Source: Bacteroidales bacterium | GTDB lineage: Bacteria; Bacteroidota; Bacteroidia; Bacteroidales; F082 | Assembly (NCBI GenBank): GCA_017531225.1 | Contig: JAFXLL010000009.1 | Span: forward strand, 62,001-126,000 | DNA: 64,000 nucleotides | Reading direction: 5' to 3' | Shown here: in pieces, positions 1 to 64,000 of the stretch | Layout: each line of letters opens with the position of its first letter | How positions within the stretch are numbered: position 1 is the first letter of the stretch | Program-made: the position numbers and the translations under genes | Notes under the pieces: model-generated | Database searches by the model: none | What the model was told of the DNA's origin: nothing | Seen by the model: only the letters and a program-made list of their open reading frames with translations

Positions 1-318
1 TATGTGAAAGCTGGTAGCAAGACGCTCTTTTATGGTACAACTTTCGGAGCTAGCGATAGCAATGAGTTCTCTTATGGCGCTACTTCTGACGTGGAAGAGT
101 CCCAGAATGAGCTAACTCGGATCTTCCCCAATCCGACCACTGGCCTCATTAACGTTGTTTGTCAAGGTGAACAAACTGTTGCGGTCTATAATTTGACTGG
201 TCAATGCGTCTATACAGGCATCGCCGAGGGACAACTCCAAATCGACCTCAGTAGCTTTGGCGTAGGCGTTTATGCCGTCAAGGTTGGTGATAAGGCCTGG
301 AGAACAGTGGTCAAATGA
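1..318 (+). CDS. C-terminal end of a T9SS-secreted protein (5' partial)
   Basis: The reading frame is open to the left edge, so only about the last 105 residues are present. They form a type A sorting domain of the type IX secretion system: an FPNPTTG motif, a strand reading VAVYNLTGQCVY, an LDLSSF-like turn, GVYAVKV and a final basic strand. In this family the domain directs export across the outer membrane by the Por/T9SS machinery and is then removed. The passenger lies outside the window, so the function is unknown. Its stop overlaps the birA start by ATGA, suggesting translational coupling with an unrelated housekeeping gene. Confidence 0.85.
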   Translation, partial: YVKAGSKTLFYGTTFGASDSNEFSYGATSDVEESQNELTRIFPNPTTGLINVVCQGEQTVAVYNLTGQCVYTGIAEGQLQIDLSSFGVGVYAVKVGDKAWRTVVK

Positions 319-1052
319 TGCCATTTCGTTTTCTTCATCTTGAGAAGGTCGTTTCGACCAACACTTATCTTCAGGAAATTAACGAACACGAACGTGCCCG
401 GTGTGTGGTCTATGCCGATGAGCAGACTGCTGGCAAGGGCATGGGTACTAACGTCTGGGAGAGCGAACCTGGCTTGAATCTCACTTTCAGCATGGGTGTC
501 GACATGGCATTCCTCAAGGCAGTTGACCAGTTTCTGCTTTCCCAAGCGGTGCCATTGGGGCTGCTTGAAGTGCTTGACAAACAATTGCCTTCAGAAGCGC
601 TTTCGGTGAAATGGCCCAACGACCTTTATTATGGAAACCGAAAGCTTTGCGGTATCCTGATCAATAGTACCATTCGTGGTATGGATATGGGTGTCTCGGT
701 GATCGGTATTGGGTTGAATGTCAATCAGATGTGTTTTCGAGATTGGCCAACGCATCCGATTTCGATGAAAATAATTTTAAAGGAAGAAATAGCCTTGGAG
801 CCCTTGCTTAAGCAACTGGTCGACGCTGTGGATCAACGGATTCAGCAGCTACGCTCTCCAGAGGGCATCGCTACAATCAAAGAAGCGTATTTAAGCCGCC
901 TTTATCGTTACCGCATTTGGGCAGATTACGAAGTCAACGGTGAGAAAGTAAGGCGTTTCATCACTGGAATAGATTCATTTGGTCGATTGGAGACCATCGA
1001 CGAATCTGGTGCGAAAAACGTTTACGACATTAAAGAGATCAAGTTTATTTAA
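315..1052 (+). CDS. birA: Biotin--[acetyl-CoA-carboxylase] ligase, without DNA-binding domain
   Basis: Class I biotin protein ligase of 245 residues; it activates biotin with ATP and attaches it to the carboxyl-carrier domain of biotin-dependent carboxylases. The early STNTYLQE segment, the biotin/ATP-binding GKGMGTNVWES motif, KWPNDLYY with the conserved lysine, GILIN and VIGIGLNVNQ are all visible, followed by a short C-terminal domain. There is no N-terminal helix-turn-helix, so this is the non-repressor form usual in Bacteroidota. The ATG overlaps the preceding stop (ATGA). The gene converges on pyrE with a 4-bp overlap of the two stops. Confidence 0.93.
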   Translation: MMPFRFLHLEKVVSTNTYLQEINEHERARCVVYADEQTAGKGMGTNVWESEPGLNLTFSMGVDMAFLKAVDQFLLSQAVPLGLLEVLDKQLPSEALSVKWPNDLYYGNRKLCGILINSTIRGMDMGVSVIGIGLNVNQMCFRDWPTHPISMKIILKEEIALEPLLKQLVDAVDQRIQQLRSPEGIATIKEAYLSRLYRYRIWADYEVNGEKVRRFITGIDSFGRLETIDESGAKNVYDIKEIKFI

Positions 1053-1693
1053 TGCTGGTCTGACCAAGCTTGAGGATCCTTACGCCATTCCATGAGCGAC
1101 TGTTGGTCGTCGGGGGTGATGTAGTTTTCCTCAATGGCCTTGTGGATCAAGGTCTCGTAGTTGGTCAAGGTGTAGAGCTCGCAATCTTTGGCCTTGAAGT
1201 TGTCGGCTGCTGACTGCAACTGATAGGTGAAGATGGCAAGCATGCCTTTGACATTGACGCCAGCTTCGCGAAGAGCGTCAACGGCTAACAAACTTGACTT
1301 GCCCGTGGAGACCAAGTCCTCGATAACGATGACCGACTGACCGGATTCGACGACACCCTCGATCTGGTTTTGCATGCCATGAGATTTCTTTTCAGAGCGG
1401 ACGTAGCAGAACGGCAGTCCCAGTTCCTGTGCTACCAAAGCGCCTTGGGCAATGCCTCCTGTGGCTACGCCAGCAATGACGTCTGGCTTACCAAAATGCT
1501 GCATCATCTGCTCCACAAACTGTTGGCGTATGAAGGTACGCACTGAGGGATAAGACAAAGTAACGCGGTTGTCGCAATAAATCGGGCTGTGTAATCCCGA
1601 TGCCCAGGTAAAAGGTTTGTTCGGACTGAGTTTTACGGCTTTGATTTGCAAAAGATGATTTGCTAAAATCAGCGAAGAGTCGTCATATTTCAT
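1049..1693 (-). CDS. pyrE: Orotate phosphoribosyltransferase
   Basis: Cytosolic enzyme joining orotate and PRPP to give OMP in pyrimidine synthesis. The PRPP-binding loop VIVIEDLVSTGKS, the conserved GVATGGIAQGALVA stretch and the catalytic-loop lysines in SEKKSHG are present. The frame extends 11 residues further upstream to 1726, but I choose the ATG at 1693 (MKYDDSSLIL) because it matches the usual N-terminus and because a -7 box lies at 1739-1746. At 214 residues the length is normal. It is divergent from the NUDIX gene and convergent with birA. Confidence 0.95.
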   Translation of the reverse strand: MKYDDSSLILANHLLQIKAVKLSPNKPFTWASGLHSPIYCDNRVTLSYPSVRTFIRQQFVEQMMQHFGKPDVIAGVATGGIAQGALVAQELGLPFCYVRSEKKSHGMQNQIEGVVESGQSVIVIEDLVSTGKSSLLAVDALREAGVNVKGMLAIFTYQLQSAADNFKAKDCELYTLTNYETLIHKAIEENYITPDDQQSLMEWRKDPQAWSDQH

Positions 1694-1701
1694 AAAATGT
1701 C

Positions 1702-1709
1702 TATTTTTG
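1702..1709 (+). promoter_or_regulatory. -7 box (TATTTTTG) for the NUDIX gene
   Basis: A TAnnTTTG box of the Bacteroidota housekeeping sigma type, followed by C. It lies 33 bp before the NUDIX start and within the pyrE 5' region, so the two divergent promoters overlap. Confidence 0.6.
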
Positions 1710-1738
1710 CGGATTGAAACCCCCAAAGATTTCGGTTA

Positions 1739-1746
1739 CAAATGTA
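1739..1746 (-). promoter_or_regulatory. -7 box (TACATTTG) for pyrE
   Basis: On the minus strand TACATTTG lies about 46 bp upstream of the pyrE ATG. On the plus strand the same bases contain the ATG of the NUDIX gene, so polymerase at this promoter would occupy the start codon of the divergent gene. Confidence 0.5.
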
Positions 1747-2365
1747 CAAAATTTTCTATGAACAACGCGCTTTGATTTTTCCGAATATCGATGAAAAAGA
1801 TCTGATTTTGGATGCAACCGCCCAACAATCAGAGTCTTATGAGGTTGAAAAAATCCATAATTTTCTTCGTCAATGGCTGGTTGTGAACCTTACTGACGAT
1901 GTCGTAATCGACCATGTCAGTCCCGAAGTGCTGTCTGCCGCATTGTGCCGTACCTTCTATATGGCTCCTGCCGCCGGTGGGGTGGTGGTGCAGGAAGGAC
2001 AGTTTGCCGCCATCCAGCGCCATGGTATCCCCGACCTGCCCAAAGGCCATGTTGAGGAGGGAGAGGACATCGCCACTGCCGCTATCCGTGAGGTGGAAGA
2101 GGAAACGGGATTGATGGGCCTGAAGATCATCCGCCAGCTGCCGTCATCATGGCATTGCTACCTTTACGAAGACGAATGGCGACTGAAGCAAACCTCATGG
2201 TTCCTGATGACCGCTGACGACACCTCGCATACCAACCCTCAGACCGCTGAGGATATCACCGAGGTCACTTTCCTCAGTGAGTACGATCTGGAATGGTTTT
2301 TGAAAAACACCTATCGTTCCATCGCCGAAACCCTAGAATCAGAATTGAAAACTATTATCTCATAA
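1742..2365 (+). CDS. NUDIX hydrolase
   Basis: A 207-residue protein with a complete Nudix box at about residues 99-121 (GHVEEGE, then REVEEETGL), which binds the catalytic metal in enzymes cleaving nucleoside diphosphates linked to another group. About 75 residues precede the Nudix fold. They resemble the N-terminal extension of Bacteroidota NUDIX proteins found near pyrE/coaD, but no separate domain is recognisable. The substrate cannot be read from sequence. coaD follows 16 bp downstream on the same strand. Confidence 0.85.
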   Translation: MYKIFYEQRALIFPNIDEKDLILDATAQQSESYEVEKIHNFLRQWLVVNLTDDVVIDHVSPEVLSAALCRTFYMAPAAGGVVVQEGQFAAIQRHGIPDLPKGHVEEGEDIATAAIREVEEETGLMGLKIIRQLPSSWHCYLYEDEWRLKQTSWFLMTADDTSHTNPQTAEDITEVTFLSEYDLEWFLKNTYRSIAETLESELKTIIS

Positions 2366-2381
2366 CTTATATCTTTTATCT

Positions 2382-2855
2382 ATGAAAAGAATCGCCGTTT
2401 TCCCGGGCTCATTCGACCCCATTACCCTTGGTCACCGCTCCATTGTGTTGAGAGCTTTGCCGATGTTCGACATCATTTACGTTGCCGTTGGCGTCAACAT
2501 GGAGAAACGCTCCACTTTCCCATTGGAAAACCGCATCAAATGGGCTAAGGATGTCTTTGCCGACTATCCGAATATCATCGTTGAAAGCTACGACGGACTT
2601 ACTGCCGATTTTTGCAAGAAGGTGGGTGCACGTTTCATCATTCGTGGCCTTCGTAGCGGCTCCGACTTCGAGTACGAGAACATGATTTGCCATGCCAACA
2701 AACGCCTTCATCCCGAGTTGGAGACCGTGTTTTTGCTGACCGAAAGTGAATTGGTAGGCGTCAGCTCCAGCGTGGTACGCGACATTTATAAAAACGGTGG
2801 CGATACCTCTCGCTTTGTCCCTGAAGAGGTGGTCTTGAGCGGAACAAAGTTATGA
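2382..2855 (+). CDS. coaD: Pantetheine-phosphate adenylyltransferase
   Basis: Fourth step of coenzyme A synthesis: 4'-phosphopantetheine plus ATP gives dephospho-CoA. The 157-residue protein starts with PGSFDPITLGH, containing the nucleotidyltransferase T/HxGH motif. IRGLRSGSDFEYE binds phosphopantetheine and the C-terminal SSSVVRD is the ISSTxVR-type motif. The length is typical. It overlaps the next start by 4 bp (ATGA). The dephospho-CoA kinase gene coaE is also in this window, 59 kb away. Confidence 0.96.
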   Translation: MKRIAVFPGSFDPITLGHRSIVLRALPMFDIIYVAVGVNMEKRSTFPLENRIKWAKDVFADYPNIIVESYDGLTADFCKKVGARFIIRGLRSGSDFEYENMICHANKRLHPELETVFLLTESELVGVSSSVVRDIYKNGGDTSRFVPEEVVLSGTKL

Positions 2856-4156
2856 ATCGTCTAAAGTACATAATAGTCTCTCTCTGGTCGTTGTTGCCTT
2901 TGCTTCTCATTGGGCAAAACGTCACTATTACCGGCCGTGTCAACCGTCCCGAGGCTTTGGTGCGTCTGATGGTCTATGACGACCTGCTGAACATGCATGA
3001 GACCCTGGTAGCCCAGACTTCCGCTGACGAACGAGGCTTTTTCATCTTGGAAGGCAAAGTACAGAAGACCATGCCTGCAGCTATCTTTGTGGGGCTCGAA
3101 AGTGCCGATTTGGTGATCGCTCCTGGAGCCTCTTACGAGGTTAATATTGTCGTTCCTGAGGCAGATCCTAACGCTTCTTACTTTGAACGCGAGTCGCCGA
3201 CTTTACGGGTGAGGACCGCGACTGACAAAGGGGTTTACCGTCAGATAGTGATTTCACAAGAGATTATTGACTATTACGTGCTGAACTATTTCGATGAGCT
3301 GTTTCGTCGTCGGCAGTATCGCTATCTCGACTCCATCCGTGCTACGATTGACGATGAGCTGCATGTCACTGACCCATACGTGTTTCAATACAACACCTAC
3401 CGAATAGCCGCTGTCCAAATGGCTGTGAACGCTGATGGTGGGAAAAAAGTAATCGACGAGTATTATTACGGCAAGCCTGTGCTCTACCACTGCCAATCCT
3501 ATATGGATCTGTTCAAAGATCTGTTCAGAGCATTCACGCTGACTGATGAGTTTGCTAGTCGTAATCCCGAATTGGCTGATATGGTCAATATCTATCAGTT
3601 ACGTAACTTGTATAACGAGGAATACCAAAGCCGTCAGTGGGTGAGGGGACAACTCCGTTCCATCAGTAAACAGAGTAAGTCGCAGATGACAAAAGCTTTG
3701 GTTGCTAATACTTTGGCGCGTTTTGACCGCTTTGCCCAAGGCGCAGAGGCTCCCGACTTTGAGTTACAATCGTCAACAGAGGCTTCCGTGAAGCTTTCGG
3801 ACTATAAGAAATCAATAGTGCTGCTTCAGTTTGTGGATGGTTCATCATACACTGTGGATCATCAGTTTGAGACCTTGGCCGACCTGCATCAGCAATGGCA
3901 GGACAGCGTACAGATCATCACTGTCAGCACCAAAGACCAGTTGGCTAACCATCGCAGGCGTTTTGAGGAACATCATTACGATTGGCCTTTGCTAAATCTC
4001 GGCAACGACATCCTCTTGCTGGAACGTTATGAGGTCCACACTTTTCCGGAATACTTCATCATCATGCCCGATACCAAAATCGGCGTGGCACCGGCACCCT
4101 CGCCTGACCAGACCCTCAAGGAATACATCCGTGGGATGCTCGAGAAGGTGTTTTGA
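2852..4156 (+). CDS. Thioredoxin-fold envelope protein without CxxC
   Basis: 434 residues with a secretion signal (MNRLKYIIVSLWSLLPLLLIGQ). An N-terminal beta region (about 24-110) resembles the DUF4369-type domain of Bacteroidota TlpA-like proteins, followed by a helical middle. A C-terminal thioredoxin-like domain starts at about residue 295 (APDFELQSS, LSDYKKSIVLLQF). Where TlpA/ResA proteins carry CxxC, this protein reads FVDGSSYTVD with no cysteine pair, so disulfide chemistry is unlikely. It is probably periplasmic. The start overlaps the coaD stop by 4 bp. The function is unknown. Confidence 0.7.
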   Translation: MNRLKYIIVSLWSLLPLLLIGQNVTITGRVNRPEALVRLMVYDDLLNMHETLVAQTSADERGFFILEGKVQKTMPAAIFVGLESADLVIAPGASYEVNIVVPEADPNASYFERESPTLRVRTATDKGVYRQIVISQEIIDYYVLNYFDELFRRRQYRYLDSIRATIDDELHVTDPYVFQYNTYRIAAVQMAVNADGGKKVIDEYYYGKPVLYHCQSYMDLFKDLFRAFTLTDEFASRNPELADMVNIYQLRNLYNEEYQSRQWVRGQLRSISKQSKSQMTKALVANTLARFDRFAQGAEAPDFELQSSTEASVKLSDYKKSIVLLQFVDGSSYTVDHQFETLADLHQQWQDSVQIITVSTKDQLANHRRRFEEHHYDWPLLNLGNDILLLERYEVHTFPEYFIIMPDTKIGVAPAPSPDQTLKEYIRGMLEKVF

Positions 4157-4209
4157 ATCAGCGTTTCATGACTTTTTGTCCTATATTTCCATATTTAATG
4201 GAAAATACC

Positions 4210-4217
4210 TACCTTTG
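4210..4217 (+). promoter_or_regulatory. -7 box (TACCTTTG) for secA
   Basis: A TAnnTTTG box followed by C in the 107-bp gap between the preceding gene and secA, 46 bp before the secA ATG. It suggests secA has its own promoter. Confidence 0.6.
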
Positions 4218-4263
4218 CACGGTTTTTGCCTAAAAGCATAACTCTTAACTTAATTTTACACCA

Positions 4264-7200
4264 ATGGGATTTCTGCAGAAACTCTTCGGCGACAAGGCTT
4301 CACGTGATAACAAGGCCTTGCAGCCAATACTACAAAAGACACTCCAAGCTTATGAGGAGATCGTGAAACTCGACATTGACAGCATCCGCCATAAAACCGT
4401 TGAGTTCCAAGAATATATCAAGAATAAAACCGCCAACGAGGTGGCTCAGATCAACGAGTTGAAAGCCCGTGTTGAAGCCAACCCTGATATGGATCCCGAT
4501 GAAAAGGAAAAGATTTATACTGAGGTCGACAAGATTGAAAAACGCGAGCTGGAGAAGATCGAAGAGGCTTTGAATGAGATTCTGCCTCAGGCCTTCTCTG
4601 TGGTGAAGGCTGCCGCCAAATACTTCTGCGAGCATGAAACCGTGGAGGTGAAGGCCACTGAACTCGACCGTGAGCTGGCTGCCAAATACGAGCATGTCAC
4701 CGTTGATGGCGACAAGGCCTATTTCAAGAACAGTTGGATGGCTGGCGGTAACATGGTCACTTGGGATATGGTGCATTACGACTGCCAGATCATCGGCGGT
4801 ATCGTGCTGCACCAAGGCAAGATCGCTGAGATGGCTACTGGTGAAGGTAAGACCCTCGTGGCTACCTTACCGGTATATCTGAATGCCCTTGCTGGCAAAG
4901 GCGTGCACGTGGTTACCGTCAACGACTATCTGGCCAAGCGTGACTCCGAGTGGATGGGCGCCATGTATGAGTTCCTCGGTCTTACCGTGGACTGCATCGA
5001 CAAGCATGAACCCAACTCCGCTGCTCGCCGCCGTGCCTATAACTGCGATATCACCTACGGCACCAACAACGAGTTCGGTTTCGACTACCTGCGTGACAAC
5101 ATGACAGGCAACCCCGAGGAGCTGGTGCAACGCAAGCATCACTACGCCATCGTCGACGAGGTTGACTCCGTGTTGATCGACGATGCCCGTACCCCGTTGA
5201 TCATCAGTGGTCCTACACCACGTGGCGACCTCCAGGAGTTTGACCAGTTGAAGCCTGATGTGGTCCGCCTGTTCGACAGCCAGAAGCGTCTGGTCACCAC
5301 CATCTTGGCTGAAGCCAAGCAGATTCTTACGAATCCGGCCTCTTCTGACGAGCAGAAGAGCCATGGTGCCGACCTCCTTTTCCGTGCCTATCGCGGTCTG
5401 CCTAAGAACAACGCTTTGATTAAGTTCCTCAGTGAGGAAGGCATGAAGACCCTGCTCCAAAAGACCGAGGGCTTCTACATGCAGAACCGCGGTGAGAACA
5501 TGCATATCATCGACGATGAACTTTATTTTGTCATCGACGAGAAACTCAATACCGTGGACCTCACCGAAAAGGGTATCGACGCCCTCTGTGCTGCCTACAA
5601 TAACCCCGACTTCTTCGTGATGCCGGATGTGGGCGCCGAGATCGCCGAGCTGGAACACATGAACCTCTCCAACGACGAAAAGGTGCTGCGCAAGGCCGAG
5701 CTGATGCGTAACTTCTCCGAGAAGTCGGAACGTCTGCACACCGTGCGCCAGTTGCTCAAGGCTTACACGTTGTTTGAGAAAGATAAGGACTACATCATCC
5801 AAGACAATAAAGTCAAGATCGTGGATGAGCAGACTGGCCGTGTGATGGAAGGCCGCCGTTGGAGCGATGGCCTGCACCAGGCTGTGGAAGCCAAGGAAAA
5901 CGTGAAGGTGGAAGCCGCCACGCAGACCTACGCCACCATCACCCTGCAGAACTACTTCCGTATGTATCACAAGCTGGCCGGTATGACCGGTACCGCTGAG
6001 ACTGAGGCAGGTGAGTTCTGGGATATCTACAAACTCGATGTGGTGGTCATCCCGACCAACCGTCCGATTGCCCGTATCGACCATGAGGACATGATCTATA
6101 AGACCAAGCGCGAGAAGTACAACGCCGTCATCGACGAGATCCAAAAGCTGGTGAAAGAAGGCCGTCCTGTTTTGGTGGGTACCACTTCGGTGGAGATCTC
6201 TGAGTTGCTGAGCCGCATGCTGACCCGTAAGGGCATCCCGCATAACGTGTTAAATGCTAAGCTGCACTTTAAGGAGGCACAGATCGTCCGCGAAGCTGGT
6301 CAGGCTGGTACCGTTACCATCGCCACCAACATGGCAGGCCGTGGTACCGATATCAAGTTAGGACCTGGCGTCAAGGAAGCTGGTGGTTTGGCTATCATCG
6401 GCACCGAGCGTCATGAGTCACGTCGTGTGGACCGTCAGCTGCGTGGTCGTTCCGGCCGTCAAGGCGACCCAGGTAGCTCCCAGTTCTACGTTTCACTGGA
6501 AGACGACCTGATGCGTATGTTCGGCTCCGAGCGTATAGCTCCTCTCATGGACCGTATGGGCCTGAAGGAAGGCGAAGTGATTCAACACCCGATGATCACC
6601 AAGCAGATCGAGAAGGCTCAGAAAAAGGTCGAAGAGAACCACTTCGGCGTGCGTAAGCACTTGCTCGAGTACGACGATGTGATGAACTCACAGCGTACCG
6701 TGATCTATAGCAAGCGTCACCATGCCTTATTCGGCGAACGCCTCTCCATCGATATTAATAATATGATGTTCGATCTCGGCGAGAAGATCCTCAACGACGC
6801 CCGCGAAGCCAAAGACTACGAAGGCCTGAAGATGGACTTGCTCTCCACCATGGGTATCGACGTGCCGTTCGACGAGGAAGAGTTTGACCGCAGCAAGAGC
6901 GACGTGTTGGCACAGAAGATCTTCGATAGCGCCCTGGAACACTATCGTGAGAAGTCACGCATCATCGGCGAGAAGACCATGCCGGTCATCAAGAATGTGT
7001 ATGAGCGTGAGACTCACTTCGAGAACATCGCCATCCCGATCACCGACGGCAAGCGCGGCATGAACGTCATCGTCAACCTCAAGAAGGCTGTTGAAAATGG
7101 CGCCCGCGAGGTGACCCTTAGTATCGAAAAGAGCATCACCCTTGGCTTGATCGACAATGCATGGAAAGAGCATCTCCGTGAACTCGACGACTTGAAGGAA

Positions 7201-7566
7201 TCTGTGCAGAACGCCACCTACGAGCAGAAAGACCCGTTGGTCATCTACAAGCTCGAGTCGTTCAACCTGTTTAGCGCCATGATTGAGAAGATCAACGAAG
7301 AGGTCATCTCCTTCCTGATGCGTGCCGACATCCCTGTGCAGGATGCTGACAATGTGCGTGAACACCGTGCCCGTGGCATCGACCGTTCCAAGATTAAGGA
7401 ACAACGTAACGACCTGCTCTCACAGGCACATAGCAACACTCAACAGAAGGAAATCACACAGCCGATTCGTGTGGAAAAGAAAGTCGGTCGTAACGACCCA
7501 TGCCCATGTGGCTCAGGTAAGAAGTACAAGAACTGTCACGGTAAACTGGAAGGCGGCGCTGAATAA
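4264..7566 (+). CDS. secA: Preprotein translocase ATPase SecA
   Basis: ATP-driven motor that pushes unfolded preproteins through SecYEG. The Walker A motif ATGEGKT lies near residue 195, the DEAD-type box [14 protein letters not shown] near 300, the helicase motif [12 protein letters not shown] in the second nucleotide-binding domain and [14 protein letters not shown] after it. The C-terminal metal-binding motif [14 protein letters not shown] is intact. At 1100 residues it is longer than the roughly 900-residue E. coli protein, which is normal for Bacteroidota. It ends 31 bp inside the tail of the convergent glycosyltransferase gene. Confidence 0.98.
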
Positions 7567-9101
7567 CCCTTGCAGGTATAAACGAAGAAGTTCTTGACGG
7601 TTCTTCCGCCACGCTCAATCGGAATGATTCCAACGAGCTCTATCGAATTGAATTGGTTCGGATAGAGCTCGTTTGGTTTTTTCATGTAACGACTGTCGGA
7701 CAAAAACCAATAGTCTTCGCCTGGATGGAAACCTCCACGGTCTTCGTTGATCCAAATGTATTTATGCAGGTTTTCAGGCTTGCCTAATCCCATCACCCTT
7801 ATATGAAGAGGACGGGCGACGTAATAGTCGATATTGGCCAAAGGGAACCACTGGTCGGCGACGATGCCGTCTTCTTCCTGCATCAGGCCTTCGGCGATCT
7901 TCTCTTCGCGAAAATCTGCGAATTTAGTACCCAATTGGCGCCATCCATACATGTCGAGCGTGAAGTCGTCGTGCCCCAAACGCTCAGCCTCGGTATTGTG
8001 GTCCAACGGGATGAAACCCGTTTGGATCTCGGCACTGCCGATGCCAACCACCAACAGCAATACCGCCATGGCGGCGATGATGGACTTCGGGATGGCGACA
8101 CGATGGTCGTTTTCGATACGTTTCGAGCTGAACATGCATGCACTCAGCAGGATAAGCAGGTTATAGGCAGGCGAGTTCCAATGCGGCAAGGTAGGACGGG
8201 TGAGGGAGAAGAACAGGAAGACCGCGATCAAAGGCAAGGCGATGCAAAGCACCAAGCGCGACACTGGTTTTTCTATGCTGATTTTCCCTCGGAAAGCTGC
8301 AACGACAGCGATGATGGCGAGAACGAAGTTCACGGGGTTGTTGTAAAAGAACTCCCCGACAAGTTCAGTGCCGAAATACCCGAAGTTCGGCTTGCCGAAA
8401 AGGCTCACACGGCTGCCATGGAAGCCGAGACTGATGAAATCGTGCTGCATGTTCCAATACAAAATGGGCAAACAGCAGATGGCAGAGATCAAGATGGATA
8501 GGTACAAGAAGGGGTTCTTGAACTGTTTTCGGTCAAACAGAAAGATATACAATCCTACACCTAACCAAATGAAGACGCCTGTGTATTTGGATAGTATGGC
8601 CAATCCAGTGAATAGCCCGATCAAGATTAGGTGCAGGTTGCGTGGCTGTTCCGCATGGAAATACTTGATCGCCATCCAGAAGGCCAACAGCCAGAACAGA
8701 CTCAGCGGAGTGTCGGGCATGATAAAGACGCCCGTGATGACGAAGGCATAGACCGAGGCGGTGTTTAGCAAAGCGGCATATAGCCCAGCCATGCTGTCTT
8801 TGATTTCCTTGCCGATGCGGAACATCAGCCAGGTATTGAAGGTCATAAAGACGATGGACGAGAATCGGATGAAGAACTCGCTGTCGAGCAGTAGATTAAG
8901 ACTGAATAGCTGGATCATCCAACCAACCATGGGCGGATGGTCGAAGTGGCTCCAGTCAGGGTAGAGGGCGTAGGTCCAGTAGTAGACCTCGTCGTTGCCG
9001 AATTCAATGGTGGCGGCTAAGATGCAGCGTAGCAAGGCACTGATGCCTAACAGCCACCATAGTGCTCGTTTGATATTCCGTTCGTCGTTTTGAATCGTCA
9101 T
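7536..9101 (-). CDS. Membrane glycosyltransferase, GT39/ArnT type
   Basis: A 521-residue polytopic protein. An early extracytoplasmic loop carries [12 protein letters not shown] and [11 protein letters not shown], as in the PMT/ArnT family, where the acidic residue near the first loop is catalytic. About ten hydrophobic segments follow (roughly residues 12-340), then a soluble C-terminal domain of about 160 residues. The family moves sugars from polyprenyl-phosphate carriers to lipids or proteins; donor and acceptor are unknown here. It directly abuts pepT, and its 3' end overlaps secA by 31 bp. Confidence 0.85.
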
Positions 9102-10322
9102 TTAGTCTTCAGTGAACAATTTGATGATATTCAGGATTACCTCGGAGGCTTTCTCCATGCTTTCAAGCGGCACGTATTCTAACTTGCCGTGGAAGTTGTG
9201 TCCGCCAGCGAAGATGTTGGGGCAGGGCAGACCCATGAATGAGAGGTTGGCTCCGTCGGTGCCGCCGCGGATGGGTTGCACTTTCGGTTTGATGCCAGCC
9301 ATCTCCATGGCTTTGATGGCTTTCTCCACGATGAAGAAGTGAGGCTCCACCTCTTGACGCATGTTGTAGTATTGATGCTTCAGCTCCAGTTCAACTACAT
9401 TGCCGTATTTCTTGTTCAGGAACTCGGTGATGGAGGTCATCAGGGCCTTCTTCTCCTCGAACTTGGCGCGGTCGTGGTCGCGAATAATGTAACTCATGGT
9501 GGTCTCTTCCACGGTGCCATTGATGCCGATGAGATGGAAGAAGCCTTCATAGCCTTGGGTGTAGCGTGGACGCTGTTCCACGGGCAGCATGGAGTCGAGT
9601 TCCATGGCGATGAGCATGGAGTTGACCATCTTGTCCTTGCCGTAGCCGGGATGGATGTTGCTGCCTTGGATGTGGATCTTAGCGGCAGCTGCGTTGAAGT
9701 TTTCATACTCCAGTTCACCAATCTCGCCACCGTCCATGGTGTAGGCGTAACGGGCACCGAACTTCTTCACGTCGAACTTCACCACGCCACGTCCAATCTC
9801 TTCGTCGGGGGTGAAGCCAATCTTGATCTCACCGTGCTTGAACTCGGGATGCTCAATCATGTACTGGGCGGCATACATGATCTCGGCCACGCCAGCCTTG
9901 TCGTCGGCGCCCAGCAGGGTAGTGCCGTCGGTGGTGATCATCGTTTGGCCTTTGTATTGCTTCATCTCAGGGAATTCGGCAGTACGCAACACGATGTTCT
10001 TCTCTTTGTTCAACACGATGTCTTCACCGTCGTAGTTCGGGATGATCTGTGGACGGATGTCCTTGCCCGAAGCGTCGGGAGCGGTGTCGACATGGGCGAT
10101 GAAGCCAATGGCTGGAATGGGTTTGTCGACATTCGAAGGGATGGTAGCCATCACATAACCGAATTCATCGAGCTCAGCTTCGATGCCCATCTGTCTCAAC
10201 TCGTCGCGAAGCATGCGCAACAAGTCGACTTCTCTCATGGCGCTGGGTTGAGTCTCGGAGTTTTCGTCAGAAGTCGTCTCTACGGCGACGTAACGTAAGA
10301 ATTTATCAAGAAGTTTTTCCAT
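9102..10322 (-). CDS. pepT: Peptidase T (tripeptide aminopeptidase)
   Basis: M20B family zinc aminopeptidase of 406 residues. Metal ligands and catalytic residues are visible: HVDTAPDASG, the bridging aspartate in TTLLGADDKAG, the general-base region FTPDEEIGRGV, YTMDGGEIGELEYENFNAA, and a late histidine in IFAGGHNFHGKLE. It removes the N-terminal residue of tripeptides in the cytoplasm. The start overlaps the upstream gene by 17 bp and the gene ends one base before the glycosyltransferase, so it sits inside a leftward operon. Confidence 0.95.
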   Translation of the reverse strand: MEKLLDKFLRYVAVETTSDENSETQPSAMREVDLLRMLRDELRQMGIEAELDEFGYVMATIPSNVDKPIPAIGFIAHVDTAPDASGKDIRPQIIPNYDGEDIVLNKEKNIVLRTAEFPEMKQYKGQTMITTDGTTLLGADDKAGVAEIMYAAQYMIEHPEFKHGEIKIGFTPDEEIGRGVVKFDVKKFGARYAYTMDGGEIGELEYENFNAAAAKIHIQGSNIHPGYGKDKMVNSMLIAMELDSMLPVEQRPRYTQGYEGFFHLIGINGTVEETTMSYIIRDHDRAKFEEKKALMTSITEFLNKKYGNVVELELKHQYYNMRQEVEPHFFIVEKAIKAMEMAGIKPKVQPIRGGTDGANLSFMGLPCPNIFAGGHNFHGKLEYVPLESMEKASEVILNIIKLFTED

Positions 10323-11523
10323 GTTTTTTAAAATATTTTATTATTAATATTAAGATAATTACTATATAGACAAAGTAAAACAGCAGGGTTTGAGGCCAGT
10401 TGATCACGGCGGTGGATTGATCCGTTGGAGTGGAGGTGGTGTGTCGTGTAATGGGGTTGAGGTAGAAATAGGTCATGTTGTGAACCCTGAGCATCGCTCT
10501 TACGTAGCTGTCCTCAGGTTGAATCACATACCAAGCCTGTTGGCAATACTCCATGTGTTTCAGCACCTTGCCATCCTGGCCGATGAAGTCGATCATTTGG
10601 ATGCTGGGGGCGTTAGTCTCGATGAAGAGCGTGTCGCCAACCAACTCGCAACGGGTCAAGTGGAACAATTCCGTGTGCATGTTCTCCACCTTGCTATCGA
10701 AGGGTTCATTGTAATGGGGATGGAACTCCACGGTGTAAGCGCAGCCACGATCCAAAGCATCGAAAACGCTGTCAGCCTTCATGTCTTGGGTATTGATCAT
10801 GGTGAAGAATTTTGCCACCTCGTTGGGGTTCAGTACATTGTGCGTGTCGTCGTCGCCGATGCCATATACGCGGTGTCCAGTGGAGAGGGCGGCATCCCAA
10901 TGCTCAAAAGCCGTTCCGTAGGGATTGCCGACTTCAAGCAGACGATAGCCACTGAGGTAGCGCATCTCGTTGACTTTATAGCCTTGGGTGAACGAAGCAT
11001 GGGCCGGCACGGCGAAACGGGTGTGTTGCTGCAATACCGAAAGCATGTGCTGCTTCATGTCGAGGCTTTGGAAGAAAGGATAGTCCATCATGACCACATT
11101 CTCGGCACCGATACAGAGCTGATGCGTCTTTCTCAAGAATCCGTAGCCGTGTTCGTATGCAGGAATGTAATCGTATCGGTCGCTGCCATACGGATTGATG
11201 CGCATGTAATCGGAGATGCCGTAATGGTCGTAACCCAAAGCCTGATAAACACGGTCAATGTCCGTCTCCTTGCTCATGCGACCATTGGTGAGGCCTAAAT
11301 ATTTGCGTGAGTGACAATGGAAGTTATACTGTTTCCATTGATCGGCATCCATGTTTTGATAGGGGTTGTATAGATATTCGCCGTGGAATGGCTGACCCAT
11401 CTTAAACTGGTAACGGGGCGTGATCAAGTACACGAACAGCCAATAGGCTATCGGCAGACAAGCCAAGCAGGTCAGTGCAATCAGGATTATTCTTACTATC
11501 TTATTTTTAATTCTTTTGTACAT
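10306..11523 (-). CDS. Membrane-anchored PHP-type protein
   Basis: 405 residues with a transmembrane segment near each end (about 9-33 and 380-400). The soluble part between them looks like a PHP metal-dependent phosphoesterase: an HxH in YNFHCHSRKY, a GISDYM strand, histidines in EHGYG and PAHASF, and a late DxH in GIGDDDTHN. PHP enzymes hydrolyse phosphoesters with two or three metals. The flanking membrane helices and the neighbouring sulfatase suggest an envelope role, possibly on a phosphorylated lipid or polymer; the substrate is unknown. It overlaps both neighbours by 17 bp. Confidence 0.65.
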   Translation of the reverse strand: MYKRIKNKIVRIILIALTCLACLPIAYWLFVYLITPRYQFKMGQPFHGEYLYNPYQNMDADQWKQYNFHCHSRKYLGLTNGRMSKETDIDRVYQALGYDHYGISDYMRINPYGSDRYDYIPAYEHGYGFLRKTHQLCIGAENVVMMDYPFFQSLDMKQHMLSVLQQHTRFAVPAHASFTQGYKVNEMRYLSGYRLLEVGNPYGTAFEHWDAALSTGHRVYGIGDDDTHNVLNPNEVAKFFTMINTQDMKADSVFDALDRGCAYTVEFHPHYNEPFDSKVENMHTELFHLTRCELVGDTLFIETNAPSIQMIDFIGQDGKVLKHMEYCQQAWYVIQPEDSYVRAMLRVHNMTYFYLNPITRHTTSTPTDQSTAVINWPQTLLFYFVYIVIILILIIKYFKKHGKTS

Positions 11524-13429
11524 CGTTAGCGGTTGTGTTATACAGGCCTTTCTGATAGATAAAACTCAAAAAGGCCAAATATGACTTCATGTTGCTCAAC
11601 TCTGGCTCATAGGGCTGTTCCGACGGTTCCAGAAGGAATTGGTCATTCATCCGGTAGCATGCGGCTTGATCGTTCATCATGTTCCATGCAACAACTTTGC
11701 CATTTTGCATCCAATAATGGACATTGTCGTAGGTGTTCATGGTGGCGAAAGGCTCGTAATCGTCGTCAAAAAGATTTCTGCCAATGCAAGGGAAGGCGCC
11801 TTCGTATCCAATCTCCCAAAGTAGTGTAGGGACGAAATCCATTTGGGAGCATACTGCATCGAAGACGGTGTCACGTCGGCTTCCATTCAGCAACAAGGCG
11901 GGAATATGGAATAGTCTGAATTGATGGTCGGCTTGGGAATACACTTCGCCGTGGTCGGCAAGGCGAAGAATCAGGGTGTTATCGTAATCGGGCAATGTCT
12001 TCATCTTGTCGATGAAGGTGCCAAAGGCATATTCGGAATAGTAGTAGGAGGCCTTGGATTCCTTAAACTCCGTCACTTCGGGATGTGTCTCGGAGAAATA
12101 GGGTGGGATGTCGAAAGGCATGTGGTTGCTCATGGTGAGAATCACGGTGAGGTGGGGCTGAGTCGCCTCGCTGATCTTTTGGAATGCGAAGTCGAACAGG
12201 TCCTCGTCGCAAACACCCCAGTCGTTTTTGAATCTCCAGCTCTCGAAGTCCTCGATGCCATAAATCCGCTGGAAATTGCCTTGACAGAGATAGTCGCGCA
12301 TGTCGTCGTAATTCACGTCGCCGCCATGGATGAAGTTGGTTTCATAGCCTTCGGGTCGCAAGGCGTCGGCAAGGGTGTAGAAGGCGTTGGTCTCCCTTCG
12401 ACGGATGAGGGAACTGCCAAGGACCGAGGGGAAGGCTGACAGTGTCGAGACGATGCCGTGTTGGGTGCGGGGCCCGTTGGAGAAGCAGTGGGTGAACAGT
12501 ACGCCTTCTTTGCAGATGGAATCGAAGTAGGGCGCATAGGACCTTTCATCCTGACCGACGACTCCCGTCAGCGTGGCACTGAAGCTTTCGCTGATGATGA
12601 TGACGATATTCTTAGGCGCTTCTGGTTTAGCCGGCTGATTGAATTTACGCATTGTGGGCGTCATCGAAGCCATGGGCGTTTCGTTTGCGGAACAGATGAA
12701 ATCTACGTTTTGTGCCATCTCGGACAATACCTTTTGTTCCTCGAAAGGATACAGGTCTCTATGACTGTTGCGCATCACGCTGTACGATTTGGCCAAGGTG
12801 TAGGCGCCGTTGCTTGCGGCTTGGTTCAACATGACTTCTGTTGAAAAAGTGGTGAGTCTCCAGAAAGGAGGTCCATAATACAGGAACGACAAAACGACGA
12901 AAGTCAATAAGGTAGCGGGAATCGCCGTCCATTTCTCCTTAATCTTCGCGTCTTTGAAAAGACGTTCAACAAGCAGCCAGGCTAAACACAGCATCACGAT
13001 GATGCCGAGGATGATCCAAAACAGGGGGAAACTGGCCCATAGCATCTTGAAGTTCTCCCCGAAGTTCTCGAAGAAATAGCTTACCAGATTGTAGCTCAAC
13101 CGGGTGTTGTAATACGCATAGTAAAACAGATCCACTACGTTGATGGCTGTCACCAACAGCAAGGCTATGGTCAGGCTAATGGTTAATGCTTTCTTGCCGG
13201 CTTTTTCAGCGAATAATGAAACCAGCAGCCCCAGCAGAAAACAGGCTACAATGCAACACGACATCACGCTCGAGTCGATGAGGATGCCGATGCCCAAAGC
13301 CTTCAGGATATCCGGAAAACACAATCCAGCCTTGTGATGCACACCAATAAAGACCAAGCGCAGAACCGTTAATACGGCCATGCTGATGCCATAGTAACAC
13401 AGCAATCGTTTGTAAAGTTTGGTGTTCAT
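11507..13429 (-). CDS. LtaS-like membrane sulfatase/phosphoglycerol transferase
   Basis: 640 residues. The N-terminal half has about five transmembrane segments (residues 10-210). An extracytoplasmic alkaline-phosphatase/sulfatase domain begins near residue 270 with KNIVIIISESFSATLTGVVG and continues with the conserved HGGDVNYDDMRDYL, MSNHMPFDIP and LADHGEVYSQ motifs. The family includes lipoteichoic acid synthase and the OpgB/MdoB-type phosphoglycerol transferases that decorate periplasmic glycans. In a Gram-negative bacterium a role modifying an envelope lipid or glycan is likely. It is the first gene of the leftward operon and has its own -7 box. Confidence 0.85.
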   Translation of the reverse strand: MNTKLYKRLLCYYGISMAVLTVLRLVFIGVHHKAGLCFPDILKALGIGILIDSSVMSCCIVACFLLGLLVSLFAEKAGKKALTISLTIALLLVTAINVVDLFYYAYYNTRLSYNLVSYFFENFGENFKMLWASFPLFWIILGIIVMLCLAWLLVERLFKDAKIKEKWTAIPATLLTFVVLSFLYYGPPFWRLTTFSTEVMLNQAASNGAYTLAKSYSVMRNSHRDLYPFEEQKVLSEMAQNVDFICSANETPMASMTPTMRKFNQPAKPEAPKNIVIIISESFSATLTGVVGQDERSYAPYFDSICKEGVLFTHCFSNGPRTQHGIVSTLSAFPSVLGSSLIRRRETNAFYTLADALRPEGYETNFIHGGDVNYDDMRDYLCQGNFQRIYGIEDFESWRFKNDWGVCDEDLFDFAFQKISEATQPHLTVILTMSNHMPFDIPPYFSETHPEVTEFKESKASYYYSEYAFGTFIDKMKTLPDYDNTLILRLADHGEVYSQADHQFRLFHIPALLLNGSRRDTVFDAVCSQMDFVPTLLWEIGYEGAFPCIGRNLFDDDYEPFATMNTYDNVHYWMQNGKVVAWNMMNDQAACYRMNDQFLLEPSEQPYEPELSNMKSYLAFLSFIYQKGLYNTTANDVQKN

Positions 13430-13450
13430 CTGCTGTTTCTAAAATTATTG

Positions 13451-13458
13451 CAAATGTA
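13451..13458 (-). promoter_or_regulatory. -7 box (TACATTTG) for the LtaS-like operon
   Basis: TACATTTG followed by C on the minus strand, 22 bp before the ATG of the LtaS-like gene, and divergent from the suf promoter. Confidence 0.55.
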
Positions 13459-13495
13459 ATTCTTTCTTTTTGATTGCCAATTCATAAATTATGGT

Positions 13496-13503
13496 TATTT
13501 TTG
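13496..13503 (+). promoter_or_regulatory. -7 box (TATTTTTG) for the suf operon
   Basis: TATTTTTG followed by C, 38 bp before sufB. A TTTTTG that could serve as the -33 element lies about 23 bp upstream. No clear operator palindrome for an iron-sulfur regulator is visible. Confidence 0.6.
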
Positions 13504-13540
13504 CACCGTTATTTAAAATTATTCTTAATTACGAGAAAAA

Positions 13541-14992
13541 ATGGAGTCAAATCCAAAGGAAAACATTATCAATGAGGTCACTAACAAGGAGTATGAGTTT
13601 GGTTTTGTGACCGATATTGAGACCGATTTTGTGCCGAAGGGCTTGAATGAGGACATCATCCGGCTGATCTCCGAGAAAAAGGAGGAGCCAGAGTGGTTGC
13701 TTGAGTTCCGCCTGAAGGCTTTCCGTCACTGGTTGACGCTGAAGCAGCCCAACTGGGGACATCTCGATTTGCCGGAGATCGACTATCAAGATATCATCTA
13801 TTATGCCGCACCCCGCAAGCGTAAAGAGAAGCAGAGCCTCGACGAGGTGGATCCCGAGTTGCTGGCCACTTTCGATAAATTGGGCATCTCGCTCGATGAG
13901 CAGAAAAAACTCTCGGGTGTGGCTGTGGATGCCGTCATGGATAGCACTTCGGTGAAGACCACTTTCCAGGAGACTTTGTCGAAGCATGGCGTCATCTTCA
14001 TGTCGTTCAGCGAGGCTGTGAAGCAGCATCCTGATTTGGTGAAGAAATATCTCGGCAAGGTGGTGCCATATACTGACAACTTCTTTGCTGCCTTGAACTC
14101 CGCCGTGTTCAGCGACGGCTCGTTCTGCTATATCCCCAAGGGTGTGCATTGCCCATTGGAGCTTTCCACTTATTTTCGAATCAATGCGGCCAACACAGGT
14201 CAGTTTGAGCGCACTTTGATTGTCGCCGATGAAGGCGCATACGTGAGTTACATGGAAGGCTGCACCGCTCCGCAAAGAGACGAGAACCAGTTGCATGCTG
14301 CCATCGTGGAGATCATTGCCGAGACTGATGCCGAGGTGAAGTACAGCACCGTGCAGAACTGGTATCCTGGCGACAAGGATGGTAAGGGCGGCGTTTATAA
14401 CCTCGTTACCAAACGTGGCCTCTGCCGCGGCGACCGTTCCAAGATCTCTTGGACTCAGGTGGAGACGGGATCAGCCATCACTTGGAAATATCCTGGTTGC
14501 GTGCTGATGGGTGACAACTCGGTAGGTGAGTTCTATTCTGTGGCTGTCACCAACAACTATCAGCAGGCCGATACGGGTACCAAGATGATCCATCTTGGCA
14601 AGAACACACGTAGCACCATCATCTCGAAAGGTATCTCCGCTGGCCATAGCCAGAATAGCTACCGCGGTCTGGTGAAGGTGGCCCCGAAAGCCGTTAATTC
14701 ACGCAATTACTCGCAGTGCGACTCCCTGCTGATGGGCGACAAATGCGGCGCGCATACCTGGCCTTATGTCCAGTGCGGCAACGAATCGAGCATCCTCGAG
14801 CATGAAGCCACCACTTCCAAGATCTCTGAGGATCAGCTGTTCTACTGCCAACAGCGAGGCATCCCCACTGAGAAGGCCATCGGCCTCATCGTCAATGGCT
14901 ATGCCAAGGACGTGCTGAACCGCTTGCCCATGGAGTTCGCCGTGGAAGCACAAAAACTGTTATCAATCACATTAGAAGGTAGTGTAGGATAA
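13541..14992 (+). CDS. sufB: Fe-S cluster assembly scaffold SufB
   Basis: Scaffold of the SufBCD complex on which iron-sulfur clusters are built. At 483 residues it has the normal length. The family signature is clear: [40 protein letters not shown], the beta-helix core and the C-terminal [23 protein letters not shown] segment that holds the conserved glutamates and cysteine. It is the first gene of a tight suf operon, 11 bp before sufC. Confidence 0.97.
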
Positions 14993-15003
14993 ATAATTAA
15001 GTT

Positions 15004-15756
15004 ATGTTACTGAATATAAAGAATTTACACGTCTCCATCGGAGGAAAAGAAATCCTTAAGGGATTGAACCTTGGCGTCAACGAAGGTGAGATTCATGCCA
15101 TCATGGGTCCCAACGGCACTGGCAAAAGCACTTTAGCCGCTGCCATCACGGGTCGTGAAAGCTACGAAATCACCGAAGGTGAAATCTGGTACAAAGGCAA
15201 GAATATTGTTGGTATGTCACCTGAAGACAGGGCTAACGAAGGCATCTTCCTTAGCTTCCAGTATCCTGTGGAGATCCCTGGCGTGAGCATCCAGAACTTC
15301 ATGCGTACCGCTATCAACTCGAAGCGTGAATATCTAGGCCTTCCCGCCTTGTCGACCATCGAGTTCATGAAGATGATGAAGGAGAAGCAAGCTATGGTGG
15401 AAATCACCGAGAAATTGCAGAACCGCTTCGTCAACGTGGGTTACTCCGGCGGTGAGAAGAAGAAAAACGAGATCTTCCAGATGGCAATGCTGGAGCCAAG
15501 CCTCGCCATCCTCGACGAGACTGATTCGGGTCTGGATATTGATGCCCTACGCATCGTGGCTAACGGCGTCAACCAGCTCCATACTAAGGACAACGCCTTC
15601 GTGGTGATCACCCACTACCAGCGCCTTCTTGATTACATCGTGCCCGATTTCGTGCATGTGATGTACGACGGCCGCATCGTGAAGAGCGGTGGCAAGCATC
15701 TCGCCATTGAGCTGGAAGAGAAGGGTTACGAATGGATCAAGGAAATGAACCTGTAA
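15004..15756 (+). CDS. sufC: Fe-S assembly ATPase SufC
   Basis: ABC-type ATPase of the SufBCD complex. Walker A is GPNGTGKST (residues 37-45), the signature region reads GYSGGEKKKNEIFQ and Walker B is LAILDETDSGLD. The 250 residues are standard. ATP hydrolysis drives the shape change that exposes the SufB-SufD cluster site. The stop TAA overlaps the next ATG by one base (TAATG). Confidence 0.97.
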   Translation: MLLNIKNLHVSIGGKEILKGLNLGVNEGEIHAIMGPNGTGKSTLAAAITGRESYEITEGEIWYKGKNIVGMSPEDRANEGIFLSFQYPVEIPGVSIQNFMRTAINSKREYLGLPALSTIEFMKMMKEKQAMVEITEKLQNRFVNVGYSGGEKKKNEIFQMAMLEPSLAILDETDSGLDIDALRIVANGVNQLHTKDNAFVVITHYQRLLDYIVPDFVHVMYDGRIVKSGGKHLAIELEEKGYEWIKEMNL

Positions 15757-16586
15757 TGCTCGCTAAGATGGATTATCTTGAAAACAATATTGTAGTCGAA
15801 CGTGGTCAGCAGCGCCAGATCGTCGTGCTGGACGACACGGAGCATCTTCAGGCCAACGAGGAGTTCTGCGACATCGTGGTGAAGGAGAACGCCTTTTTGG
15901 AGATGTACCGCATCCAGAACCTCGACGACACGGCCAACCTGAAGACGCATATCCGCATCCATCAGGAGCGCGACAGCCGTGTGCATTTCGTGGTGGTCAG
16001 TTTCAACGCTGGCGACCTTCGCAACCATATTGAGGTCGACATTGACGGCGAGGGCTGCGAGACCAAGGTGTATGGCCTTTATCTGGTGGATAAGAAACAG
16101 CATGTGGAGAACTACCTGAAGATCAACCATAACGTGCCGCATTGCTCGAGCGATACCCGCTTCAAGGGCATCATCGACGATGAGGCTTCGGCGGTGTTCA
16201 ATGGCCATGTGTACGTGGCTCCAGGGGCACAAAAGACGGATGCCCAGCAGAACAACGCCAACATCATCCTGACCTCCACGGCAAAGATCGACACCAAGCC
16301 TTTCTTGGAGATTTACGCCGACGATGTGAAGTGCTCGCACGGTACTTCCACCGGCCAGCTGGATCAAGAGGCCATGTTCTATATGCGTCAGCGTGGCATC
16401 AGCCAGGCCAACGCAAGAATGTTGTTGATGTACGCCTTCGCTGCTGATATCAGCAACCACATTCAGATTGAGGATCTCCACGAGACCATCGACGATATGA
16501 TCAAACGCCGTTTGCGCGGCGAACTCTCGGCTTGCGACCATTGCGTGTTGCATTGCAAAAAACCGGTGAACAATGGACATAAATGA
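15756..16586 (+). CDS. sufD: Fe-S assembly protein SufD, short form
   Basis: 276 residues from the ATG at 15756, which overlaps the sufC stop. The frame also has an ATG at 15732 inside sufC, which I consider less likely. The beta-helix core and C-terminus are clear: DTRFKGIIDDEASAVFNGHV, KCSHGTSTGQLDQEAMFYMRQRGI and a helical end. Typical SufD is about 420-450 residues; the N-terminal region of roughly 150 residues is absent, although sufC is intact up to the junction. A sufS start lies 14 bp inside its 3' end. Confidence 0.9.
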   Translation: MLAKMDYLENNIVVERGQQRQIVVLDDTEHLQANEEFCDIVVKENAFLEMYRIQNLDDTANLKTHIRIHQERDSRVHFVVVSFNAGDLRNHIEVDIDGEGCETKVYGLYLVDKKQHVENYLKINHNVPHCSSDTRFKGIIDDEASAVFNGHVYVAPGAQKTDAQQNNANIILTSTAKIDTKPFLEIYADDVKCSHGTSTGQLDQEAMFYMRQRGISQANARMLLMYAFAADISNHIQIEDLHETIDDMIKRRLRGELSACDHCVLHCKKPVNNGHK

Positions 16587-17874
16587 GATAAGGAAACAGT
16601 TTCCCGTGCTTGACCAGCAGGTGTATGGCAAGCCATTGGTGTACCTTGACAACGCCGCGACTACCCAAAAACCACTATGTGTGATTGAGCGGGAACGCGA
16701 CTATTACCTGCACGAGAACTGCAATATCCATCGTGGGGTGCATTATCTCAGTCAGATGGCCACAGAGGCTTACGAGAACGCCCGCAAGACTGTAGCTCGG
16801 TTTATCAACGCTCCTGAATCCCATGAAATCGTCTTCACGAGAGGCACTACCGAGTCGTTGAATTTGTTGGCAACGTCTTTGGGAATGTTGTTTTTCGACG
16901 GCTACAGAGCTAGCATCCCTTCGGGATGCGATGACCATGGCCTATCTGCATCCCCGTCAGGGGATGCTAGCTCTGTAGGGCGAAACGATTCAATAAAAAT
17001 ATTAATCACCGCCATGGAGCACCATTCCAACCTCGTCCCTTGGCAGCAGATGGTTCAACGTCATGGCGGAGAATTGCTGGTGGTTCCGATGGATGACAAC
17101 GGCGTGCTCGATATTCAGGCATACGAGGAACTGCTGAAACAACGCCCTCAGATTGTGACTATGGCTCACGTCTCGAATACGCTTGCTACGGTGAATCCCA
17201 TCAAGGAGATGATCCGTTTGGCCCATCAATATGGCGCTTTGGCAGTGGTTGACGGTGCCCAATCGATGGCGCATCTGCCTATCGATGTGCAAGATTTGGA
17301 TTGCGACTTCTTCGTGTTCTCAGGCCATAAGATGTACGCCCCCATGGGCATCGGTGGACTGTATGGCAAGACCGAATGGCTCGAAAAGATGCCGCCCTAT
17401 CAGTTCGGTGGTGAGATGGTGGATACGGTGAGTTTCGAGAAGACCACTTTTAACAAATTGCCTTTCAAGTTCGAAGCAGGAACCCCCAATGTAGGCGCTG
17501 CTTTGGGCTTGGAGACGGCAATCAATTTCATTGAAAGCTTTGACCGTCAGGAGGTCGCCAAGCATGAAGATGCTTTGTTGGCGGCTGCTATCGAGGGTCT
17601 TTCAAAGATTGATGGCATACGTTTTATCGGTCAGGCTCCCGAGCGTAGCGGCTTGGTGAGTTTCATCATCGACGGCATCCATCCTTACGATCTTGGCACC
17701 ATTATCGACAAGATGGGTGTGGCCGTCCGCACCGGTCACCATTGCGCTGAGCCCGTGATGACTCGTTTCGGCATCCCAGGAACGGTACGCGCTTCGTTTG
17801 CGATGTATAACACCATGGAGGAAGTGGAAGTGTTGGTGAAGGCGGTGACAAGAGCGTCGAATATGCTGAGATAA
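16573..17874 (+). CDS. sufS: Cysteine desulfurase SufS with in-frame palindromic insert
   Basis: Type II PLP-dependent cysteine desulfurase supplying sulfur for cluster assembly. The PLP lysine is in FVFSGHKMYAP and the catalytic cysteine in RTGHHCAEPVM; FTRGTTESLNLLA and AMEHHSNLVPW are also conserved. At 433 residues it is about 25-30 longer than usual because residues 110-136 are encoded by a palindromic element that breaks the normal sequence between GMLFF and IKILITAMEHH. The frame remains open, so the protein is probably functional with an added surface loop. Confidence 0.95.
   Translation: MDINEIRKQFPVLDQQVYGKPLVYLDNAATTQKPLCVIERERDYYLHENCNIHRGVHYLSQMATEAYENARKTVARFINAPESHEIVFTRGTTESLNLLATSLGMLFFDGYRASIPSGCDDHGLSASPSGDASSVGRNDSIKILITAMEHHSNLVPWQQMVQRHGGELLVVPMDDNGVLDIQAYEELLKQRPQIVTMAHVSNTLATVNPIKEMIRLAHQYGALAVVDGAQSMAHLPIDVQDLDCDFFVFSGHKMYAPMGIGGLYGKTEWLEKMPPYQFGGEMVDTVSFEKTTFNKLPFKFEAGTPNVGAALGLETAINFIESFDRQEVAKHEDALLAAAIEGLSKIDGIRFIGQAPERSGLVSFIIDGIHPYDLGTIIDKMGVAVRTGHHCAEPVMTRFGIPGTVRASFAMYNTMEEVEVLVKAVTRASNMLR
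16902..16978. repeat. Intragenic palindromic element within sufS
   Basis: Outer 18-bp perfect inverted repeat, CTACAGAGCTAGCATCCC at 16902-16919 and its complement at 16961-16978. Inside are two hairpins: GCATCCC-TTC-GGGATGC (16913-16929) and GCATCCCC-GTCA-GGGGATGC (16948-16967). The element is translated in the sufS frame without a stop. The same paired arrangement recurs inside mfd. Confidence 0.9.
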
Positions 17875-17904
17875 AAGATAAGAGATAAAAGATAAAAGTT
17901 AATA
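17872..17904. repeat. A-rich (AGATAAA) intergenic repeat
   Basis: Directly after the sufS stop lies a run of AGATAAAAG/AGATAAG units leading into AGTTAATA and the sufE ATG. The same phrase occurs after the DUF1573 gene and at the right edge of the window. Confidence 0.6.
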
Positions 17905-18327
17905 ATGACTATTAAAGAAATACAACAAGGTATCATCGATGATTTCTCGATGTTTGACGATTGGATGGACCGTTATGCCATGCTGATTGAAATGGGAAAG
18001 GAGTGTCCCATCATTGACGAACAATACCGTAATGACCAATACTTGATCAATGGTTGCCAATCACGGGTGTGGCTCCATGCCGAGCTTAAGGACGGCAAAG
18101 TGTATTACACCGCCGACAGCGACGCCGTTATTACCAAGGGAATTATCAATTTGTTGATCAAAGTGTTCTCGGGCCAGACCCCGGAAGATATTTTATCAGC
18201 CGACCTTTCGTTTTTGGATGAGATTGGCTTGAAGGAGCATTTGAGTCCGACACGATCCAACGGCTTGCTTTCGATGTTGAAGCAGATGTTGCTTTACGCC
18301 GAAGCCTTTGCCGCTTCAACAAAATAA
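17905..18327 (+). CDS. sufE: Cysteine desulfuration protein SufE
   Basis: 140-residue SufE-family sulfur acceptor that takes persulfide from SufS and passes it to the SufBCD scaffold. The acceptor cysteine lies in INGCQSRVWL, and the helical C-terminal half with SADLSFLDEIGLKEHLSPTR is typical. It is the last gene of the suf operon, separated from sufS by the A-rich repeat and followed immediately by a strong terminator. Confidence 0.94.
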   Translation: MTIKEIQQGIIDDFSMFDDWMDRYAMLIEMGKECPIIDEQYRNDQYLINGCQSRVWLHAELKDGKVYYTADSDAVITKGIINLLIKVFSGQTPEDILSADLSFLDEIGLKEHLSPTRSNGLLSMLKQMLLYAEAFAASTK

Positions 18328-18359
18328 AAAAATCCGCCAAATGCTTGGCGGATTTTTTT
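18328..18359 (+). terminator. Rho-independent terminator of the suf operon
   Basis: AAATCCGCCAA, a four-base loop ATGC, then TTGGCGGATTT followed by a T run. The stem is perfect. A-rich sequence on the other side could also let it stop the convergent DUF308 transcript. Confidence 0.9.
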
Positions 18360-18379
18360 ATTTGGAACTGCTTTAGTCT

Positions 18380-18934
18380 TTAGTTGGCAGTCGCCTCTTT
18401 TTCAAGTTTCTCGAAGCGGTTGACACCGATAACGGCCAGCAGATAAGCCAAGCCAACGACGATGACACCGATGCCAATCATCCATGACAGTGCCTTGCTG
18501 GCGACGTCGATATTGCGCAGGCCGAAGCAACCGAGAACGACAACGGCAATGCCGAAAAGGAGCAGTGCCCACCATGAACCAAAGCCAGCCTTCTTATAGT
18601 CGAAGCTCTGTACGGCAATAACCACGCCTTCAGTCATCACCCACAATGAGAAGATCATTGGCAGTGACAGGGCAACAAACATCTTGTGGCCCAGGAAGAA
18701 GAAACCGATCATGATCTGAAACAAAGCAGACAGGATGCGCATGCCGGGATTAGGCAGGAAAAAGCGTGTTCTGAAAGCGAACACCAACTTGGAAAGACCG
18801 GAAATCAACGTAAAGCAGCCGATAAGCCAAGCGGTTGTAAACAGCGTTGCGGCGGGTCTAACAATGCAAGTCACACCCAACACTATGAGAAGGATACCCG
18901 AAATAACGAGCCAAATTTTGTGTCCAGTTTTCAT
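18380..18934 (-). CDS. HdeD/DUF308 family membrane protein
   Basis: A 184-residue protein with about six closely spaced transmembrane helices and almost no loops, arranged as the repeated DUF308 pairs (VISGILLIVLGVTCI, LISGLSKLVFAF, SWMIGIGVIVVGLAYLL). HdeD of E. coli belongs to this family and is linked to acid resistance; the molecular function is unknown. I choose the ATG at 18934; the frame continues to a TTG at 18940. Confidence 0.8.
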   Translation of the reverse strand: MKTGHKIWLVISGILLIVLGVTCIVRPAATLFTTAWLIGCFTLISGLSKLVFAFRTRFFLPNPGMRILSALFQIMIGFFFLGHKMFVALSLPMIFSLWVMTEGVVIAVQSFDYKKAGFGSWWALLLFGIAVVVLGCFGLRNIDVASKALSWMIGIGVIVVGLAYLLAVIGVNRFEKLEKEATAN

Positions 18935-18988
18935 AAGCAAATTATTAAATGGTTAATAAAAGTCGGGAGCAAATTTTAAAAAATGTTT

Positions 18989-19348
18989 TTAATATAAAAA
19001 ATCTGTTGCGGAATAATTTGCATAATCGCCGTCCAAACCCAACTCGGCTTTGGCCTCGTCGGAGAGCATGCTGATGTCCCAAACGGGATCGAAGGTCAGC
19101 TCCACCTCAACTTTTTTCACGCCCATGATGGCTTGAACACGTTCCTTAACCTCGCCGGGTAATACCTCGGCTACTGGGCAGTTGGGTGCGGTCACCGTCA
19201 TCACGATCTTCACATTGCCTTCTTCGTCCACTTCAATCCCATAAATCAGGTGCAGGGTCCAGATGTCAATCGGGATCTCCGGGTCGTAGATGGTCTTCAG
19301 CACGCTGATGACCGTTTCTTTCAGCTGGTTGCGTTCTTCTTCGTTCAT
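18989..19348 (-). CDS. MIP18/DUF59 iron-sulfur assembly factor (SufT-like)
   Basis: 119 residues of the DUF59 family: DPEIPIDIWTLHLIYGI near the start and the TAPNCPVAEVLPGEV segment with its reactive cysteine. Relatives act in Fe-S cluster insertion or carriage (SufT, PaaD, eukaryotic MIP18). Its location just beyond the suf operon, on the opposite strand, fits that role. Its start overlaps the stop of the upstream phosphotransferase gene by 4 bp. Confidence 0.88.
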   Translation of the reverse strand: MNEEERNQLKETVISVLKTIYDPEIPIDIWTLHLIYGIEVDEEGNVKIVMTVTAPNCPVAEVLPGEVKERVQAIMGVKKVEVELTFDPVWDISMLSDEAKAELGLDGDYANYSATDFLY

Positions 19349-20202
19349 TTTTCAAGCAGATCTTTAGCCATGCCGAGGAACATCAGAGCCACGGCATTGA
19401 AATCCATGTTGAGGTCTTTGCTCAGGCCGACTCTATCTTTAAAGATGGCCACGTTGAACCATTGCAGGCACTGGAAGGCGCGGTGGAAATACAGGCGCTT
19501 CAACTCGTCCTCAGTGGGTTTGTGACCAACATAACATTCAAGCAATGCCAAGGCCTTGTCGAATCCGGCGTTGCCGTAGCAAGCGATGTCGTAGAAAGGA
19601 TCGTTCATGCCTGCGAATTCCCAGTCGAGCACATAGAGCTTGTCGCCATTGATGACGAGGTTGGTAGGTTGGTAGTCGCAGTGGCATGGCACCATAGTCA
19701 CGCTGCGATAAGTCTTGCGCAACTCTTCCAGCTTGGCGCGGAGATCGAGGTATTCTTGAGGATGGGTGAAACCTGTTTCGCGGCAGTAGCGCTCGTCGTC
19801 GTCGAGGCGGCCAAAGGCGTTGTAATCCTTAAACTTCAGGTTGCTGCCGTGGATCTTCTTCAGAGCTTTGACAGACATTTCATTATATGATACCACGTCG
19901 GTGGTGCTCATGATAGTGCCTTCCACGAACTCTGCCAGCTTCTCGCCGGAGAGGATCTCCACGTAGGTGGTCACGTTGTTGAGGCCTAACTTATCCACTT
20001 CCTGGATGTTATGCCATTCATCGACGCGATCTACGAACTTCTCGGCGAATTTGCCGGGGACGCGGTAGGTGTATTTTTTGCCGAGGGCTTCTACAACGTA
20101 GGTGTAGTTGCTCATGCCGCCTTCGAGGCGCATGACGATCTTAGCGTCTTGAGTGTGTAATAGTGCGTTTACTCTAGCAACGATGTATTCTTCAACGTTC
20201 AT
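19345..20202 (-). CDS. Choline-kinase/LicA-type phosphotransferase
   Basis: 285 residues of the APH/choline kinase fold. The catalytic loop HCDYQPTNLV (HxDxxxxN) and the metal-binding YVLDWEFAGMNDPFYDIA are intact, as is the N-terminal nucleotide-binding region (RLEGGMSNYTYVV). Relatives phosphorylate choline, ethanolamine or similar small alcohols, sometimes for surface decoration. The substrate cannot be assigned. It precedes the SufT-like gene with a 4-bp overlap and has its own promoter. Confidence 0.82.
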   Translation of the reverse strand: MNVEEYIVARVNALLHTQDAKIVMRLEGGMSNYTYVVEALGKKYTYRVPGKFAEKFVDRVDEWHNIQEVDKLGLNNVTTYVEILSGEKLAEFVEGTIMSTTDVVSYNEMSVKALKKIHGSNLKFKDYNAFGRLDDDERYCRETGFTHPQEYLDLRAKLEELRKTYRSVTMVPCHCDYQPTNLVINGDKLYVLDWEFAGMNDPFYDIACYGNAGFDKALALLECYVGHKPTEDELKRLYFHRAFQCLQWFNVAIFKDRVGLSKDLNMDFNAVALMFLGMAKDLLEK

Positions 20203-20226
20203 TTTAGTTAGTTTTTAAAATGTGCG

Positions 20227-20234
20227 CAAAGATA
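20227..20234 (-). promoter_or_regulatory. -7 box (TATCTTTG) for the phosphotransferase gene
   Basis: Minus-strand TATCTTTG followed by C, 25 bp before the ATG at 20202. Confidence 0.6.
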
Positions 20235-20277
20235 ATTCTAAATTCTGTATTCTTTATTCTAAATCCAATTTTTTTCT

Positions 20278-20285
20278 TACTTTTG
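20278..20285 (+). promoter_or_regulatory. -7 box (TACTTTTG) for the tRNA gene
   Basis: TACTTTTG followed by C, 17 bp before the first base of tRNA-Ala, the usual spacing for a stable RNA with a short leader. Confidence 0.6.
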
Positions 20286-20301
20286 CCGCCTGAAATCAAA
20301 A

Positions 20302-20374
20302 GGGGATTTAGTTCATCTGGTAGAACGTCAGGTTCGCAATCTGAAGGTGGCCGGTTCGAGTCCGGTAATCTCCA
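20302..20374 (+). tRNA. tRNA-Ala (anticodon CGC)
   Basis: Folds as a full cloverleaf of 73 nt without an encoded CCA. Acceptor GGGGATT pairs with AATCTCC, including a G3-U70 pair, the classic alanine identity element. The D arm is GTTC/GAAC; the anticodon stem is TCAGG/TCTGA with loop TTCGCAA; the T arm is GCCGG/CCGGT with loop TTCGAGT; the discriminator is A. Anticodon CGC reads GCG. Its 3' end is the attachment site of the adjoining island. Confidence 0.92.
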
Positions 20375-20375
20375 C
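20361..20375 (+). other. attL: left end of the genomic island in the tRNA-Ala 3' end
   Basis: TCCGGTAATCTCCAC covers the 3' half of the T arm, the acceptor strand and one more base. An exact copy lies at 32251-32265. Tyrosine integrases commonly recombine at this part of tRNA genes, and the crossover restores the tRNA. Confidence 0.85.
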
Positions 20376-20378
20376 TTT

Positions 20379-20417
20379 AGGGGACAACAGGTCAACTGCT
20401 GTCCCCTTTATTGTTTT
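20379..20417 (+). terminator. Terminator downstream of tRNA-Ala
   Basis: AGGGGACAACAG pairs with CTGCTGTCCCCT around a five-base loop with one mismatch, followed by TTATTGTTTTTAT. It lies inside the island, so the element brings its own terminator for the tRNA transcript. Confidence 0.8.
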
Positions 20418-20544
20418 TATAAGTATTTGAAAATCTTCGAAATACATCGAAAATTTCGTTCTTATTTTCGGTTCGATAACCATCCATTTTTTAGGCTTAT
20501 CTTCAGCTCTCCTGCTTCTTTAATACAACAAGCATACAGATTAA

Positions 20545-20733
20545 GAACTTGGCATCAACATTCATTCGTTGAACAATGCGTTCTGCAAGTTACGGAAAGA
20601 AAACAAGCCCTTGGAATATGTCACCAAAACTGGCTACATCATTCGTAAGGGCGAAATCATTATGAAGGAAACCGAAAACAAGGCCAAGAATTATCTTGGA
20701 TTAAAAAGGGAGCAATTGATAGATATTAAGTGA
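20545..20733 (+). pseudogene. Degraded C-terminal gene remnant
   Basis: An open stretch of about 62 codons with protein-like composition (for example KPLEYVTKTGYIIRKGEIIM) ends at a TGA at 20731. It has no credible start and stop codons interrupt it just upstream. I do not recognise the family. It is read here as the tail of a gene truncated at the island edge; a chance frame cannot be excluded. The rest of 20418-20740 shows nothing else. Confidence 0.35.
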
Positions 20734-20740
20734 TTGGATT

Positions 20741-21289
20741 TTAATTATGAATATGAAGAGTTATCTGGTTGTTAGCATAAAATAATACAATCATTACTCC
20801 ATTGAACATCCATTGATATGTAATGTCACTATTAACCATATTTGGTTCACCTAATATCTTTGCATATTTATCACGGATTTCCATCAAGTAGTCTTTAATC
20901 ATCGTGTTTGGTTTGTTGTTTACATACACCATAATACTATTGAGATTGTTGTTTGCATCAAAGCCTAAAGAGATATAGTCTATCTCTTCAAACTTTTTTC
21001 TGGCAACCTTAATAGTTTTCGAGCCTGTCCCCAACATTTGCATTGCCTCCAAGTCCTTTTTATAATCAAGCATTTCTTTTTGGGTCGCTAAACCAAGATG
21101 TGTAATCCTTGCCCATACGAAATCGAACGCCTCGCCGATAACCAAACCAAGAAAACCATTTTTTGAGATTGCAAATAATGGTTGAACTAACATAGCGTCC
21201 TTTGTTTTCCCTTTTAACTTCAACACAAGATAGACAACAATTAATGCTAATAAACAAGTACTTAAAATAATAATCGCTGTTGTTTTCAT
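20741..21289 (-). CDS. Hypothetical protein with N-terminal membrane anchor
   Basis: 182 residues from the ATG at 21289 (MKTTAIIILSTCLLALIVVYLVL); the frame runs ten codons further upstream, but a -7 box at 21317-21324 favours this start. One N-terminal transmembrane helix is followed by a soluble domain of about 150 residues with no motif I recognise, ending in alternating strands (YQWMFNGVMIVLFY). It is AT-rich compared with the core genes, in keeping with its place in the island. Confidence 0.6.
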   Translation of the reverse strand: MKTTAIIILSTCLLALIVVYLVLKLKGKTKDAMLVQPLFAISKNGFLGLVIGEAFDFVWARITHLGLATQKEMLDYKKDLEAMQMLGTGSKTIKVARKKFEEIDYISLGFDANNNLNSIMVYVNNKPNTMIKDYLMEIRDKYAKILGEPNMVNSDITYQWMFNGVMIVLFYANNQITLHIHN

Positions 21290-21316
21290 GGTTTTATAAT
21301 TTAGGTTTCTTTTATG

Positions 21317-21324
21317 CAAAGATA
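21317..21324 (-). promoter_or_regulatory. -7 box (TATCTTTG) for the anchored hypothetical protein
   Basis: Minus-strand TATCTTTG followed by C, 28 bp before the chosen ATG. Confidence 0.55.
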
Positions 21325-21330
21325 AATAAA

Positions 21331-21384
21331 AATCAAATAGATGCTATTTCGTCAAGAATAATAGTCAATCAAATCTATTTGATT
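21331..21384. repeat. 12-bp inverted repeat in an AT-rich gap
   Basis: AATCAAATAGAT (21331-21342) and its exact complement (21373-21384), 30 bp apart, just upstream of a minus-strand -7 box. It may be an operator or part of a vanished element. The remainder of the 21385-21626 gap shows only AT-rich sequence and a weak TATCTTTA box near 21596. Confidence 0.5.
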
Positions 21385-21626
21385 AAAAAGACACAAAAAC
21401 AAGTTGTGTTTGAACATTAAGAATAGATTATATTGATACAATATCGTACAGGGATTTCAAAAACGATTGGTCAATAAGTAAATTAACTGAAGGTGATATA
21501 TCGTTTTTCTTGAAATAACGGAATAATTCATTGGAGGTGATTGGCCACTGTTATTTCCATAAACAAAAAAAGAAAAAACCAATTCCAATTTTACCTATCT
21601 TTACTGCTTCAAACAAAACGAATTGT

Positions 21627-22364
21627 ATGAAAAGGATTATCACTGGCTTACTAGCCCTCTTGGGATTGGCCGCATGTAGCCAACAAAGCTCTTACGAAGT
21701 CGATAGCTTTACAACGCAAAACGGAAAGACAGTCAAAATTCATGCCCTTGTTCATTCCTCCATGCGCATCGAATATGACGGTACAGAGATAGAGATTGAC
21801 CCCGTTTTGAAGCTTGGAGAGAAAACCATTGACTACGCTTCCATGCCCAAAACCGACTATATTTTCATCACCCACGAACATTTTGACCATCTTGACACTG
21901 CGGCAATAAAACTTCTGACGGGTGACAACACACAGCTTATCACAAACCAACGCTGTGCTGATATGCTTGGTTATGGCACAGTAATGGCCAATGGTGATGT
22001 GCTTCAGTTGGCCGATGACTTTTCTGTTGAGGCTGTTCCCGCTTATAACACCACAGAAGGGCATCAGAACTTCCACCCCAAGGGAAGGGATAACGGCTTC
22101 ATCCTAACTCTTGATGGACTGAGAATCTATATCGCTGGAGATACTGAAGATATTCCTGAGATGGCTGGCATCAAGGATGTCGATATTGCCTTCTTACCAT
22201 GCAACCAGCCCTACACCATGACGGTTGAACAACTTGTCAATGCTGCACGGATGGTCAAGCCGAAAGTGCTCTTCCCTTACCACTATGGCCAGACTGATGT
22301 AAACGGAATCCCATCACAACTTGAAGCCGATGGAATCGAGGTGAGGGTTAGGCATTACGAATAA
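21627..22364 (+). CDS. Metallo-beta-lactamase-fold lipoprotein
   Basis: 245 residues from MKRIITGLLALLGLAAC, a lipoprotein signal with the lipidated cysteine at LAAC; I reject the longer frame starting at 21531. The metal site is that of UlaG-like hydrolases: HEHFDHLD, a following histidine (EGHQNFHP), IAGDTEDIP and PYHYGQTD. It is probably a lipid-anchored periplasmic hydrolase of unknown substrate. It overlaps the convergent NUDIX gene by 10 bp. Confidence 0.8.
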   Translation: MKRIITGLLALLGLAACSQQSSYEVDSFTTQNGKTVKIHALVHSSMRIEYDGTEIEIDPVLKLGEKTIDYASMPKTDYIFITHEHFDHLDTAAIKLLTGDNTQLITNQRCADMLGYGTVMANGDVLQLADDFSVEAVPAYNTTEGHQNFHPKGRDNGFILTLDGLRIYIAGDTEDIPEMAGIKDVDIAFLPCNQPYTMTVEQLVNAARMVKPKVLFPYHYGQTDVNGIPSQLEADGIEVRVRHYE

Positions 22365-22858
22365 TCGGTTTTTTCATCCAAATAAGCGTTCAAGAAACTT
22401 TCAGCCAGACTATTTGGACGGATGTTTCTTCGTGCATCATCTGGCATGAACCATTGATAGGAGTCAATCTCTTTGTTAGTCGAAAGCTCACTGTCATCTT
22501 TTACAAAGGCTGTGAAATTGCACATCAAAGTATTCGACGGCTCAAAGAAACTGGTGCGGTTGAACTTGATGCGGCTAACAGTCATTCCCGTCTCTTCCTT
22601 GATTTCACGACCGACGGCATGTTCCACCTGTTCGCCACGGTTTACATAGCCTGCCACAAGAATGAACCAAGGCCTTCCATATTGCTTGATCAGTAGTATT
22701 CCCCCGGTCTGCTCATTGATGACGATCATGCTCACCGCCACATTATACATGGGTAACCGGTATTGCTCGCATTTAGGGCAATAAGGCACAATCCCCTCGC
22801 CCTCAAGCTCCTTCTCGATCAGGGCCGTTCCGCACTCGAAGCAATGTTTCTGTATCAT
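22355..22858 (-). CDS. NUDIX hydrolase with N-terminal zinc ribbon
   Basis: 167 residues. A zinc ribbon comes first (CFECG at 4-8 and CPKCE near 28-32), then a full Nudix box: GYVNRGEQVEHAVG followed by REIKEETGM. The layout resembles the C-terminal half of NAD-capped RNA/NADH pyrophosphatase NudC, but the NudC-specific SQPWPFP stretch is not evident; the corresponding region reads RPWFILVAGYV. The substrate is therefore uncertain. It is the last gene of a leftward run of compact genes. Confidence 0.8.
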   Translation of the reverse strand: MIQKHCFECGTALIEKELEGEGIVPYCPKCEQYRLPMYNVAVSMIVINEQTGGILLIKQYGRPWFILVAGYVNRGEQVEHAVGREIKEETGMTVSRIKFNRTSFFEPSNTLMCNFTAFVKDDSELSTNKEIDSYQWFMPDDARRNIRPNSLAESFLNAYLDEKTDYS

Positions 22859-22864
22859 ATCTTT

Positions 22865-23608
22865 CTATCTGTTTGTTTTCATGTTGAGAATCCTGGTTGC
22901 TATTTCTTCGGGATGGTCAACTAACAATTGCCCATGATTCATTTTTGGAAAGACCTCGATGTGAGCATTAGGGCAAAGTTTTAGCAGATGCTCCACCTGA
23001 GGTTTGGCTACAAATGCTTCCTTCGTGCCGTACCAAAAATGGATGTCTTCGCCTTGGATGGATTCCAACTTGTTTGTATAAACATCCTTGTAACCGTCAC
23101 GGACGGCTTTACCCTTTCCATAAGGCCAAACCTTCTTGCATTCGTCCAGCAACACATCGAAATAGTGCGAATGGAATACGAATTTCCAGAATCCTGTCCA
23201 ATGATAGCACGTCCATACGTTTAAGCTCTGATAGTATCGCAATGGATTCACGCTCCACTTAGGCAAAGGCAACAATGGTGCAGCATCCATAATGGCGTGG
23301 CCGATGACAATCTCATTCCGCTCCATGATTCGGGACAGGATTTTACCACCTAATGATAATCCGTAGGCAACCTCCAAATGTCCACCAAGGTTTTCTTGAA
23401 CATATCTGATTACCTGAACAGATTGGTCGTCAACGGAGGTGAAATTAGACGCTTTACCAATCAGAAAACCGTCGATGCCAACTGCAACGATGAAGAAATC
23501 GTCCTTCAGCAGTTTTATCAGCGGCAGGAATATTTCGTATGATACTCCCAATCCCGGAATCAGCAGCAAACTTTGATTCTTTTTATTTCCGTAGGTGTTG
23601 AATGTCAT
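22865..23608 (-). CDS. Alpha/beta hydrolase
   Basis: 247 residues of the alpha/beta hydrolase fold. The nucleophile elbow is YGLSLGGKI with the catalytic serine, the oxyanion region is LLIPGLGVSYEIF, and the late histidine is in FPKMNHGQLL. The substrate is unknown. Its start overlaps the stop of the TfoX-domain gene by 4 bp. Confidence 0.8.
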   Translation of the reverse strand: MTFNTYGNKKNQSLLLIPGLGVSYEIFLPLIKLLKDDFFIVAVGIDGFLIGKASNFTSVDDQSVQVIRYVQENLGGHLEVAYGLSLGGKILSRIMERNEIVIGHAIMDAAPLLPLPKWSVNPLRYYQSLNVWTCYHWTGFWKFVFHSHYFDVLLDECKKVWPYGKGKAVRDGYKDVYTNKLESIQGEDIHFWYGTKEAFVAKPQVEHLLKLCPNAHIEVFPKMNHGQLLVDHPEEIATRILNMKTNR

Positions 23609-23925
23609 AACCCTTTTTTCTTTTTCACAACTGGCAGTTCATTATACATTGATAAAACCAACTCTTTCAAGAAATCGCGATTCTCCACATTGTCAACCAA
23701 TAGCATCGGTTTGGCTCCATCATACGGCAACTCTAACGACGCATCTGGCATTTTCTCACGTGCCGACTTTGTTGGTTTGACCAAAAAACGGTTGTCGTAG
23801 ATTCCTCCAATGATTTTGTCTCGGTAATAGAGGATGTATTCGCCCATCATCTTTCGAGCGTTTATTTCATTCAAGCCTGAAAGCTGTTCCAAAATGAAAT
23901 CGGCGTAGTCTTTTGTTGAAGCCAT
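23605..23925 (-). CDS. TfoX N-terminal domain protein
   Basis: 106 residues matching the TfoX/Sxy N-terminal domain: INARKMMGEYILYYRDKIIGGIYDNRFLVKPT, listed here as two segments around ILYY, is the core. In full TfoX this domain is linked to competence control, but stand-alone copies are common and of unknown function. A -7 box sits 25 bp upstream. It is co-transcribed with the alpha/beta hydrolase. Confidence 0.75.
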   Translation of the reverse strand: MASTKDYADFILEQLSGLNEINARKMMGEYILYYRDKIIGGIYDNRFLVKPTKSAREKMPDASLELPYDGAKPMLLVDNVENRDFLKELVLSMYNELPVVKKKKGL

Positions 23926-23949
23926 AACTATGGATGATTAGATTGATGA

Positions 23950-23957
23950 CAAAGTTA
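23950..23957 (-). promoter_or_regulatory. -7 box (TAACTTTG) for the TfoX-domain gene
   Basis: Minus-strand TAACTTTG, 24 bp before the ATG at 23925. Confidence 0.5.
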
Positions 23958-23973
23958 GGTGCTGCAAAGATTA

Positions 23974-24453
23974 TTATTCCCCCGGCTCCCAAAGTTCAAC
24001 CCGTCGGCCTTCACCGTCCTCAATATGAACAAACTTGCCCAAGCCTTCGTATTCAGTCACCTCGTCAACAAATTTCACACTATCCGCACGTAAACGTTCA
24101 ACAATGGCATCCATATCGTCAACGATGTAATTGATCATCATATCATTATCGCCAAAATAGTCAGTGTTCGCTTCAAATGGTGTCCATACGGTTTGCCCTT
24201 CTGTTTTACCATCCTTGTCAAGATGCCAAGCGAAGATGTGTCCATAAGGGCCGTTTTCAATACCCAGATGGTCTTCATACCACTGTTTTGTCTTTTCAGG
24301 ATCTTGGCTCTTGAAGAAAACTCCTCCTATGCCAATCACTTTACCTTTTGTTGACTCCATATTATCTGTATTTGTTGATTGTTCTTGCTTCTTATGGTTG
24401 CAGCTTGTAGCCAGCAATAGGGCAAGGGCTGCGAAAAACAATTGCTTTTTCAT
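23974..24453 (-). CDS. VOC/glyoxalase-fold lipoprotein
   Basis: 159 residues with a lipoprotein signal (MKKQLFFAALALLLATSC). The mature part is a single vicinal-oxygen-chelate module: GIGGVFFKSQDPEKTKQWY, an HLGI turn, YIVDDMDAIVERL and EDGEGRRVELWEP with the C-terminal metal-type glutamate. Most relatives are cytosolic; the lipobox here suggests periplasmic location. The function is unknown. Confidence 0.75.
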   Translation of the reverse strand: MKKQLFFAALALLLATSCNHKKQEQSTNTDNMESTKGKVIGIGGVFFKSQDPEKTKQWYEDHLGIENGPYGHIFAWHLDKDGKTEGQTVWTPFEANTDYFGDNDMMINYIVDDMDAIVERLRADSVKFVDEVTEYEGLGKFVHIEDGEGRRVELWEPGE

Positions 24454-24503
24454 ATTAGGTCGATTAGTGCTATGGAGTTCATTGAGGTCATTGGGTTTGA
24501 TTT

Positions 24504-24737
24504 TTAGAATAGCATTTCACAGATTCTATCTTCCCTGATGATTTTTGGTGCCGACTTCCCTGCAAGCACCAACACTTTCTTGCCATTCCTGTATATGTGA
24601 AGCTGCCTTGATCGCACCACAGCTGCCAGTTCTGGGTCATCTTGCATCGCTATCCAAAGACGATGATATGCGCCATCCTCTTCGAACAGTTTCTTCTGCA
24701 AGTGAGAGCACATATTTGTTGTGTCTATTGTCATCAT
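24504..24737 (-). CDS. Small hypothetical protein
   Basis: 77 residues, no recognised family. A helical N-terminal half (CSHLQKKLFEEDGAYHRLW) precedes a basic, strand-rich end (LHIYRNGKKVLVLAGKSAP). It lies in series with the neighbouring minus-strand genes, 50 bp after the VOC gene and 9 bp from the kinase gene. It may be a complete small protein or a fragment. Confidence 0.5.
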   Translation of the reverse strand: MMTIDTTNMCSHLQKKLFEEDGAYHRLWIAMQDDPELAAVVRSRQLHIYRNGKKVLVLAGKSAPKIIREDRICEMLF

Positions 24738-24746
24738 AGTTCTATT

Positions 24747-25274
24747 TCAATTATTCTCCAAAATGGCATTTATTATGTCTTCGTAATCAGTATCTATCAA
24801 CATTACACGCTCTCCATATTGAGCAAAGCCATTGATATAGTAATGATTGTCTTCCTTAAGAGTGTCTGCTGTAAAGCCCATGTCATACAACCTTGTTTCT
24901 ATGTCGGAATTATGATTCTTGATCTCATCGAAATGAGCATCAATGAAGGCGTCTGACATCGCAAGACAAACAAACCGGATTGATGGCAAGTATCTTTCAT
25001 CAAAATATTTCCTCCAATCAAACGGAATATAACAGCCTTCTACAATCAAATCCTGATGGTTCTCAATCGCAGTCTTCATCATCTCCCGAATAATCGGCCA
25101 CAGATAATCGGTAAGGGCATCATCGTCTTCTGGTGTGAGGCTTGTATCCCCACTACGAATCAAGCCCATCTTCAAATGATCGATGGACAAATAGGGATAT
25201 TTGTACTTCTCAAGCATCCGCTGGGCAAGAAGTGTTTTCCCCGTGTGGGAGGCACCTGTTATCAGAATAATCAT
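24747..25274 (-). CDS. P-loop kinase-like ATPase
   Basis: 175 residues with Walker A GASHTGKT (residues 7-14) and a lid-like helical region, resembling the small adenylate-kinase/2-phosphoglycerate-kinase group of P-loop phosphotransferases. EGCYIPFDWRKYF is a likely substrate-side segment. The substrate is not predictable. Its start overlaps the acetyltransferase stop by 4 bp. Confidence 0.72.
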   Translation of the reverse strand: MIILITGASHTGKTLLAQRMLEKYKYPYLSIDHLKMGLIRSGDTSLTPEDDDALTDYLWPIIREMMKTAIENHQDLIVEGCYIPFDWRKYFDERYLPSIRFVCLAMSDAFIDAHFDEIKNHNSDIETRLYDMGFTADTLKEDNHYYINGFAQYGERVMLIDTDYEDIINAILENN

Positions 25275-25927
25275 AATCTTGTCTTTATCTCCTTTTTGAC
25301 TATTTCCAAATCTCTACAAGAAAGGATGGGCATCAGGCTCTCGATCTCCTCAATGCATTTATCCCACCATTTGAATTTGAGCAACAATTCAATCAGTTCA
25401 TCATCAAAGCGTTTCTTGATGACGCGGCAGGGATTGCCAACCGCAACAGCGTATGGGGGAATATCCGAAGCCACCACCGAATTGGCTCCTATGATGGCGC
25501 CGTCACCGATATGAATCCCCGGCATCACTGTTACGTTTTGGCCTATCCAAACATCGTTGCCAATGACGGTATCGCCTTTCAATGGCAGTTCCTCTTTCAC
25601 TGGAGCGATTGCCGAACCCCAGTCTCCGCCCATGATGTAAAAGGGATAAGTGGTCGCACCGTCCATCCTGTGATTGGCACCATTCATGACAAACTCTACT
25701 CCCTTGGCAATAGCGCAGAATTTGCCTATTATCAATTTGTCGCCGATGAAATCATAGAAGTGGGTGACATGTTTTTCAAACTGGTCAGCACCGTCCATGT
25801 CATCGTAATAGGTATAGTCACCAATAATGATGCGAGGATTCTTCACCACGTTCTTGATAAAACAGAGACGTGGCAGGTTGGGATTAGGAAATGCCTCGTT
25901 GGGATTGGGTCTATTAGAGATGTTCAT
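25271..25927 (-). CDS. CatB/Vat-type acyltransferase (left-handed beta-helix)
   Basis: 218 residues with hexapeptide repeats (IGDGAIIGANSVVAS, IGNDVWIGQNVTVMPG) and the ANHRMDG loop containing the catalytic histidine of xenobiotic acetyltransferases. The family includes streptogramin A (Vat) and chloramphenicol (CatB) acetyltransferases, and also sugar acetyltransferases. An antibiotic-resistance role is possible but cannot be concluded from family membership. Confidence 0.83.
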   Translation of the reverse strand: MNISNRPNPNEAFPNPNLPRLCFIKNVVKNPRIIIGDYTYYDDMDGADQFEKHVTHFYDFIGDKLIIGKFCAIAKGVEFVMNGANHRMDGATTYPFYIMGGDWGSAIAPVKEELPLKGDTVIGNDVWIGQNVTVMPGIHIGDGAIIGANSVVASDIPPYAVAVGNPCRVIKKRFDDELIELLLKFKWWDKCIEEIESLMPILSCRDLEIVKKEIKTRL

Positions 25928-25948
25928 AGTTCACGAGTTGCGGATTGT

Positions 25949-26332
25949 TTATCTTTTTTCCAATTTTGGCTTCACTGGATCTGTCAAACGGTATATGTGA
26001 TCGTATTCCACGTTGGTCACTCCATCAACCTTCCTGAAATACTCCATCGTCTCTTCCAGCGTCTTATCCTCGGGCTTCTTCAGCGCCATACCTGTAATGA
26101 TGTTATAATCATACACAATTTCACATCCGTAGTCGTCTATGGCCTTCAGTAATGGCGCTTTCCCAACCTCGGCATCATACATTACCAAGAAAACAGTTTT
26201 CGAGTGCTCAGGAATGTACTCGCCGCCTTGAATGGGTTTAGGCATCTCAACCACCTCCTGTTTCGTCCCACATGATCCACAAACCATGAAAGACATAAGG
26301 CAAACTATCAATATTTGGGGTTTCAACGGCAT
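25949..26332 (-). CDS. Lipoprotein with inhibitor I9-like fold
   Basis: 127 residues; a signal ending in a lipobox (MVCGSCG) and a mature domain of about 75 residues patterned like the subtilisin propeptide/inhibitor I9 fold (VFLVMYDAEVG, YDYNIITGMALK, GVTNVEYDHIYRL). No protease gene is adjacent. The I9 assignment is by pattern only. It lies one base from the PfkB kinase gene stop, in the same direction. Confidence 0.55.
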   Translation of the reverse strand: MPLKPQILIVCLMSFMVCGSCGTKQEVVEMPKPIQGGEYIPEHSKTVFLVMYDAEVGKAPLLKAIDDYGCEIVYDYNIITGMALKKPEDKTLEETMEYFRKVDGVTNVEYDHIYRLTDPVKPKLEKR

Positions 26333-26333
26333 A

Positions 26334-27230
26334 TCAAAGTGCTTTTAGTTCTGCCACCAACTCATCACTAATATTATTTCCAATCTGCTGGCACACATCC
26401 TGGCTCCAACGCTGCGCCATTTCAATCCGTTGGGCTTGTTCGTCCAAGCCTTTCAGAATGGCGTAAATATACCCGGCGTTGAAGTTGTCCCCGGCTCCGA
26501 CCGTGCTGACCGTCTCTATCGCTTGGACAGGGTAGGTCTCGCATCCATCAGGCGTGTAAACCCGTATCGTTTTTGCTCCATCAGTCAAGATCAACGTACT
26601 GCAAAGACGGCTCACTCGTTCATAGATTTCATCCCCGTTCTGAAGCCCATACAGATAACCAAAGTCTTCCATCGACCCGCGCACCACATCGGCCAGCTGC
26701 ATATTCTCCTCGATATTGGGCATCACTTCCGGCAACGCGGCTATATGGTTCTTCCTGAAGTTGACATCGTAATAGAGCCAAGCACCTGCCTCACATGCGC
26801 CACGCAACAAATCTCCAACGACAGGACGTATGGCGGGATTGATTGCGAAGAAGGATCCGAAGAGCACCACGTCGTTTTTTCCAATCTCAGGCAATTTCCC
26901 ATCCAACCAAACTGATGCGTGGTCTTTATAGAACTGGTATTGTGCGTCGTTATTCTCATCCAGGAAAGCCAGTGTGATATGCGACTTGTTTTGTTCATGA
27001 CGGCACACATATTCAGCTGAAACGCCATTGTCAACGAGGAAGTTGCAAATGATGTCTCCCACATGATCGCCGCCCACCTCCGTTACCATCGCACAATTAA
27101 CACCAGCCCGGCCCAGCGAAACTATGCTATTGAACGTTGAACCTCCCGGAACGGCTTTCTGCGGCTGGTCGTTCTTAAACAGGATATCCAGGACCGTCTC
27201 ACCTATGCCTATTACACGTTTCTTTGCCAT
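26334..27230 (-). CDS. PfkB-family sugar kinase
   Basis: 298 residues of the ribokinase fold. The N-terminal GIGETVLDI, the double-glycine PGGSTFNSIVSLGR and the C-terminal anion-hole motif TVSTVGAGDNFNAGYIY with the catalytic aspartate are intact. It resembles fructokinase-like members; the substrate is uncertain. It has its own -7 box at 27256-27263 and is divergent from the PNPOx gene. Confidence 0.88.
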   Translation of the reverse strand: MAKKRVIGIGETVLDILFKNDQPQKAVPGGSTFNSIVSLGRAGVNCAMVTEVGGDHVGDIICNFLVDNGVSAEYVCRHEQNKSHITLAFLDENNDAQYQFYKDHASVWLDGKLPEIGKNDVVLFGSFFAINPAIRPVVGDLLRGACEAGAWLYYDVNFRKNHIAALPEVMPNIEENMQLADVVRGSMEDFGYLYGLQNGDEIYERVSRLCSTLILTDGAKTIRVYTPDGCETYPVQAIETVSTVGAGDNFNAGYIYAILKGLDEQAQRIEMAQRWSQDVCQQIGNNISDELVAELKAL

Positions 27231-27255
27231 TCTGTTATCTCCTTACACATGGCAG

Positions 27256-27263
27256 CAAAGGTA
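27256..27263 (-). promoter_or_regulatory. -7 box (TACCTTTG) for the PfkB gene
   Basis: Minus-strand TACCTTTG followed by C, 26 bp before the PfkB ATG. Confidence 0.6.
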
Positions 27264-27320
27264 CGAAAAAAAACAGCAACCCGATAGTCCGCCCGGTTGT
27301 GAGTTTTCGGGATTATTTCG

Positions 27321-27328
27321 TATCTTTG
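27321..27328 (+). promoter_or_regulatory. -7 box (TATCTTTG) for the PNPOx-like operon
   Basis: TATCTTTG 24 bp before the ATG at 27352. It supports that start over the longer frame that opens at 27124 inside the PfkB gene. Confidence 0.6.
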
Positions 27329-27351
27329 ACCACCGAAACAACACAAACGCT

Positions 27352-27744
27352 ATGCAACAAGTCTATAACTTCTTGAAATCCTGCGGCACCTACTACATTG
27401 CCACAGTCGAAGGAGACCAACCCAGAGTCAGACCCTTCGGAACCATCAACCTCTTCGAAAACAAGCTCTACATCCAAACAGGCCACATTAAGCCTTTCGC
27501 CCACCAAGTCGCAGCCAATCCGAAGGTTGAGATCTGCGCATTCAACGGCAAGGAATGGATAAGGGTGAGTGGCGTACTAGTGGAAGACCCAAGAATCGAG
27601 GCAAAGAAATCGATGCTTGACGCTTACCCCGAACTGAGAGCAATGTACGATGAGAATGATGGCAACACGGCGGTATATTTCATCAAGGACGGGAAGGCAA
27701 CCATCAGCTCTTTCACCGCAAAACCAGAAGAGATCACTTTCTGA
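27352..27744 (+). CDS. Pyridoxamine 5'-phosphate oxidase-like flavin protein
   Basis: 130 residues of the split-barrel PNPOx-like fold: TYYIATVEGDQPRVRPFG at the start, LYIQTGHIKPFAHQVAANP in the middle and WIRVSGVLVEDP later. Such small members bind FMN, F420 or heme and usually have unknown substrates. It is the first of three rightward genes; the stop overlaps the next ATG by one base (TGATG). Confidence 0.8.
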   Translation: MQQVYNFLKSCGTYYIATVEGDQPRVRPFGTINLFENKLYIQTGHIKPFAHQVAANPKVEICAFNGKEWIRVSGVLVEDPRIEAKKSMLDAYPELRAMYDENDGNTAVYFIKDGKATISSFTAKPEEITF

Positions 27745-28268
27745 TGCCATCGCCCTTCATCAGGTACATACAAAACGAGCAGCATTACACCGAAGTCATA
27801 TCAAGGGTGGCAGCGGTGAAGCAGTCGTTGTGGATTGGAACCGCTGACATTAAGGATCTATACGTCTCAAAGGGCGGTGATGCGGTGCCGTTCCTATCAA
27901 CCCTCGCCGACTTATTGAAGAAGGGTGTTGAGGTGAGGTTGATACACGCCAAGGAACCAGGACCGATGTTTAGGGATGACTTCGACAAATATCCCATACT
28001 CGCAACTGACTTGGAACGGGTGTGCTGTCCTAGGGTGCATTTTAAGCTGATGATATTTGACACAGAGACAGCTTACATTGGCTCGGCTAACCTTACAGGC
28101 GCGGGTATGGGCATGAAGAGTGAGAACCGTCGCAATTTTGAAGCTGGCATACTTACCAACGACCCTGAGTTTGTAGAGTCAGCCATTAACCAGTTCGATA
28201 AGGTTTGGATGGGAGCCTACTGCAAGAACTGTGGCCGAAAGGATGTTTGTATTGATAGGATTGGGTGA
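27744..28268 (+). CDS. Single-domain phospholipase D-like protein
   Basis: 174 residues with one HKD motif: HFKLMIFDTETAYIGSANLT (H, K, then GSAN). Two such motifs make an active site, so a single-motif protein would act as a dimer, as in the Nuc endonuclease. The C-terminus carries a small cysteine cluster (YCKNCGRKDVC) that could bind zinc. Nuclease or lipase activity is not decidable. It sits 3 bp upstream of the esterase-like gene. Confidence 0.78.
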   Translation: MPSPFIRYIQNEQHYTEVISRVAAVKQSLWIGTADIKDLYVSKGGDAVPFLSTLADLLKKGVEVRLIHAKEPGPMFRDDFDKYPILATDLERVCCPRVHFKLMIFDTETAYIGSANLTGAGMGMKSENRRNFEAGILTNDPEFVESAINQFDKVWMGAYCKNCGRKDVCIDRIG

Positions 28269-28271
28269 AAA

Positions 28272-28913
28272 ATGATATACGCTGCGCAAGATACCAACAA
28301 AATCTGCTACATGATTCTGCCCGAGGGAATCCGGGAGGACTTGGAAGTGGGGGTGAAGGGATTGGCGGGTAAATACGGCGTTTCCATTGTTGTGATTCCT
28401 GGCGCGAACTGGAATGATGACCTAACACCATGGCCGGCTGAGGGAGTATTCAAGAAAGCGAAACCATTTGGAGGACAGGCGGCATCATTCCTCGACAAAT
28501 TGACCAACGAGATAATCCCTGAAACAGAAAAGACCTTGGGCGTAAAGGATGCTGAGAGGACAATCATGGGCGTTTCGTTGTCGGGGCTTTTTGCGGTATG
28601 GGCTTGTTTTAACACAAACGCTTTTACCAACGTCATCAGCATATCCGGGTCACTCTGGTATGACGGCTTTGTTGAGTGGATGAATGAACGGATGCCATCA
28701 CCTCAGTTGGAAAAGGTTTGTATGTTGTTAGGTGAAAAGGAGAAGGATGCCAAAGAAAAAAGAATGGCGACAGTAGAGGAGAGAACTCATGCTGCCGCCG
28801 AGATACTGAAAGCAAATAGTCAGGCTTCCATATTATTTGAACTTGTCGAAGGAACACATTTTTCACCTATACTACCGAGATTGGAGAGAGCGTTTGAGGA
28901 GGTTCATGGCTAA
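28272..28913 (+). CDS. Alpha/beta hydrolase of the esterase type
   Basis: 213 residues. The nucleophile elbow is MGVSLSGLFAVW, and the catalytic histidine is probably in VEGTHFSPIL. The order of elements resembles the IroE/esterase D-like group. The substrate is unknown. It is the last gene of the rightward trio and faces AbiEii across a 16-bp gap. Confidence 0.7.
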   Translation: MIYAAQDTNKICYMILPEGIREDLEVGVKGLAGKYGVSIVVIPGANWNDDLTPWPAEGVFKKAKPFGGQAASFLDKLTNEIIPETEKTLGVKDAERTIMGVSLSGLFAVWACFNTNAFTNVISISGSLWYDGFVEWMNERMPSPQLEKVCMLLGEKEKDAKEKRMATVEERTHAAAEILKANSQASILFELVEGTHFSPILPRLERAFEEVHG

Positions 28914-28929
28914 AATAGCTTTAGCATTT

Positions 28930-29895
28930 TCATCTTTTCACCTTACTCAAAGTTGCCATAGCCACAGGATGATGTTTCAGATGTTTCATTTCCGACCCAA
29001 ACAACAAATCGGGCTGATAATCGCATGATTGGAATCTTGCAATGAATTCCTTGTCAATATCATCCAGCTGCATTACCGTTTTCACATAATCAGAAACGGC
29101 TTGCTCGATTCTCTCTTTGGGGTAAGCACCCGCCTTGATTCGTAGCATTGGCAACAATTGCGACCTGATTTTGCTGAAGCTCATTTGGGTTAGCTCATCA
29201 ACATCCTTGTCCAACCAATTATCCCTGCTGTCATTGCCAATCGTGGAGTAGAAAACGGCACATTTCCTCAACAAACTTTTTTCTTCATTGCTTGCCATAA
29301 GGCCTGACTGCGAAAGCGAATACAGGTCATACAAGTCTCTCGGCTTCGTTCTCTCAAAAAAAGCGCCCATCTTGCTACCAAAGATTTCAACATCCCAAAG
29401 GTGGAACACCTTGATGGTTTTGTTTGGGTCAAACGGATGGTTGATGGTAGATTCAATCGGAGCAAACACATGACAACGTGCCAAATAGTTGATGTCGAGC
29501 TTGATTTTGTCGCGACTGCCCGTAACGGTGTCATACAGCAATTCATAAGAACAAAGTGAATAGCTCTCTCGTTTACCCAAAGTGTAGCCTTGTTCAACGC
29601 AATAGGATGAAACCGCCATATCCAATTGTTGTCGTAACAGGAGCATTTCGTCTTTGGAGCAGTCAATCGCTAAATCTAAGTCTAAATCTACAGATAAGCG
29701 TGGCAAATCTGGGATTAAAACCAAGTTGATAGCCGTACCGCCTTTCAGAGCCAATTTTCCCTTGAACGATTCGATTGAACTCAGATCATCGAGAATGTCG
29801 CAAAGTCTGATTACTTTTTCCACATTGGTCGCTGTGAAGCTATACTCTTCGGCAATGGCCGTGATTCGTTTTCTTGTCAATTCAATAGAGTTCAT
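28930..29895 (-). CDS. abiEii: Type IV toxin AbiEii, nucleotidyltransferase
   Basis: 321 residues from the ATG at 29895 (MNSIELTRKR); the frame extends 71 codons upstream through the antitoxin gene, which I reject. The nucleotidyltransferase core is visible: KGGTAINLV, then RLSVDLDLDL with the metal-binding aspartates, and the downstream TKPRDLYDLYSLS motif typical of AbiEii. AbiEii toxins block growth, in some members by adding nucleotides to tRNA. It overlaps the antitoxin by 14 bp. Confidence 0.88.
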   Translation of the reverse strand: MNSIELTRKRITAIAEEYSFTATNVEKVIRLCDILDDLSSIESFKGKLALKGGTAINLVLIPDLPRLSVDLDLDLAIDCSKDEMLLLRQQLDMAVSSYCVEQGYTLGKRESYSLCSYELLYDTVTGSRDKIKLDINYLARCHVFAPIESTINHPFDPNKTIKVFHLWDVEIFGSKMGAFFERTKPRDLYDLYSLSQSGLMASNEEKSLLRKCAVFYSTIGNDSRDNWLDKDVDELTQMSFSKIRSQLLPMLRIKAGAYPKERIEQAVSDYVKTVMQLDDIDKEFIARFQSCDYQPDLLFGSEMKHLKHHPVAMATLSKVKR

Positions 29896-30598
29896 ATTCC
29901 TTTTGGTGTTTGATTGTTTTCGGCACACAGATTTTCCAGTATTTATCGTATGCGTCGCAGTCCTCGTCGGGCGACAGGTAGCTGACATTGTTTCCCGCCC
30001 GTTCTTTGCAATGGATGAAGAAATTGTCAGAAAGCCCAATCTGGTCTTTGTAAATAGATAGCAAATAGCCAGCCCTTTGGTAAACGCTTTTTGATGTAGC
30101 GATATCAAGGCATTGTATCATTTCGGCCTCGTCAAGTTTGTCAATGCCAATCCAATCCAAGGCTTTCATCAGTTCCTCCAAGCCGCCAGCAAGGTCGATA
30201 TGCCGGATGCAGTCAATGATGGTTTGACTTAATGATGTAACTCGAACAGGATAGTTCTCATTGGAAAGGTCAATATGGGGATTTATCAGATAGCTGACAG
30301 GCTTGAAAAGATAGATTTCATTCAAGTGTTCAAATGTTCGGAAAGGTGTAGTGCTATGGACATACAACCAATTGAAAGATTGCGTATGAAGGGCATAATA
30401 CTCCAAGGCCGAGTGATAGACCAAGCATCCGTTTTCTACAGCATTACACGCAATCATAAACTTGTCGGTCAGATTCGAAGGCACATACACGCCCTTACGG
30501 ACATGCGCCAACAAGCCCCTTCGTGTCCTGTTGTAAAGCCGCGACTTCCGTGTGTTGTAGCACACTTCGTTATCTGGTTTCATAAAAGCCGTTTCCAT
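29882..30598 (-). CDS. abiEi: Type IV antitoxin AbiEi
   Basis: 238 residues, with an N-terminal winged-helix region (about 10-45; RTRRGLLAHVRKGVYVPSN) as in AbiEi, which represses its own operon, and a C-terminal antitoxin domain (SLSQTIIDCIRHIDLAGGLEE). It precedes the toxin in the usual order with a 14-bp overlap. A -7 box lies 20 bp upstream. The pair gives phage abortive infection in other bacteria and may also stabilise the island. Confidence 0.85.
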   Translation of the reverse strand: METAFMKPDNEVCYNTRKSRLYNRTRRGLLAHVRKGVYVPSNLTDKFMIACNAVENGCLVYHSALEYYALHTQSFNWLYVHSTTPFRTFEHLNEIYLFKPVSYLINPHIDLSNENYPVRVTSLSQTIIDCIRHIDLAGGLEELMKALDWIGIDKLDEAEMIQCLDIATSKSVYQRAGYLLSIYKDQIGLSDNFFIHCKERAGNNVSYLSPDEDCDAYDKYWKICVPKTIKHQKEYELY

Positions 30599-30617
30599 TA
30601 CTGCTTAAAATTTTCTG

Positions 30618-30625
30618 CAAAGATA
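30618..30625 (-). promoter_or_regulatory. -7 box (TATCTTTG) for the abiE operon
   Basis: Minus-strand TATCTTTG followed by C, 20 bp before the abiEi ATG, in an AT-rich gap. Confidence 0.6.
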
Positions 30626-30671
30626 TTACTTTTTGATAAGATTGAAGTAAACTTTAAGTATTTTTTTTTCA

Positions 30672-32024
30672 TCAAGCCGACTTCAACAACTCCAGTACTT
30701 TTGCCAACGTCGCTTCATCGACACCTTCAAGTTTCTTTGCAATATCGCTCTTGATGTCGCCTCGTTTTTCAGCTTTATCCCATTTTGCCAATTCGACTCG
30801 TTGAGTTTCATCCGCGACTTCGATATACGGTTTCATCGCGTTGTATGTGGAATGTCCTGTGCAACTCATAACAACAGTCGGCGGTATTCCAAAGGCGAGT
30901 GAGCAGCAGACGAATGTTCTTCTTCCATCGTGGCACCCTATAATCTCATAGAACTTTTTCACCTCCTCGATCCTGGTGTTGCCTTGGTAATGGACTAAAA
31001 CGACCTCCCGATCAAGTCCCACCTTCTTCGCGGCCTCTTTTAAAAGCTCGTTAATTTTCTGGTTGGCATACACCCTGAACATCTTGCCGTTTTTGTATTC
31101 CTGGTCTTTGTACTTCTCGATGATTTCCTTGGCGTGAATGGTAAGCGGGATGGATAGTTTGTCATGAGTTTTCTTTGTGCAGACCTCGATATGGTCATCA
31201 AACACATTTGCCTTTTTCAGGTTCTCCAAGTCGCTGTATCTTAATGATGTGAAGGCCATGAAGCAGAACATGTCCCTTGCCAATTCCAGGTTCTTCTCAT
31301 CGTCGGCGAACTTGTAATTGTAAAAATCCATCAGTTCTTTGTGCTTGAGGAAGGTAACGGTTTTGGGGACTATGGTTAGATTCGGTTTGTAAGCCAACAC
31401 TCCGGGTTGCAATTCATAGCCTTCCGAATGCAGCCATTTGATAAAAGTTCCCAAGAAAGAAAACATCTTTCTAATTGTAGTATTGCTATAACCTTTGTCA
31501 ACATACCAGTTCTTTAAATCACGCAGTCTTTCTTTAGTGAATTTCTCCAACGTGATTCCTGGGCAGCATTCATTTAGATGATCCCACGTTTGATTATACT
31601 TGTAGCATGAGTTTTTCGTCCAGTTTCTATCGTTGCTTGCCGCTTCAAGAAAATCCTCATATAATTCGGATAGTGTCTTTTTCACTTTGACAGGCTCTTG
31701 CTCGGGTCGCTCGCCGCGCACCATCGTTTTAAGGATTTCTTTTGACGGTACAACGGAATCAAGCTCACATTTTGTAAAGGCTATTTTAATCATATCCAGA
31801 CCTTCGTCGATGATGTTGGAAATGACTTTGGCACTATAGTTCTGGTCGCTGAACTTATGGATGGTGCCAGGCATGGGACGTTGTGAATTGCCGTCCCATT
31901 TCTCAGGATCGGCTTTGCAATCCAGGGTGAAGGAAGTCTCATTGTTGTTCCATCTTACGCGGATGGTGATGCGTTTTGTCTTTCGGTCGATAAAGACCCT
32001 CGTGCGATACTTAATTTCAATCAT
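30672..32024 (-). CDS. Tyrosine recombinase (island integrase)
   Basis: 450 residues with the full domain set of Bacteroidota element integrases: an N-terminal arm-binding domain, a SAM-like core-binding domain (about 110-210) and a catalytic domain. Catalytic residues are the Arg in FTSLRYSDL, Lys in KTHDKLSIPL, His and Arg in HDGRRTF, His in CTGHS and the nucleophile Tyr in MKPYIEV. It reads inward from the right end and is the likely enzyme for integration at tRNA-Ala. Confidence 0.92.
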   Translation of the reverse strand: MIEIKYRTRVFIDRKTKRITIRVRWNNNETSFTLDCKADPEKWDGNSQRPMPGTIHKFSDQNYSAKVISNIIDEGLDMIKIAFTKCELDSVVPSKEILKTMVRGERPEQEPVKVKKTLSELYEDFLEAASNDRNWTKNSCYKYNQTWDHLNECCPGITLEKFTKERLRDLKNWYVDKGYSNTTIRKMFSFLGTFIKWLHSEGYELQPGVLAYKPNLTIVPKTVTFLKHKELMDFYNYKFADDEKNLELARDMFCFMAFTSLRYSDLENLKKANVFDDHIEVCTKKTHDKLSIPLTIHAKEIIEKYKDQEYKNGKMFRVYANQKINELLKEAAKKVGLDREVVLVHYQGNTRIEEVKKFYEIIGCHDGRRTFVCCSLAFGIPPTVVMSCTGHSTYNAMKPYIEVADETQRVELAKWDKAEKRGDIKSDIAKKLEGVDEATLAKVLELLKSA

Positions 32025-32097
32025 ATTATCTCAATATTTGATGTATTTACTACATTTGCACCCAGAAATCACGGGGTGAAATCTGGGGTGTAGGCAG

Positions 32098-32105
32098 CAA
32101 AGATA
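32098..32105 (-). promoter_or_regulatory. -7 box (TATCTTTG) for the integrase
   Basis: Minus-strand TATCTTTG followed by C, about 73 bp before the integrase ATG. The leader between contains an imperfect hairpin (CACCCAGA with TCTGGGGTG) that may be an operator or integrase-binding site. Confidence 0.5.
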
Positions 32106-32250
32106 ATATGAAAAATCCAGGTGGAAAGTACCCCCCCCTTGTGAAAACGTTTGAACAATAACTGAACAAGAAAGAATAATAGACTACTCAAAAATGTTGG
32201 AAATCAGCAAGTTATTGCTCTGTGATAAGCGTATTTGCTCAGTCCAATAA

Positions 32251-32265
32251 TCCGGTAATCTCCAC
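32251..32265 (+). other. attR: right end of the genomic island
   Basis: Exact 15-bp copy of the tRNA-Ala 3' end (TCCGGTAATCTCCAC). There is no tRNA body around it, so it is the recombination scar and not a second tRNA gene. Confidence 0.85.
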
Positions 32266-32279
32266 ATAATCAATAAGTT

Positions 32280-32310
32280 AGAGATGTACTAAGGTGCATC
32301 TCTACTTTTA
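32280..32310 (+). terminator. Orphan terminator-like hairpin beyond attR
   Basis: AGAGATG and CATCTCT pair around a ten-base loop and are followed by ACTTTTA. It starts 14 bp after attR, as expected for the original terminator of tRNA-Ala before the island separated them. Confidence 0.5.
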
Positions 32311-32314
32311 TGTT

Positions 32315-32953
32315 ATGTCAGCAGAAACGAATAGAAAACTAAGCGCCAAGGAGCAAAAACGTTTGGATGTCTTTGAGGGGACCTGTGAACGGCTTCTGGA
32401 GGAGGGCTACAAGAAGACCAATTTGACTATCGGTATTGCCAAGGCCAATCTTTTTGTATTGCTGTTAGCCATCCCGGTTGTGGGTATTAGTGTGCTTCTT
32501 TTCGTCTGGAGAAATCCTATTGGGCTTTTGAGACCCTCGCCACAAGGAAGTTTATGGTTTATCGCTTTGTTTATGGTGTTGGTCGTGGTTCATGAGTTTC
32601 TTCACGGGCTGACCTGGAGTTTGTTTTCCGAGCATCACTTCAAGGATATTGATTTCGGTTTCATGAAAGAATACCTTACGCCCTATTGTACCTGTGCGGT
32701 GCCTTTGTCGAAAAGCCATTACATCTTGGGCGCTTTGATGCCTTGTATCGTTTTGGGGATTATTCCTACGGCATTGGGAATCCTGTTCGGTTCGTATTTC
32801 TGGTTTTGGACGGGAATCATCATGATTCTTTCGGCGGGCGGTGACCTGATGATTGTTTGGAAAGTGTTGCGCTTCAAAAAGCAACCCGAATCGCAGGAGG
32901 TTTTGAATTATGACCATCCCACCCAGGTTGGTTCGGTGATTTTTGAGAAATGA
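32315..32953 (+). CDS. DUF3267 membrane protein with HExxH motif
   Basis: 212 residues from MSAETNRKLS (the frame extends seven codons further). There are about four transmembrane segments. The second contains HEFLHGLTW, an HExxH metalloprotease-type signature, and NYDHPTQVGS near the end is a possible further ligand region. DUF3267 proteins resemble site-2-type proteases, but activity is unproven. It is the first gene outside the island. Confidence 0.75.
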   Translation: MSAETNRKLSAKEQKRLDVFEGTCERLLEEGYKKTNLTIGIAKANLFVLLLAIPVVGISVLLFVWRNPIGLLRPSPQGSLWFIALFMVLVVVHEFLHGLTWSLFSEHHFKDIDFGFMKEYLTPYCTCAVPLSKSHYILGALMPCIVLGIIPTALGILFGSYFWFWTGIIMILSAGGDLMIVWKVLRFKKQPESQEVLNYDHPTQVGSVIFEK

Positions 32954-32984
32954 TGGAATAGGCCGTTTAATAACGGACGCAAAA

Positions 32985-33434
32985 CTATAACTCTTCATCG
33001 ATCTTTAGCGGCGTCCCTGGTGGGAACCAAGTGGCTCCGAGGAGGATGGTCTCCTCTTTTTGGGGTTCCACGAGCTGTTGGCGCTCGCTACGCTTTGCCG
33101 CTTTCTTTTCGCGTTGTTTGTCCTGTTTCTCCTTTAGGCCGCGGCTCAGGTGCTTTCGCTTTTTGGCTTGCTTTTTCCTTTGTGTTTCTTCTTCGGCTTT
33201 TCTTTTGGCCTCGGCTCGATAGCGTTTCTCTTCCCTCTCTTTTTCAATTTGCTCGATTTCCTCCCAAAGTGGCTTGTAGGTGTTTCCCTCGCTGTAAATC
33301 GGCATGGTCCTGACGCTTCCGCATTGGGGGCAACGCTGTGGTACACATAACCAAGTCATCTTGTACTCTATGTTGTGCGACTTAAAGGTGTGGCCGCAGT
33401 TGGTACATTCGAATGTTGTTAGTCCTCGGTACAT
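32985..33434 (-). CDS. Zinc-ribbon protein with charged coiled coil
   Basis: 149 residues. An N-terminal zinc ribbon has two CxxC pairs (CTNCG at about 10-14 and CPQCG near 36-40). Residues 60-130 are highly charged, lysine/glutamate/arginine-rich and helical. A hydrophobic LLGATWFPPGTP segment closes the protein. No family function is known. Its start overlaps the upstream small membrane-protein gene by 16 bp. Confidence 0.65.
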   Translation of the reverse strand: MYRGLTTFECTNCGHTFKSHNIEYKMTWLCVPQRCPQCGSVRTMPIYSEGNTYKPLWEEIEQIEKEREEKRYRAEAKRKAEEETQRKKQAKKRKHLSRGLKEKQDKQREKKAAKRSERQQLVEPQKEETILLGATWFPPGTPLKIDEEL

Positions 33435-33613
33435 GATTGTCCTTGTTTTGAAATGTCAGTCGTTTTCTCGCTTGCTCCGCCATCACTCAATGTCCAAACC
33501 ACAAACCAGAACAATGCACTGACCGCATAGATGGCCCAGGCCCACCCCGGCGCATCCATGGCGATGAGGATGAAGAACGAGACGAGATAATCGATGAAGA
33601 AAAATGAACCCAT
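33419..33613 (-). CDS. Small membrane protein
   Basis: 64 residues with two hydrophobic segments (FFFIDYLVSFFILIAM and WAWAIYAVSALFWFVVW) and a short polar tail. It overlaps the zinc-ribbon gene by 16 bp on the same strand, which suggests they are co-expressed. No homology recognised. Confidence 0.5.
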   Translation of the reverse strand: MGSFFFIDYLVSFFILIAMDAPGWAWAIYAVSALFWFVVWTLSDGGASEKTTDISKQGQSCTED

Positions 33614-33742
33614 AAAGTGTTGGTTTTAATAACGAGTGCAAAACTAAAGCACTGCTATCAATGGGCAATGGAATGTAGTAAAAAATAATTTACCTGGAAA
33701 GTGTTTTATCACTGTCAATTTTGTTTCTTTCAAAATAAATAG

Positions 33743-33750
33743 TAACTTTG
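33743..33750 (+). promoter_or_regulatory. Promoter (TAACTTTG) of the DUF4143 ATPase gene
   Basis: TAACTTTG followed by C, with TTG 19 bp upstream as the -33 element. It leaves an AT-rich leader of about 120 bp before the ATG at 33879. The 33614-33878 gap otherwise contains only the GAATGTAGT partial repeat at 33671. Confidence 0.65.
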
Positions 33751-33878
33751 CAAAACTAAAAGAATAGTTTTAATTGAAATTTTTAATATTTCTTGCTGAT
33801 ATAGAAAGGTTTATATATTGATTTTGAACCTAGGAAATGTGTATAAAATAGTTTTTTAAACTCTTAGGAAACGTGATT

Positions 33879-35228
33879 ATGAGACGTAAGATTTATGACC
33901 AGTTGGTTCAATGGAAGCGAGAAAAGGACGGCACAACAGCCCTGATGATCGAGGGTGCTCGACGTGTGGGGAAGAGCTATATCGCTGAGGAGTTTGCCCG
34001 CAACGAGTATGACTCATATATCCTCATCGACTTCAGCAAGGTGCCAAAACGGGTGAAAGACTGGTTTGATGAGTATCTGGAGGATGTGGACACGCTGCTG
34101 CAGAACATCCAGTTGCACTACAAGAAACAGCTGACTCCCCGACGTTCACTCATCATTTTTGACGAGGTGCAAAAATGCCCTCGCGCCCGTGAGGCTATCA
34201 AATCGCTGGTGGCCGACCACAGGTTTGACTATCTGGAGACGGGGTCGTTGATTTCTATCAAGAAGAATGTGGATGGCATCCTGATTCCTTCAGAAGAGGA
34301 TGGTATCGATATGTACCCGATGGACTTCGAGGAATTTCTGTGGGCGATGGGCAACGAAGTGATGATGCCCTACATCCGCGAGCGGTTTGAAAAGCTTCAG
34401 CCTATGGGTGAATTCCACCGTGAGGCGCTGCACTACTTCCGCCAGTATCTGATTGTAGGCGGTATGCCTCAAGCGGTGGCGGAATATGCGGCTTCACGTG
34501 ACTTTACGAAGGTGGATGCCGTGAAGCGACAGATCCTTCGACTGTATAAGAACGACATCAAGAAATATGCGGGTGGAGCCACAGCGCGTGTGAGTGCGAT
34601 ATATGATGCCATACCGGGCCAGTTGCAGAAGAAGGAGAAGAAGTTTGTACTGGCGGCCTTGAAGGACGATGCTCGGATGCGGGAATATGACAGTGCGTTC
34701 TTCTGGTTAGAGGATTCGAAGATGGTGAACATCTGCTACAACACCACGGCTCCGAACATTGGTCTGCAGTTGAACGAAGACCGCACGGTGCTGAAGTGTT
34801 ATTACTGTGACACGGGCTTGTTGATTTCGCTGGCGTTCAGTGCCAGGGGTATTGTGACGAACGAGATTTATCAGAAGTTGATGTTCGGCAAGTTAGAGAT
34901 TGACGAAGGGATGCTGGTGGAGAACATCGTGGCGCAGATGCTGAAAGCGGCGGGAAACGAGCTGTTCTTCTACTCGAATTACGACAAGGAGGAGGCGGAG
35001 AACCGAATGCAGGTGGACTTTTTGGTACAGAAGGAAGTGGTGACCTCGCGGCACAACATCTCGCCCATCGAGGTGAAGAGCGGCTCGGGCTACACGCTGA
35101 CGTCGATCAATAAGTGCATCAAGAAATTCAAAGAGTACCTGAGCACGCCGTATGTGCTGCACACAAAGGATGTGGAGCAGAAAGATGGGTTGGTGTATCT
35201 GCCGCTGTATATGACACAGCTACTGTGA
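33879..35228 (+). CDS. AAA ATPase of the DUF4143 type
   Basis: 449 residues from the ATG at 33879. Walker A GARRVGKS lies at residues 26-33, Walker B is LIIFDEVQKCPRA, and YLETGSLISI follows as sensor I. The C-terminal DUF4143 domain resembles a PD-(D/E)xK nuclease fold, with QVDFLVQ and IEVKSGSGYTL giving the D and ExK residues. These proteins are multiplied in Bacteroidales genomes and their role is unknown; related STAND-like ATPases have been suggested to act in defence. Confidence 0.85.
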   Translation: MRRKIYDQLVQWKREKDGTTALMIEGARRVGKSYIAEEFARNEYDSYILIDFSKVPKRVKDWFDEYLEDVDTLLQNIQLHYKKQLTPRRSLIIFDEVQKCPRAREAIKSLVADHRFDYLETGSLISIKKNVDGILIPSEEDGIDMYPMDFEEFLWAMGNEVMMPYIRERFEKLQPMGEFHREALHYFRQYLIVGGMPQAVAEYAASRDFTKVDAVKRQILRLYKNDIKKYAGGATARVSAIYDAIPGQLQKKEKKFVLAALKDDARMREYDSAFFWLEDSKMVNICYNTTAPNIGLQLNEDRTVLKCYYCDTGLLISLAFSARGIVTNEIYQKLMFGKLEIDEGMLVENIVAQMLKAAGNELFFYSNYDKEEAENRMQVDFLVQKEVVTSRHNISPIEVKSGSGYTLTSINKCIKKFKEYLSTPYVLHTKDVEQKDGLVYLPLYMTQLL

Positions 35229-35248
35229 GCATAGGCGTGACGATGGTT

Positions 35249-35602
35249 TCATCCTTGTTCCAATTTGATTTCCTCATCCCCGCAAAGCTTATCCACCTCG
35301 TTTCTGATGTAGTCTTCGAGGCTTTGGACGTTCTTCTTGTTGGCACCGCCATTGATGAAGTTGAGGAAGATGCGTGATGCCGATTCTATCCTCACCTCGG
35401 TTTCCTGGGTGCTTGTGGCCACTACATGGATGGTGACGTTTTCGCCGAAAGAAAGCAGACTCATCCCGTGCCTTGCCGTGATGGTGAAGGTCCGGTCGTT
35501 ACATTCGATGCGTTTGAACTGGCCGCATTGTTGGACGGCCTTCTTCGTGGCGGTATAGACGCGACGGGCATTTTGGCTGAATGAAAGAATGACTGATTGC
35601 AT
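35249..35602 (-). CDS. Hypothetical protein
   Basis: 117 residues of mixed alpha/beta pattern with no motif I recognise. The central strands (FTITARHGMSLLSFGENVTIHVVA, shown here as a region near 45-70) alternate like a beta sheet, followed by EVRIESAS and a helical, acidic end. It lies downstream of a terminator-like hairpin, so it is probably transcribed apart from the GTPase operon. Confidence 0.6.
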   Translation of the reverse strand: MQSVILSFSQNARRVYTATKKAVQQCGQFKRIECNDRTFTITARHGMSLLSFGENVTIHVVATSTQETEVRIESASRIFLNFINGGANKKNVQSLEDYIRNEVDKLCGDEEIKLEQG

Positions 35603-35658
35603 AATGTATTACAATTCTAATGGCACAAAACTCTTTATGCCAAACTCAATAAAAGAAA

Positions 35659-35689
35659 GATACCCTCCCAATTCAATTAGAAGGGTATC
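35659..35689 (-). terminator. Terminator of the two-GTPase operon
   Basis: On the minus strand GATACCCT and AGGGTATC pair around a 15-base loop and are followed by TTTCTTTTATT, just after the last HPDW gene. Confidence 0.55.
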
Positions 35690-35698
35690 TCCTTCCCA

Positions 35699-36028
35699 TT
35701 AGCAACGACGAGTGAATCCACTTATCAACTCTGTGATTTTTTCAAAAATCACTGGAACGTTCTCGGCAATCCATTCCTTTAGGCGATTGAGAAGTGTATT
35801 GAAGATTTCCTTAACCTTCTCAAACACTACAGGTAATACTTCTTGCAACCAACCTTTAGCCTTGGTCACAATGGTTTTCCAGATGTTAGGGTCATTAGGA
35901 TCCACATCTTTGTTTTGCTCAATGGTGGCATCTTGCTGCAAATCGAGTGACACGGCCATCCAAACTTGGTCGTCACTCCAATCAGGGTGCTTGGCTTTGA
36001 TTCTGTCGAATCTTTCGTTGTTGTTCAT
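35699..36028 (-). CDS. HPDW-motif helical protein, copy 2
   Basis: 109 residues. The N-terminal half shares KHPDWxxxQV and DPNxPxIWxTI with the next gene upstream. The C-terminal half is a long amphipathic helix region (VLPVVFEKVKEIFNTLL, NVPVIFEKITELISGF) made of two similar segments. No catalytic residues or signal peptide. It is the last gene of the two-GTPase operon. Amphipathic helices suggest membrane or protein binding; this is inference. Confidence 0.65.
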   Translation of the reverse strand: MNNNERFDRIKAKHPDWSDDQVWMAVSLDLQQDATIEQNKDVDPNDPNIWKTIVTKAKGWLQEVLPVVFEKVKEIFNTLLNRLKEWIAENVPVIFEKITELISGFTRRC

Positions 36029-36047
36029 AATTTATAAATTTAAAGTG

Positions 36048-36413
36048 TTAGAATATTTTATCCAATAGGTTATCTATCACATCACCAATTCTTTGGATAC
36101 CTGCTCTTATCAATCCTTTCAACGAGGTAATGGCACTATCTATCGCGATGAAAATAGACCTCCCAATAGATTTAAACTTTGTCAATGTAGTTCTTACTCC
36201 TTCCAGGATTGTGAGCCAAATGGTAGGATCTTTAGGGTTGGGATCTTCCCCTCCTTTACCAATAGTTTCATCAACTATTCCATCAAATACCATTTTTGCC
36301 ATGACTTGCTTAAAATTCCAATCTGGATGTTTCCTTGAATGGTATTCAAAGTCTTCTTTTTGTTCTTTTGTCAGTTTGTTGTAATCCTGACATTCTTCAT
36401 TTGTCATTTGCAT
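36048..36413 (-). CDS. HPDW-motif helical protein, copy 1
   Basis: 121 residues from the ATG at 36413; the frame opens earlier but would overlap the GTPase gene. It is a diverged paralogue of its neighbour: KHPDWNFKQV, then DPNPKDPTIWLTI in the same positions. The C-terminal half again forms amphipathic helices (IGRSIFIAIDSAITSLKGLI, IGDVIDNLLDKIF). It starts 11 bp after the GTPase stop and ends 19 bp before copy 2. Confidence 0.65.
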   Translation of the reverse strand: MQMTNEECQDYNKLTKEQKEDFEYHSRKHPDWNFKQVMAKMVFDGIVDETIGKGGEDPNPKDPTIWLTILEGVRTTLTKFKSIGRSIFIAIDSAITSLKGLIRAGIQRIGDVIDNLLDKIF

Positions 36414-36424
36414 GGTTTTAGGTT

Positions 36425-37231
36425 TTATGAGAGTTTTTTGTCTGACCATTTCCCAATTTGTTCAAAGCCCACAGTGGCTGTCCAAATCCATCCGCGCTTA
36501 CCTGCTTTGGTTATAGCTCTAAGAAACTCTGAAAGATTATAATTGTAAATTGCAGAGTAGAATACCACTTGATGAGGCTCAATGGCATCAACACTACCAA
36601 TTAATTTCTCATCTATCAACTTATCGGTAAGATCGCTGAGTTTAACTTTGATTGCTTTCTTTAGTTTTTCAGTTGGCAGATTCTCAGTTACATTCCAGCG
36701 CAATTCTGGATCGTTGGGATTCTCTGATTCGCCAATAGTATCTATTTTGTTGAATGCCAAAATCAAATTGTCCTTTATCTGATTAGTGTTACAAACAGGA
36801 AGCACTACATCACGCAAAATACGGCAATCCTCGCCAATGTCTTTTGCATGAGCATTGATGATATAAACAATTACATCGCAATCAGGAAGAATCTTGGCAT
36901 ACATTCTTTCATATTCGGCATCCTTTTCAACATCATATCCAATCCCTGGCATATCGTAAATTGAAAGATTGAAACCATTCCTCATTTCAAAAATCTTTTC
37001 CTCTATGTCAGTAGTCCCTTCTGCTATATCTGAGGTGTAATTCTTTAGGCCAAACACAGAGTTTAAGGTGGTGGATTTCCCAACACCTGACTGACCAATG
37101 ACAGCTACACGGAAAGGCTTTTCTGTGATTTCGCTATTAATTGCTTCCATCACTTGGTTACGCTCTCCTTCAGACACTTTATCTCCAAGGATTGCGCTTA
37201 ATAACTTTTCGATTGCAAATTTCTGTTCCAT
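36425..37231 (-). CDS. YfjP/YeeP-like P-loop GTPase
   Basis: 268 residues of the Era-like GTPase group. G1 is GQSGVGKST (46-54), a likely G2 threonine is in AEGTTDIEE, G3 is YDMPG and G4 is NKID. A helical N-terminus of 40 residues and a C-terminal helical region flank the G domain. It resembles the COG3596 GTPases often found in prophages and islands. It lies 3 bp after the second GTPase gene in one operon, so the two probably work together. Confidence 0.85.
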   Translation of the reverse strand: MEQKFAIEKLLSAILGDKVSEGERNQVMEAINSEITEKPFRVAVIGQSGVGKSTTLNSVFGLKNYTSDIAEGTTDIEEKIFEMRNGFNLSIYDMPGIGYDVEKDAEYERMYAKILPDCDVIVYIINAHAKDIGEDCRILRDVVLPVCNTNQIKDNLILAFNKIDTIGESENPNDPELRWNVTENLPTEKLKKAIKVKLSDLTDKLIDEKLIGSVDAIEPHQVVFYSAIYNYNLSEFLRAITKAGKRGWIWTATVGFEQIGKWSDKKLS

Positions 37232-37234
37232 ATT

Positions 37235-37837
37235 CTATTTGTTGATAATTGATGTCTTTAATCTATCCAGACCATATCCTCGTATTGCACATACGGGAAT
37301 AGTTTCAAAAGGAAGAAATTTACCAGTAAATTTCTGGTCTAACATGGCAATTCTCTGGTCTATTTGGTTTTGTCTATATTCTGTAGGTTCGTTTGCTGTT
37401 TCATTCCAAACCACGATTTCTTTATTTTCAATCGCGACACGAGAATCAATATGGTTCAGAGCAATAACGAACTTTGGACTATAGTCCTCATTGACAAAAT
37501 CTTTCAATGATAGCAATAATCGTTGCGCTGATGCATCGTTTCTATCAAGGGTTGTCACAAGGACAATGCAATGTGAATTACTAACTGCATACTCATAATA
37601 TCGTTGATAAGGAACAATGCTGGAAAACTCACCAATTCCAGGAGTGTCGTAAGCGGTAATCGAATCGTAACCTTCTATTTCATCAGAAAGTTTTGTTGTT
37701 GCAGACAATATCTTAGTGCAAGGAACATACGGATCCGTTGACAAAGATGTGCCAAACAAGCTATTGATCAGACTCGATTTGCCATTGCCTGTTCGTCCAA
37801 GAAAGCAAATGTTGTATGTGTTTAATACTGGCTTCAT
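37235..37837 (-). CDS. Second P-loop GTPase with variant G4
   Basis: 200 residues, a G domain with little else. G1 is GRTGNGKSS (14-22), G3 is YDTPGIGEF and the G4 position reads NHID where NKxD is usual, a change that may weaken guanine specificity. It shares little sequence with its neighbour beyond the G motifs, so the pair is not a recent duplication. The start overlaps the membrane-protein stop by 4 bp. Confidence 0.85.
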   Translation of the reverse strand: MKPVLNTYNICFLGRTGNGKSSLINSLFGTSLSTDPYVPCTKILSATTKLSDEIEGYDSITAYDTPGIGEFSSIVPYQRYYEYAVSNSHCIVLVTTLDRNDASAQRLLLSLKDFVNEDYSPKFVIALNHIDSRVAIENKEIVVWNETANEPTEYRQNQIDQRIAMLDQKFTGKFLPFETIPVCAIRGYGLDRLKTSIINK

Positions 37838-38376
37838 TGCTTTGTCACTATTCCTTTTTTAACCACTTTCTTAATGATCTTGCCGTCTTCGTTTGTTGTA
37901 AGAATCCAACACGCTGACGTGACAGTATATTTTTCGCCCAATACCAATTCGGAATTATCGGTTGTCATATACTGTGCTTTGTGTTTCTCCATAGCCACAA
38001 AACTCTGGCACAAATCAGGTTTTACACCCCATGCTGCCATCTGGCTTAACCATAAATCAGGTCGATTGACCATCTTTTTCCAAAAGGCAATTAAATCTTC
38101 ATCATTTATAGTAATGATGGCATCCGTTAACCCCTCCGTGTCAATCTTTATTTCTGAAACCCCGCTGAAAAACGGCAATAGTCTGTTTAGGTTTTTAAGA
38201 AATGCTTGTTGAGCTTGAATGGTGTTGGGGTTGCTTTTTATAGTTTTGGAAGCGGGATTTTCGTTTTTTGGGGTGTCGCTTGTTTTCTTTTTACCGATAC
38301 GATAAAAAGCATAGGCTGCCAAACCAATAACTGCAGTGGCAGCAAAAAAAGTTTTAAAAATTGAAAGTGTAACCAT
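37834..38376 (-). CDS. Membrane-anchored protein of the two-GTPase operon
   Basis: 180 residues. One N-terminal transmembrane segment (FFAATAVIGLAAYAFYRIG) is followed by lysines, a flexible linker (about 30-50) and a cytoplasmic-looking domain of about 125 residues without recognised motifs. By the positive-inside rule the domain should face the cytoplasm, where it could recruit the GTPases to the membrane. It overlaps the next gene by ATGA. No -7 box is evident in front of it, so it is likely read through from the DUF6140 gene. Confidence 0.65.
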   Translation of the reverse strand: MVTLSIFKTFFAATAVIGLAAYAFYRIGKKKTSDTPKNENPASKTIKSNPNTIQAQQAFLKNLNRLLPFFSGVSEIKIDTEGLTDAIITINDEDLIAFWKKMVNRPDLWLSQMAAWGVKPDLCQSFVAMEKHKAQYMTTDNSELVLGEKYTVTSACWILTTNEDGKIIKKVVKKGIVTKQ

Positions 38377-38424
38377 GTTTGTTTTGTGTTTGTAATTAAT
38401 AATCTTTTATTTTAGGAAAGTGTT

Positions 38425-38643
38425 TTATCCAATCCTTTCCACATTTAAATAAGCCATGCTCAAAGCACCGGCTTTTCTGATGTCAATTCCGTAAATTCTC
38501 ATGAAGGCATCCACCACGGCTTGGCCGCCGTTGGTCGTCACGGGGTTGCTCATGCTGTTGCTTGGCACATCAACGGACATCCCTTTTTCTACACGGATGC
38601 CGCTGGTCAGTTTCGAGTTCTTTACTGTGATTCTGAATAACAT
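38425..38643 (-). CDS. DUF6140-like small protein
   Basis: 72 residues: ITVKNSKLTSGIRVEKGMSVDV, described here as the basic N-terminal strand pair, then SNPVTTNGGQAVVDAFMRIYGIDI and AGALSMAYLNV. It resembles the DUF6140 family of Bacteroidales, of unknown function; the name rests on recall of the pattern. It lies 48 bp upstream of the membrane-protein gene and is probably the first gene of the operon. AAAGAGAG upstream may be its ribosome site. Confidence 0.6.
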   Translation of the reverse strand: MLFRITVKNSKLTSGIRVEKGMSVDVPSNSMSNPVTTNGGQAVVDAFMRIYGIDIRKAGALSMAYLNVERIG

Positions 38644-38983
38644 AGTCGGTTAGCTCTCTTTCCGCCCGCCAGTCCCACCAAAACGGGCTTTAATGTGATA
38701 ATACAAGAAAAGCGTGAGACTCGATTCTGTCAAGTCCATCAAACTATAGGTATCGCCAAACACCCGTTACGAAATGAACTGAAGAAACCAATACCTCACG
38801 CTTGTTTTTATCTCAAGCAGGTACTGGCGCACCTGCGTTGATAACAAAAACAGAGAGCATCAGTCCTCGTCCCTCGTAACTAAAAATTGGCGATTTCATA
38901 GTTTGGGACTATTGGAATGCCTTCCTTGCTGAGCCGGGATTTAGCTTCGCTGAATGCACAGCATTTCTCCCCCAACTCGTATG
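38644..38983 (-). promoter_or_regulatory. Long structured leader of the two-GTPase operon
   Basis: About 330 nt separate the promoter from the DUF6140 start. On the minus strand it can form an AAGCGTGAG/CTCACGCTT stem (38795-38803 with 38710-38718), an inner GGTAT/ATACC stem, CAGGT/ACCTG, and GCCCG/CGGGC just before the gene. A 38-codon frame occupies 38880-38996. No known riboswitch is recognised. Confidence 0.45.
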
Positions 38984-38991
38984 CAAATATA
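38984..38991 (-). promoter_or_regulatory. -7 box (TATATTTG) for the two-GTPase operon
   Basis: Minus-strand TATATTTG followed by C. It is the only clear -7 box upstream of the DUF6140, membrane-protein and GTPase genes. Confidence 0.55.
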
Positions 38992-39065
38992 AACATTTTT
39001 CGGACTAATGCTCTGTACATGAGATTTTTTTTGCGAAAATAAAAGGTTCGCAATAGACGGCAAAG

Positions 39066-39087
39066 GAATGTAGTGAATTATAGTAAG
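39066..39087. repeat. 22-bp direct repeat, left copy
   Basis: Begins GAATGTAGTGAATTATAG; identical over 22 bp to 42336-42357. A shorter match (GAATGTAGT) lies at 33671. The two full copies bracket the DUF234 ATPase, the 431-residue hypothetical gene and the small zinc protein. Confidence 0.75.
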
Positions 39088-39098
39088 GGTTGAAAGAA

Positions 39099-39172
39099 CT
39101 TTTTGAATGAAAAAATGCAGACTTTCGGGCCTTAACGCATAAAAAAACCGACTTATGGCCCGAAAGTATGCA
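39099..39172. repeat. 74-bp hairpin repeat, upstream copy, with remnant gene end
   Basis: Matches 40666-40739 with three differences. It holds a stem of GACTTTCGGGCC and GGCCCGAAAGT, with CATAA/TTATG inside. The first bases read, in frame, as LKELFE and a stop, nearly the LKDLFE end of the ATPase gene downstream, so this copy seems to be the tail of a lost sister gene. Confidence 0.75.
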
Positions 39173-39202
39173 TTTTTTGGTGTTTCGTATCAAAATTATT
39201 CC

Positions 39203-39210
39203 TACTTTTG
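39203..39210 (+). promoter_or_regulatory. -7 box (TACTTTTG) for the DUF234 ATPase gene
   Basis: TACTTTTG followed by C, 19 bp before the ATG at 39229; it lies 30 bp after the upstream hairpin repeat. Confidence 0.6.
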
Positions 39211-39228
39211 CTTTCAAAACAACCGAGT

Positions 39229-40677
39229 ATGGCAGCGCAAAACGAGTCTTTTCCCGATTTACTGGTCGGACGTAAGAATGAAATCAATCAACTGAAATCC
39301 ATCATGGCCTCTAAAGAAGCCGAATTTGTGGTGGTGTATGGACGAAGAAGGGTGGGGAAAACCTTTCTCGTCAACACCTTCTTCAACGATAGTTATGCCT
39401 TCAAGCTAACAGGCCTCGCCAAAAAAAGCAAACGCGACCAACTGACCAATTTCACCGCGTCACTCAACAGATATGGCAATGGGAAAAAGTTCACCAAACC
39501 CCGTACTTGGTACGAGGCATTCGACAAACTCCGCGAGTTGCTTGAAGCCAACCACAGTAAAGGCAAACGTGTGGTGTTCATCGACGAGCTACCGTGGGTC
39601 GACACCCGAGGAAGCAACCTCATCCCAGCACTTGAACATTTTTGGAACGACTGGGCCGTTACACAAAATGACATGGTGCTGATAGTGTGCGGTTCAGCTA
39701 CATCGTGGATCACGCGCAAAATCTTGAAAAACCGCGGCGGACTTCATAATAGGGTCACTCAAAAACTCTATATCCGCCCATTTACTTTGGCGGAATGCAA
39801 AGAATACATCCACAGCCGAGGCCTAGAGATGGATGACAAGGAAGTCGCTGAATGTTACATGATTATGGGTGGCATCCCATATTATTTGAAGAGCCTCAGA
39901 CGTGGTGCAAGCCTTGCGCAGAATGTGGACGAAATGTTTTTTGCCGAACGAGGCCGGTTGGATGACGAATTTGATGCCCTTTACAATTCCCTGTTCGAAA
40001 AATCGGAAAATTACATTAAAGTCGTTGAGGCGCTGAGTACGAAAAACAAAGGCTTGACACGTGAGGAGATCCTGCAAGCGACCAAACTCGAGATGAACGG
40101 ACATTTTTCCAAGTTGCTGCAAAATCTCATCGACTGCGATTTCATCCGTTGTTACAAAGGATTCGGCAACAAAGCGCGAAAGGGCATCTACCAACTCATA
40201 GACCCCTTCACCTTGTTTTATTACAAATTCATCAAGAAGTTTGGCCATTCCGACAAACCGTTTTGGCAGTACCAGATGGGGACGCGACAACACGATACAT
40301 GGGCTGGACTGGCTTTTGAGCAACTCTGTCTCAACCACCATCAGCAAATTGAGAAAGCACTTGGTATCTCAGGAATCATCACTCAGGTCTATTCTTGGAC
40401 GACACCTTCCGATGCAATGGAGAAAGCGCAAATTGACCTAATCATTCAACGTGCCGACAAGGTGATTAATGTTTGTGAAATGAAGTTTTATGAGGGTAAA
40501 TACACAATGAAAGTCAAGGATTACGAAGACATGGAACGAAGAATTAGGATCTTTCGTGAAACCCGTGACATCCACAAAGCCATCCATCCCGTTCTCGTTA
40601 CCACATACGGTTTGACGCACAATAAATACAGCCACCTGTTTCAAAACGTCATCACCCTAAAAGACCTTTTTGAATGA
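39229..40677 (+). CDS. AAA ATPase of the DUF234 type
   Basis: 482 residues from the ATG at 39229. Walker A is GRRRVGKT (38-45), Walker B is VVFIDELPWVD and sensor I is LIVCGSATSWI. A winged-helix-like middle (LTREEILQATKLEMNGHFS) leads to a C-terminal DUF234 domain patterned as a PD-(D/E)xK nuclease: AQIDLIIQ and CEMKFYEGKY. Such proteins are repeated in Bacteroidales genomes and have no settled role. The stop lies inside the downstream hairpin repeat. Confidence 0.85.
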   Translation: MAAQNESFPDLLVGRKNEINQLKSIMASKEAEFVVVYGRRRVGKTFLVNTFFNDSYAFKLTGLAKKSKRDQLTNFTASLNRYGNGKKFTKPRTWYEAFDKLRELLEANHSKGKRVVFIDELPWVDTRGSNLIPALEHFWNDWAVTQNDMVLIVCGSATSWITRKILKNRGGLHNRVTQKLYIRPFTLAECKEYIHSRGLEMDDKEVAECYMIMGGIPYYLKSLRRGASLAQNVDEMFFAERGRLDDEFDALYNSLFEKSENYIKVVEALSTKNKGLTREEILQATKLEMNGHFSKLLQNLIDCDFIRCYKGFGNKARKGIYQLIDPFTLFYYKFIKKFGHSDKPFWQYQMGTRQHDTWAGLAFEQLCLNHHQQIEKALGISGIITQVYSWTTPSDAMEKAQIDLIIQRADKVINVCEMKFYEGKYTMKVKDYEDMERRIRIFRETRDIHKAIHPVLVTTYGLTHNKYSHLFQNVITLKDLFE

Positions 40678-40739
40678 AAAAATGTAGACTTTCGGGCTTT
40701 AACGCATAAAAAAACCGACTTATGGCCCGAAAGTCTGCA
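40666..40739. repeat. 74-bp hairpin repeat, downstream copy
   Basis: Starts within the last codons of the DUF234 ATPase gene and extends past its stop. The stem reads GTAGACTTTCGGGC with GCCCGAAAGTCTGC; the bases that differ from the upstream copy keep pairing possible (G-U). It lies between convergent genes and may also serve as a terminator. Confidence 0.75.
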
Positions 40740-40748
40740 AAATTCAAT

Positions 40749-42044
40749 TTACTTTTTCCCCTCAAACACCTCAGGAAACAGCTCCTCGATGCGTTGCTTG
40801 AACTTGGAGTCGGCTGAGGTGGCATAGCTGCTGTCGCGGTCCTTCACCCACTCGGGGCCTTGGAAGAAACGACGCATCTTCTTGTAGTCGCCCCGCTCGG
40901 AGAGGTAACGGATGAGGAAAATCAACTCGTACGACTTGCCGTTCTTGCCACGCCAAGTGATGGGGGGCAGGGTGCCTTCGGGACGGCAACGCCCCGTCAA
41001 GCGGTAGGCAAACAGGGCCTTCACTGCCGGATGGTCCTCGATGTAGCCGCTCTCGGCCAGGTAGTTGATGAGCTCCACAAAGGTGGAGGCGCCTCGCTGG
41101 ACAACTTCTTTCTTGATATAGAGATGCTCAACGGGCATCATGGAGGCATGAGGCCATTCGAAAAAGTCCCTCGGTAGAGTGAAGGGTTTCGTTTCATCGG
41201 GGTCGGCATCGCTGAGGATACAGGGCACCGACTCTTTTAGCAATAGCTGGGCATCGGGCTGCTCCAGGATGCTGTCGAACAGCTTTTGTTCGTCTGCCTT
41301 GAAATCAGCGCGGTTGTCCTGATAAAAATGCACGCACATCCTGAAATGTGCCTCGTAGAACTTGCGGCAATCCCTGAAATACTGCTCGAAATCTCGGTCA
41401 AAATCGGCGTCGTCGCTTTCTTGCAGGCGTCTCCAACTGGGTCGGACCTGCCGAACAGCTTGATTCAAGGCTTGGTCATCATCATCCTCGCAAGGTATGT
41501 CCGACATGTATTCGAGAAAGGGGTCAAGCTCGTCTTCCTTGATGGTGGTGCCGAGGCGGACATCGTCCCAGCAGCAACGGCACAGGCGGATCAGCGGCTT
41601 AGCGTCGCTTTGATGGTCGCTCAACAAATGGACGAAAGCCTTTTTGTCGCCTTCCAACAAAGCGGCATAAAGGCTTTCGACGCATCCGGTCTTACCTTTC
41701 ACCGTGGTGATAAAAGCCTTGGCGGTGGATTTGTTCAACCGTTGCAGCAGGTCAAACACGTCTTCGGCCAACATCGTGACGTGATCGCAGGAGTCGTCGT
41801 CGATGATCTCGGGCAATGCCTCCAAGATGAACCGGTTGTTGACGATGTAGGATAGCGTGTTGCTGAAAGGGGCCGCGATTTCACGCCAGAGCCTTAGTGT
41901 CTCTTTGGTGGCGGCGCTCACCTCCTTGTCGGCCATCAGTTCCTCCAGGTCAGACCTGAAGTCGTCAGGAAGCGACACGTTGAAAGCGGCCAAAAGGCCT
42001 TCCTGGTACTCCTTCCGTTTGTTGATCTCGAAGCGGCTGTTCAT
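40749..42044 (-). CDS. Hypothetical acidic protein
   Basis: 431 residues, mostly helical and acidic, with no signal peptide or transmembrane segment. The C-terminal region (LIFLIRYLSERGDYKKMRRF, then PEWVKDRDSSYATSADSKF) is a pattern seen in hypothetical proteins of Bacteroidales accessory regions. No catalytic motif is evident. It lies between the 22-bp direct repeats. Confidence 0.7.
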   Translation of the reverse strand: MNSRFEINKRKEYQEGLLAAFNVSLPDDFRSDLEELMADKEVSAATKETLRLWREIAAPFSNTLSYIVNNRFILEALPEIIDDDSCDHVTMLAEDVFDLLQRLNKSTAKAFITTVKGKTGCVESLYAALLEGDKKAFVHLLSDHQSDAKPLIRLCRCCWDDVRLGTTIKEDELDPFLEYMSDIPCEDDDDQALNQAVRQVRPSWRRLQESDDADFDRDFEQYFRDCRKFYEAHFRMCVHFYQDNRADFKADEQKLFDSILEQPDAQLLLKESVPCILSDADPDETKPFTLPRDFFEWPHASMMPVEHLYIKKEVVQRGASTFVELINYLAESGYIEDHPAVKALFAYRLTGRCRPEGTLPPITWRGKNGKSYELIFLIRYLSERGDYKKMRRFFQGPEWVKDRDSSYATSADSKFKQRIEELFPEVFEGKK

Positions 42045-42069
42045 GCTGCAAAGGTAATGGTTTTTGTGA

Positions 42070-42240
42070 TTATTTCACTTTTCTCCAGTAATGCGATCCG
42101 CCGCCACTGGCCGAACAACCTCTTAACGGGAAAGGCCCAATCAGGGAGGTCATGCCGCATTTGCTGCATTGCCATACATTGTCGAGAATACCGTTTTGGA
42201 CATTCATCTCTTTACGACTGTTGAAATCATTAATGTTCAT
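42070..42240 (-). CDS. Small zinc-ribbon-like protein
   Basis: 56 residues from the ATG at 42240 (the frame extends to a TTG at 42270). It carries WQCSKCGMTSLIGPFPLRGC with CxxC and a later cysteine, then GGGSHYWRKV. It is probably a small metal-binding protein in line with the acidic hypothetical gene. Function unknown. Confidence 0.5.
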   Translation of the reverse strand: MNINDFNSRKEMNVQNGILDNVWQCSKCGMTSLIGPFPLRGCSASGGGSHYWRKVK

Positions 42241-42335
42241 CGCTTTAACCCTAATCCGTGTCGGGCGCAACTTCTAAATGATGATAGGTGATAGAAATTG
42301 CGGCGAAGAAACAAACAATTCTTTACCCGACCAAA

Positions 42336-42357
42336 GAATGTAGTGAATTATAGTAAG
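42336..42357. repeat. 22-bp direct repeat, right copy
   Basis: Identical to 39066-39087, and also preceded by CAAAG. The 42241-42476 gap otherwise holds this repeat and the adhesin promoter. Confidence 0.75.
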
Positions 42358-42422
42358 ATCTCTTTGGGCGTGCATACAATCAATAAAAAAATCCCAATAT
42401 GTTTTTTATTTTATGTTTTTTT

Positions 42423-42430
42423 TATTTTTG
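42423..42430 (+). promoter_or_regulatory. -7 box (TATTTTTG) for the adhesin gene
   Basis: TATTTTTG followed by C in a T-rich tract, 47 bp before the ATG. Confidence 0.55.
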
Positions 42431-42476
42431 CGCCGGCAAAACTGCATATACTCTTTGCTGCTAAATAACTACTAAC

Positions 42477-45400
42477 ATGAAAACTAAGTACATATTGCTT
42501 GCATTAGCTTTGTTTTTGCTTTCTGCGGCATCATTCTCACAATGTCTTTCCCCAACAAACCTTACCGTCACAAACGTTACGTCCAACTCGGCCACTGTGA
42601 GTTGGAATGGGAATGCTGACAGCTACACCGTGTGGTATGGGACACCGCCATCCACATCACATTATTTGGGTTATGGTGAAATGACACTCCAGGGAGCTTT
42701 GGGTAATGATTCTGAAAGCACTTGGACATGGGGCGTGATGTTCCCCGGCGAATCGGTGCCTGGCAATGTGCTGACAAAAGTGGGATTCTTTAATACCGTC
42801 AATAATATTAATGATATTACCATCCGAGTGTATTCCGGTGGCGACAACGCTCCAGGGACGCTTTTGTTAACCAAGGTGGTAACTGCCATTCCCAACTCCT
42901 ATCAATTGGTGGTCCTTGATGCTCCTCTACACTTGCCTTCTGGAGAGAACCTTTGGATCACTCTTGAGGAAACGGGTATATGGCTGATGAGCATGACCAA
43001 TGCGACTGACCCCAACAGCAGATGGTATTTTGACGGAAATGCATGGACTCAACAAAGTGTTTATCCTGACAAGGGATGGATTATTCATGGCCACGTTGAA
43101 AACCAGGATTATGAAAACATCTCATGGAACCAGGTCGCTACCACTAACCAGTCGATAGAACTCACAGGTCTGACTCCTGAGACAACATACGACGTCAGGG
43201 TGTTTTCACACTGCAATCAAGGTTACGATAGCGAGATGAGTGAGAGTGTCTCCTTCATTACCAGAGCCTTTGCGTGTCCTACCCCAACTAATCTGGCCGT
43301 TGGTGGCATCACCCATAACTCCGCCGATCTGAATTGGAATGGTGAGAGCGATTCTTATAAGGTGTTGTATCGTCCAAGAATATATGCCCAAGGTCCGTTG
43401 GAAGTTTTCCCGACAACGACCATTCCTTCGGGATGGAGTCAAAAATCCGGTCTGTTGGGAGAGGTGTTGCCGGGGCAAAGTTCACTGACAGACGGTTCTG
43501 CATGGGAATTTGGGGAGAACGACAACGTATTTGACAGCCACGCCAAACTTAGTCTCGTTCCAAACGTTCACCACTGGCTCATTTCACCCACTGTTGCCAT
43601 CGCCAATAACAACATTCTCAACTTTGATATAGCCTTGACTGTGTATTCGTACCATGGGCCCTATGACTTGTTTGCCGTGCTTGTCCAAGATGTCGATTCG
43701 GGCCAATGGAGCCTATTGAGGCAATGGAACAACCAGGGCCCGAGTTACGTATTGCAAGACATCAGCCAAACAGGCGAGAATGTTAGTGTTGACCTAAGCG
43801 CCTATGCGGGTAAAAATGTGCGTATCGCCTTTTATGGAGAGAGAAGTGATGATTTTCCTTGGAACGTCCAAATCCATATTGACAATGTTTGTGTTGGCGC
43901 TCCCGTGCCAGAGGGTGAATGGCAGACGGCCGTCAACAATCATCCCGGTACCAGCTATACGCTTACCGGACTTGATCCAGAGACCCCATACGAGGCTAAG
44001 GTGAAGGGCGTTTGCGGAGGTGCCGAAAGTTCGGAGATGAGTGCTGTCAATTTCACCACGTCCTACTGCATCCAAGTACCCACTGATGTAACGGTCTCCG
44101 ACATCGACTATTTCTCCGCTAATCTGGGATGGACGGAGAATAGCACTGCCACGGCATGGCAAATCCAACTTAACGACGAACCTCCGATGGCTGTCATCAC
44201 CAATCCATATACCTTGACCAATCTGAATCCCAACACGGAGTACACCGTTAAAGTGCGTTCTCAACAAGGAGAGTATTTCAGTAACTGGAGCGTTGCTGCC
44301 AATTTCACCACGCTTTTCTATTGCTATCCGCCGACTCAACTTACACTCGTAAAAGGCACCATAGATTCCGCAACCTTGGCCTGGACCGATCTTGGTACCG
44401 CTACCGAATGGCAGCTCTGTATCAATGGTGAAGAGGCTAATTTGGTCACGGTCAACACCAATCAATATGTCATGACCAATTTGGACGCACAAACCCAATA
44501 TACGGTCAAGGTACGTTCCGTTTGCGGTGAAACGTACACTGAATGGAGCAACGAGCTGAGTTTCACCCCGGTTCTCTATTGCAATCCTCCGACGCTTTCT
44601 GTCAGCAACGTCACCACAACCACTGCCGATCTTAGTTGGACAGAGATACCTGGGGCTAATAGTTATTCCATCATCCTGAACACTCCTCCTACTGGCGGAT
44701 CCTACCCGATCATTACGAACTACACGGCTACTCAAGGGACGGCGGGTGTTAACCCAAACGAGGGCTACAATAAACTAGTGGATAACTACGAAACCACCAA
44801 GTGGTGCGCCGTCATGGGTAATGAAGGTGTCTTCGTCGAGTTCCAAAGCGAAACAGCATTCATCCCTTCATCCTATATCCTAACCACTGGCAATGACAAC
44901 GCTACTTGTGTGGGCCGTAATCCCATGGACTGGACCATCAATGCCAAGTTGCACCTTGACGATCCTTGGACGATTATTGATAGTGTCACTGACAACCATG
45001 TGATGCAAAATGTGAACTACACCGACTACGAATTCGAACTCAACAACACCAACGCCTACCGTTACTTCCGTTTCGAGGTGTCTGCTGTCCAAAGCGCCGA
45101 CGCGTTCCAACTGAGTGAGTTAAAGTTCAGGGGACAAGTCATATCCTACAATGTAACGTCCACAAGTTTACAACTTACCAACCTCACCCCCGGAACAGAC
45201 TATTCCGCCAGAGTGTTCGGCAACATCGGAGAAATGTCCACCAATTGGAGCAATGAAGTCAACTTCACCACGTCCTTCGTGGCACCAATCAATCTAACCG
45301 CCACCTCCATGACCTATAGCTCCGTTGTCTTGGCTTGGACTGATAATAACGGCATTCCTGGATGGCAAATCTGTCTCAATGACGACGAAACCAACCTGAT

Positions 45401-48400
45401 TGATGCTTCCACCAATCCCTTTATCCTTACGGGATTGACCCAACAGACGCAATACACCGTTAAAGTGCGAGCCAGTCACGAAGGAAACGTTAGCGATTGG
45501 AGCGAATCCATCAATTTCACCACAAAGAGCTTATATCAGGAACCGACTGATCTTGCCGTCACTGAAATCCATTCAGACCACGTTATCCTGAATTGGACTG
45601 AGAACAGCGACGCTACCGAATGGAGAATCTGCCTCAATGGTGATATGACCAACTTGATTACCGTTGACTCACGTCCGTATACCTTAGATGGCTTGACACC
45701 CGAAAGCGCCTACACTGTCAAGATAAGCGCCTACCATGATGGTTTGTTTAGCGATTGGAGTAATTCAATAAGTTTCACCACGCTGGTCCTCACTCCGAGC
45801 CTTACGGTTAGCAATGTCAACCAAACCAGTGCCAACCTTAACTGGACAAGAACATCCGGGGCGAATTATACCGTGAGATACAATCGAATACCCACCGCTT
45901 TGGAAACGGTCATTTTTACTGGCTACGAAAACGGTTCTTCGAATTGGGCCTATGGTTATATGGGTTCGCAACCGACAAGTTCCATGGTCAATAATACTTC
46001 CCATTCGGGTTCATATAGTTTCCAATTCGTTGCGAACTCTGGAACTAATGCCCAGTTCCAAGTCTCGCCTTCTTTTGAGGATTGTTTTTATTTGGAGTTT
46101 TATTATAAAACCAACAATACCAGTGAAACTTTCCAGATACTCTTCGATATTGGCAACAACAACCAATCCAGTACCGAGGAGATCTCTGTTAATACCAATG
46201 GACAGTGGCAAAAGTTCACCTGCGACATCCCACAAAACATCACAAAACTAAGAATCAAGTACTGCTCCCAATCCCAGAGTGCTTTATGGATTGACGACAT
46301 CGTCATAGCTTCGGACCACTTGACCGTTGAAACCAACACCAATAGCGCACAACTCACTGGCCTCGTTCCGGGAGATACCTATTCCGTCAAGGTACAAACC
46401 AAACACGGAGTACATTACAGTGAGTGGAGTGATGCGGTAGAATTCACCACCTATGATCCGCCAACCAATCTAACGGTAAGCAACCTCGCCGAAACGGTTG
46501 CTACCATTGGTTGGACCGAAAATGGCAACGCCACCCAATGGCAGCTTTGCCTCAACAATGACCAAAACAATCTGATTGCCGTCAACACCAATCCTTTTAC
46601 CTTGGAGGGTTTGACCCAAGAGACGCATTACACCGTCAAGGTACGAGACTGCTATGAAGGGGTTTACAGTGCTTGGAGTGATGCTATCGGTTTCACCACG
46701 CTCGCCTATTGTGCTGCACCGACTGACCTTGCCGTTGACGATATCATGAGACATTCGGCCACCTTGAGTTGGAATGCCAACAGTGATTCCTACAAGGTGT
46801 TCTACAGGACTACGGGAGAATGGATTCTCGCCGCTGAAAATCTCTCCGAAACCACCTTTACCCTTACTGGACTTGATGCCAAGACTCACTATGAAGCTTG
46901 TGTGAAGGGTGTCTGCAATGGCATTGAGAGCAATGCTTCGAACAGCATCGATTTTTATACGCTCCTCGATAACGTCCCGACACTTACGGTTGACGATATC
47001 ACTTGTACAAGCGCTGGGCTCTTCTGGACAGAAACTCCTGGGGCGGATAGCTATACGGTTAGCTTGAACAACTCCATCGAAATCCCTGTTAATTCTGGCT
47101 ATACCGCCGACACCGCCAACCCAGAGGGTTCGAACAATGAGAGGTATACCAATCTTGTGGATAACAACAAGAATTCAAAGTGGTTTGTCAACAAAAACGA
47201 CGGTAACGGCCATTTTGCCGGTTGCTATATTGAGTTCCACAGCCAGCATGTCTTTATTCCTACGGGTTATGTCTTAACTACGGCCAGTGATACTGATAAT
47301 AGTGGTACTCATCCAGGACGCAATCCAAAAAGCTGGGTCATCAAGGCAAAGCTGAATGCGGAAGATGAGTGGACGACTATTGAAAGCGTCACAGACAACT
47401 ATGTGATGCAAAATGAGCCCTTAACCGATTACAATTTCTCGCTCGATAACAATGAGCCCTACCGTTACTTCCGCTTTGAAGTATCGGATGTGCAGAGTGG
47501 GTATAGGTTCCAGCTTGGCGAGATGAGGTTCTTGGGAGACTCGAAAAACAGTGTTTATCTTACCGACCTTGAACCTGCAACAGCTTATTCCGCCAAAGTT
47601 CGTGCTAAGATCGGGGAGATTAACGGCGAATGGAGCGATGAAGTCAACTTCAGCACACTCTACCTGACGCCAACCAACCTAACCGTCACTAATCTCGATT
47701 ATACCTCTGTCACTTTGGACTGGACTGAGAATGGCGGCGCCAACCATTGGCAGCTATGCCTCAACGATGACGAGGACAACCTGATTGACGCCGACTCCAA
47801 TCCGTTTACCATAACGGGGCTAACCCAACATTCTGATTACACTGCCAAAGTACGAGTCAAACAAGGAGAAGGCTACAGTTCCTGGAGCGATATAGTCCGT
47901 TTCGCAACGCTTTTCGATGTCATTTCTCCGACGCTTACTGTGAACAATGTGACATCAACCTCTGCCGACCTCAACTGGACTGAAATAATCGGGGTAGATG
48001 GCTATACCGTCAGCCTCAATGACGCTATTGTTAGTTTCCCCAGTCAGATCATCACAGGCTATACAGCCACCTCAGGTGCGGGAGGGTACAACACAAACGA
48101 GGACTACGCCAACCTGGTGGATAACGATAGGAGTACCAAGTGGTGCCGCAAGATGGAAAATGTCTATATCGAGTTCCATAGCGAATCGAGATTTGTCCCT
48201 ACAGGGTATATCCTTACCACAGGCAGCGACAATGCTACGGCTCATGGCCGCAACCCCAAGGATTGGGTTATCAAAGCCAAGTTGAAGGTTGGCGATCCTT
48301 GGACTACCATCGCCACCGTCACCAACGACCAGGTGCTGCAAGACGTGAACACCACCGACTTTGAGTTTGCCATCGATAATCACTTACCCTACCGTTACTT

Positions 48401-51400
48401 CCGCTTTGAGGTGTCGGCGAACCATGGCAACGATTCTTTCCAGCTCGGTGAGTTCAGGTTTTTGGGATATGTCCCAACCAACAGCCTGCACCTTACCAAC
48501 CTGCTTCCTGAAACCGACTATACCGTCAAAGTGCGCTGTGACCAAGAGGGAATACACTCTGAGTGGAGCAATACGGTCAACTTTAGAACGCTATACCTGC
48601 CACCAACCGAGTTGACGGTTTCCGATATCGACCATTGCTCAGCTACCTTGGGCTGGACCTCAAATAGCAACATCGCCCAATGGCAAATCTGCCTCAATGG
48701 CGATGAAGACCATCTGATCCTAACCAATGCTAATCCATACACCTTGACTGGTCTGGATCAACATACTCATTACACCGTCAAAGTGAGGAACCATCAAGAA
48801 GGAGCTGACGATGCATGGAGCGATGAAATCGGTTTCACCACGCTTTTCAACATCATTGCTCCCACAGTTACGGTCAACAACATTACCCTGACCACTGCTA
48901 TTCTCAATTGGGAGGAAATAATCGGAGCGGATGGCTATACCGTTAGCGTGAACGACTCCATCATCCCCAATCCGATCATTACAGGCTATACGGCTACCAA
49001 AGGTACATCGGGTTACAGCGGGGAGAATTATCCCAATCTGGTGGATAACGACAGGAGTACCAAGTGGTGCGTCGGTCAGTCGAATAATATTTACATCGAG
49101 TTCAATACCACATCTAGCTTTATTCCTACAGGCTATGTACTGACCACAGGCAATGATGCTAATCATAATCCACAGCGCAATCCTAAAGACTGGGTCATCA
49201 AGGCCAAGTTGAACGCTGGTGACGCTTGGACGACCATTGACAGCATTACCAACGACAATGTACTTCAGGCCAAGGATACAACAGATTATGAGTTTGCCAT
49301 CGATAATCATGCAGTTTACCGTTACTTCCGCTTTGAGGTAAAGGCGGTCCAAAATGGAGATTCGTTCCAGCTCGGCGAGCTGAGGTTCAGGGGGAAGACC
49401 CTGGCCAACAGCCTGCATCTCACCAACCTGCTTCCCGAAACCGACTATGCCGTCAAAGTACGCGGTGACTTTGGGGAAACGCATTCCGAATGGAGCAATA
49501 CGGTCAACTTTAGAACACTCTACCTGCCACCAACCAATTTGACGGTTTCTGATATCGGCTATAACTCAGCGACCTTGGGTTGGGCAGCAAATAGCAACAT
49601 CACCCAGTGGCAAATCTGCCTCAACGGCGATGAAGAAAATCTGATTATGGTCAATACAAATCCATACATCTTGACTGGTCTGGATCAACATACGCATTAC
49701 ACCGTCAAAGTGAGGAACCATCAAGAAGGAGCTGACGATGCATGGAGCAATGAAATCGGATTCACCACACTTTTCAACATCATTGCTCCCACAGTTACGG
49801 TCAACAACATTACCCTGACCACTGCTGTTCTCAATTGGGAGGAAATAATCGGAGCGGATGGCTATACCGTTAGCGTGAACGACTCCATCATCCCCGATCC
49901 GATCATTACAAGCTACACAGTCACCGATGGTACGAATGGTTACAGCGACAATGAGGGCTGCGCTAAACTTGTGGATAACGACAGGAGTACCAAGTGGTGC
50001 CGTTGGTCGAACAATATTTATATCGAGTTCAACAGTCAGCATGACTTTATTCCCACAGGTTATGTACTGACCACAGCTGCAGACGCTCAAAAGAATCCAC
50101 AACGCAATCCTAAAGACTGGGTCATCAAGGCCAAGTTGAACGATGGTGACGAATGGACGACCATCGCCACGGTTACCAACGACAATGTACTTCAGGCCAA
50201 GGATACAACAGATTATGAGTTTGCCATCGATAATCATTTACCCTACCGTTACTTCCGCTTTGAGGTGTCAGCAGTCCAAAGCGGTGACAGCTTCCAACTC
50301 GGCGAACTGAGGTTCAGAGGGAAGACACCGACCAATAGCCGGACACTCACCGGACTCCTTCCTGAAACCGAGTATGCCATCAAGGTGCGGGCTGACTTCG
50401 GGGATGCTTTCAGCGTTTGGAGCGAGGAAGTCAGCTTCGTCACGTTCGATGGTATTACCTTCTTTGTCAATGGCAACTGGAATGATCCTGATAAATGGAA
50501 TATTAGTCGGGTTCCCGGTGCTGACGATGACGTGTATATTGTCGCCCAAGCCGTTGTTCCTGCAGGTTATACCGCCCAGGTGAAACAGGCCAATGTAAAT
50601 GACGGTGGTAGTATCACCATCGAGGATAGTGGCCAGTTCATCGCCGAAAATGAAGTCAAGGTGGCAATGCGGAAGAACATCTCGGCTTGGACCACTGATC
50701 CTGTGGGAGGATGGTATTTCATTGTCTCGCCGGTCAATACGGAAGACTCAGATTATAGCGTTACTGGATTAATCTCTGAAATCGAAGGGAAAGATTACGA
50801 CCTCTATCAACTCAATGCCACTGTTTGGGAGAACTATAAGGCAGAGGGTAGTCACTATCAGTTCGCCCTCGAACAAGGACGAGGCTACCTCTATGCCAGC
50901 GAAAACGGCACAGAGATTGAGTTTAACGGCAATACCGTACCATACGATGAAACCTCCATACCGCTGTCTGATGGCTTCAACCTCGTTGGCAATCCATATA
51001 CCTTCAACACCTACGTCAACAGGCCTTATTATAAGTTGAACTCTGACCGTACCGACATTGAATTGGTGAATGATAACTTGGTTATCGCACCTTGTGAGGG
51101 CGTGTTGATTGAAGCCGAGGGAGCGGATGAAGTGATTTTCACAAAGACGAACCAACTGGCTCAGGCTACGAATAACGGCAACCTGAATATCGCTGTGGCG
51201 CATCAGGCCTCCAGTCGCGGTGTTGCAGCCACTTCTGATAAGGCTGTCGTAAGCTTCAACGAAGGCGGTCAACTTGGTAAGTTCTACTTCATGCAACAGG
51301 ATGCCAATATCTACATCCCGCAAGACGGCAAGGACTTCGCCATTGCTTTCAGCAAGAAGCAAGGAGAGATGCCGCTGTGTTTCAAAGCTATGAAGAATGG

Positions 51401-51791
51401 CAAGTACACCATTACGGTCGCTCCTGAAAACGTGAAAGTGGGTTACCTACACCTTATTGATAATCTGACCGGTACCGACGTCGATTTGCTGGCAACGTCG
51501 AGCTATACCTTCGAAGGCAGGACAGACGACTACGTCTCCCGATTCAAACTGGTGTTCATTGCTTATGACAATGCCGATAACGATGACTTTGCCTTTATCA
51601 GTAATGGCGACATCATTATCAATGGCAAAGGCTTGATCCAGGTAGTCGATGTCCTTGGAAGAACGGTGCTCAGTAAGAATCTCTTAAATTCTACCTCTCA
51701 CCTCTCAACTCTCACCTTAAAATCCGGAGTGTACGTGCTTCGCCTCGTTAAAGGCAGAGAAGTGAAGACGCAGAAGATTATTCTCCCATAG
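42477..51791 (+). CDS. Giant T9SS adhesin of Fn3 and discoidin-like modules
   Basis: 3104 residues. A signal peptide (MKTKYILLALALFLLSAASF) is followed by about 17 fibronectin III modules, recognised by starts such as PTNLTVTNL and ends such as YTVKVR. Five of them contain an inserted F5/8-type C (discoidin-like) domain, with NLVDNDRSTKW and YRYFRFEVSA motifs; modules 1, 2 and 8 carry other beta-sandwich inserts. Near residue 2660 a WNDPDKWNISRVPGADDDV domain begins, and the last 70 residues are a T9SS type A sorting domain. It is predicted to be exported to the surface and to bind glycans or proteins. It converges on mfd with a 14-bp overlap. Confidence 0.9.
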   Translation: MKTKYILLALALFLLSAASFSQCLSPTNLTVTNVTSNSATVSWNGNADSYTVWYGTPPSTSHYLGYGEMTLQGALGNDSESTWTWGVMFPGESVPGNVLTKVGFFNTVNNINDITIRVYSGGDNAPGTLLLTKVVTAIPNSYQLVVLDAPLHLPSGENLWITLEETGIWLMSMTNATDPNSRWYFDGNAWTQQSVYPDKGWIIHGHVENQDYENISWNQVATTNQSIELTGLTPETTYDVRVFSHCNQGYDSEMSESVSFITRAFACPTPTNLAVGGITHNSADLNWNGESDSYKVLYRPRIYAQGPLEVFPTTTIPSGWSQKSGLLGEVLPGQSSLTDGSAWEFGENDNVFDSHAKLSLVPNVHHWLISPTVAIANNNILNFDIALTVYSYHGPYDLFAVLVQDVDSGQWSLLRQWNNQGPSYVLQDISQTGENVSVDLSAYAGKNVRIAFYGERSDDFPWNVQIHIDNVCVGAPVPEGEWQTAVNNHPGTSYTLTGLDPETPYEAKVKGVCGGAESSEMSAVNFTTSYCIQVPTDVTVSDIDYFSANLGWTENSTATAWQIQLNDEPPMAVITNPYTLTNLNPNTEYTVKVRSQQGEYFSNWSVAANFTTLFYCYPPTQLTLVKGTIDSATLAWTDLGTATEWQLCINGEEANLVTVNTNQYVMTNLDAQTQYTVKVRSVCGETYTEWSNELSFTPVLYCNPPTLSVSNVTTTTADLSWTEIPGANSYSIILNTPPTGGSYPIITNYTATQGTAGVNPNEGYNKLVDNYETTKWCAVMGNEGVFVEFQSETAFIPSSYILTTGNDNATCVGRNPMDWTINAKLHLDDPWTIIDSVTDNHVMQNVNYTDYEFELNNTNAYRYFRFEVSAVQSADAFQLSELKFRGQVISYNVTSTSLQLTNLTPGTDYSARVFGNIGEMSTNWSNEVNFTTSFVAPINLTATSMTYSSVVLAWTDNNGIPGWQICLNDDETNLIDASTNPFILTGLTQQTQYTVKVRASHEGNVSDWSESINFTTKSLYQEPTDLAVTEIHSDHVILNWTENSDATEWRICLNGDMTNLITVDSRPYTLDGLTPESAYTVKISAYHDGLFSDWSNSISFTTLVLTPSLTVSNVNQTSANLNWTRTSGANYTVRYNRIPTALETVIFTGYENGSSNWAYGYMGSQPTSSMVNNTSHSGSYSFQFVANSGTNAQFQVSPSFEDCFYLEFYYKTNNTSETFQILFDIGNNNQSSTEEISVNTNGQWQKFTCDIPQNITKLRIKYCSQSQSALWIDDIVIASDHLTVETNTNSAQLTGLVPGDTYSVKVQTKHGVHYSEWSDAVEFTTYDPPTNLTVSNLAETVATIGWTENGNATQWQLCLNNDQNNLIAVNTNPFTLEGLTQETHYTVKVRDCYEGVYSAWSDAIGFTTLAYCAAPTDLAVDDIMRHSATLSWNANSDSYKVFYRTTGEWILAAENLSETTFTLTGLDAKTHYEACVKGVCNGIESNASNSIDFYTLLDNVPTLTVDDITCTSAGLFWTETPGADSYTVSLNNSIEIPVNSGYTADTANPEGSNNERYTNLVDNNKNSKWFVNKNDGNGHFAGCYIEFHSQHVFIPTGYVLTTASDTDNSGTHPGRNPKSWVIKAKLNAEDEWTTIESVTDNYVMQNEPLTDYNFSLDNNEPYRYFRFEVSDVQSGYRFQLGEMRFLGDSKNSVYLTDLEPATAYSAKVRAKIGEINGEWSDEVNFSTLYLTPTNLTVTNLDYTSVTLDWTENGGANHWQLCLNDDEDNLIDADSNPFTITGLTQHSDYTAKVRVKQGEGYSSWSDIVRFATLFDVISPTLTVNNVTSTSADLNWTEIIGVDGYTVSLNDAIVSFPSQIITGYTATSGAGGYNTNEDYANLVDNDRSTKWCRKMENVYIEFHSESRFVPTGYILTTGSDNATAHGRNPKDWVIKAKLKVGDPWTTIATVTNDQVLQDVNTTDFEFAIDNHLPYRYFRFEVSANHGNDSFQLGEFRFLGYVPTNSLHLTNLLPETDYTVKVRCDQEGIHSEWSNTVNFRTLYLPPTELTVSDIDHCSATLGWTSNSNIAQWQICLNGDEDHLILTNANPYTLTGLDQHTHYTVKVRNHQEGADDAWSDEIGFTTLFNIIAPTVTVNNITLTTAILNWEEIIGADGYTVSVNDSIIPNPIITGYTATKGTSGYSGENYPNLVDNDRSTKWCVGQSNNIYIEFNTTSSFIPTGYVLTTGNDANHNPQRNPKDWVIKAKLNAGDAWTTIDSITNDNVLQAKDTTDYEFAIDNHAVYRYFRFEVKAVQNGDSFQLGELRFRGKTLANSLHLTNLLPETDYAVKVRGDFGETHSEWSNTVNFRTLYLPPTNLTVSDIGYNSATLGWAANSNITQWQICLNGDEENLIMVNTNPYILTGLDQHTHYTVKVRNHQEGADDAWSNEIGFTTLFNIIAPTVTVNNITLTTAVLNWEEIIGADGYTVSVNDSIIPDPIITSYTVTDGTNGYSDNEGCAKLVDNDRSTKWCRWSNNIYIEFNSQHDFIPTGYVLTTAADAQKNPQRNPKDWVIKAKLNDGDEWTTIATVTNDNVLQAKDTTDYEFAIDNHLPYRYFRFEVSAVQSGDSFQLGELRFRGKTPTNSRTLTGLLPETEYAIKVRADFGDAFSVWSEEVSFVTFDGITFFVNGNWNDPDKWNISRVPGADDDVYIVAQAVVPAGYTAQVKQANVNDGGSITIEDSGQFIAENEVKVAMRKNISAWTTDPVGGWYFIVSPVNTEDSDYSVTGLISEIEGKDYDLYQLNATVWENYKAEGSHYQFALEQGRGYLYASENGTEIEFNGNTVPYDETSIPLSDGFNLVGNPYTFNTYVNRPYYKLNSDRTDIELVNDNLVIAPCEGVLIEAEGADEVIFTKTNQLAQATNNGNLNIAVAHQASSRGVAATSDKAVVSFNEGGQLGKFYFMQQDANIYIPQDGKDFAIAFSKKQGEMPLCFKAMKNGKYTITVAPENVKVGYLHLIDNLTGTDVDLLATSSYTFEGRTDDYVSRFKLVFIAYDNADNDDFAFISNGDIIINGKGLIQVVDVLGRTVLSKNLLNSTSHLSTLTLKSGVYVLRLVKGREVKTQKIILP
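48600..50330 (+). repeat. Tandem 927-bp repeat units within the adhesin gene
   Basis: Two adjacent units with an exact spacing of 927 bp (309 codons), for instance CCATCAAGAAGGAGCTGACG at 48791 and 49718. Each unit codes one plain Fn3 module and one Fn3 module with a discoidin-like insert. A more diverged copy precedes them. Long identical stretches point to recent duplication or gene conversion. Confidence 0.8.
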
Positions 51792-54700
51792 CTCTGACGA
51801 TATCCAAAGCCTGTGTCACCGTGCTCACCTCCTTGATGGTGAGGATGAGCTTGGCATGGGCTTCTTTCACGCTGCAGCGCTTGGGATGGGTGATGATGTA
51901 TTGCATCACCTTATGGTACGTTTCGGTCTCATAATAGGGCGATTCCTGATTGCTGACGAAATGGGCGATCATCAGGTTGTCGCGCAGAGCGATCTTCTCA
52001 AAGCCTAAATCCTTAGCTGCCCAGCGCAGGCGCACAGTGTTGAGCAGGTCGTTGACAGGCTTGGGCAACGGACCGAAACGGTCGATGAGCTGTCCGGTGA
52101 ACTCCACCAGTCTTTCCTCGGTCTTGATGTGGTCGAGCTCAGTGTACAGGCTGATACGCTCGGCTGTGGAACTGACGTATTCGGAAGGCAACATCACTTC
52201 CATGTCGGTCTCAATGGCGCAATCAGTGACATATACCAATTCGGTTTCCTTATCGAAGAGATCTGCGAATTCGTTTTCCTTCAGCTCGGCGATAGCTTCG
52301 TCGAGGATCTTATGGTAGGTTTCAAAACCGATGTCGTTGATAAAGCCGCTCTGCTCGGCGCCTAAGAGGTTGCCTGCACCGCGGATGTCCAAGTCGCGCA
52401 TGGCGATGTTGATGCCGTTGCCGAGGTCAGAGAACTCCTCCAAGGCACGGAGGCGCTTCTGGGCCTCTTCGGTGAGGGTGTTGAAAGGCGGGGTGAGCAG
52501 GTAGCAGAAAGCTTTTTTATTGGAACGTCCAACACGTCCCCTGAGCTGGTGCAGGTCGCTGAGACCGAAGCGGTGGGCGTCGTTGACGATGATGGTGTTG
52601 GCGTTGGGAATGTCGAGACCCGACTCCACGATGGTGGTACAAAGCAACACGTCGTATTCGCCTGCGATAAAGTCGAGCATGATCTCCTCCAGTTTGGAGC
52701 CTTCCATCTGACCGTGAGCCACGGCGATGCGGCACCCAGGCACATAACTCATAATGAGGTCGTGCACATCCATGATGTTCTGCACTCGGTTATGGATGAA
52801 GAACACCTGCCCATTGCGGGCCATCTCGAAGAGGATGGCCTCACGGATGAGCTCGCCGTCGAAGGCTCTAAGCTCGGTCTGCACGGGATAGCGGTTGGGT
52901 GGGGGAGTGTTGATCACGCTGAGGTCGCGTGCGCCCATCATGGAGAACTGCAACGTTCTGGGGATCGGGGTGGCGGTGAGGGTCAGCGTATCTACGTTAG
53001 CCTTCATCTCTTTGAGTTTCTCCTTCACGGCGACGCCAAACTTCTGCTCCTCGTCGATGATGAGCAGGCCTAAGTCTTTGAATTTAACGTCTTTGCCCGT
53101 GAGTCGATGGGTTCCGATGATGATGTCGATATGGCCTTCTTCCAGCTTCTTCAGAATCTCTTTCTGCTGTTTAGCGCTCTTGAATCTGTTGAGATATTCG
53201 ATATTGACCGGGAAGCCGTCCAAACGGTTTTTGAAGGTCTGGTAATGCTGTAAGGCGAGCACGGTGGTAGGCACCAACACCGCCACTTGCTTGCTGTCGG
53301 TTGCAGCCTTAAAAGCGGCGCGGATGGCCACCTCGGTCTTGCCGAAGCCTACGTCGCCGCACACCAGGCGGTCCATGGGACTCTCTGACTCCATGTCGCG
53401 TTTCACGTCGTTGGTGGCCTTGAGTTGGTCGGGGGTGTCTTCATAGAGGAACGAAGCCTCGAGCTCAGTCTGCAAGTAACTGTCGGGGGCGAACTGGAAA
53501 CCTTTGCTGCGCTTGCGCTCGGCGTAAAGCTTGATGAGCTCACGGGCGATGTCCTTAACCTTACTCTTGGTCTTGGATTTGAGTCGGTTCCAAGTGTTGG
53601 ATCCAAGGGTGCTCAAACTCGGTTCGGCGCCGTCCTTGGAGCTGTATTTGGCAATCTGGTGGAGCGAGTGGACGCTGATGTAAAGCGTGTCGCCGTGGTT
53701 GTATGTGATGCGCAGCACCTCTTGCTCCTTGCCGTGCAGCTCGATGGTCATCAGTCCCTCGAAGCGTCCGATGCCATGGTCGATATGGGTGACATAGTCG
53801 CCGGGCTTCAGGTCGTAGAGGTCCTTGAGGGTGATGGCCTGCTTGGTGCTGAAGTTGTCTCGCAGGTGATAGCGATGGTAACGCTCGAAGATCTGGTGAT
53901 CGGTGTAGCGGCACACCTTGTTGTCGTGATCGATGAAGCCCGCATGGATGGCGATGAGCTTTCGCTCGAAGTCACTATGCAGCTCATCGTGATGCTGGAT
54001 GTCATTCAGGATGGCCTGGATGCGGTCCAGTTGCTTGGAACTCTCCGAATAGAGGATGATTTGGTAGCCTTTCTCCTTATAGTCGTTGAGATTTTCAATG
54101 AGAAGGTTGAAGTTCTTGTTGAAGATAGGCTGGGGTGTGGTGTGGAAAGAGGCATCCCCGCCAGGGGATGCTAGCTTTGTAGCCAACGAATCCACATTAT
54201 CATTCGCATCCCGAAGGGATGCTACATTGCCGAATTCTATTGTTGGATGATCTTCCAAAGCCTTCAACAGTTCTCCCGATTTCGCAAACAGTTTACCAGG
54301 TGTAATTAATCTATCATCCCCAGGGGATGGGGTGGTGAAGAGGACTCTTTCTATAGAGCTGGCATCCTCTAAGGAGGATGCGGTCATCTTCTCCCAGGCT
54401 TCCACCGCGCGCTCGTATTCCTTGTCGATCTGCGTGGCGAAAAAGCCCATCTCTTCGATCCAGATGGTAGTGGCTTTAGGCAGGTATTCCAAGATGGATT
54501 CACGCTCTTCGATGAACGCCTGCTGTTGCATGTTGGGTAACAGCACAATGTTGTTGAACCGCTCGATGGAGAGTTGGCTGGCGATGTCGAAGCTACGGAT
54601 GCTGTCCACCTCATTGCCAAAGAACTCGATACGATAGGGGTTGTCATTGGCGAAGGAATACACGTCGATTAATCCGCCACGGACGGCGAATTGGCCCGGC

Positions 54701-55233
54701 TCCACCACGAAATCCACATTCTCGAAGCCGTACTCATAGAGCAGATCAGTGAGGAAATCGAGGTTGATCTTATCGCCTTGTTTCACCTTGAAGGTGTTCT
54801 TAGCTAAAAGCTTGCGTGTGAAGACTTTCTCTGAGAGTGCTTCGGGATAGCTGACGATAACCGTTCTCCTTTCGCTGGTGGAGAGGCGTTGCAGCACCTC
54901 GGTACGCGAGAGGATATAGGTGTTGTCAGGACGTTCTGGCTCGTAAGGGCGTTTGTAGGAGGTGGGGTAGAAGAGGATTTGTTTCTTGCTGTAATCCATC
55001 TCTCGTTCGCCGAACAGGGCTTCCAGGTCATTATAGAAGTAGGCTGCGTCTTCTTTCGAAGCGCAGATCACTAAGTGTTGTCCGCCTTTCTCACGGAATT
55101 GTTCCTCCACGGCAAATGCCTTGGCGGATCCCACAAGGCCAGAATAGAGAATATGTTTGGGTGTTTCGGACAAGGATTGATACTTTTCGGGGAGCAAAGA
55201 TAGCGTTTTTTTGTGGAGTCGTGCCGAAGGCAC
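51778..55233 (-). CDS. mfd: Transcription-repair coupling factor Mfd with in-frame palindromic inserts
   Basis: 1151-residue frame. Mfd removes RNA polymerase stalled at lesions and recruits UvrA. Visible are the UvrB-like N-terminal module, the RNA-polymerase-interacting region (LKPGDYVTHIDHGIGRFEGL), the RecG-like motor with GDVGFGKTEVAIRA and IIDEEQKFGV, and the C-terminal domain. Residues 285-307 and 338-361 are coded by palindromic elements. The start is unclear: the frame opens with a GTG inside a REP hairpin at 55231-55233, while a TATCTTTG box near 55199 suggests a later non-ATG start, perhaps the TTG at 55173. Confidence 0.95.
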   Translation of the reverse strand: MPSARLHKKTLSLLPEKYQSLSETPKHILYSGLVGSAKAFAVEEQFREKGGQHLVICASKEDAAYFYNDLEALFGEREMDYSKKQILFYPTSYKRPYEPERPDNTYILSRTEVLQRLSTSERRTVIVSYPEALSEKVFTRKLLAKNTFKVKQGDKINLDFLTDLLYEYGFENVDFVVEPGQFAVRGGLIDVYSFANDNPYRIEFFGNEVDSIRSFDIASQLSIERFNNIVLLPNMQQQAFIEERESILEYLPKATTIWIEEMGFFATQIDKEYERAVEAWEKMTASSLEDASSIERVLFTTPSPGDDRLITPGKLFAKSGELLKALEDHPTIEFGNVASLRDANDNVDSLATKLASPGGDASFHTTPQPIFNKNFNLLIENLNDYKEKGYQIILYSESSKQLDRIQAILNDIQHHDELHSDFERKLIAIHAGFIDHDNKVCRYTDHQIFERYHRYHLRDNFSTKQAITLKDLYDLKPGDYVTHIDHGIGRFEGLMTIELHGKEQEVLRITYNHGDTLYISVHSLHQIAKYSSKDGAEPSLSTLGSNTWNRLKSKTKSKVKDIARELIKLYAERKRSKGFQFAPDSYLQTELEASFLYEDTPDQLKATNDVKRDMESESPMDRLVCGDVGFGKTEVAIRAAFKAATDSKQVAVLVPTTVLALQHYQTFKNRLDGFPVNIEYLNRFKSAKQQKEILKKLEEGHIDIIIGTHRLTGKDVKFKDLGLLIIDEEQKFGVAVKEKLKEMKANVDTLTLTATPIPRTLQFSMMGARDLSVINTPPPNRYPVQTELRAFDGELIREAILFEMARNGQVFFIHNRVQNIMDVHDLIMSYVPGCRIAVAHGQMEGSKLEEIMLDFIAGEYDVLLCTTIVESGLDIPNANTIIVNDAHRFGLSDLHQLRGRVGRSNKKAFCYLLTPPFNTLTEEAQKRLRALEEFSDLGNGINIAMRDLDIRGAGNLLGAEQSGFINDIGFETYHKILDEAIAELKENEFADLFDKETELVYVTDCAIETDMEVMLPSEYVSSTAERISLYTELDHIKTEERLVEFTGQLIDRFGPLPKPVNDLLNTVRLRWAAKDLGFEKIALRDNLMIAHFVSNQESPYYETETYHKVMQYIITHPKRCSVKEAHAKLILTIKEVSTVTQALDIVRAMGE
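54152..54222. repeat. Intragenic palindromic element A within mfd
   Basis: Two hairpins, GCATCCCC-GCCA-GGGGATGC (54152-54171) and GCATCCC-GAA-GGGATGC (54206-54222). In the coding direction the order, hairpins and flanking AGCTAGCATCCCC match the element in sufS. Translated without a stop as part of Mfd. Confidence 0.88.
54315..54381. repeat. Intragenic palindromic element B within mfd
   Basis: CATCCCC-A-GGGGATG (54315-54329) and GCATCCTC-TAAG-GAGGATGC (54362-54381), separated by sequence that includes CTATAGAGCT, close to the CTACAGAGCT of the sufS element. A more diverged member of the same family, also in frame. Confidence 0.75.
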
Positions 55234-55335
55234 GATATTTTATTAACCCCACACTAAGCGAAGCACAGTGTGGGGCTTAGCAGTATGGGGGGATAGGAAC
55301 TCCTCTCTATCCTCTGAGGCGTGCCGGAGGCACGC
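55220..55335. repeat. REP hairpins on the left of the transposase
   Basis: CGTGCC-GAA-GGCACG (55220-55234), then CCCCACACT paired with AGTGTGGGG (55247-55275), then GCGTGCC-GGA-GGCACGC (55319-55335). Two hairpin types alternate. The first covers the frame start of mfd. Confidence 0.88.
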
Positions 55336-55377
55336 TACAGTAACACAATAAAACCATATGTTATACGTTATATGATT

Positions 55378-55833
55378 ATGAGTTATACTACAACATATTA
55401 TCATATCGTTTTTCGCACCTATAAAAGCGAACAAACAATTCCAATTAAACATGAGAAGGAACTGTATGCCTATTTTCTTGGTATCGTGAAAAACATCCGT
55501 GGTCAGGTCTATCGCATCGGTGGTATGCCCGACCATGTCCATTTATTCGTTTCATTACCGCCATCTCTATCTTTGGCCTCTTTCGTTCAGCGAGTGAAGA
55601 CTGACAGTAGTAAATGGATGAAGGCAAATCCGCATTTCCCACTTTTTCAAGGGTGGGGACGGGAATATGCTGGTTTCAGCTATAGTCTTCGTGATAAAGA
55701 TAAGATTATCGGCTATATCATGCGACAGAAAGAGCATCATCGAGTGACTACTTTTGCTGAGGAATACAGAGCTTTTCTTATGGAGAACGGAATTGCTATC
55801 GATGAGCGTTATTTCCTCAATGATACGCTGTAG
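55378..55833 (+). CDS. IS200-like REP-associated tyrosine transposase (Y1 type)
   Basis: 151 residues from the ATG at 55378. The HUH motif is HVH at residues 53-55 and the nucleophile tyrosine is Tyr113 in GYIMRQKEHH, the IS200/IS605 signature. It is close in length to IS200-type TnpA. There is no TnpB or IscB partner, and REP hairpins rather than simple IS ends surround it, so it resembles the single-copy RAYT enzymes that act on REP sequences. All visible catalytic residues are intact. Confidence 0.9.
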   Translation: MSYTTTYYHIVFRTYKSEQTIPIKHEKELYAYFLGIVKNIRGQVYRIGGMPDHVHLFVSLPPSLSLASFVQRVKTDSSKWMKANPHFPLFQGWGREYAGFSYSLRDKDKIIGYIMRQKEHHRVTTFAEEYRAFLMENGIAIDERYFLNDTL

Positions 55834-56012
55834 CGTGCTTCCAGCACGCCGTTGTTGGAGATGTGACGCTGAGGCCCCACACTGCGCTTCGCTTAGTGTG
55901 GGGTTAATAAGATGGCGTGCCTTCGGCACGCTGGGAGTGATAGTGGCCGCTAATCCCCACACGGCACTTCGTTTCGTGTGGGGTTAATAAGATGGCGTGC
56001 CTCCGGCACGCC
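55833..56012. repeat. REP hairpin array on the right of the transposase
   Basis: GCGTGCT-TCC-AGCACGC (55833-55849), CCCCACACT/AGTGTGGGG (55875-55903), GCGTGCC-TTC-GGCACGC (55915-55931), CCCCACACG/CGTGTGGGG (55955-55983) and GGCGTGCC-TCC-GGCACGCC (55994-56012). The phrase GGGGTTAATAAGATGGCGTGC occurs twice in part, so the array grew by duplication of a two-hairpin unit. Confidence 0.9.
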
Positions 56013-56086
56013 GTTATTGGAGATGTGTTGCTGGTCTCTCATCCAAAACATTCTTCTGAATCCTTTTTCAATTCCAAAAAAATTTT

Positions 56087-56094
56087 TACCTTTG
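56087..56094 (+). promoter_or_regulatory. -7 box (TACCTTTG) for the cupin gene
   Basis: TACCTTTG followed by C, 44 bp before the cupin ATG and outside the REP array. Confidence 0.6.
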
Positions 56095-56137
56095 CCATAG
56101 TTGTTTTGGCGGGCCTTAACCCGTCAACTAATGTGAG

Positions 56138-56515
56138 ATGAAAGAGAATAACAATACAAAGTCTACTGAGATGATTCGAACTTCGCAGAGCTGGGATGGC
56201 GCTGAGCTGCCCGACTACCTCCAGGGGCGACCCGAGCTGGTGGCAGTGAAATACGAAATCCCTGCCGGACAGAAGTTAGGCTGGCACCATCATCCCGTGA
56301 TGAACCACGGCATACTGGTGCAGGGCGAACTGACCATCGTCAGCATAGACGGCAAAGAGAAGGTGGTGCATGAGGGCGAGGTCGTCGTGGAGATGGTAGA
56401 CACCATTCACCATGGTGAAAACCGTGGCAGCAAGCCCGTCATCCTCTACATGTTCTATCTAACCCAGGAGGGTGTGCCGCTGTCAGTGCAGCATCCTGAG
56501 ATTCCGATAGACTAA
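56138..56515 (+). CDS. Cupin-domain protein
   Basis: 125 residues. A single cupin barrel with KLGWHHHPVMNHGILVQGEL (metal-site histidines) and VEMVDTIHHGENRG in the second motif. Such stand-alone cupins are metal-binding enzymes or sensors with varied roles; the substrate is unknown. A bidirectional terminator follows. Confidence 0.82.
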   Translation: MKENNNTKSTEMIRTSQSWDGAELPDYLQGRPELVAVKYEIPAGQKLGWHHHPVMNHGILVQGELTIVSIDGKEKVVHEGEVVVEMVDTIHHGENRGSKPVILYMFYLTQEGVPLSVQHPEIPID

Positions 56516-56522
56516 AACAAAA

Positions 56523-56557
56523 AAAACCGCCCCAACAGGAGCGGTTTTCTTTTTTTA
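56523..56557. terminator. Bidirectional terminator
   Basis: AAAACCGC and GCGGTTTT around CCCAACAGGA, with A-rich sequence before and a T run after. It lies between the convergent cupin and lipoprotein genes and can serve both. Confidence 0.88.
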
Positions 56558-56568
56558 CAAGAAAGAGA

Positions 56569-57057
56569 TCAAAAGTCTTTCTCAACTTTGAACTTCAGTT
56601 TGTCGGGATTATGAGCCATAGTGTTGAGGAATTTTTCTTTGCTGCCCACGCCAAAGCCTCCTTGCAATGAAATATTGAGCTCTGAGCTTTGGTAGTAGCC
56701 AATGCCGCAACATGTTCCAAAGTACACTGTTTCAGGCAGTTCGTTTTCGTTGTAAACAAGTTCGCCTTCCATCTTGGCATGGAATGGTTTAGTAACTTCA
56801 AATTCCTTTACCCATGGCATTGTAACGCCGTTCTCGGTGACTTCCTTTCCGCTGGCATCGATGTAGGTCACATTCAGTTTAAAGCAATCTGACAAAACAA
56901 CGCCAGCATTCTCTTTGACAAACTGATAAGACACTTTGACGGTTTTGGATGACGGTTCCGGTGTCGGAGTTGGAGTTGGTGTTGGCTCTTTTGAGCATCC
57001 TGTGATCATCAAGCCACCAATCAGCAGGGTGGCGAGCAAAAGCATAGTTTTTTTCAT
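56569..57057 (-). CDS. Hypothetical lipoprotein
   Basis: 162 residues. Lipoprotein signal with lipobox (LMITGC), a TPTPTPTPEP linker, then a beta-rich domain of about 120 residues (VKVSYQFVKENAG, GKEVTENGVTMPWVKEFEV). No family recognised. It starts 12 bp after the hutU stop on the same strand, but a functional link with histidine use is not evident. Confidence 0.7.
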   Translation of the reverse strand: MKKTMLLLATLLIGGLMITGCSKEPTPTPTPTPEPSSKTVKVSYQFVKENAGVVLSDCFKLNVTYIDASGKEVTENGVTMPWVKEFEVTKPFHAKMEGELVYNENELPETVYFGTCCGIGYYQSSELNISLQGGFGVGSKEKFLNTMAHNPDKLKFKVEKDF

Positions 57058-57069
57058 GGTGAATAATAT

Positions 57070-59070
57070 TTAAAATAGGTTTTCTAAAATCTTATCGTCA
57101 ACTAAATTAGGCATGGTGACCCTTAGTTTGGGTTCGCGTTCCATGGCGCGCTCGATGGCGAACATGGCGCCTTCATTGCGGGCCCAGTTGCGGCGGGCGA
57201 TGCCGTTGTTCACATCCCAATGGAGCATGCAGTGGAGGCGACGGTCGGCCTCAGGTGTGCCGTCAAGCATCATGCCGAAGCCGCCGTTGATGACTTCGCC
57301 CCAGCCTACGCCACCACCGTTGTGGATGGAGACCCAAGTGGCGCCACGGAAGCCGTCGCCGATGACGTTTTGGATAGCCATGTCGGCGGTGAACGACGAG
57401 CCGTCATAGATGTTTGAGGTCTCGCGGAACGGCGAGTCGGTGCCGGAAACGTCATGGTGGTCTCTACCGAGGACCACCGGGCCGCTCAGGCGGCCATCGG
57501 CGATGGCTTTGTTGAACTCAGCGGCGATCTTGGTGCGGCCTTCGCAGTCGGCGTAAAGGATACGAGCCTGCGAACCAACGACCAGGTGATTAGCCTGAGC
57601 ACCGCGGATCCATTGGATGTTGTCACGCATTTGTTGTTGGATCTGATGGGGTGCTGTGCGGGCGATGTCTTCCAGCACTTGGCAAGCGATGTTGTCAGTG
57701 ACGGCGAGGTCTTCAGGCTTGCCTGAAGCGCACACCCAACGGAAGGGGCCGAAGCCGTAGTCGAAGCACATCGGGCCCATGATGTCCTGCACGTATGAAG
57801 GATAACGGAAGGTGCCGTCTTCTTTCAGGATGTCGGCACCAGCGCGGCTGCTCTGCAGCAGGAAGGCGTTGCCGTAGTCAAAGAAGTACATGCCCTTAGC
57901 AGTGAGCTTGTTGATGGCGGCCACATGGCGGCGCAACGAAGCCTGCACCTTCTCTTTGAAGAGCTCAGGATTCTCGGCCATCATGGTCTTCGACTCCTCG
58001 AAGGTCTGTCCCACGGGGTAGTAACCACCAGCCCACGGGTTATGCAGTGAGGTCTGGTCGGAGCCGAGATCGACGTGGAGGTCGTGCTCGGCAGCGTATT
58101 CCCAGAGGTCCACCACGTTGCCTTGGTAAGCATACGAGCGGGCTTCCTTCTTTGCGAGGCTCTCGTTCACATGCTTGAAGAGCTCCTCGATGTTGTCGTA
58201 AACCTCATCGACCCAGCCTTGCTGATAGCGTTTTTGGGTAGCGGCAGGGTTGATTTCGGCGGTGATGCTCACCACGCCTGCGATGTTGCCGGCCTTGGGC
58301 TGAGCGCCACTCATGCCGCCCAAACCAGCGGTGATGAACAGCTTGCCTGCGGTGCCGCCGCCTTGCTTACGAGCGGCATTCAGCACGGTGATGGTGGTGC
58401 CGTGGACGATGCCTTGAGGTCCAATGTACATGTAGGAACCAGCGGTCATCTGGCCATATTGTGTCACGCCGAGGGCGTTGTAACGCTCCCAGTCGTCGGG
58501 TTTCGAATAGTTCGGGATCATCATACCGTTGGTGACCACCACACGCGGAGCGTCCTTGTGTGATGGGAACAAGCCCATCGGGTGACCGCTATACATGGCC
58601 AAGGTCTGCTCGTCGGTCATATTGGCGAGGTATTGCATCACTAAACGGTACTGAGCCCAGTTCTGGAAGATGGCGCCGTTGCCGCCGTAGATGATTAACT
58701 CGTGGGGATGCTGTGCCACAGCAGGGTCGAGGTTGTTCTGAATCATCAGCATGATGGCTGCGGCTTGTGGGCACAATGCCGGGTACTCCTCAATCGGGCG
58801 AGCGTACATCTTATAAGAAGGACGGAAACGGTACATGTAGATGCGTCCGTATTTCTCCAGTTCCTCGGCAAACTCAGGAGCCAAAGTGGCGTGCCACTTC
58901 TCGGGGAAGTAACGCAATGCATTGCGGATGGCTAACTTCTTCTCGGCCTTGGTCAGGATGTCCTTGCGCTTGGGCGCATGGTTGATATTCGGATCATAAG
59001 GCTTCACTTCGGGTAGCTCGTCGGAGATGCCGGCGAGGATCTCTTTTTGGAAATCGTTATATTCGATCAT
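57070..59070 (-). CDS. hutU: Urocanate hydratase
   Basis: Second enzyme of histidine degradation, converting urocanate to 4-imidazolone-5-propionate with tightly bound NAD. 666 residues, the longer form of Bacteroidota. Clear family segments include IYGGNGAIFQNWAQYRLVMQ (substrate/NAD region), SGHPMGLFPSH, GGMSGAQPKAGNIAG, DQTSLHNPWAGGYYPVG, FDYGFGPFRWVC and HNGGGVGWGEV. The other hut genes are not in the window. It has a -7 box at 59096-59103. Confidence 0.96.
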   Translation of the reverse strand: MIEYNDFQKEILAGISDELPEVKPYDPNINHAPKRKDILTKAEKKLAIRNALRYFPEKWHATLAPEFAEELEKYGRIYMYRFRPSYKMYARPIEEYPALCPQAAAIMLMIQNNLDPAVAQHPHELIIYGGNGAIFQNWAQYRLVMQYLANMTDEQTLAMYSGHPMGLFPSHKDAPRVVVTNGMMIPNYSKPDDWERYNALGVTQYGQMTAGSYMYIGPQGIVHGTTITVLNAARKQGGGTAGKLFITAGLGGMSGAQPKAGNIAGVVSITAEINPAATQKRYQQGWVDEVYDNIEELFKHVNESLAKKEARSYAYQGNVVDLWEYAAEHDLHVDLGSDQTSLHNPWAGGYYPVGQTFEESKTMMAENPELFKEKVQASLRRHVAAINKLTAKGMYFFDYGNAFLLQSSRAGADILKEDGTFRYPSYVQDIMGPMCFDYGFGPFRWVCASGKPEDLAVTDNIACQVLEDIARTAPHQIQQQMRDNIQWIRGAQANHLVVGSQARILYADCEGRTKIAAEFNKAIADGRLSGPVVLGRDHHDVSGTDSPFRETSNIYDGSSFTADMAIQNVIGDGFRGATWVSIHNGGGVGWGEVINGGFGMMLDGTPEADRRLHCMLHWDVNNGIARRNWARNEGAMFAIERAMEREPKLRVTMPNLVDDKILENLF

Positions 59071-59095
59071 AGTGGTTGATTTTGTTTTGAACTCG

Positions 59096-59103
59096 CAAAT
59101 TTA
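59096..59103 (-). promoter_or_regulatory. -7 box (TAAATTTG) for hutU
   Basis: Minus-strand TAAATTTG followed by C, 26 bp before the hutU ATG; divergent from the CHU_C promoter. Confidence 0.55.
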
Positions 59104-59136
59104 CGATTTTTATTCATTGAACTGACAAAAAAGTGT

Positions 59137-59144
59137 TATCTTTG
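59137..59144 (+). promoter_or_regulatory. Promoter (TATCTTTG) for the CHU_C gene
   Basis: TATCTTTG followed by C, with TTG 17-18 bp upstream; 19 bp before the ATG at 59163. Confidence 0.65.
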
Positions 59145-59162
59145 CAATCTTATTTTAAATCC

Positions 59163-60359
59163 ATGAAGAGAATCGTCTCAAAAATATTGATCTCCGTCCT
59201 GATGTCGCTCTTTTGTGCACTGCCGAATTTTGGCTGGGCTCAATGCGAGATCACTTGCGATGCGGAAATGCCTGTGTGTAGCGAGACGCCCGTGACACTG
59301 AGCGTTCCTTATAATCCGCTGTACCGCTACAGCTGGACTCCTGGCGGTTTCACTACCAATAGTATCACCGTGGAACCTGTTACGACTACTCCTTATCACG
59401 TCTACGTGACTGATACCGCTGGATTTGCCATTTGCGACAATGTTTTCACCGTCGAGGTGCTTCCTACTTTCGACATTCGTTTGACCCAGCTTAGGCTTAC
59501 GTGTAGCGACAACGACGCTGACAATGGCAAGACTGCTCAGGTAAAGGCCGATGTCTCTGGCTACGGCGCTCCATTCTCCAATTTCAAATGGTATGAATGG
59601 AAAGGCGGCAACTGGGTGAAGATGGATGGCATCCTTCACGTTGACCCTGATAATCCGATGCTTGCATATGGCTTGCAAGCCTACCGCCGTTATAAGTTCA
59701 CCGCTGAAAACAGCCTCGGTTGCGTGCAGTCCGTGGTCATTGGCACCAAGGCGTTCCCCACTCCGGATATTAAGATCTCACTTGATCCAGGCGACACTGT
59801 CTATCTTCAAACCCCTGACGTCACCTTCTCGTTTGAGAACAACTCGGAGGACAGTATCGCCGTGGTCGATCACCTCTGGAAGTTCGAGCACGACATCACA
59901 TCCACTCTTGATGAGCCTGTGTTTACCTACGTGGAACCTGGTGATTACAACGTCTCTCTGAGGGTTACCGACGATTTCGGATGCGATACTACCTTTACAA
60001 AGTTGTTCAAAGTGGTTCCGCCCGACCTGAAGATTCCGTCGGTGTTCACGCCTAACGGCGATGGTCATAACGACAAGTTTGTCATCACACTCAAGAGCGC
60101 TGCATCCGAAGGCAGCAAGCGAAACCGTGATGAAGACGATCAAGACGAGGAGCCGCTCAGCACCTATTATAAATCGTCGGAGCTGGTGGTGTTCAATCGC
60201 TGGGGACGTATCGTTTATAAATCCAACGACTACCAGAACGACTGGGACGGTGGCGGCCTCGCAGACGGCACTTATTTCTATGTGCTGAAATGCATCGGCT
60301 TGAAAGATGTGGTGCAGTACCAAGGCTCGGTGATGATCCTTACCAAATCAAGACAATAA
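59163..60359 (+). CDS. Secreted PKD protein with gliding-motility-type C-terminus
   Basis: 398 residues from MKRIVSKILISVLMSLFCAL, a signal peptide. Two Ig-like regions follow (about 25-205), then a PKD domain with YVEPGDYNVSLRVTDDFGC. The CHU_C domain at the end reads IPSVFTPNGDGHND, VVFNRWGRIVYKS and GLADGTYFYVLKC. CHU_C (type B) domains mark T9SS cargo in Bacteroidota, so it is probably a surface protein. It is followed one base later by the DUF1573 gene. Confidence 0.88.
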   Translation: MKRIVSKILISVLMSLFCALPNFGWAQCEITCDAEMPVCSETPVTLSVPYNPLYRYSWTPGGFTTNSITVEPVTTTPYHVYVTDTAGFAICDNVFTVEVLPTFDIRLTQLRLTCSDNDADNGKTAQVKADVSGYGAPFSNFKWYEWKGGNWVKMDGILHVDPDNPMLAYGLQAYRRYKFTAENSLGCVQSVVIGTKAFPTPDIKISLDPGDTVYLQTPDVTFSFENNSEDSIAVVDHLWKFEHDITSTLDEPVFTYVEPGDYNVSLRVTDDFGCDTTFTKLFKVVPPDLKIPSVFTPNGDGHNDKFVITLKSAASEGSKRNRDEDDQDEEPLSTYYKSSELVVFNRWGRIVYKSNDYQNDWDGGGLADGTYFYVLKCIGLKDVVQYQGSVMILTKSRQ

Positions 60360-60360
60360 G

Positions 60361-60819
60361 ATGATGAAAACCATAAAACTATTGATATTAGTGGCGCTGT
60401 CGGTGGTCATGGCCTCATGCCACAACGGCAACGACAAAAAGCTCTCGGGCGATTTAGTGACCAATCCCAAGTCGGCACAGAGCCCCTCGGACAAGGCTCC
60501 TGTGATCAAGTTCGACAAGACGGAGTTCGACTTCGGTAAGATCCTTCAGGGTGAGGTGGTGTCATACACCTTCCATTTCACCAACACCGGCAACGCCCCG
60601 TTACTCATCACCAATGTCGATAAGAGCTGCGGATGCACTGCCAGTGAATATCCACGCACGCCGATTGAACCGGGTGGCTCAGGCGACATCAAGATAACCT
60701 ACGACAGCAAAGGTCATCATGGCTTCCAGTCGAAGGCGCTGGTGGTCATTTCCAATACCATTCCCTCGCAAACTACCCTGCGTATCAAGGCTGAGGTGAG
60801 AACGCCGAATCAGTTGTAA
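60361..60819 (+). CDS. DUF1573 lipoprotein
   Basis: 152 residues. Lipoprotein signal with lipobox (VVMASC). The mature part is an immunoglobulin-like DUF1573 domain: FDKTEFDFGKILQGEVVSY, FTNTGNAPLLI, and the conserved KSCGCTASEYP cysteines. Relatives sit in the Bacteroidota envelope with unknown function. It is preceded by the CHU_C gene and followed by an A-rich repeat and yajC. Confidence 0.85.
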   Translation: MMKTIKLLILVALSVVMASCHNGNDKKLSGDLVTNPKSAQSPSDKAPVIKFDKTEFDFGKILQGEVVSYTFHFTNTGNAPLLITNVDKSCGCTASEYPRTPIEPGGSGDIKITYDSKGHHGFQSKALVVISNTIPSQTTLRIKAEVRTPNQL

Positions 60820-60850
60820 GATAAAAGTTAATAGATAAAAGATAAAAGTT
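60818..60850. repeat. A-rich (AGATAAA) intergenic repeat
   Basis: After the DUF1573 stop: AGATAAAAGTTAATAGATAA, then a further AGATAAAAG unit leading into TTTAATG. Same phrase as between sufS and sufE. Confidence 0.6.
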
Positions 60851-60863
60851 TAATGCAATTACT

Positions 60864-61184
60864 ATGAATACATTATTTGTTTTACTGCAAGAGGCTCAAC
60901 AGCCTAAAGGCGGCATGTTCGGAAGCCTGCTTCCACTGTTATTAATCATGGTTGTTTTCGTTCTCTTTTTCATCCTTCCCCAAAGGAAAAAAGCAAAGGA
61001 AACACAGAAGTTTCGCGATGAGCTGAAGAAAGGCGACAAGGTTGTCACCATCGGCGGCTTCCACGGCAAGATCACTGAAGTCAAGGAGAACACCGTGATG
61101 GTCTCATTGGCTCCAGACGTTGTGGTCGAACTCGAAAAATCCGCTCTCGTTCAGAACGCTTCACAAGTTGGTGGACAGGCCTAA
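60864..61184 (+). CDS. yajC: Preprotein translocase accessory subunit YajC
   Basis: 106 residues; one N-terminal transmembrane segment (LLPLLLIMVVFVLFFILPQRK) with the characteristic PQRK end, then a small cytoplasmic domain with GDKVVTIGGFHGKI. YajC joins the SecDF complex at the SecYEG channel. Here it is not next to secDF. It ends 1 bp before the YbbR gene. Confidence 0.93.
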   Translation: MNTLFVLLQEAQQPKGGMFGSLLPLLLIMVVFVLFFILPQRKKAKETQKFRDELKKGDKVVTIGGFHGKITEVKENTVMVSLAPDVVVELEKSALVQNASQVGGQA

Positions 61185-61185
61185 T

Positions 61186-62151
61186 ATGGATTCCGTCGAA
61201 CAGATTAAAGAGGATATTGCCAAGAAGGACAAGTCGAAAGTCTTGACCTTCTTAGTTTTTTTGGTTATCTCAGCGGTACTTTGGTTTCTCATTAAGCTTA
61301 CCAAGGAATACACGAGCCAGACCTCTTTCTTCGTCACATACACAGAGGTGCCTGTCAACAAATGGGTCTCCACCTCGCAGCAGGCGGTAAAGCTCTCGTT
61401 TGTGGCCGACGGTTTTATTACCCTTCGTCATAACCTGGTGCGGAAGCAATACCGTACCATTACGATTCCCCTTAACGAGGTGACATACCGCCTTGAAGGG
61501 GGCAATACCTATAGCTATAGCTCGCAATATGTGGCCGAGCGAGTGGCTGATTGGTTGGGCGTTCCTACAGGCAGCGTCACCATTAACGATGACAAGCAGT
61601 TTTTCAACATGGAGGACCTCCAGTCGAAAGAGCTGCAGGTGCGTGTGCCTCTCGATGTCAAGACCCAACGTCAGTATCAAGTGTATGGACAGCCTCATGC
61701 AACGCCGTCGTCGATCACGGTTTACGGACCGAAGAACATGCTCGACACCATGACGGCGGTGTATACGGCGACACTCCATGCAGTCAATGCCAGCGAGGAT
61801 GTCGTCCAGACCCTCGCACTCGACCTTTACGACGGTGCCGTCCGTTCCGACGTCACAGCAGTGGAGGTCTTAGTAGATGTCGAACAATACACCGAAATCG
61901 ACATCGAAGTGCCGGTGAAGGCCACCGATCGGCGAAATCTACGTTTCTTCCCTGAGACGGTGAAGGTGAAGTGCATGGTGCCCATCAAGGAATATGCTTC
62001 CATCAACGGAGCGTTGTTCCAGGTGTTGGCTGACACCGCCCAGTTGCATCAGCTACAGCCTTTGCTCGACGTTAAGCTCGTGCAAGTTCCGGAGAACGTT
62101 CAAGTGTTGAAAATCGAGCCGGAACAAGTGGAATATCTCATTGTGAATTGA
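61186..62151 (+). CDS. YbbR-domain protein
   Basis: 321 residues from the ATG at 61186; the frame opens earlier inside yajC. An N-terminal transmembrane helix (VLTFLVFLVISAVLWFLI) is followed by extracytoplasmic YbbR-like repeats (VYGPKNMLDTM and similar turns). In other bacteria YbbR (CdaR) regulates a diadenylate cyclase; here no cyclase is adjacent and the gene sits between yajC and coaE, a common Bacteroidota order. Confidence 0.8.
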   Translation: MDSVEQIKEDIAKKDKSKVLTFLVFLVISAVLWFLIKLTKEYTSQTSFFVTYTEVPVNKWVSTSQQAVKLSFVADGFITLRHNLVRKQYRTITIPLNEVTYRLEGGNTYSYSSQYVAERVADWLGVPTGSVTINDDKQFFNMEDLQSKELQVRVPLDVKTQRQYQVYGQPHATPSSITVYGPKNMLDTMTAVYTATLHAVNASEDVVQTLALDLYDGAVRSDVTAVEVLVDVEQYTEIDIEVPVKATDRRNLRFFPETVKVKCMVPIKEYASINGALFQVLADTAQLHQLQPLLDVKLVQVPENVQVLKIEPEQVEYLIVN

Positions 62152-62152
62152 G

Positions 62153-62764
62153 ATGAGAGTTGCTATCACGGGAAATATTGGGTCGGGGAAGAGTTACGTC
62201 TGTGATCTCTTTAAGTCTCTTGGTGTTCCTGTTTTTGATTCTGATCGTGAAGCCAAGCTGCTTTACGATCTTCCTGAGGTGCGTCAAAAGATGGTGGAGC
62301 GTTTCGGCGCCAATATCTATAATGAAGAAGGAGCCTTGGATCGCAGGCTGATGGCTTCGAAGGTGTTTGCCGATGCTTGTGCTTTGGGCTATGTGGAGTC
62401 GGTCCTGTATCCTGTCTTAAATAAGCGTTTCACGGACTGGGCTGACCAACAAGGAACTCCCTACGTGCTGTATGAATCTGCCTTGATCTTCGAGAAGCAT
62501 CTGGAGGAGATGTTCGATGCCATCATTGTGGTGGCAGCTTCAGAGTCGGTACGCATCCGTCGGGTGATGACACGCGACCGTTGTACTGAGGAGCAGGTAC
62601 GTGCCCGCATGGCGATGCAGCTGCCCCAGTCGGAGAAGGTCACCAAGGCTGACTTTGTCATCGCTCATGAAGACGATGATGAGGATGAATACCTAATGGA
62701 ACAGGTTGGAAAAATCCACGCGATCTTGTTTAATCGATTAAATAATTTGTTTCTCGATTTCTAA
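62153..62764 (+). CDS. coaE: Dephospho-CoA kinase
   Basis: Last step of coenzyme A synthesis, phosphorylating the 3' hydroxyl of dephospho-CoA. 203 residues; Walker A GNIGSGKS at residues 7-14, then FDSDREAKLLYD, YESALIFE and RDRCTEEQVRARM, all family segments. It starts 1 bp after the YbbR stop. With coaD this window holds both last CoA steps in separate places. Confidence 0.95.
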   Translation: MRVAITGNIGSGKSYVCDLFKSLGVPVFDSDREAKLLYDLPEVRQKMVERFGANIYNEEGALDRRLMASKVFADACALGYVESVLYPVLNKRFTDWADQQGTPYVLYESALIFEKHLEEMFDAIIVVAASESVRIRRVMTRDRCTEEQVRARMAMQLPQSEKVTKADFVIAHEDDDEDEYLMEQVGKIHAILFNRLNNLFLDF

Positions 62765-62769
62765 TTTAT

Positions 62770-62777
62770 TATCTTTG
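62770..62777 (+). promoter_or_regulatory. Promoter (TATCTTTG) of the V-type ATPase operon
   Basis: TATCTTTG followed by C, with TTTG 20 bp upstream; 35 bp before the subunit E ATG. Confidence 0.65.
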
Positions 62778-62812
62778 CACCCAATTCGATATTAGGTATA
62801 AACAAAGATAGT

Positions 62813-63424
62813 ATGCAAGACAAACTTCAAGAATTAACCGATAGGCTCTATAACGAGGGCCTTTCAAAAGGTAAACAGGAAGGCGAAGAGCTGTTGCAAA
62901 AAGCCCATGCCGAGGCCGACAACATTGTCGCTCAAGCCAAAGCTGAAGCTGAACGCATCATCGCCAAAGCCAACAAAGAGGCTGAAGAGCTGAAGACCAA
63001 AGTCACCGCTGACGTGAAGATGGCCGCTACCCAAAGCATCGCCGCAACGAAACAAGAAATCGAAAAGATGGTGGTGAGCAAGGCCGCTGCCGAAGGCGTG
63101 AAAGCCAATATGACCAACGTCGACTTCGTGAAAGAGTTGATCGCTAACGTGGTGAAGGCATTCAATCCCCAAAACGCCAGCCCCGTGGCACTTGACCTTA
63201 TCCTGCCCGAATCGATGAAAGCCCAACTGGAGCCTTTCGTGCAAAACGAAATCACTAACCAGTTTAAGGGTGAAATCAAGGTGGACTATTCCAAGAAGAT
63301 GAACGGCGGCTTCAAGATCGCTCCACGCGACGGAGGCTATGTGCTCCAGTTCACCGACGAAGAGTTTACCCAACTCATCGCCAACTACCTACGTCCCGCT
63401 ACCAAGAAAATCCTTTTCGGCTAA
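62813..63424 (+). CDS. atpE: V-type ATP synthase subunit E
   Basis: 203 residues. The N-terminal half is a long coiled coil rich in Ala, Glu and Lys (KAHAEADNIVAQAKAEAERI region, 30-90), the peripheral stalk of V/A-type ATPases; the C-terminal half is the globular domain that binds the A/B head. It is the first gene of an operon that continues beyond the window; its stop shares one base with the next start (TAATG). Confidence 0.87.
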   Translation: MQDKLQELTDRLYNEGLSKGKQEGEELLQKAHAEADNIVAQAKAEAERIIAKANKEAEELKTKVTADVKMAATQSIAATKQEIEKMVVSKAAAEGVKANMTNVDFVKELIANVVKAFNPQNASPVALDLILPESMKAQLEPFVQNEITNQFKGEIKVDYSKKMNGGFKIAPRDGGYVLQFTDEEFTQLIANYLRPATKKILFG

Positions 63425-63996
63425 TGGATAACTACGTCTATATCGTGGCCGGCCTGCCGGAACTGACCTCGGGCTTCGAGAATACGGGCTTCGACTATAG
63501 CGCCGTCAAGGAAAGCATCATGGAACTGCTCTCCGAGAAGGATCAGCAACTGGTCGAGCTCATGGAAGAAGGCTTCGACGAGAATACCCTCGGCGCCGAC
63601 TTCTACGCCAAGGCCGCCGAGAGCAAAAACCGCTTCATCCGTGAGTACTTCGACTTCGACGGACGCCTGCGTAACCTCAAGGTGCAGTACCTGGCCAAAC
63701 GCCTCGGCAAACAAGGCGACAACTACCTCGTGGAATTACCCGAAGCCGACTTTGAAGAGGAGAAGCTGATAATGGATATCCTTGCCGAAGCCGACTTCGT
63801 GCAACGTGAGCAGAAGATGGATGAGTTGAAATGGGAAAAGGCATCCGATATCGCTCGCTTGGATTACTTCAACATGAACGCCATCCTGGCTTTTATGGTG
63901 AAAGCGAAAACCGTACAGCGTTGGGCTGAACTCGACCCTGCCAAAGGACAGGAGATGTTCAAGAAGTTGGTAAATGAGATAAAAGATAAGAGATAA
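63424..63996 (+). CDS. DUF2764 protein of the V-type ATPase operon
   Basis: 190 residues, mostly helical. It begins with YVYIVAGLPELTSG and continues with a helical, acidic region. It matches the DUF2764 proteins encoded between subunits E and A in Bacteroidota V-type ATPase operons. Known relatives are often longer, but the stop here is followed by an A-rich spacer, so the gene looks complete. The function is probably structural or assembly related. Confidence 0.75.
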   Translation: MDNYVYIVAGLPELTSGFENTGFDYSAVKESIMELLSEKDQQLVELMEEGFDENTLGADFYAKAAESKNRFIREYFDFDGRLRNLKVQYLAKRLGKQGDNYLVELPEADFEEEKLIMDILAEADFVQREQKMDELKWEKASDIARLDYFNMNAILAFMVKAKTVQRWAELDPAKGQEMFKKLVNEIKDKR

Positions 63997-64000
63997 AAGA
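63977..64000. repeat. A-rich (AGATAAA) repeat at the window edge
   Basis: AGATAAAAGATAAGAGATAA and onward, overlapping the last codons and stop of the DUF2764 gene. It is the same phrase as after sufS, so the repeat can extend into a coding end. Confidence 0.6.

Follow-up and report, generated by a model that had tools for sequence, protein, structure and literature searches.

How does short palindromic DNA come to be read as protein inside a transcription-repair coupling factor? The question is raised by a Bacteroidales genome (2.58 Mb assembly, completeness 98.4%), whose closest named relatives, as far as mfd is concerned, come from yak, buffalo, goat and red deer and are Bacteroidales MAGs. 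In the window (the whole stretch of 64,000 nucleotides that was analysed) the mfd gene occupies positions 51778–55233 on the reverse strand and encodes a transcription-repair coupling factor of 1151 aa with the Pfam domains TRCF, DEAD, Helicase_C, UvrB_inter and RID; it adjoins an open reading frame of 3104 aa (42477–51791). Two palindromic elements lie within mfd and are read on the same strand, element A (54152–54226, residues about 338–361) and element B (54310–54381, residues about 285–308), and a related pair (16902–16978, forward strand) lies in a class-V aminotransferase gene (16573–17874, forward strand; Pfam Aminotran_5), which the initial annotation called sufS. The answer developed below is that elements A and B are probably REP-like (REPIN-type) DNA that a Y1 transposase moves in trans and that proteins tolerate in their variable loops.

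In the direction of the gene, element A consists of a hairpin (54222–54206), a spacer, the head CTACAAAGCTAG (54183–54172) and a second hairpin (54171–54152), and element B of a hairpin (54381–54362), the tail CAGCTCTATAG, a spacer and a short-loop hairpin (54329–54315); a better-preserved homologous copy of element B is found at loci L019 and L020. The sufS pair reads CTACAGAGCTAGC-hairpin followed by hairpin-GCTAGCTCTGTAG, with a perfect 18-nt terminal inverted repeat. There are, in all, four hairpins in mfd (two per element) and two in sufS. The initial annotation had described A and B as palindromic-family members lying 93 bp apart, in frame inside mfd and read through as linker of the protein; the distance is correct, and the pattern matches, the shuffles and the read-through of the mfd frame bear out the rest. 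It had also taken element A to repeat the sufS layout, which holds in so far as both belong to one palindromic family and fails in the order and spacing of the parts: in the sufS pair the CTACAGAGCTAG heads are outer to both hairpins and the hairpin starts are 35 bp apart, whereas in element A, which is not a clean inverted pair, one head stands between the two hairpins and the distance from start to start is 51 bp (17 codons).

One rival explanation is that these residues are native linker in which palindromes arose by chance, or that they are an artefact of assembly. The poor conservation of the linker agrees with this. However, each of two palindrome patterns has five matches in the window, against 0.01 and 0.02 expected after dinucleotide shuffling; the single-stranded DNA folds of elements A and B have z values of -3.7 and -3.2 (0 and 1 of 200 shuffles, respectively, being equal or better); copies are dispersed; and homologous copies occur in three other assemblies (G008, G034 and G037). 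The shuffle controls, the folds and the dispersed copies rule out a native linker with chance palindromes, and this explanation, artefact included, is regarded as extremely improbable.

The unit of the family is a hairpin of the form GCATCC..GGATGC, with a CATCC core and a variable inner stem and loop, which carries the 12-nt head CTACAGAGCTAG on one side and is often paired, the two hairpin starts of a typical pair being roughly 50–56 bp apart. Stem position 6 is paired in 66 of 71 cases (C-G 41, G-C 23, T-A 2; loci L222 and L227 are left out here and from the non-coding spacings given below), while positions 1–5 are uninformative on pairing because the search pattern fixes them. Searches of the window genome returned 10 strict and 23 looser palindromes and, when neighbours in the retrieved loci are counted, 26 hairpins were recognised at 13 sites, a number from which diverged copies may be missing and which leaves out two loose matches with unpaired arms (C4:112526 and C8:120188) and one chance match (L133). 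Six of these hairpins are intragenic (mfd and sufS). The other 20 lie at ten sites, none of which, judging from open frames alone, has at least 40 open-frame codons on both sides, and five of which (L134, L135, L136, L138 and L139) border on an open stretch of at least 100 aa or are close to its end. With 20 of 26 hairpins at sites lacking a two-sided open frame, the idea that the element favours coding sites finds no support.

Measured against REP and REPIN sequences, the family shows a short palindrome capable of forming a hairpin, as well as the inverted-pair (REPIN/BIME) layout, which is seen in the sufS pair and in many non-genic pairs. GTAG (GT[AG]G) is not the rule at the 5' foot of the stem, where CTAG is usual; it is found there in the first hairpin of element A and in the mfd copies of G037 and G008, and CTAC/GTAG stands 8 nt outside the stem foot. 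High copy number was not found either, the maximum being 31 pattern matches per genome among 61 genomes of the genus.

Within those 61 genomes the head-hairpin pattern is present in ten, at 31 places in G037, 17 in G020, 13 in the window genome (G000), 6 in G055, 4 in G008, 3 in G034, 2 each in G036 and G038, and 1 each in G051 and G060. In-frame copies in sister species are found in six kinds of gene, namely mfd, sufS, polA, a topoisomerase III-like gene, dnaX and a ComEA-like gene. G037 has coding copies in all six (with five hairpins in mfd, and the ComEA-like gene being of the helix-hairpin-helix type), G020 in the topoisomerase III-like gene and polA, G013 in polA, and G008 and G034 in mfd. 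The topoisomerase gene, which is incomplete, is named topoisomerase III by NCBIfam with a score below the cut-off. In the dnaX of G037 (L219), about ten tandem NGASQPMTT-like peptide repeats directly precede the palindrome insert.

The coding copies follow a rule of phase: 29 of 30 hairpins are placed so that GCA TCC are read as codons. This count leaves out one chance match (polA residue 144), includes both of the near-identical G008 and G034, and draws on 18 genes, five of which (mfd, topB and polA of G036; topB and polA of G000) had no hairpin or no frame. The sole hairpin out of phase is the first one of sufS; the short-loop hairpin of element B, which the pattern missed and which is outside the 30, is in the common phase. 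For 13 of 14 coding pairs, as compared with 7 of 39 other pairs, the spacing between hairpins is divisible by three, and for the coding pairs this is to be expected from the survival of in-frame insertions alone. It had been pointed out that the element has no stop in the frame used, which is true, but it is no special property, since three of the six frames of the unit contain no stop (YRASI.., TELAS.. and ..DASSV), and these are the frames used where a coding copy has kept its head intact.

The site of insertion in Mfd is prone to changes in length. Among 30 Mfd proteins of the genus, 31 distinct internal gap runs (which are not independent events) were counted, 29 of them within residues 280–364, and the linker varies from 59 to 97 residues. 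The inserts are absent from the alleles of relatives; the initial annotation had held that the same linker residues in distant Mfd orthologues with non-palindromic DNA would speak against its claim, and when sought in the Mfd of relatives they were absent. In an AlphaFold model the inserts are predicted as low-confidence coil (pLDDT below 50 at residues 290–308 and 338–358), as are 11 other segments of what is a poor model (mean 67.5), which makes this weak support for their location in loops.

The same loops of mfd, sufS and polA are occupied by unrelated repeats in relatives. In other species the Mfd linker is taken up by a TSPIDSS element, by a palindrome of the CFVPRNDA type or by heptad-repeat peptides. 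Copies of the TCATTGCGAGGA palindrome are dispersed (23 places in G008, 18 in G034 and 14 in G004); 10 of the 11 genomes searched have it, and sufS, polA or mfd genes account for six of its places. The TSPIDSS insert, considered as one more dispersed repeat, mostly is not one: with one mismatch it has 17 matches in 12 of 61 genomes, 8 of the 17 being in mfd. A suspected 1.1-kb insertion in the mfd of L076 turned out to be merely a weak second match. In the C-terminal part of Mfd, G036 is the genome most similar to the window (98%), and its mfd has none of the hairpins of elements A and B and carries other repeats instead. The frame of this gene is broken in the second linker (L302, G036:C101:1-2000), near a CTCACCT-type heptad array, and the break may be real slippage or an assembly error. 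The exact boundary or target of insertion could not be read from comparisons of the sufS, polA and topoisomerase loci, from which 2 of 18, 3 of 18 and 8 of 15 loci, respectively, were left out for missing anchors.

Heptamer repeats form a separate set of observations. Tandem arrays of the GGAAAAC and GGAGTTA types are followed by their own reverse complement, so that the array is a long hairpin, at L247, L249 (sufS loop), L263, L266 (polA linker) and the start of L019 (beside mfd); they occur in frame within genes and also beside them. In the window, period-7 tandem repeats (AGATAAA and ACCTCTC types) are located at 17869–17902, 51693–51717, 60818–60848 and 63977–64000, one of them directly 3' of the sufS stop codon.

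The recurrence of inserts in a few genes can also be viewed as the outcome of selection, the hairpins or the linkers they encode modulating the function of Mfd, PolA, DnaX and topoisomerase; for intragenic REPs, PMC3733652 speculates on a role as mutators or in regulation. As in that 2013 survey, genes of DNA metabolism are prominent among the hosts (mfd, polA, dnaX and the topoisomerase III-like gene, four of six kinds in a raw count), and the hairpin sequence of element B differs between G000 and G008/G034 with its pairing retained. The retained pairing is, however, equally explained by a newer replacement with another copy; moreover, the same loops in relatives hold unrelated repeats or nothing, and the inserts vary even between close species (G020 and G036). 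Selection is considered quite unlikely.

Returning to mobile DNA, the family is associated in sister species with a transposase gene. Its palindromes flank a Y1 transposase gene on either side in G037, G020 and G055 (loci L176, L181 and L183), and the three genomes with a Y1 protein whose identity to that of L181 reaches 76% or more hold 31, 17 and 6 copies. Stems were examined at 32 Y1 loci, 30 of which gave a protein (L130 and L184 have no usable open frame). GCATCC/TCATCC stems adjoin six of the nine Y1 genes of the matching clade and none of the 21 others, and the head CTAC[AC]GA[AG]C is found no more than 500 nt from seven of the same nine, from none of the 21, and from 3 of 80 and 0 of 57 controls; the limit of this nine-member clade was chosen after the identities had been seen. 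Two of the three best cases, L181 and L183, have CTATAGAGC-like variants in place of the exact head motif, and at L182 and L185 the head is accompanied by the stem AAGGCC.

The residues Y---Q--HH are present in 31 of 32 Y1 proteins inspected, including two that adjoin mfd, and a Y..[NQ]P motif, searched with a pattern of our own, in none of the 32. The three proteins scanned all score above the cut-off of the NCBIfam IS200 model (57–76 bits against 55) and below that of the RAYT model (23–26 bits against 80). Judging by its motif, the matching transposase would be an IS200-like protein bearing the signature of TnpA_Y1 subclass 1.2.

The Y1 gene that lies 88 bp from mfd in the window (IS200-like, 55321–55833, forward strand) was considered as the mover of A and B and rejected, given its own flanking palindromes of the GCGTGCC type and its 35% identity to the matching protein. 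The Y1 genes adjacent to mfd in G008 (L019) and G037 (L202, with GCACCCC palindromes) are 63–64% identical to the matching clade, and there may be an older link between the mfd-adjacent gene and the two elements. The window gene and a second one at L131 (C11:182500-184400) are 79% identical to each other, and both lie amid alternating GCGTGCC palindromes (GTAG foot) and CCCCACACT..AGTGTGGGG hairpins. No close copy of the matching transposase was found in the window genome, where the two full Y1 genes are 35–36% identical to the L181 protein and are flanked by GCGTGCC palindromes and not by those of the family. G036, G038, G051 and G060 (1–2 copies each) gave no match at all.

A further possibility is that recombination, gene conversion between copies or slippage spreads the family with no dedicated transposase. 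In its favour, no close transposase was found in the window genome, and the mfd array of G037, which equals that of G008/G034 plus one unit (spacing 54 bp), fits the expansion of an array. Against such a process are the association with one Y1 clade and the greater number of copies where that clade is present, as well as the single units at unrelated sites, which require insertion and for which conversion alone is insufficient. It is therefore rated as unlikely.

Transposition in trans by a Y1 protein remains the preferred explanation. The mover would probably be a stand-alone IS200-like Y1 transposase with Y---Q--HH that recognises the folded single strand and spreads copies in trans, a single-strand chemistry suggested by analogy with the account of TnpA_REP and IS200/IS605 given in PMC8266576. 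Most copies would settle outside genes and a minority would land within them, where survival would need a length divisible by three, a stop-free frame and a site in a variable loop; such sites would be the region of Mfd between the UvrB-interaction domain and RID, the SufS loop, the PolA linker, the DnaX tail and a loop of the topoisomerase III-like protein. The inserts would most likely add near-neutral residues there, which then decay or are replaced by other repeats. Several points count against this explanation: no transposition event was seen in the genome comparisons and no exact boundary or target could be read; the window genome has 13 head-hairpin copies and no close transposase; L181 and L183 lack the exact head; the limit of the clade was chosen with the identities in view; the AlphaFold model is poor; and copy numbers are low for a REP family. 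In the window genome, where no close transposase was found, the repeats have probably become a stranded relic.

A wider proposal, for which the chances appear evenly balanced, is that TnpA_Y1 proteins of subclass 1.2 mobilise a distinct class of CTAC-headed hairpin repeats, and that certain loops of core proteins in this genus are standing landing sites, their amino-acid sequence being rewritten by several kinds of mobile or slipping repeat that are unrelated to one another. The family described here is a likely substrate for this subclass of transposase, for which no partner repeats were found described in the literature. One protein loop with different DNA repeats in sister species amounts to a natural experiment, and since these species overwrite the same loop, the neutrality of the inserts, as opposed to their selection, becomes directly testable.

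Among known systems, the Rickettsia palindromic elements are palindromic inserts that lie in frame within genes, and it is this feature, set beside the present one by description alone, that they have in common with elements A and B. The survey by Di Nocera et al. (2013, PMC3733652) of GTAG and CGTC REPs inside genes describes single or paired palindromes that are mostly non-genic and in some cases in frame, many of the intragenic ones being in replication and repair genes, DNA polymerase I included, whose linkers are suggested to be tolerant; it reports CGTC but not GTAG repeats from Bacteroidetes and allows for small families of 20–100 or fewer copies. The present family is likewise made of short, mostly non-genic palindromes with some in-frame copies in repair and replication genes, and it extends that observation to the Bacteroidales; unlike those repeats, as described there, it has a matching transposase that is IS200-like with Y---Q--HH, its foot is usually CTAG instead of GTAG, with CTAC 8 nt further out, and several unrelated repeats hit the same loops. 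With REPINs and RAYTs, as outlined in PMC3116915 and PMC8266576, it shares inverted palindrome pairs, a Y1 gene between them and copies that presumably act in trans, and it departs from them in RAYT model scores below the cut-off and in copies that reach at most tens per genome searched. Y---Q--HH is given as the signature of TnpA_Y1 subclass 1.2 in the part of a 2018 survey that defines it (PMC6006769); the likeness to that subclass extends to low gene copy number and to occurrence in Bacteroidetes, whereas head-hairpin repeats flank the gene here and that part of the survey names no REP-like partner. In the open-licence literature, neither a REP family tied to TnpA_Y1 subclass 1.2 nor a report of such in-gene repeats in Bacteroidales was found. 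In-gene repeats are already known from other bacteria, and what is new in this case is the class of the transposase and the repeated use of the same loops.
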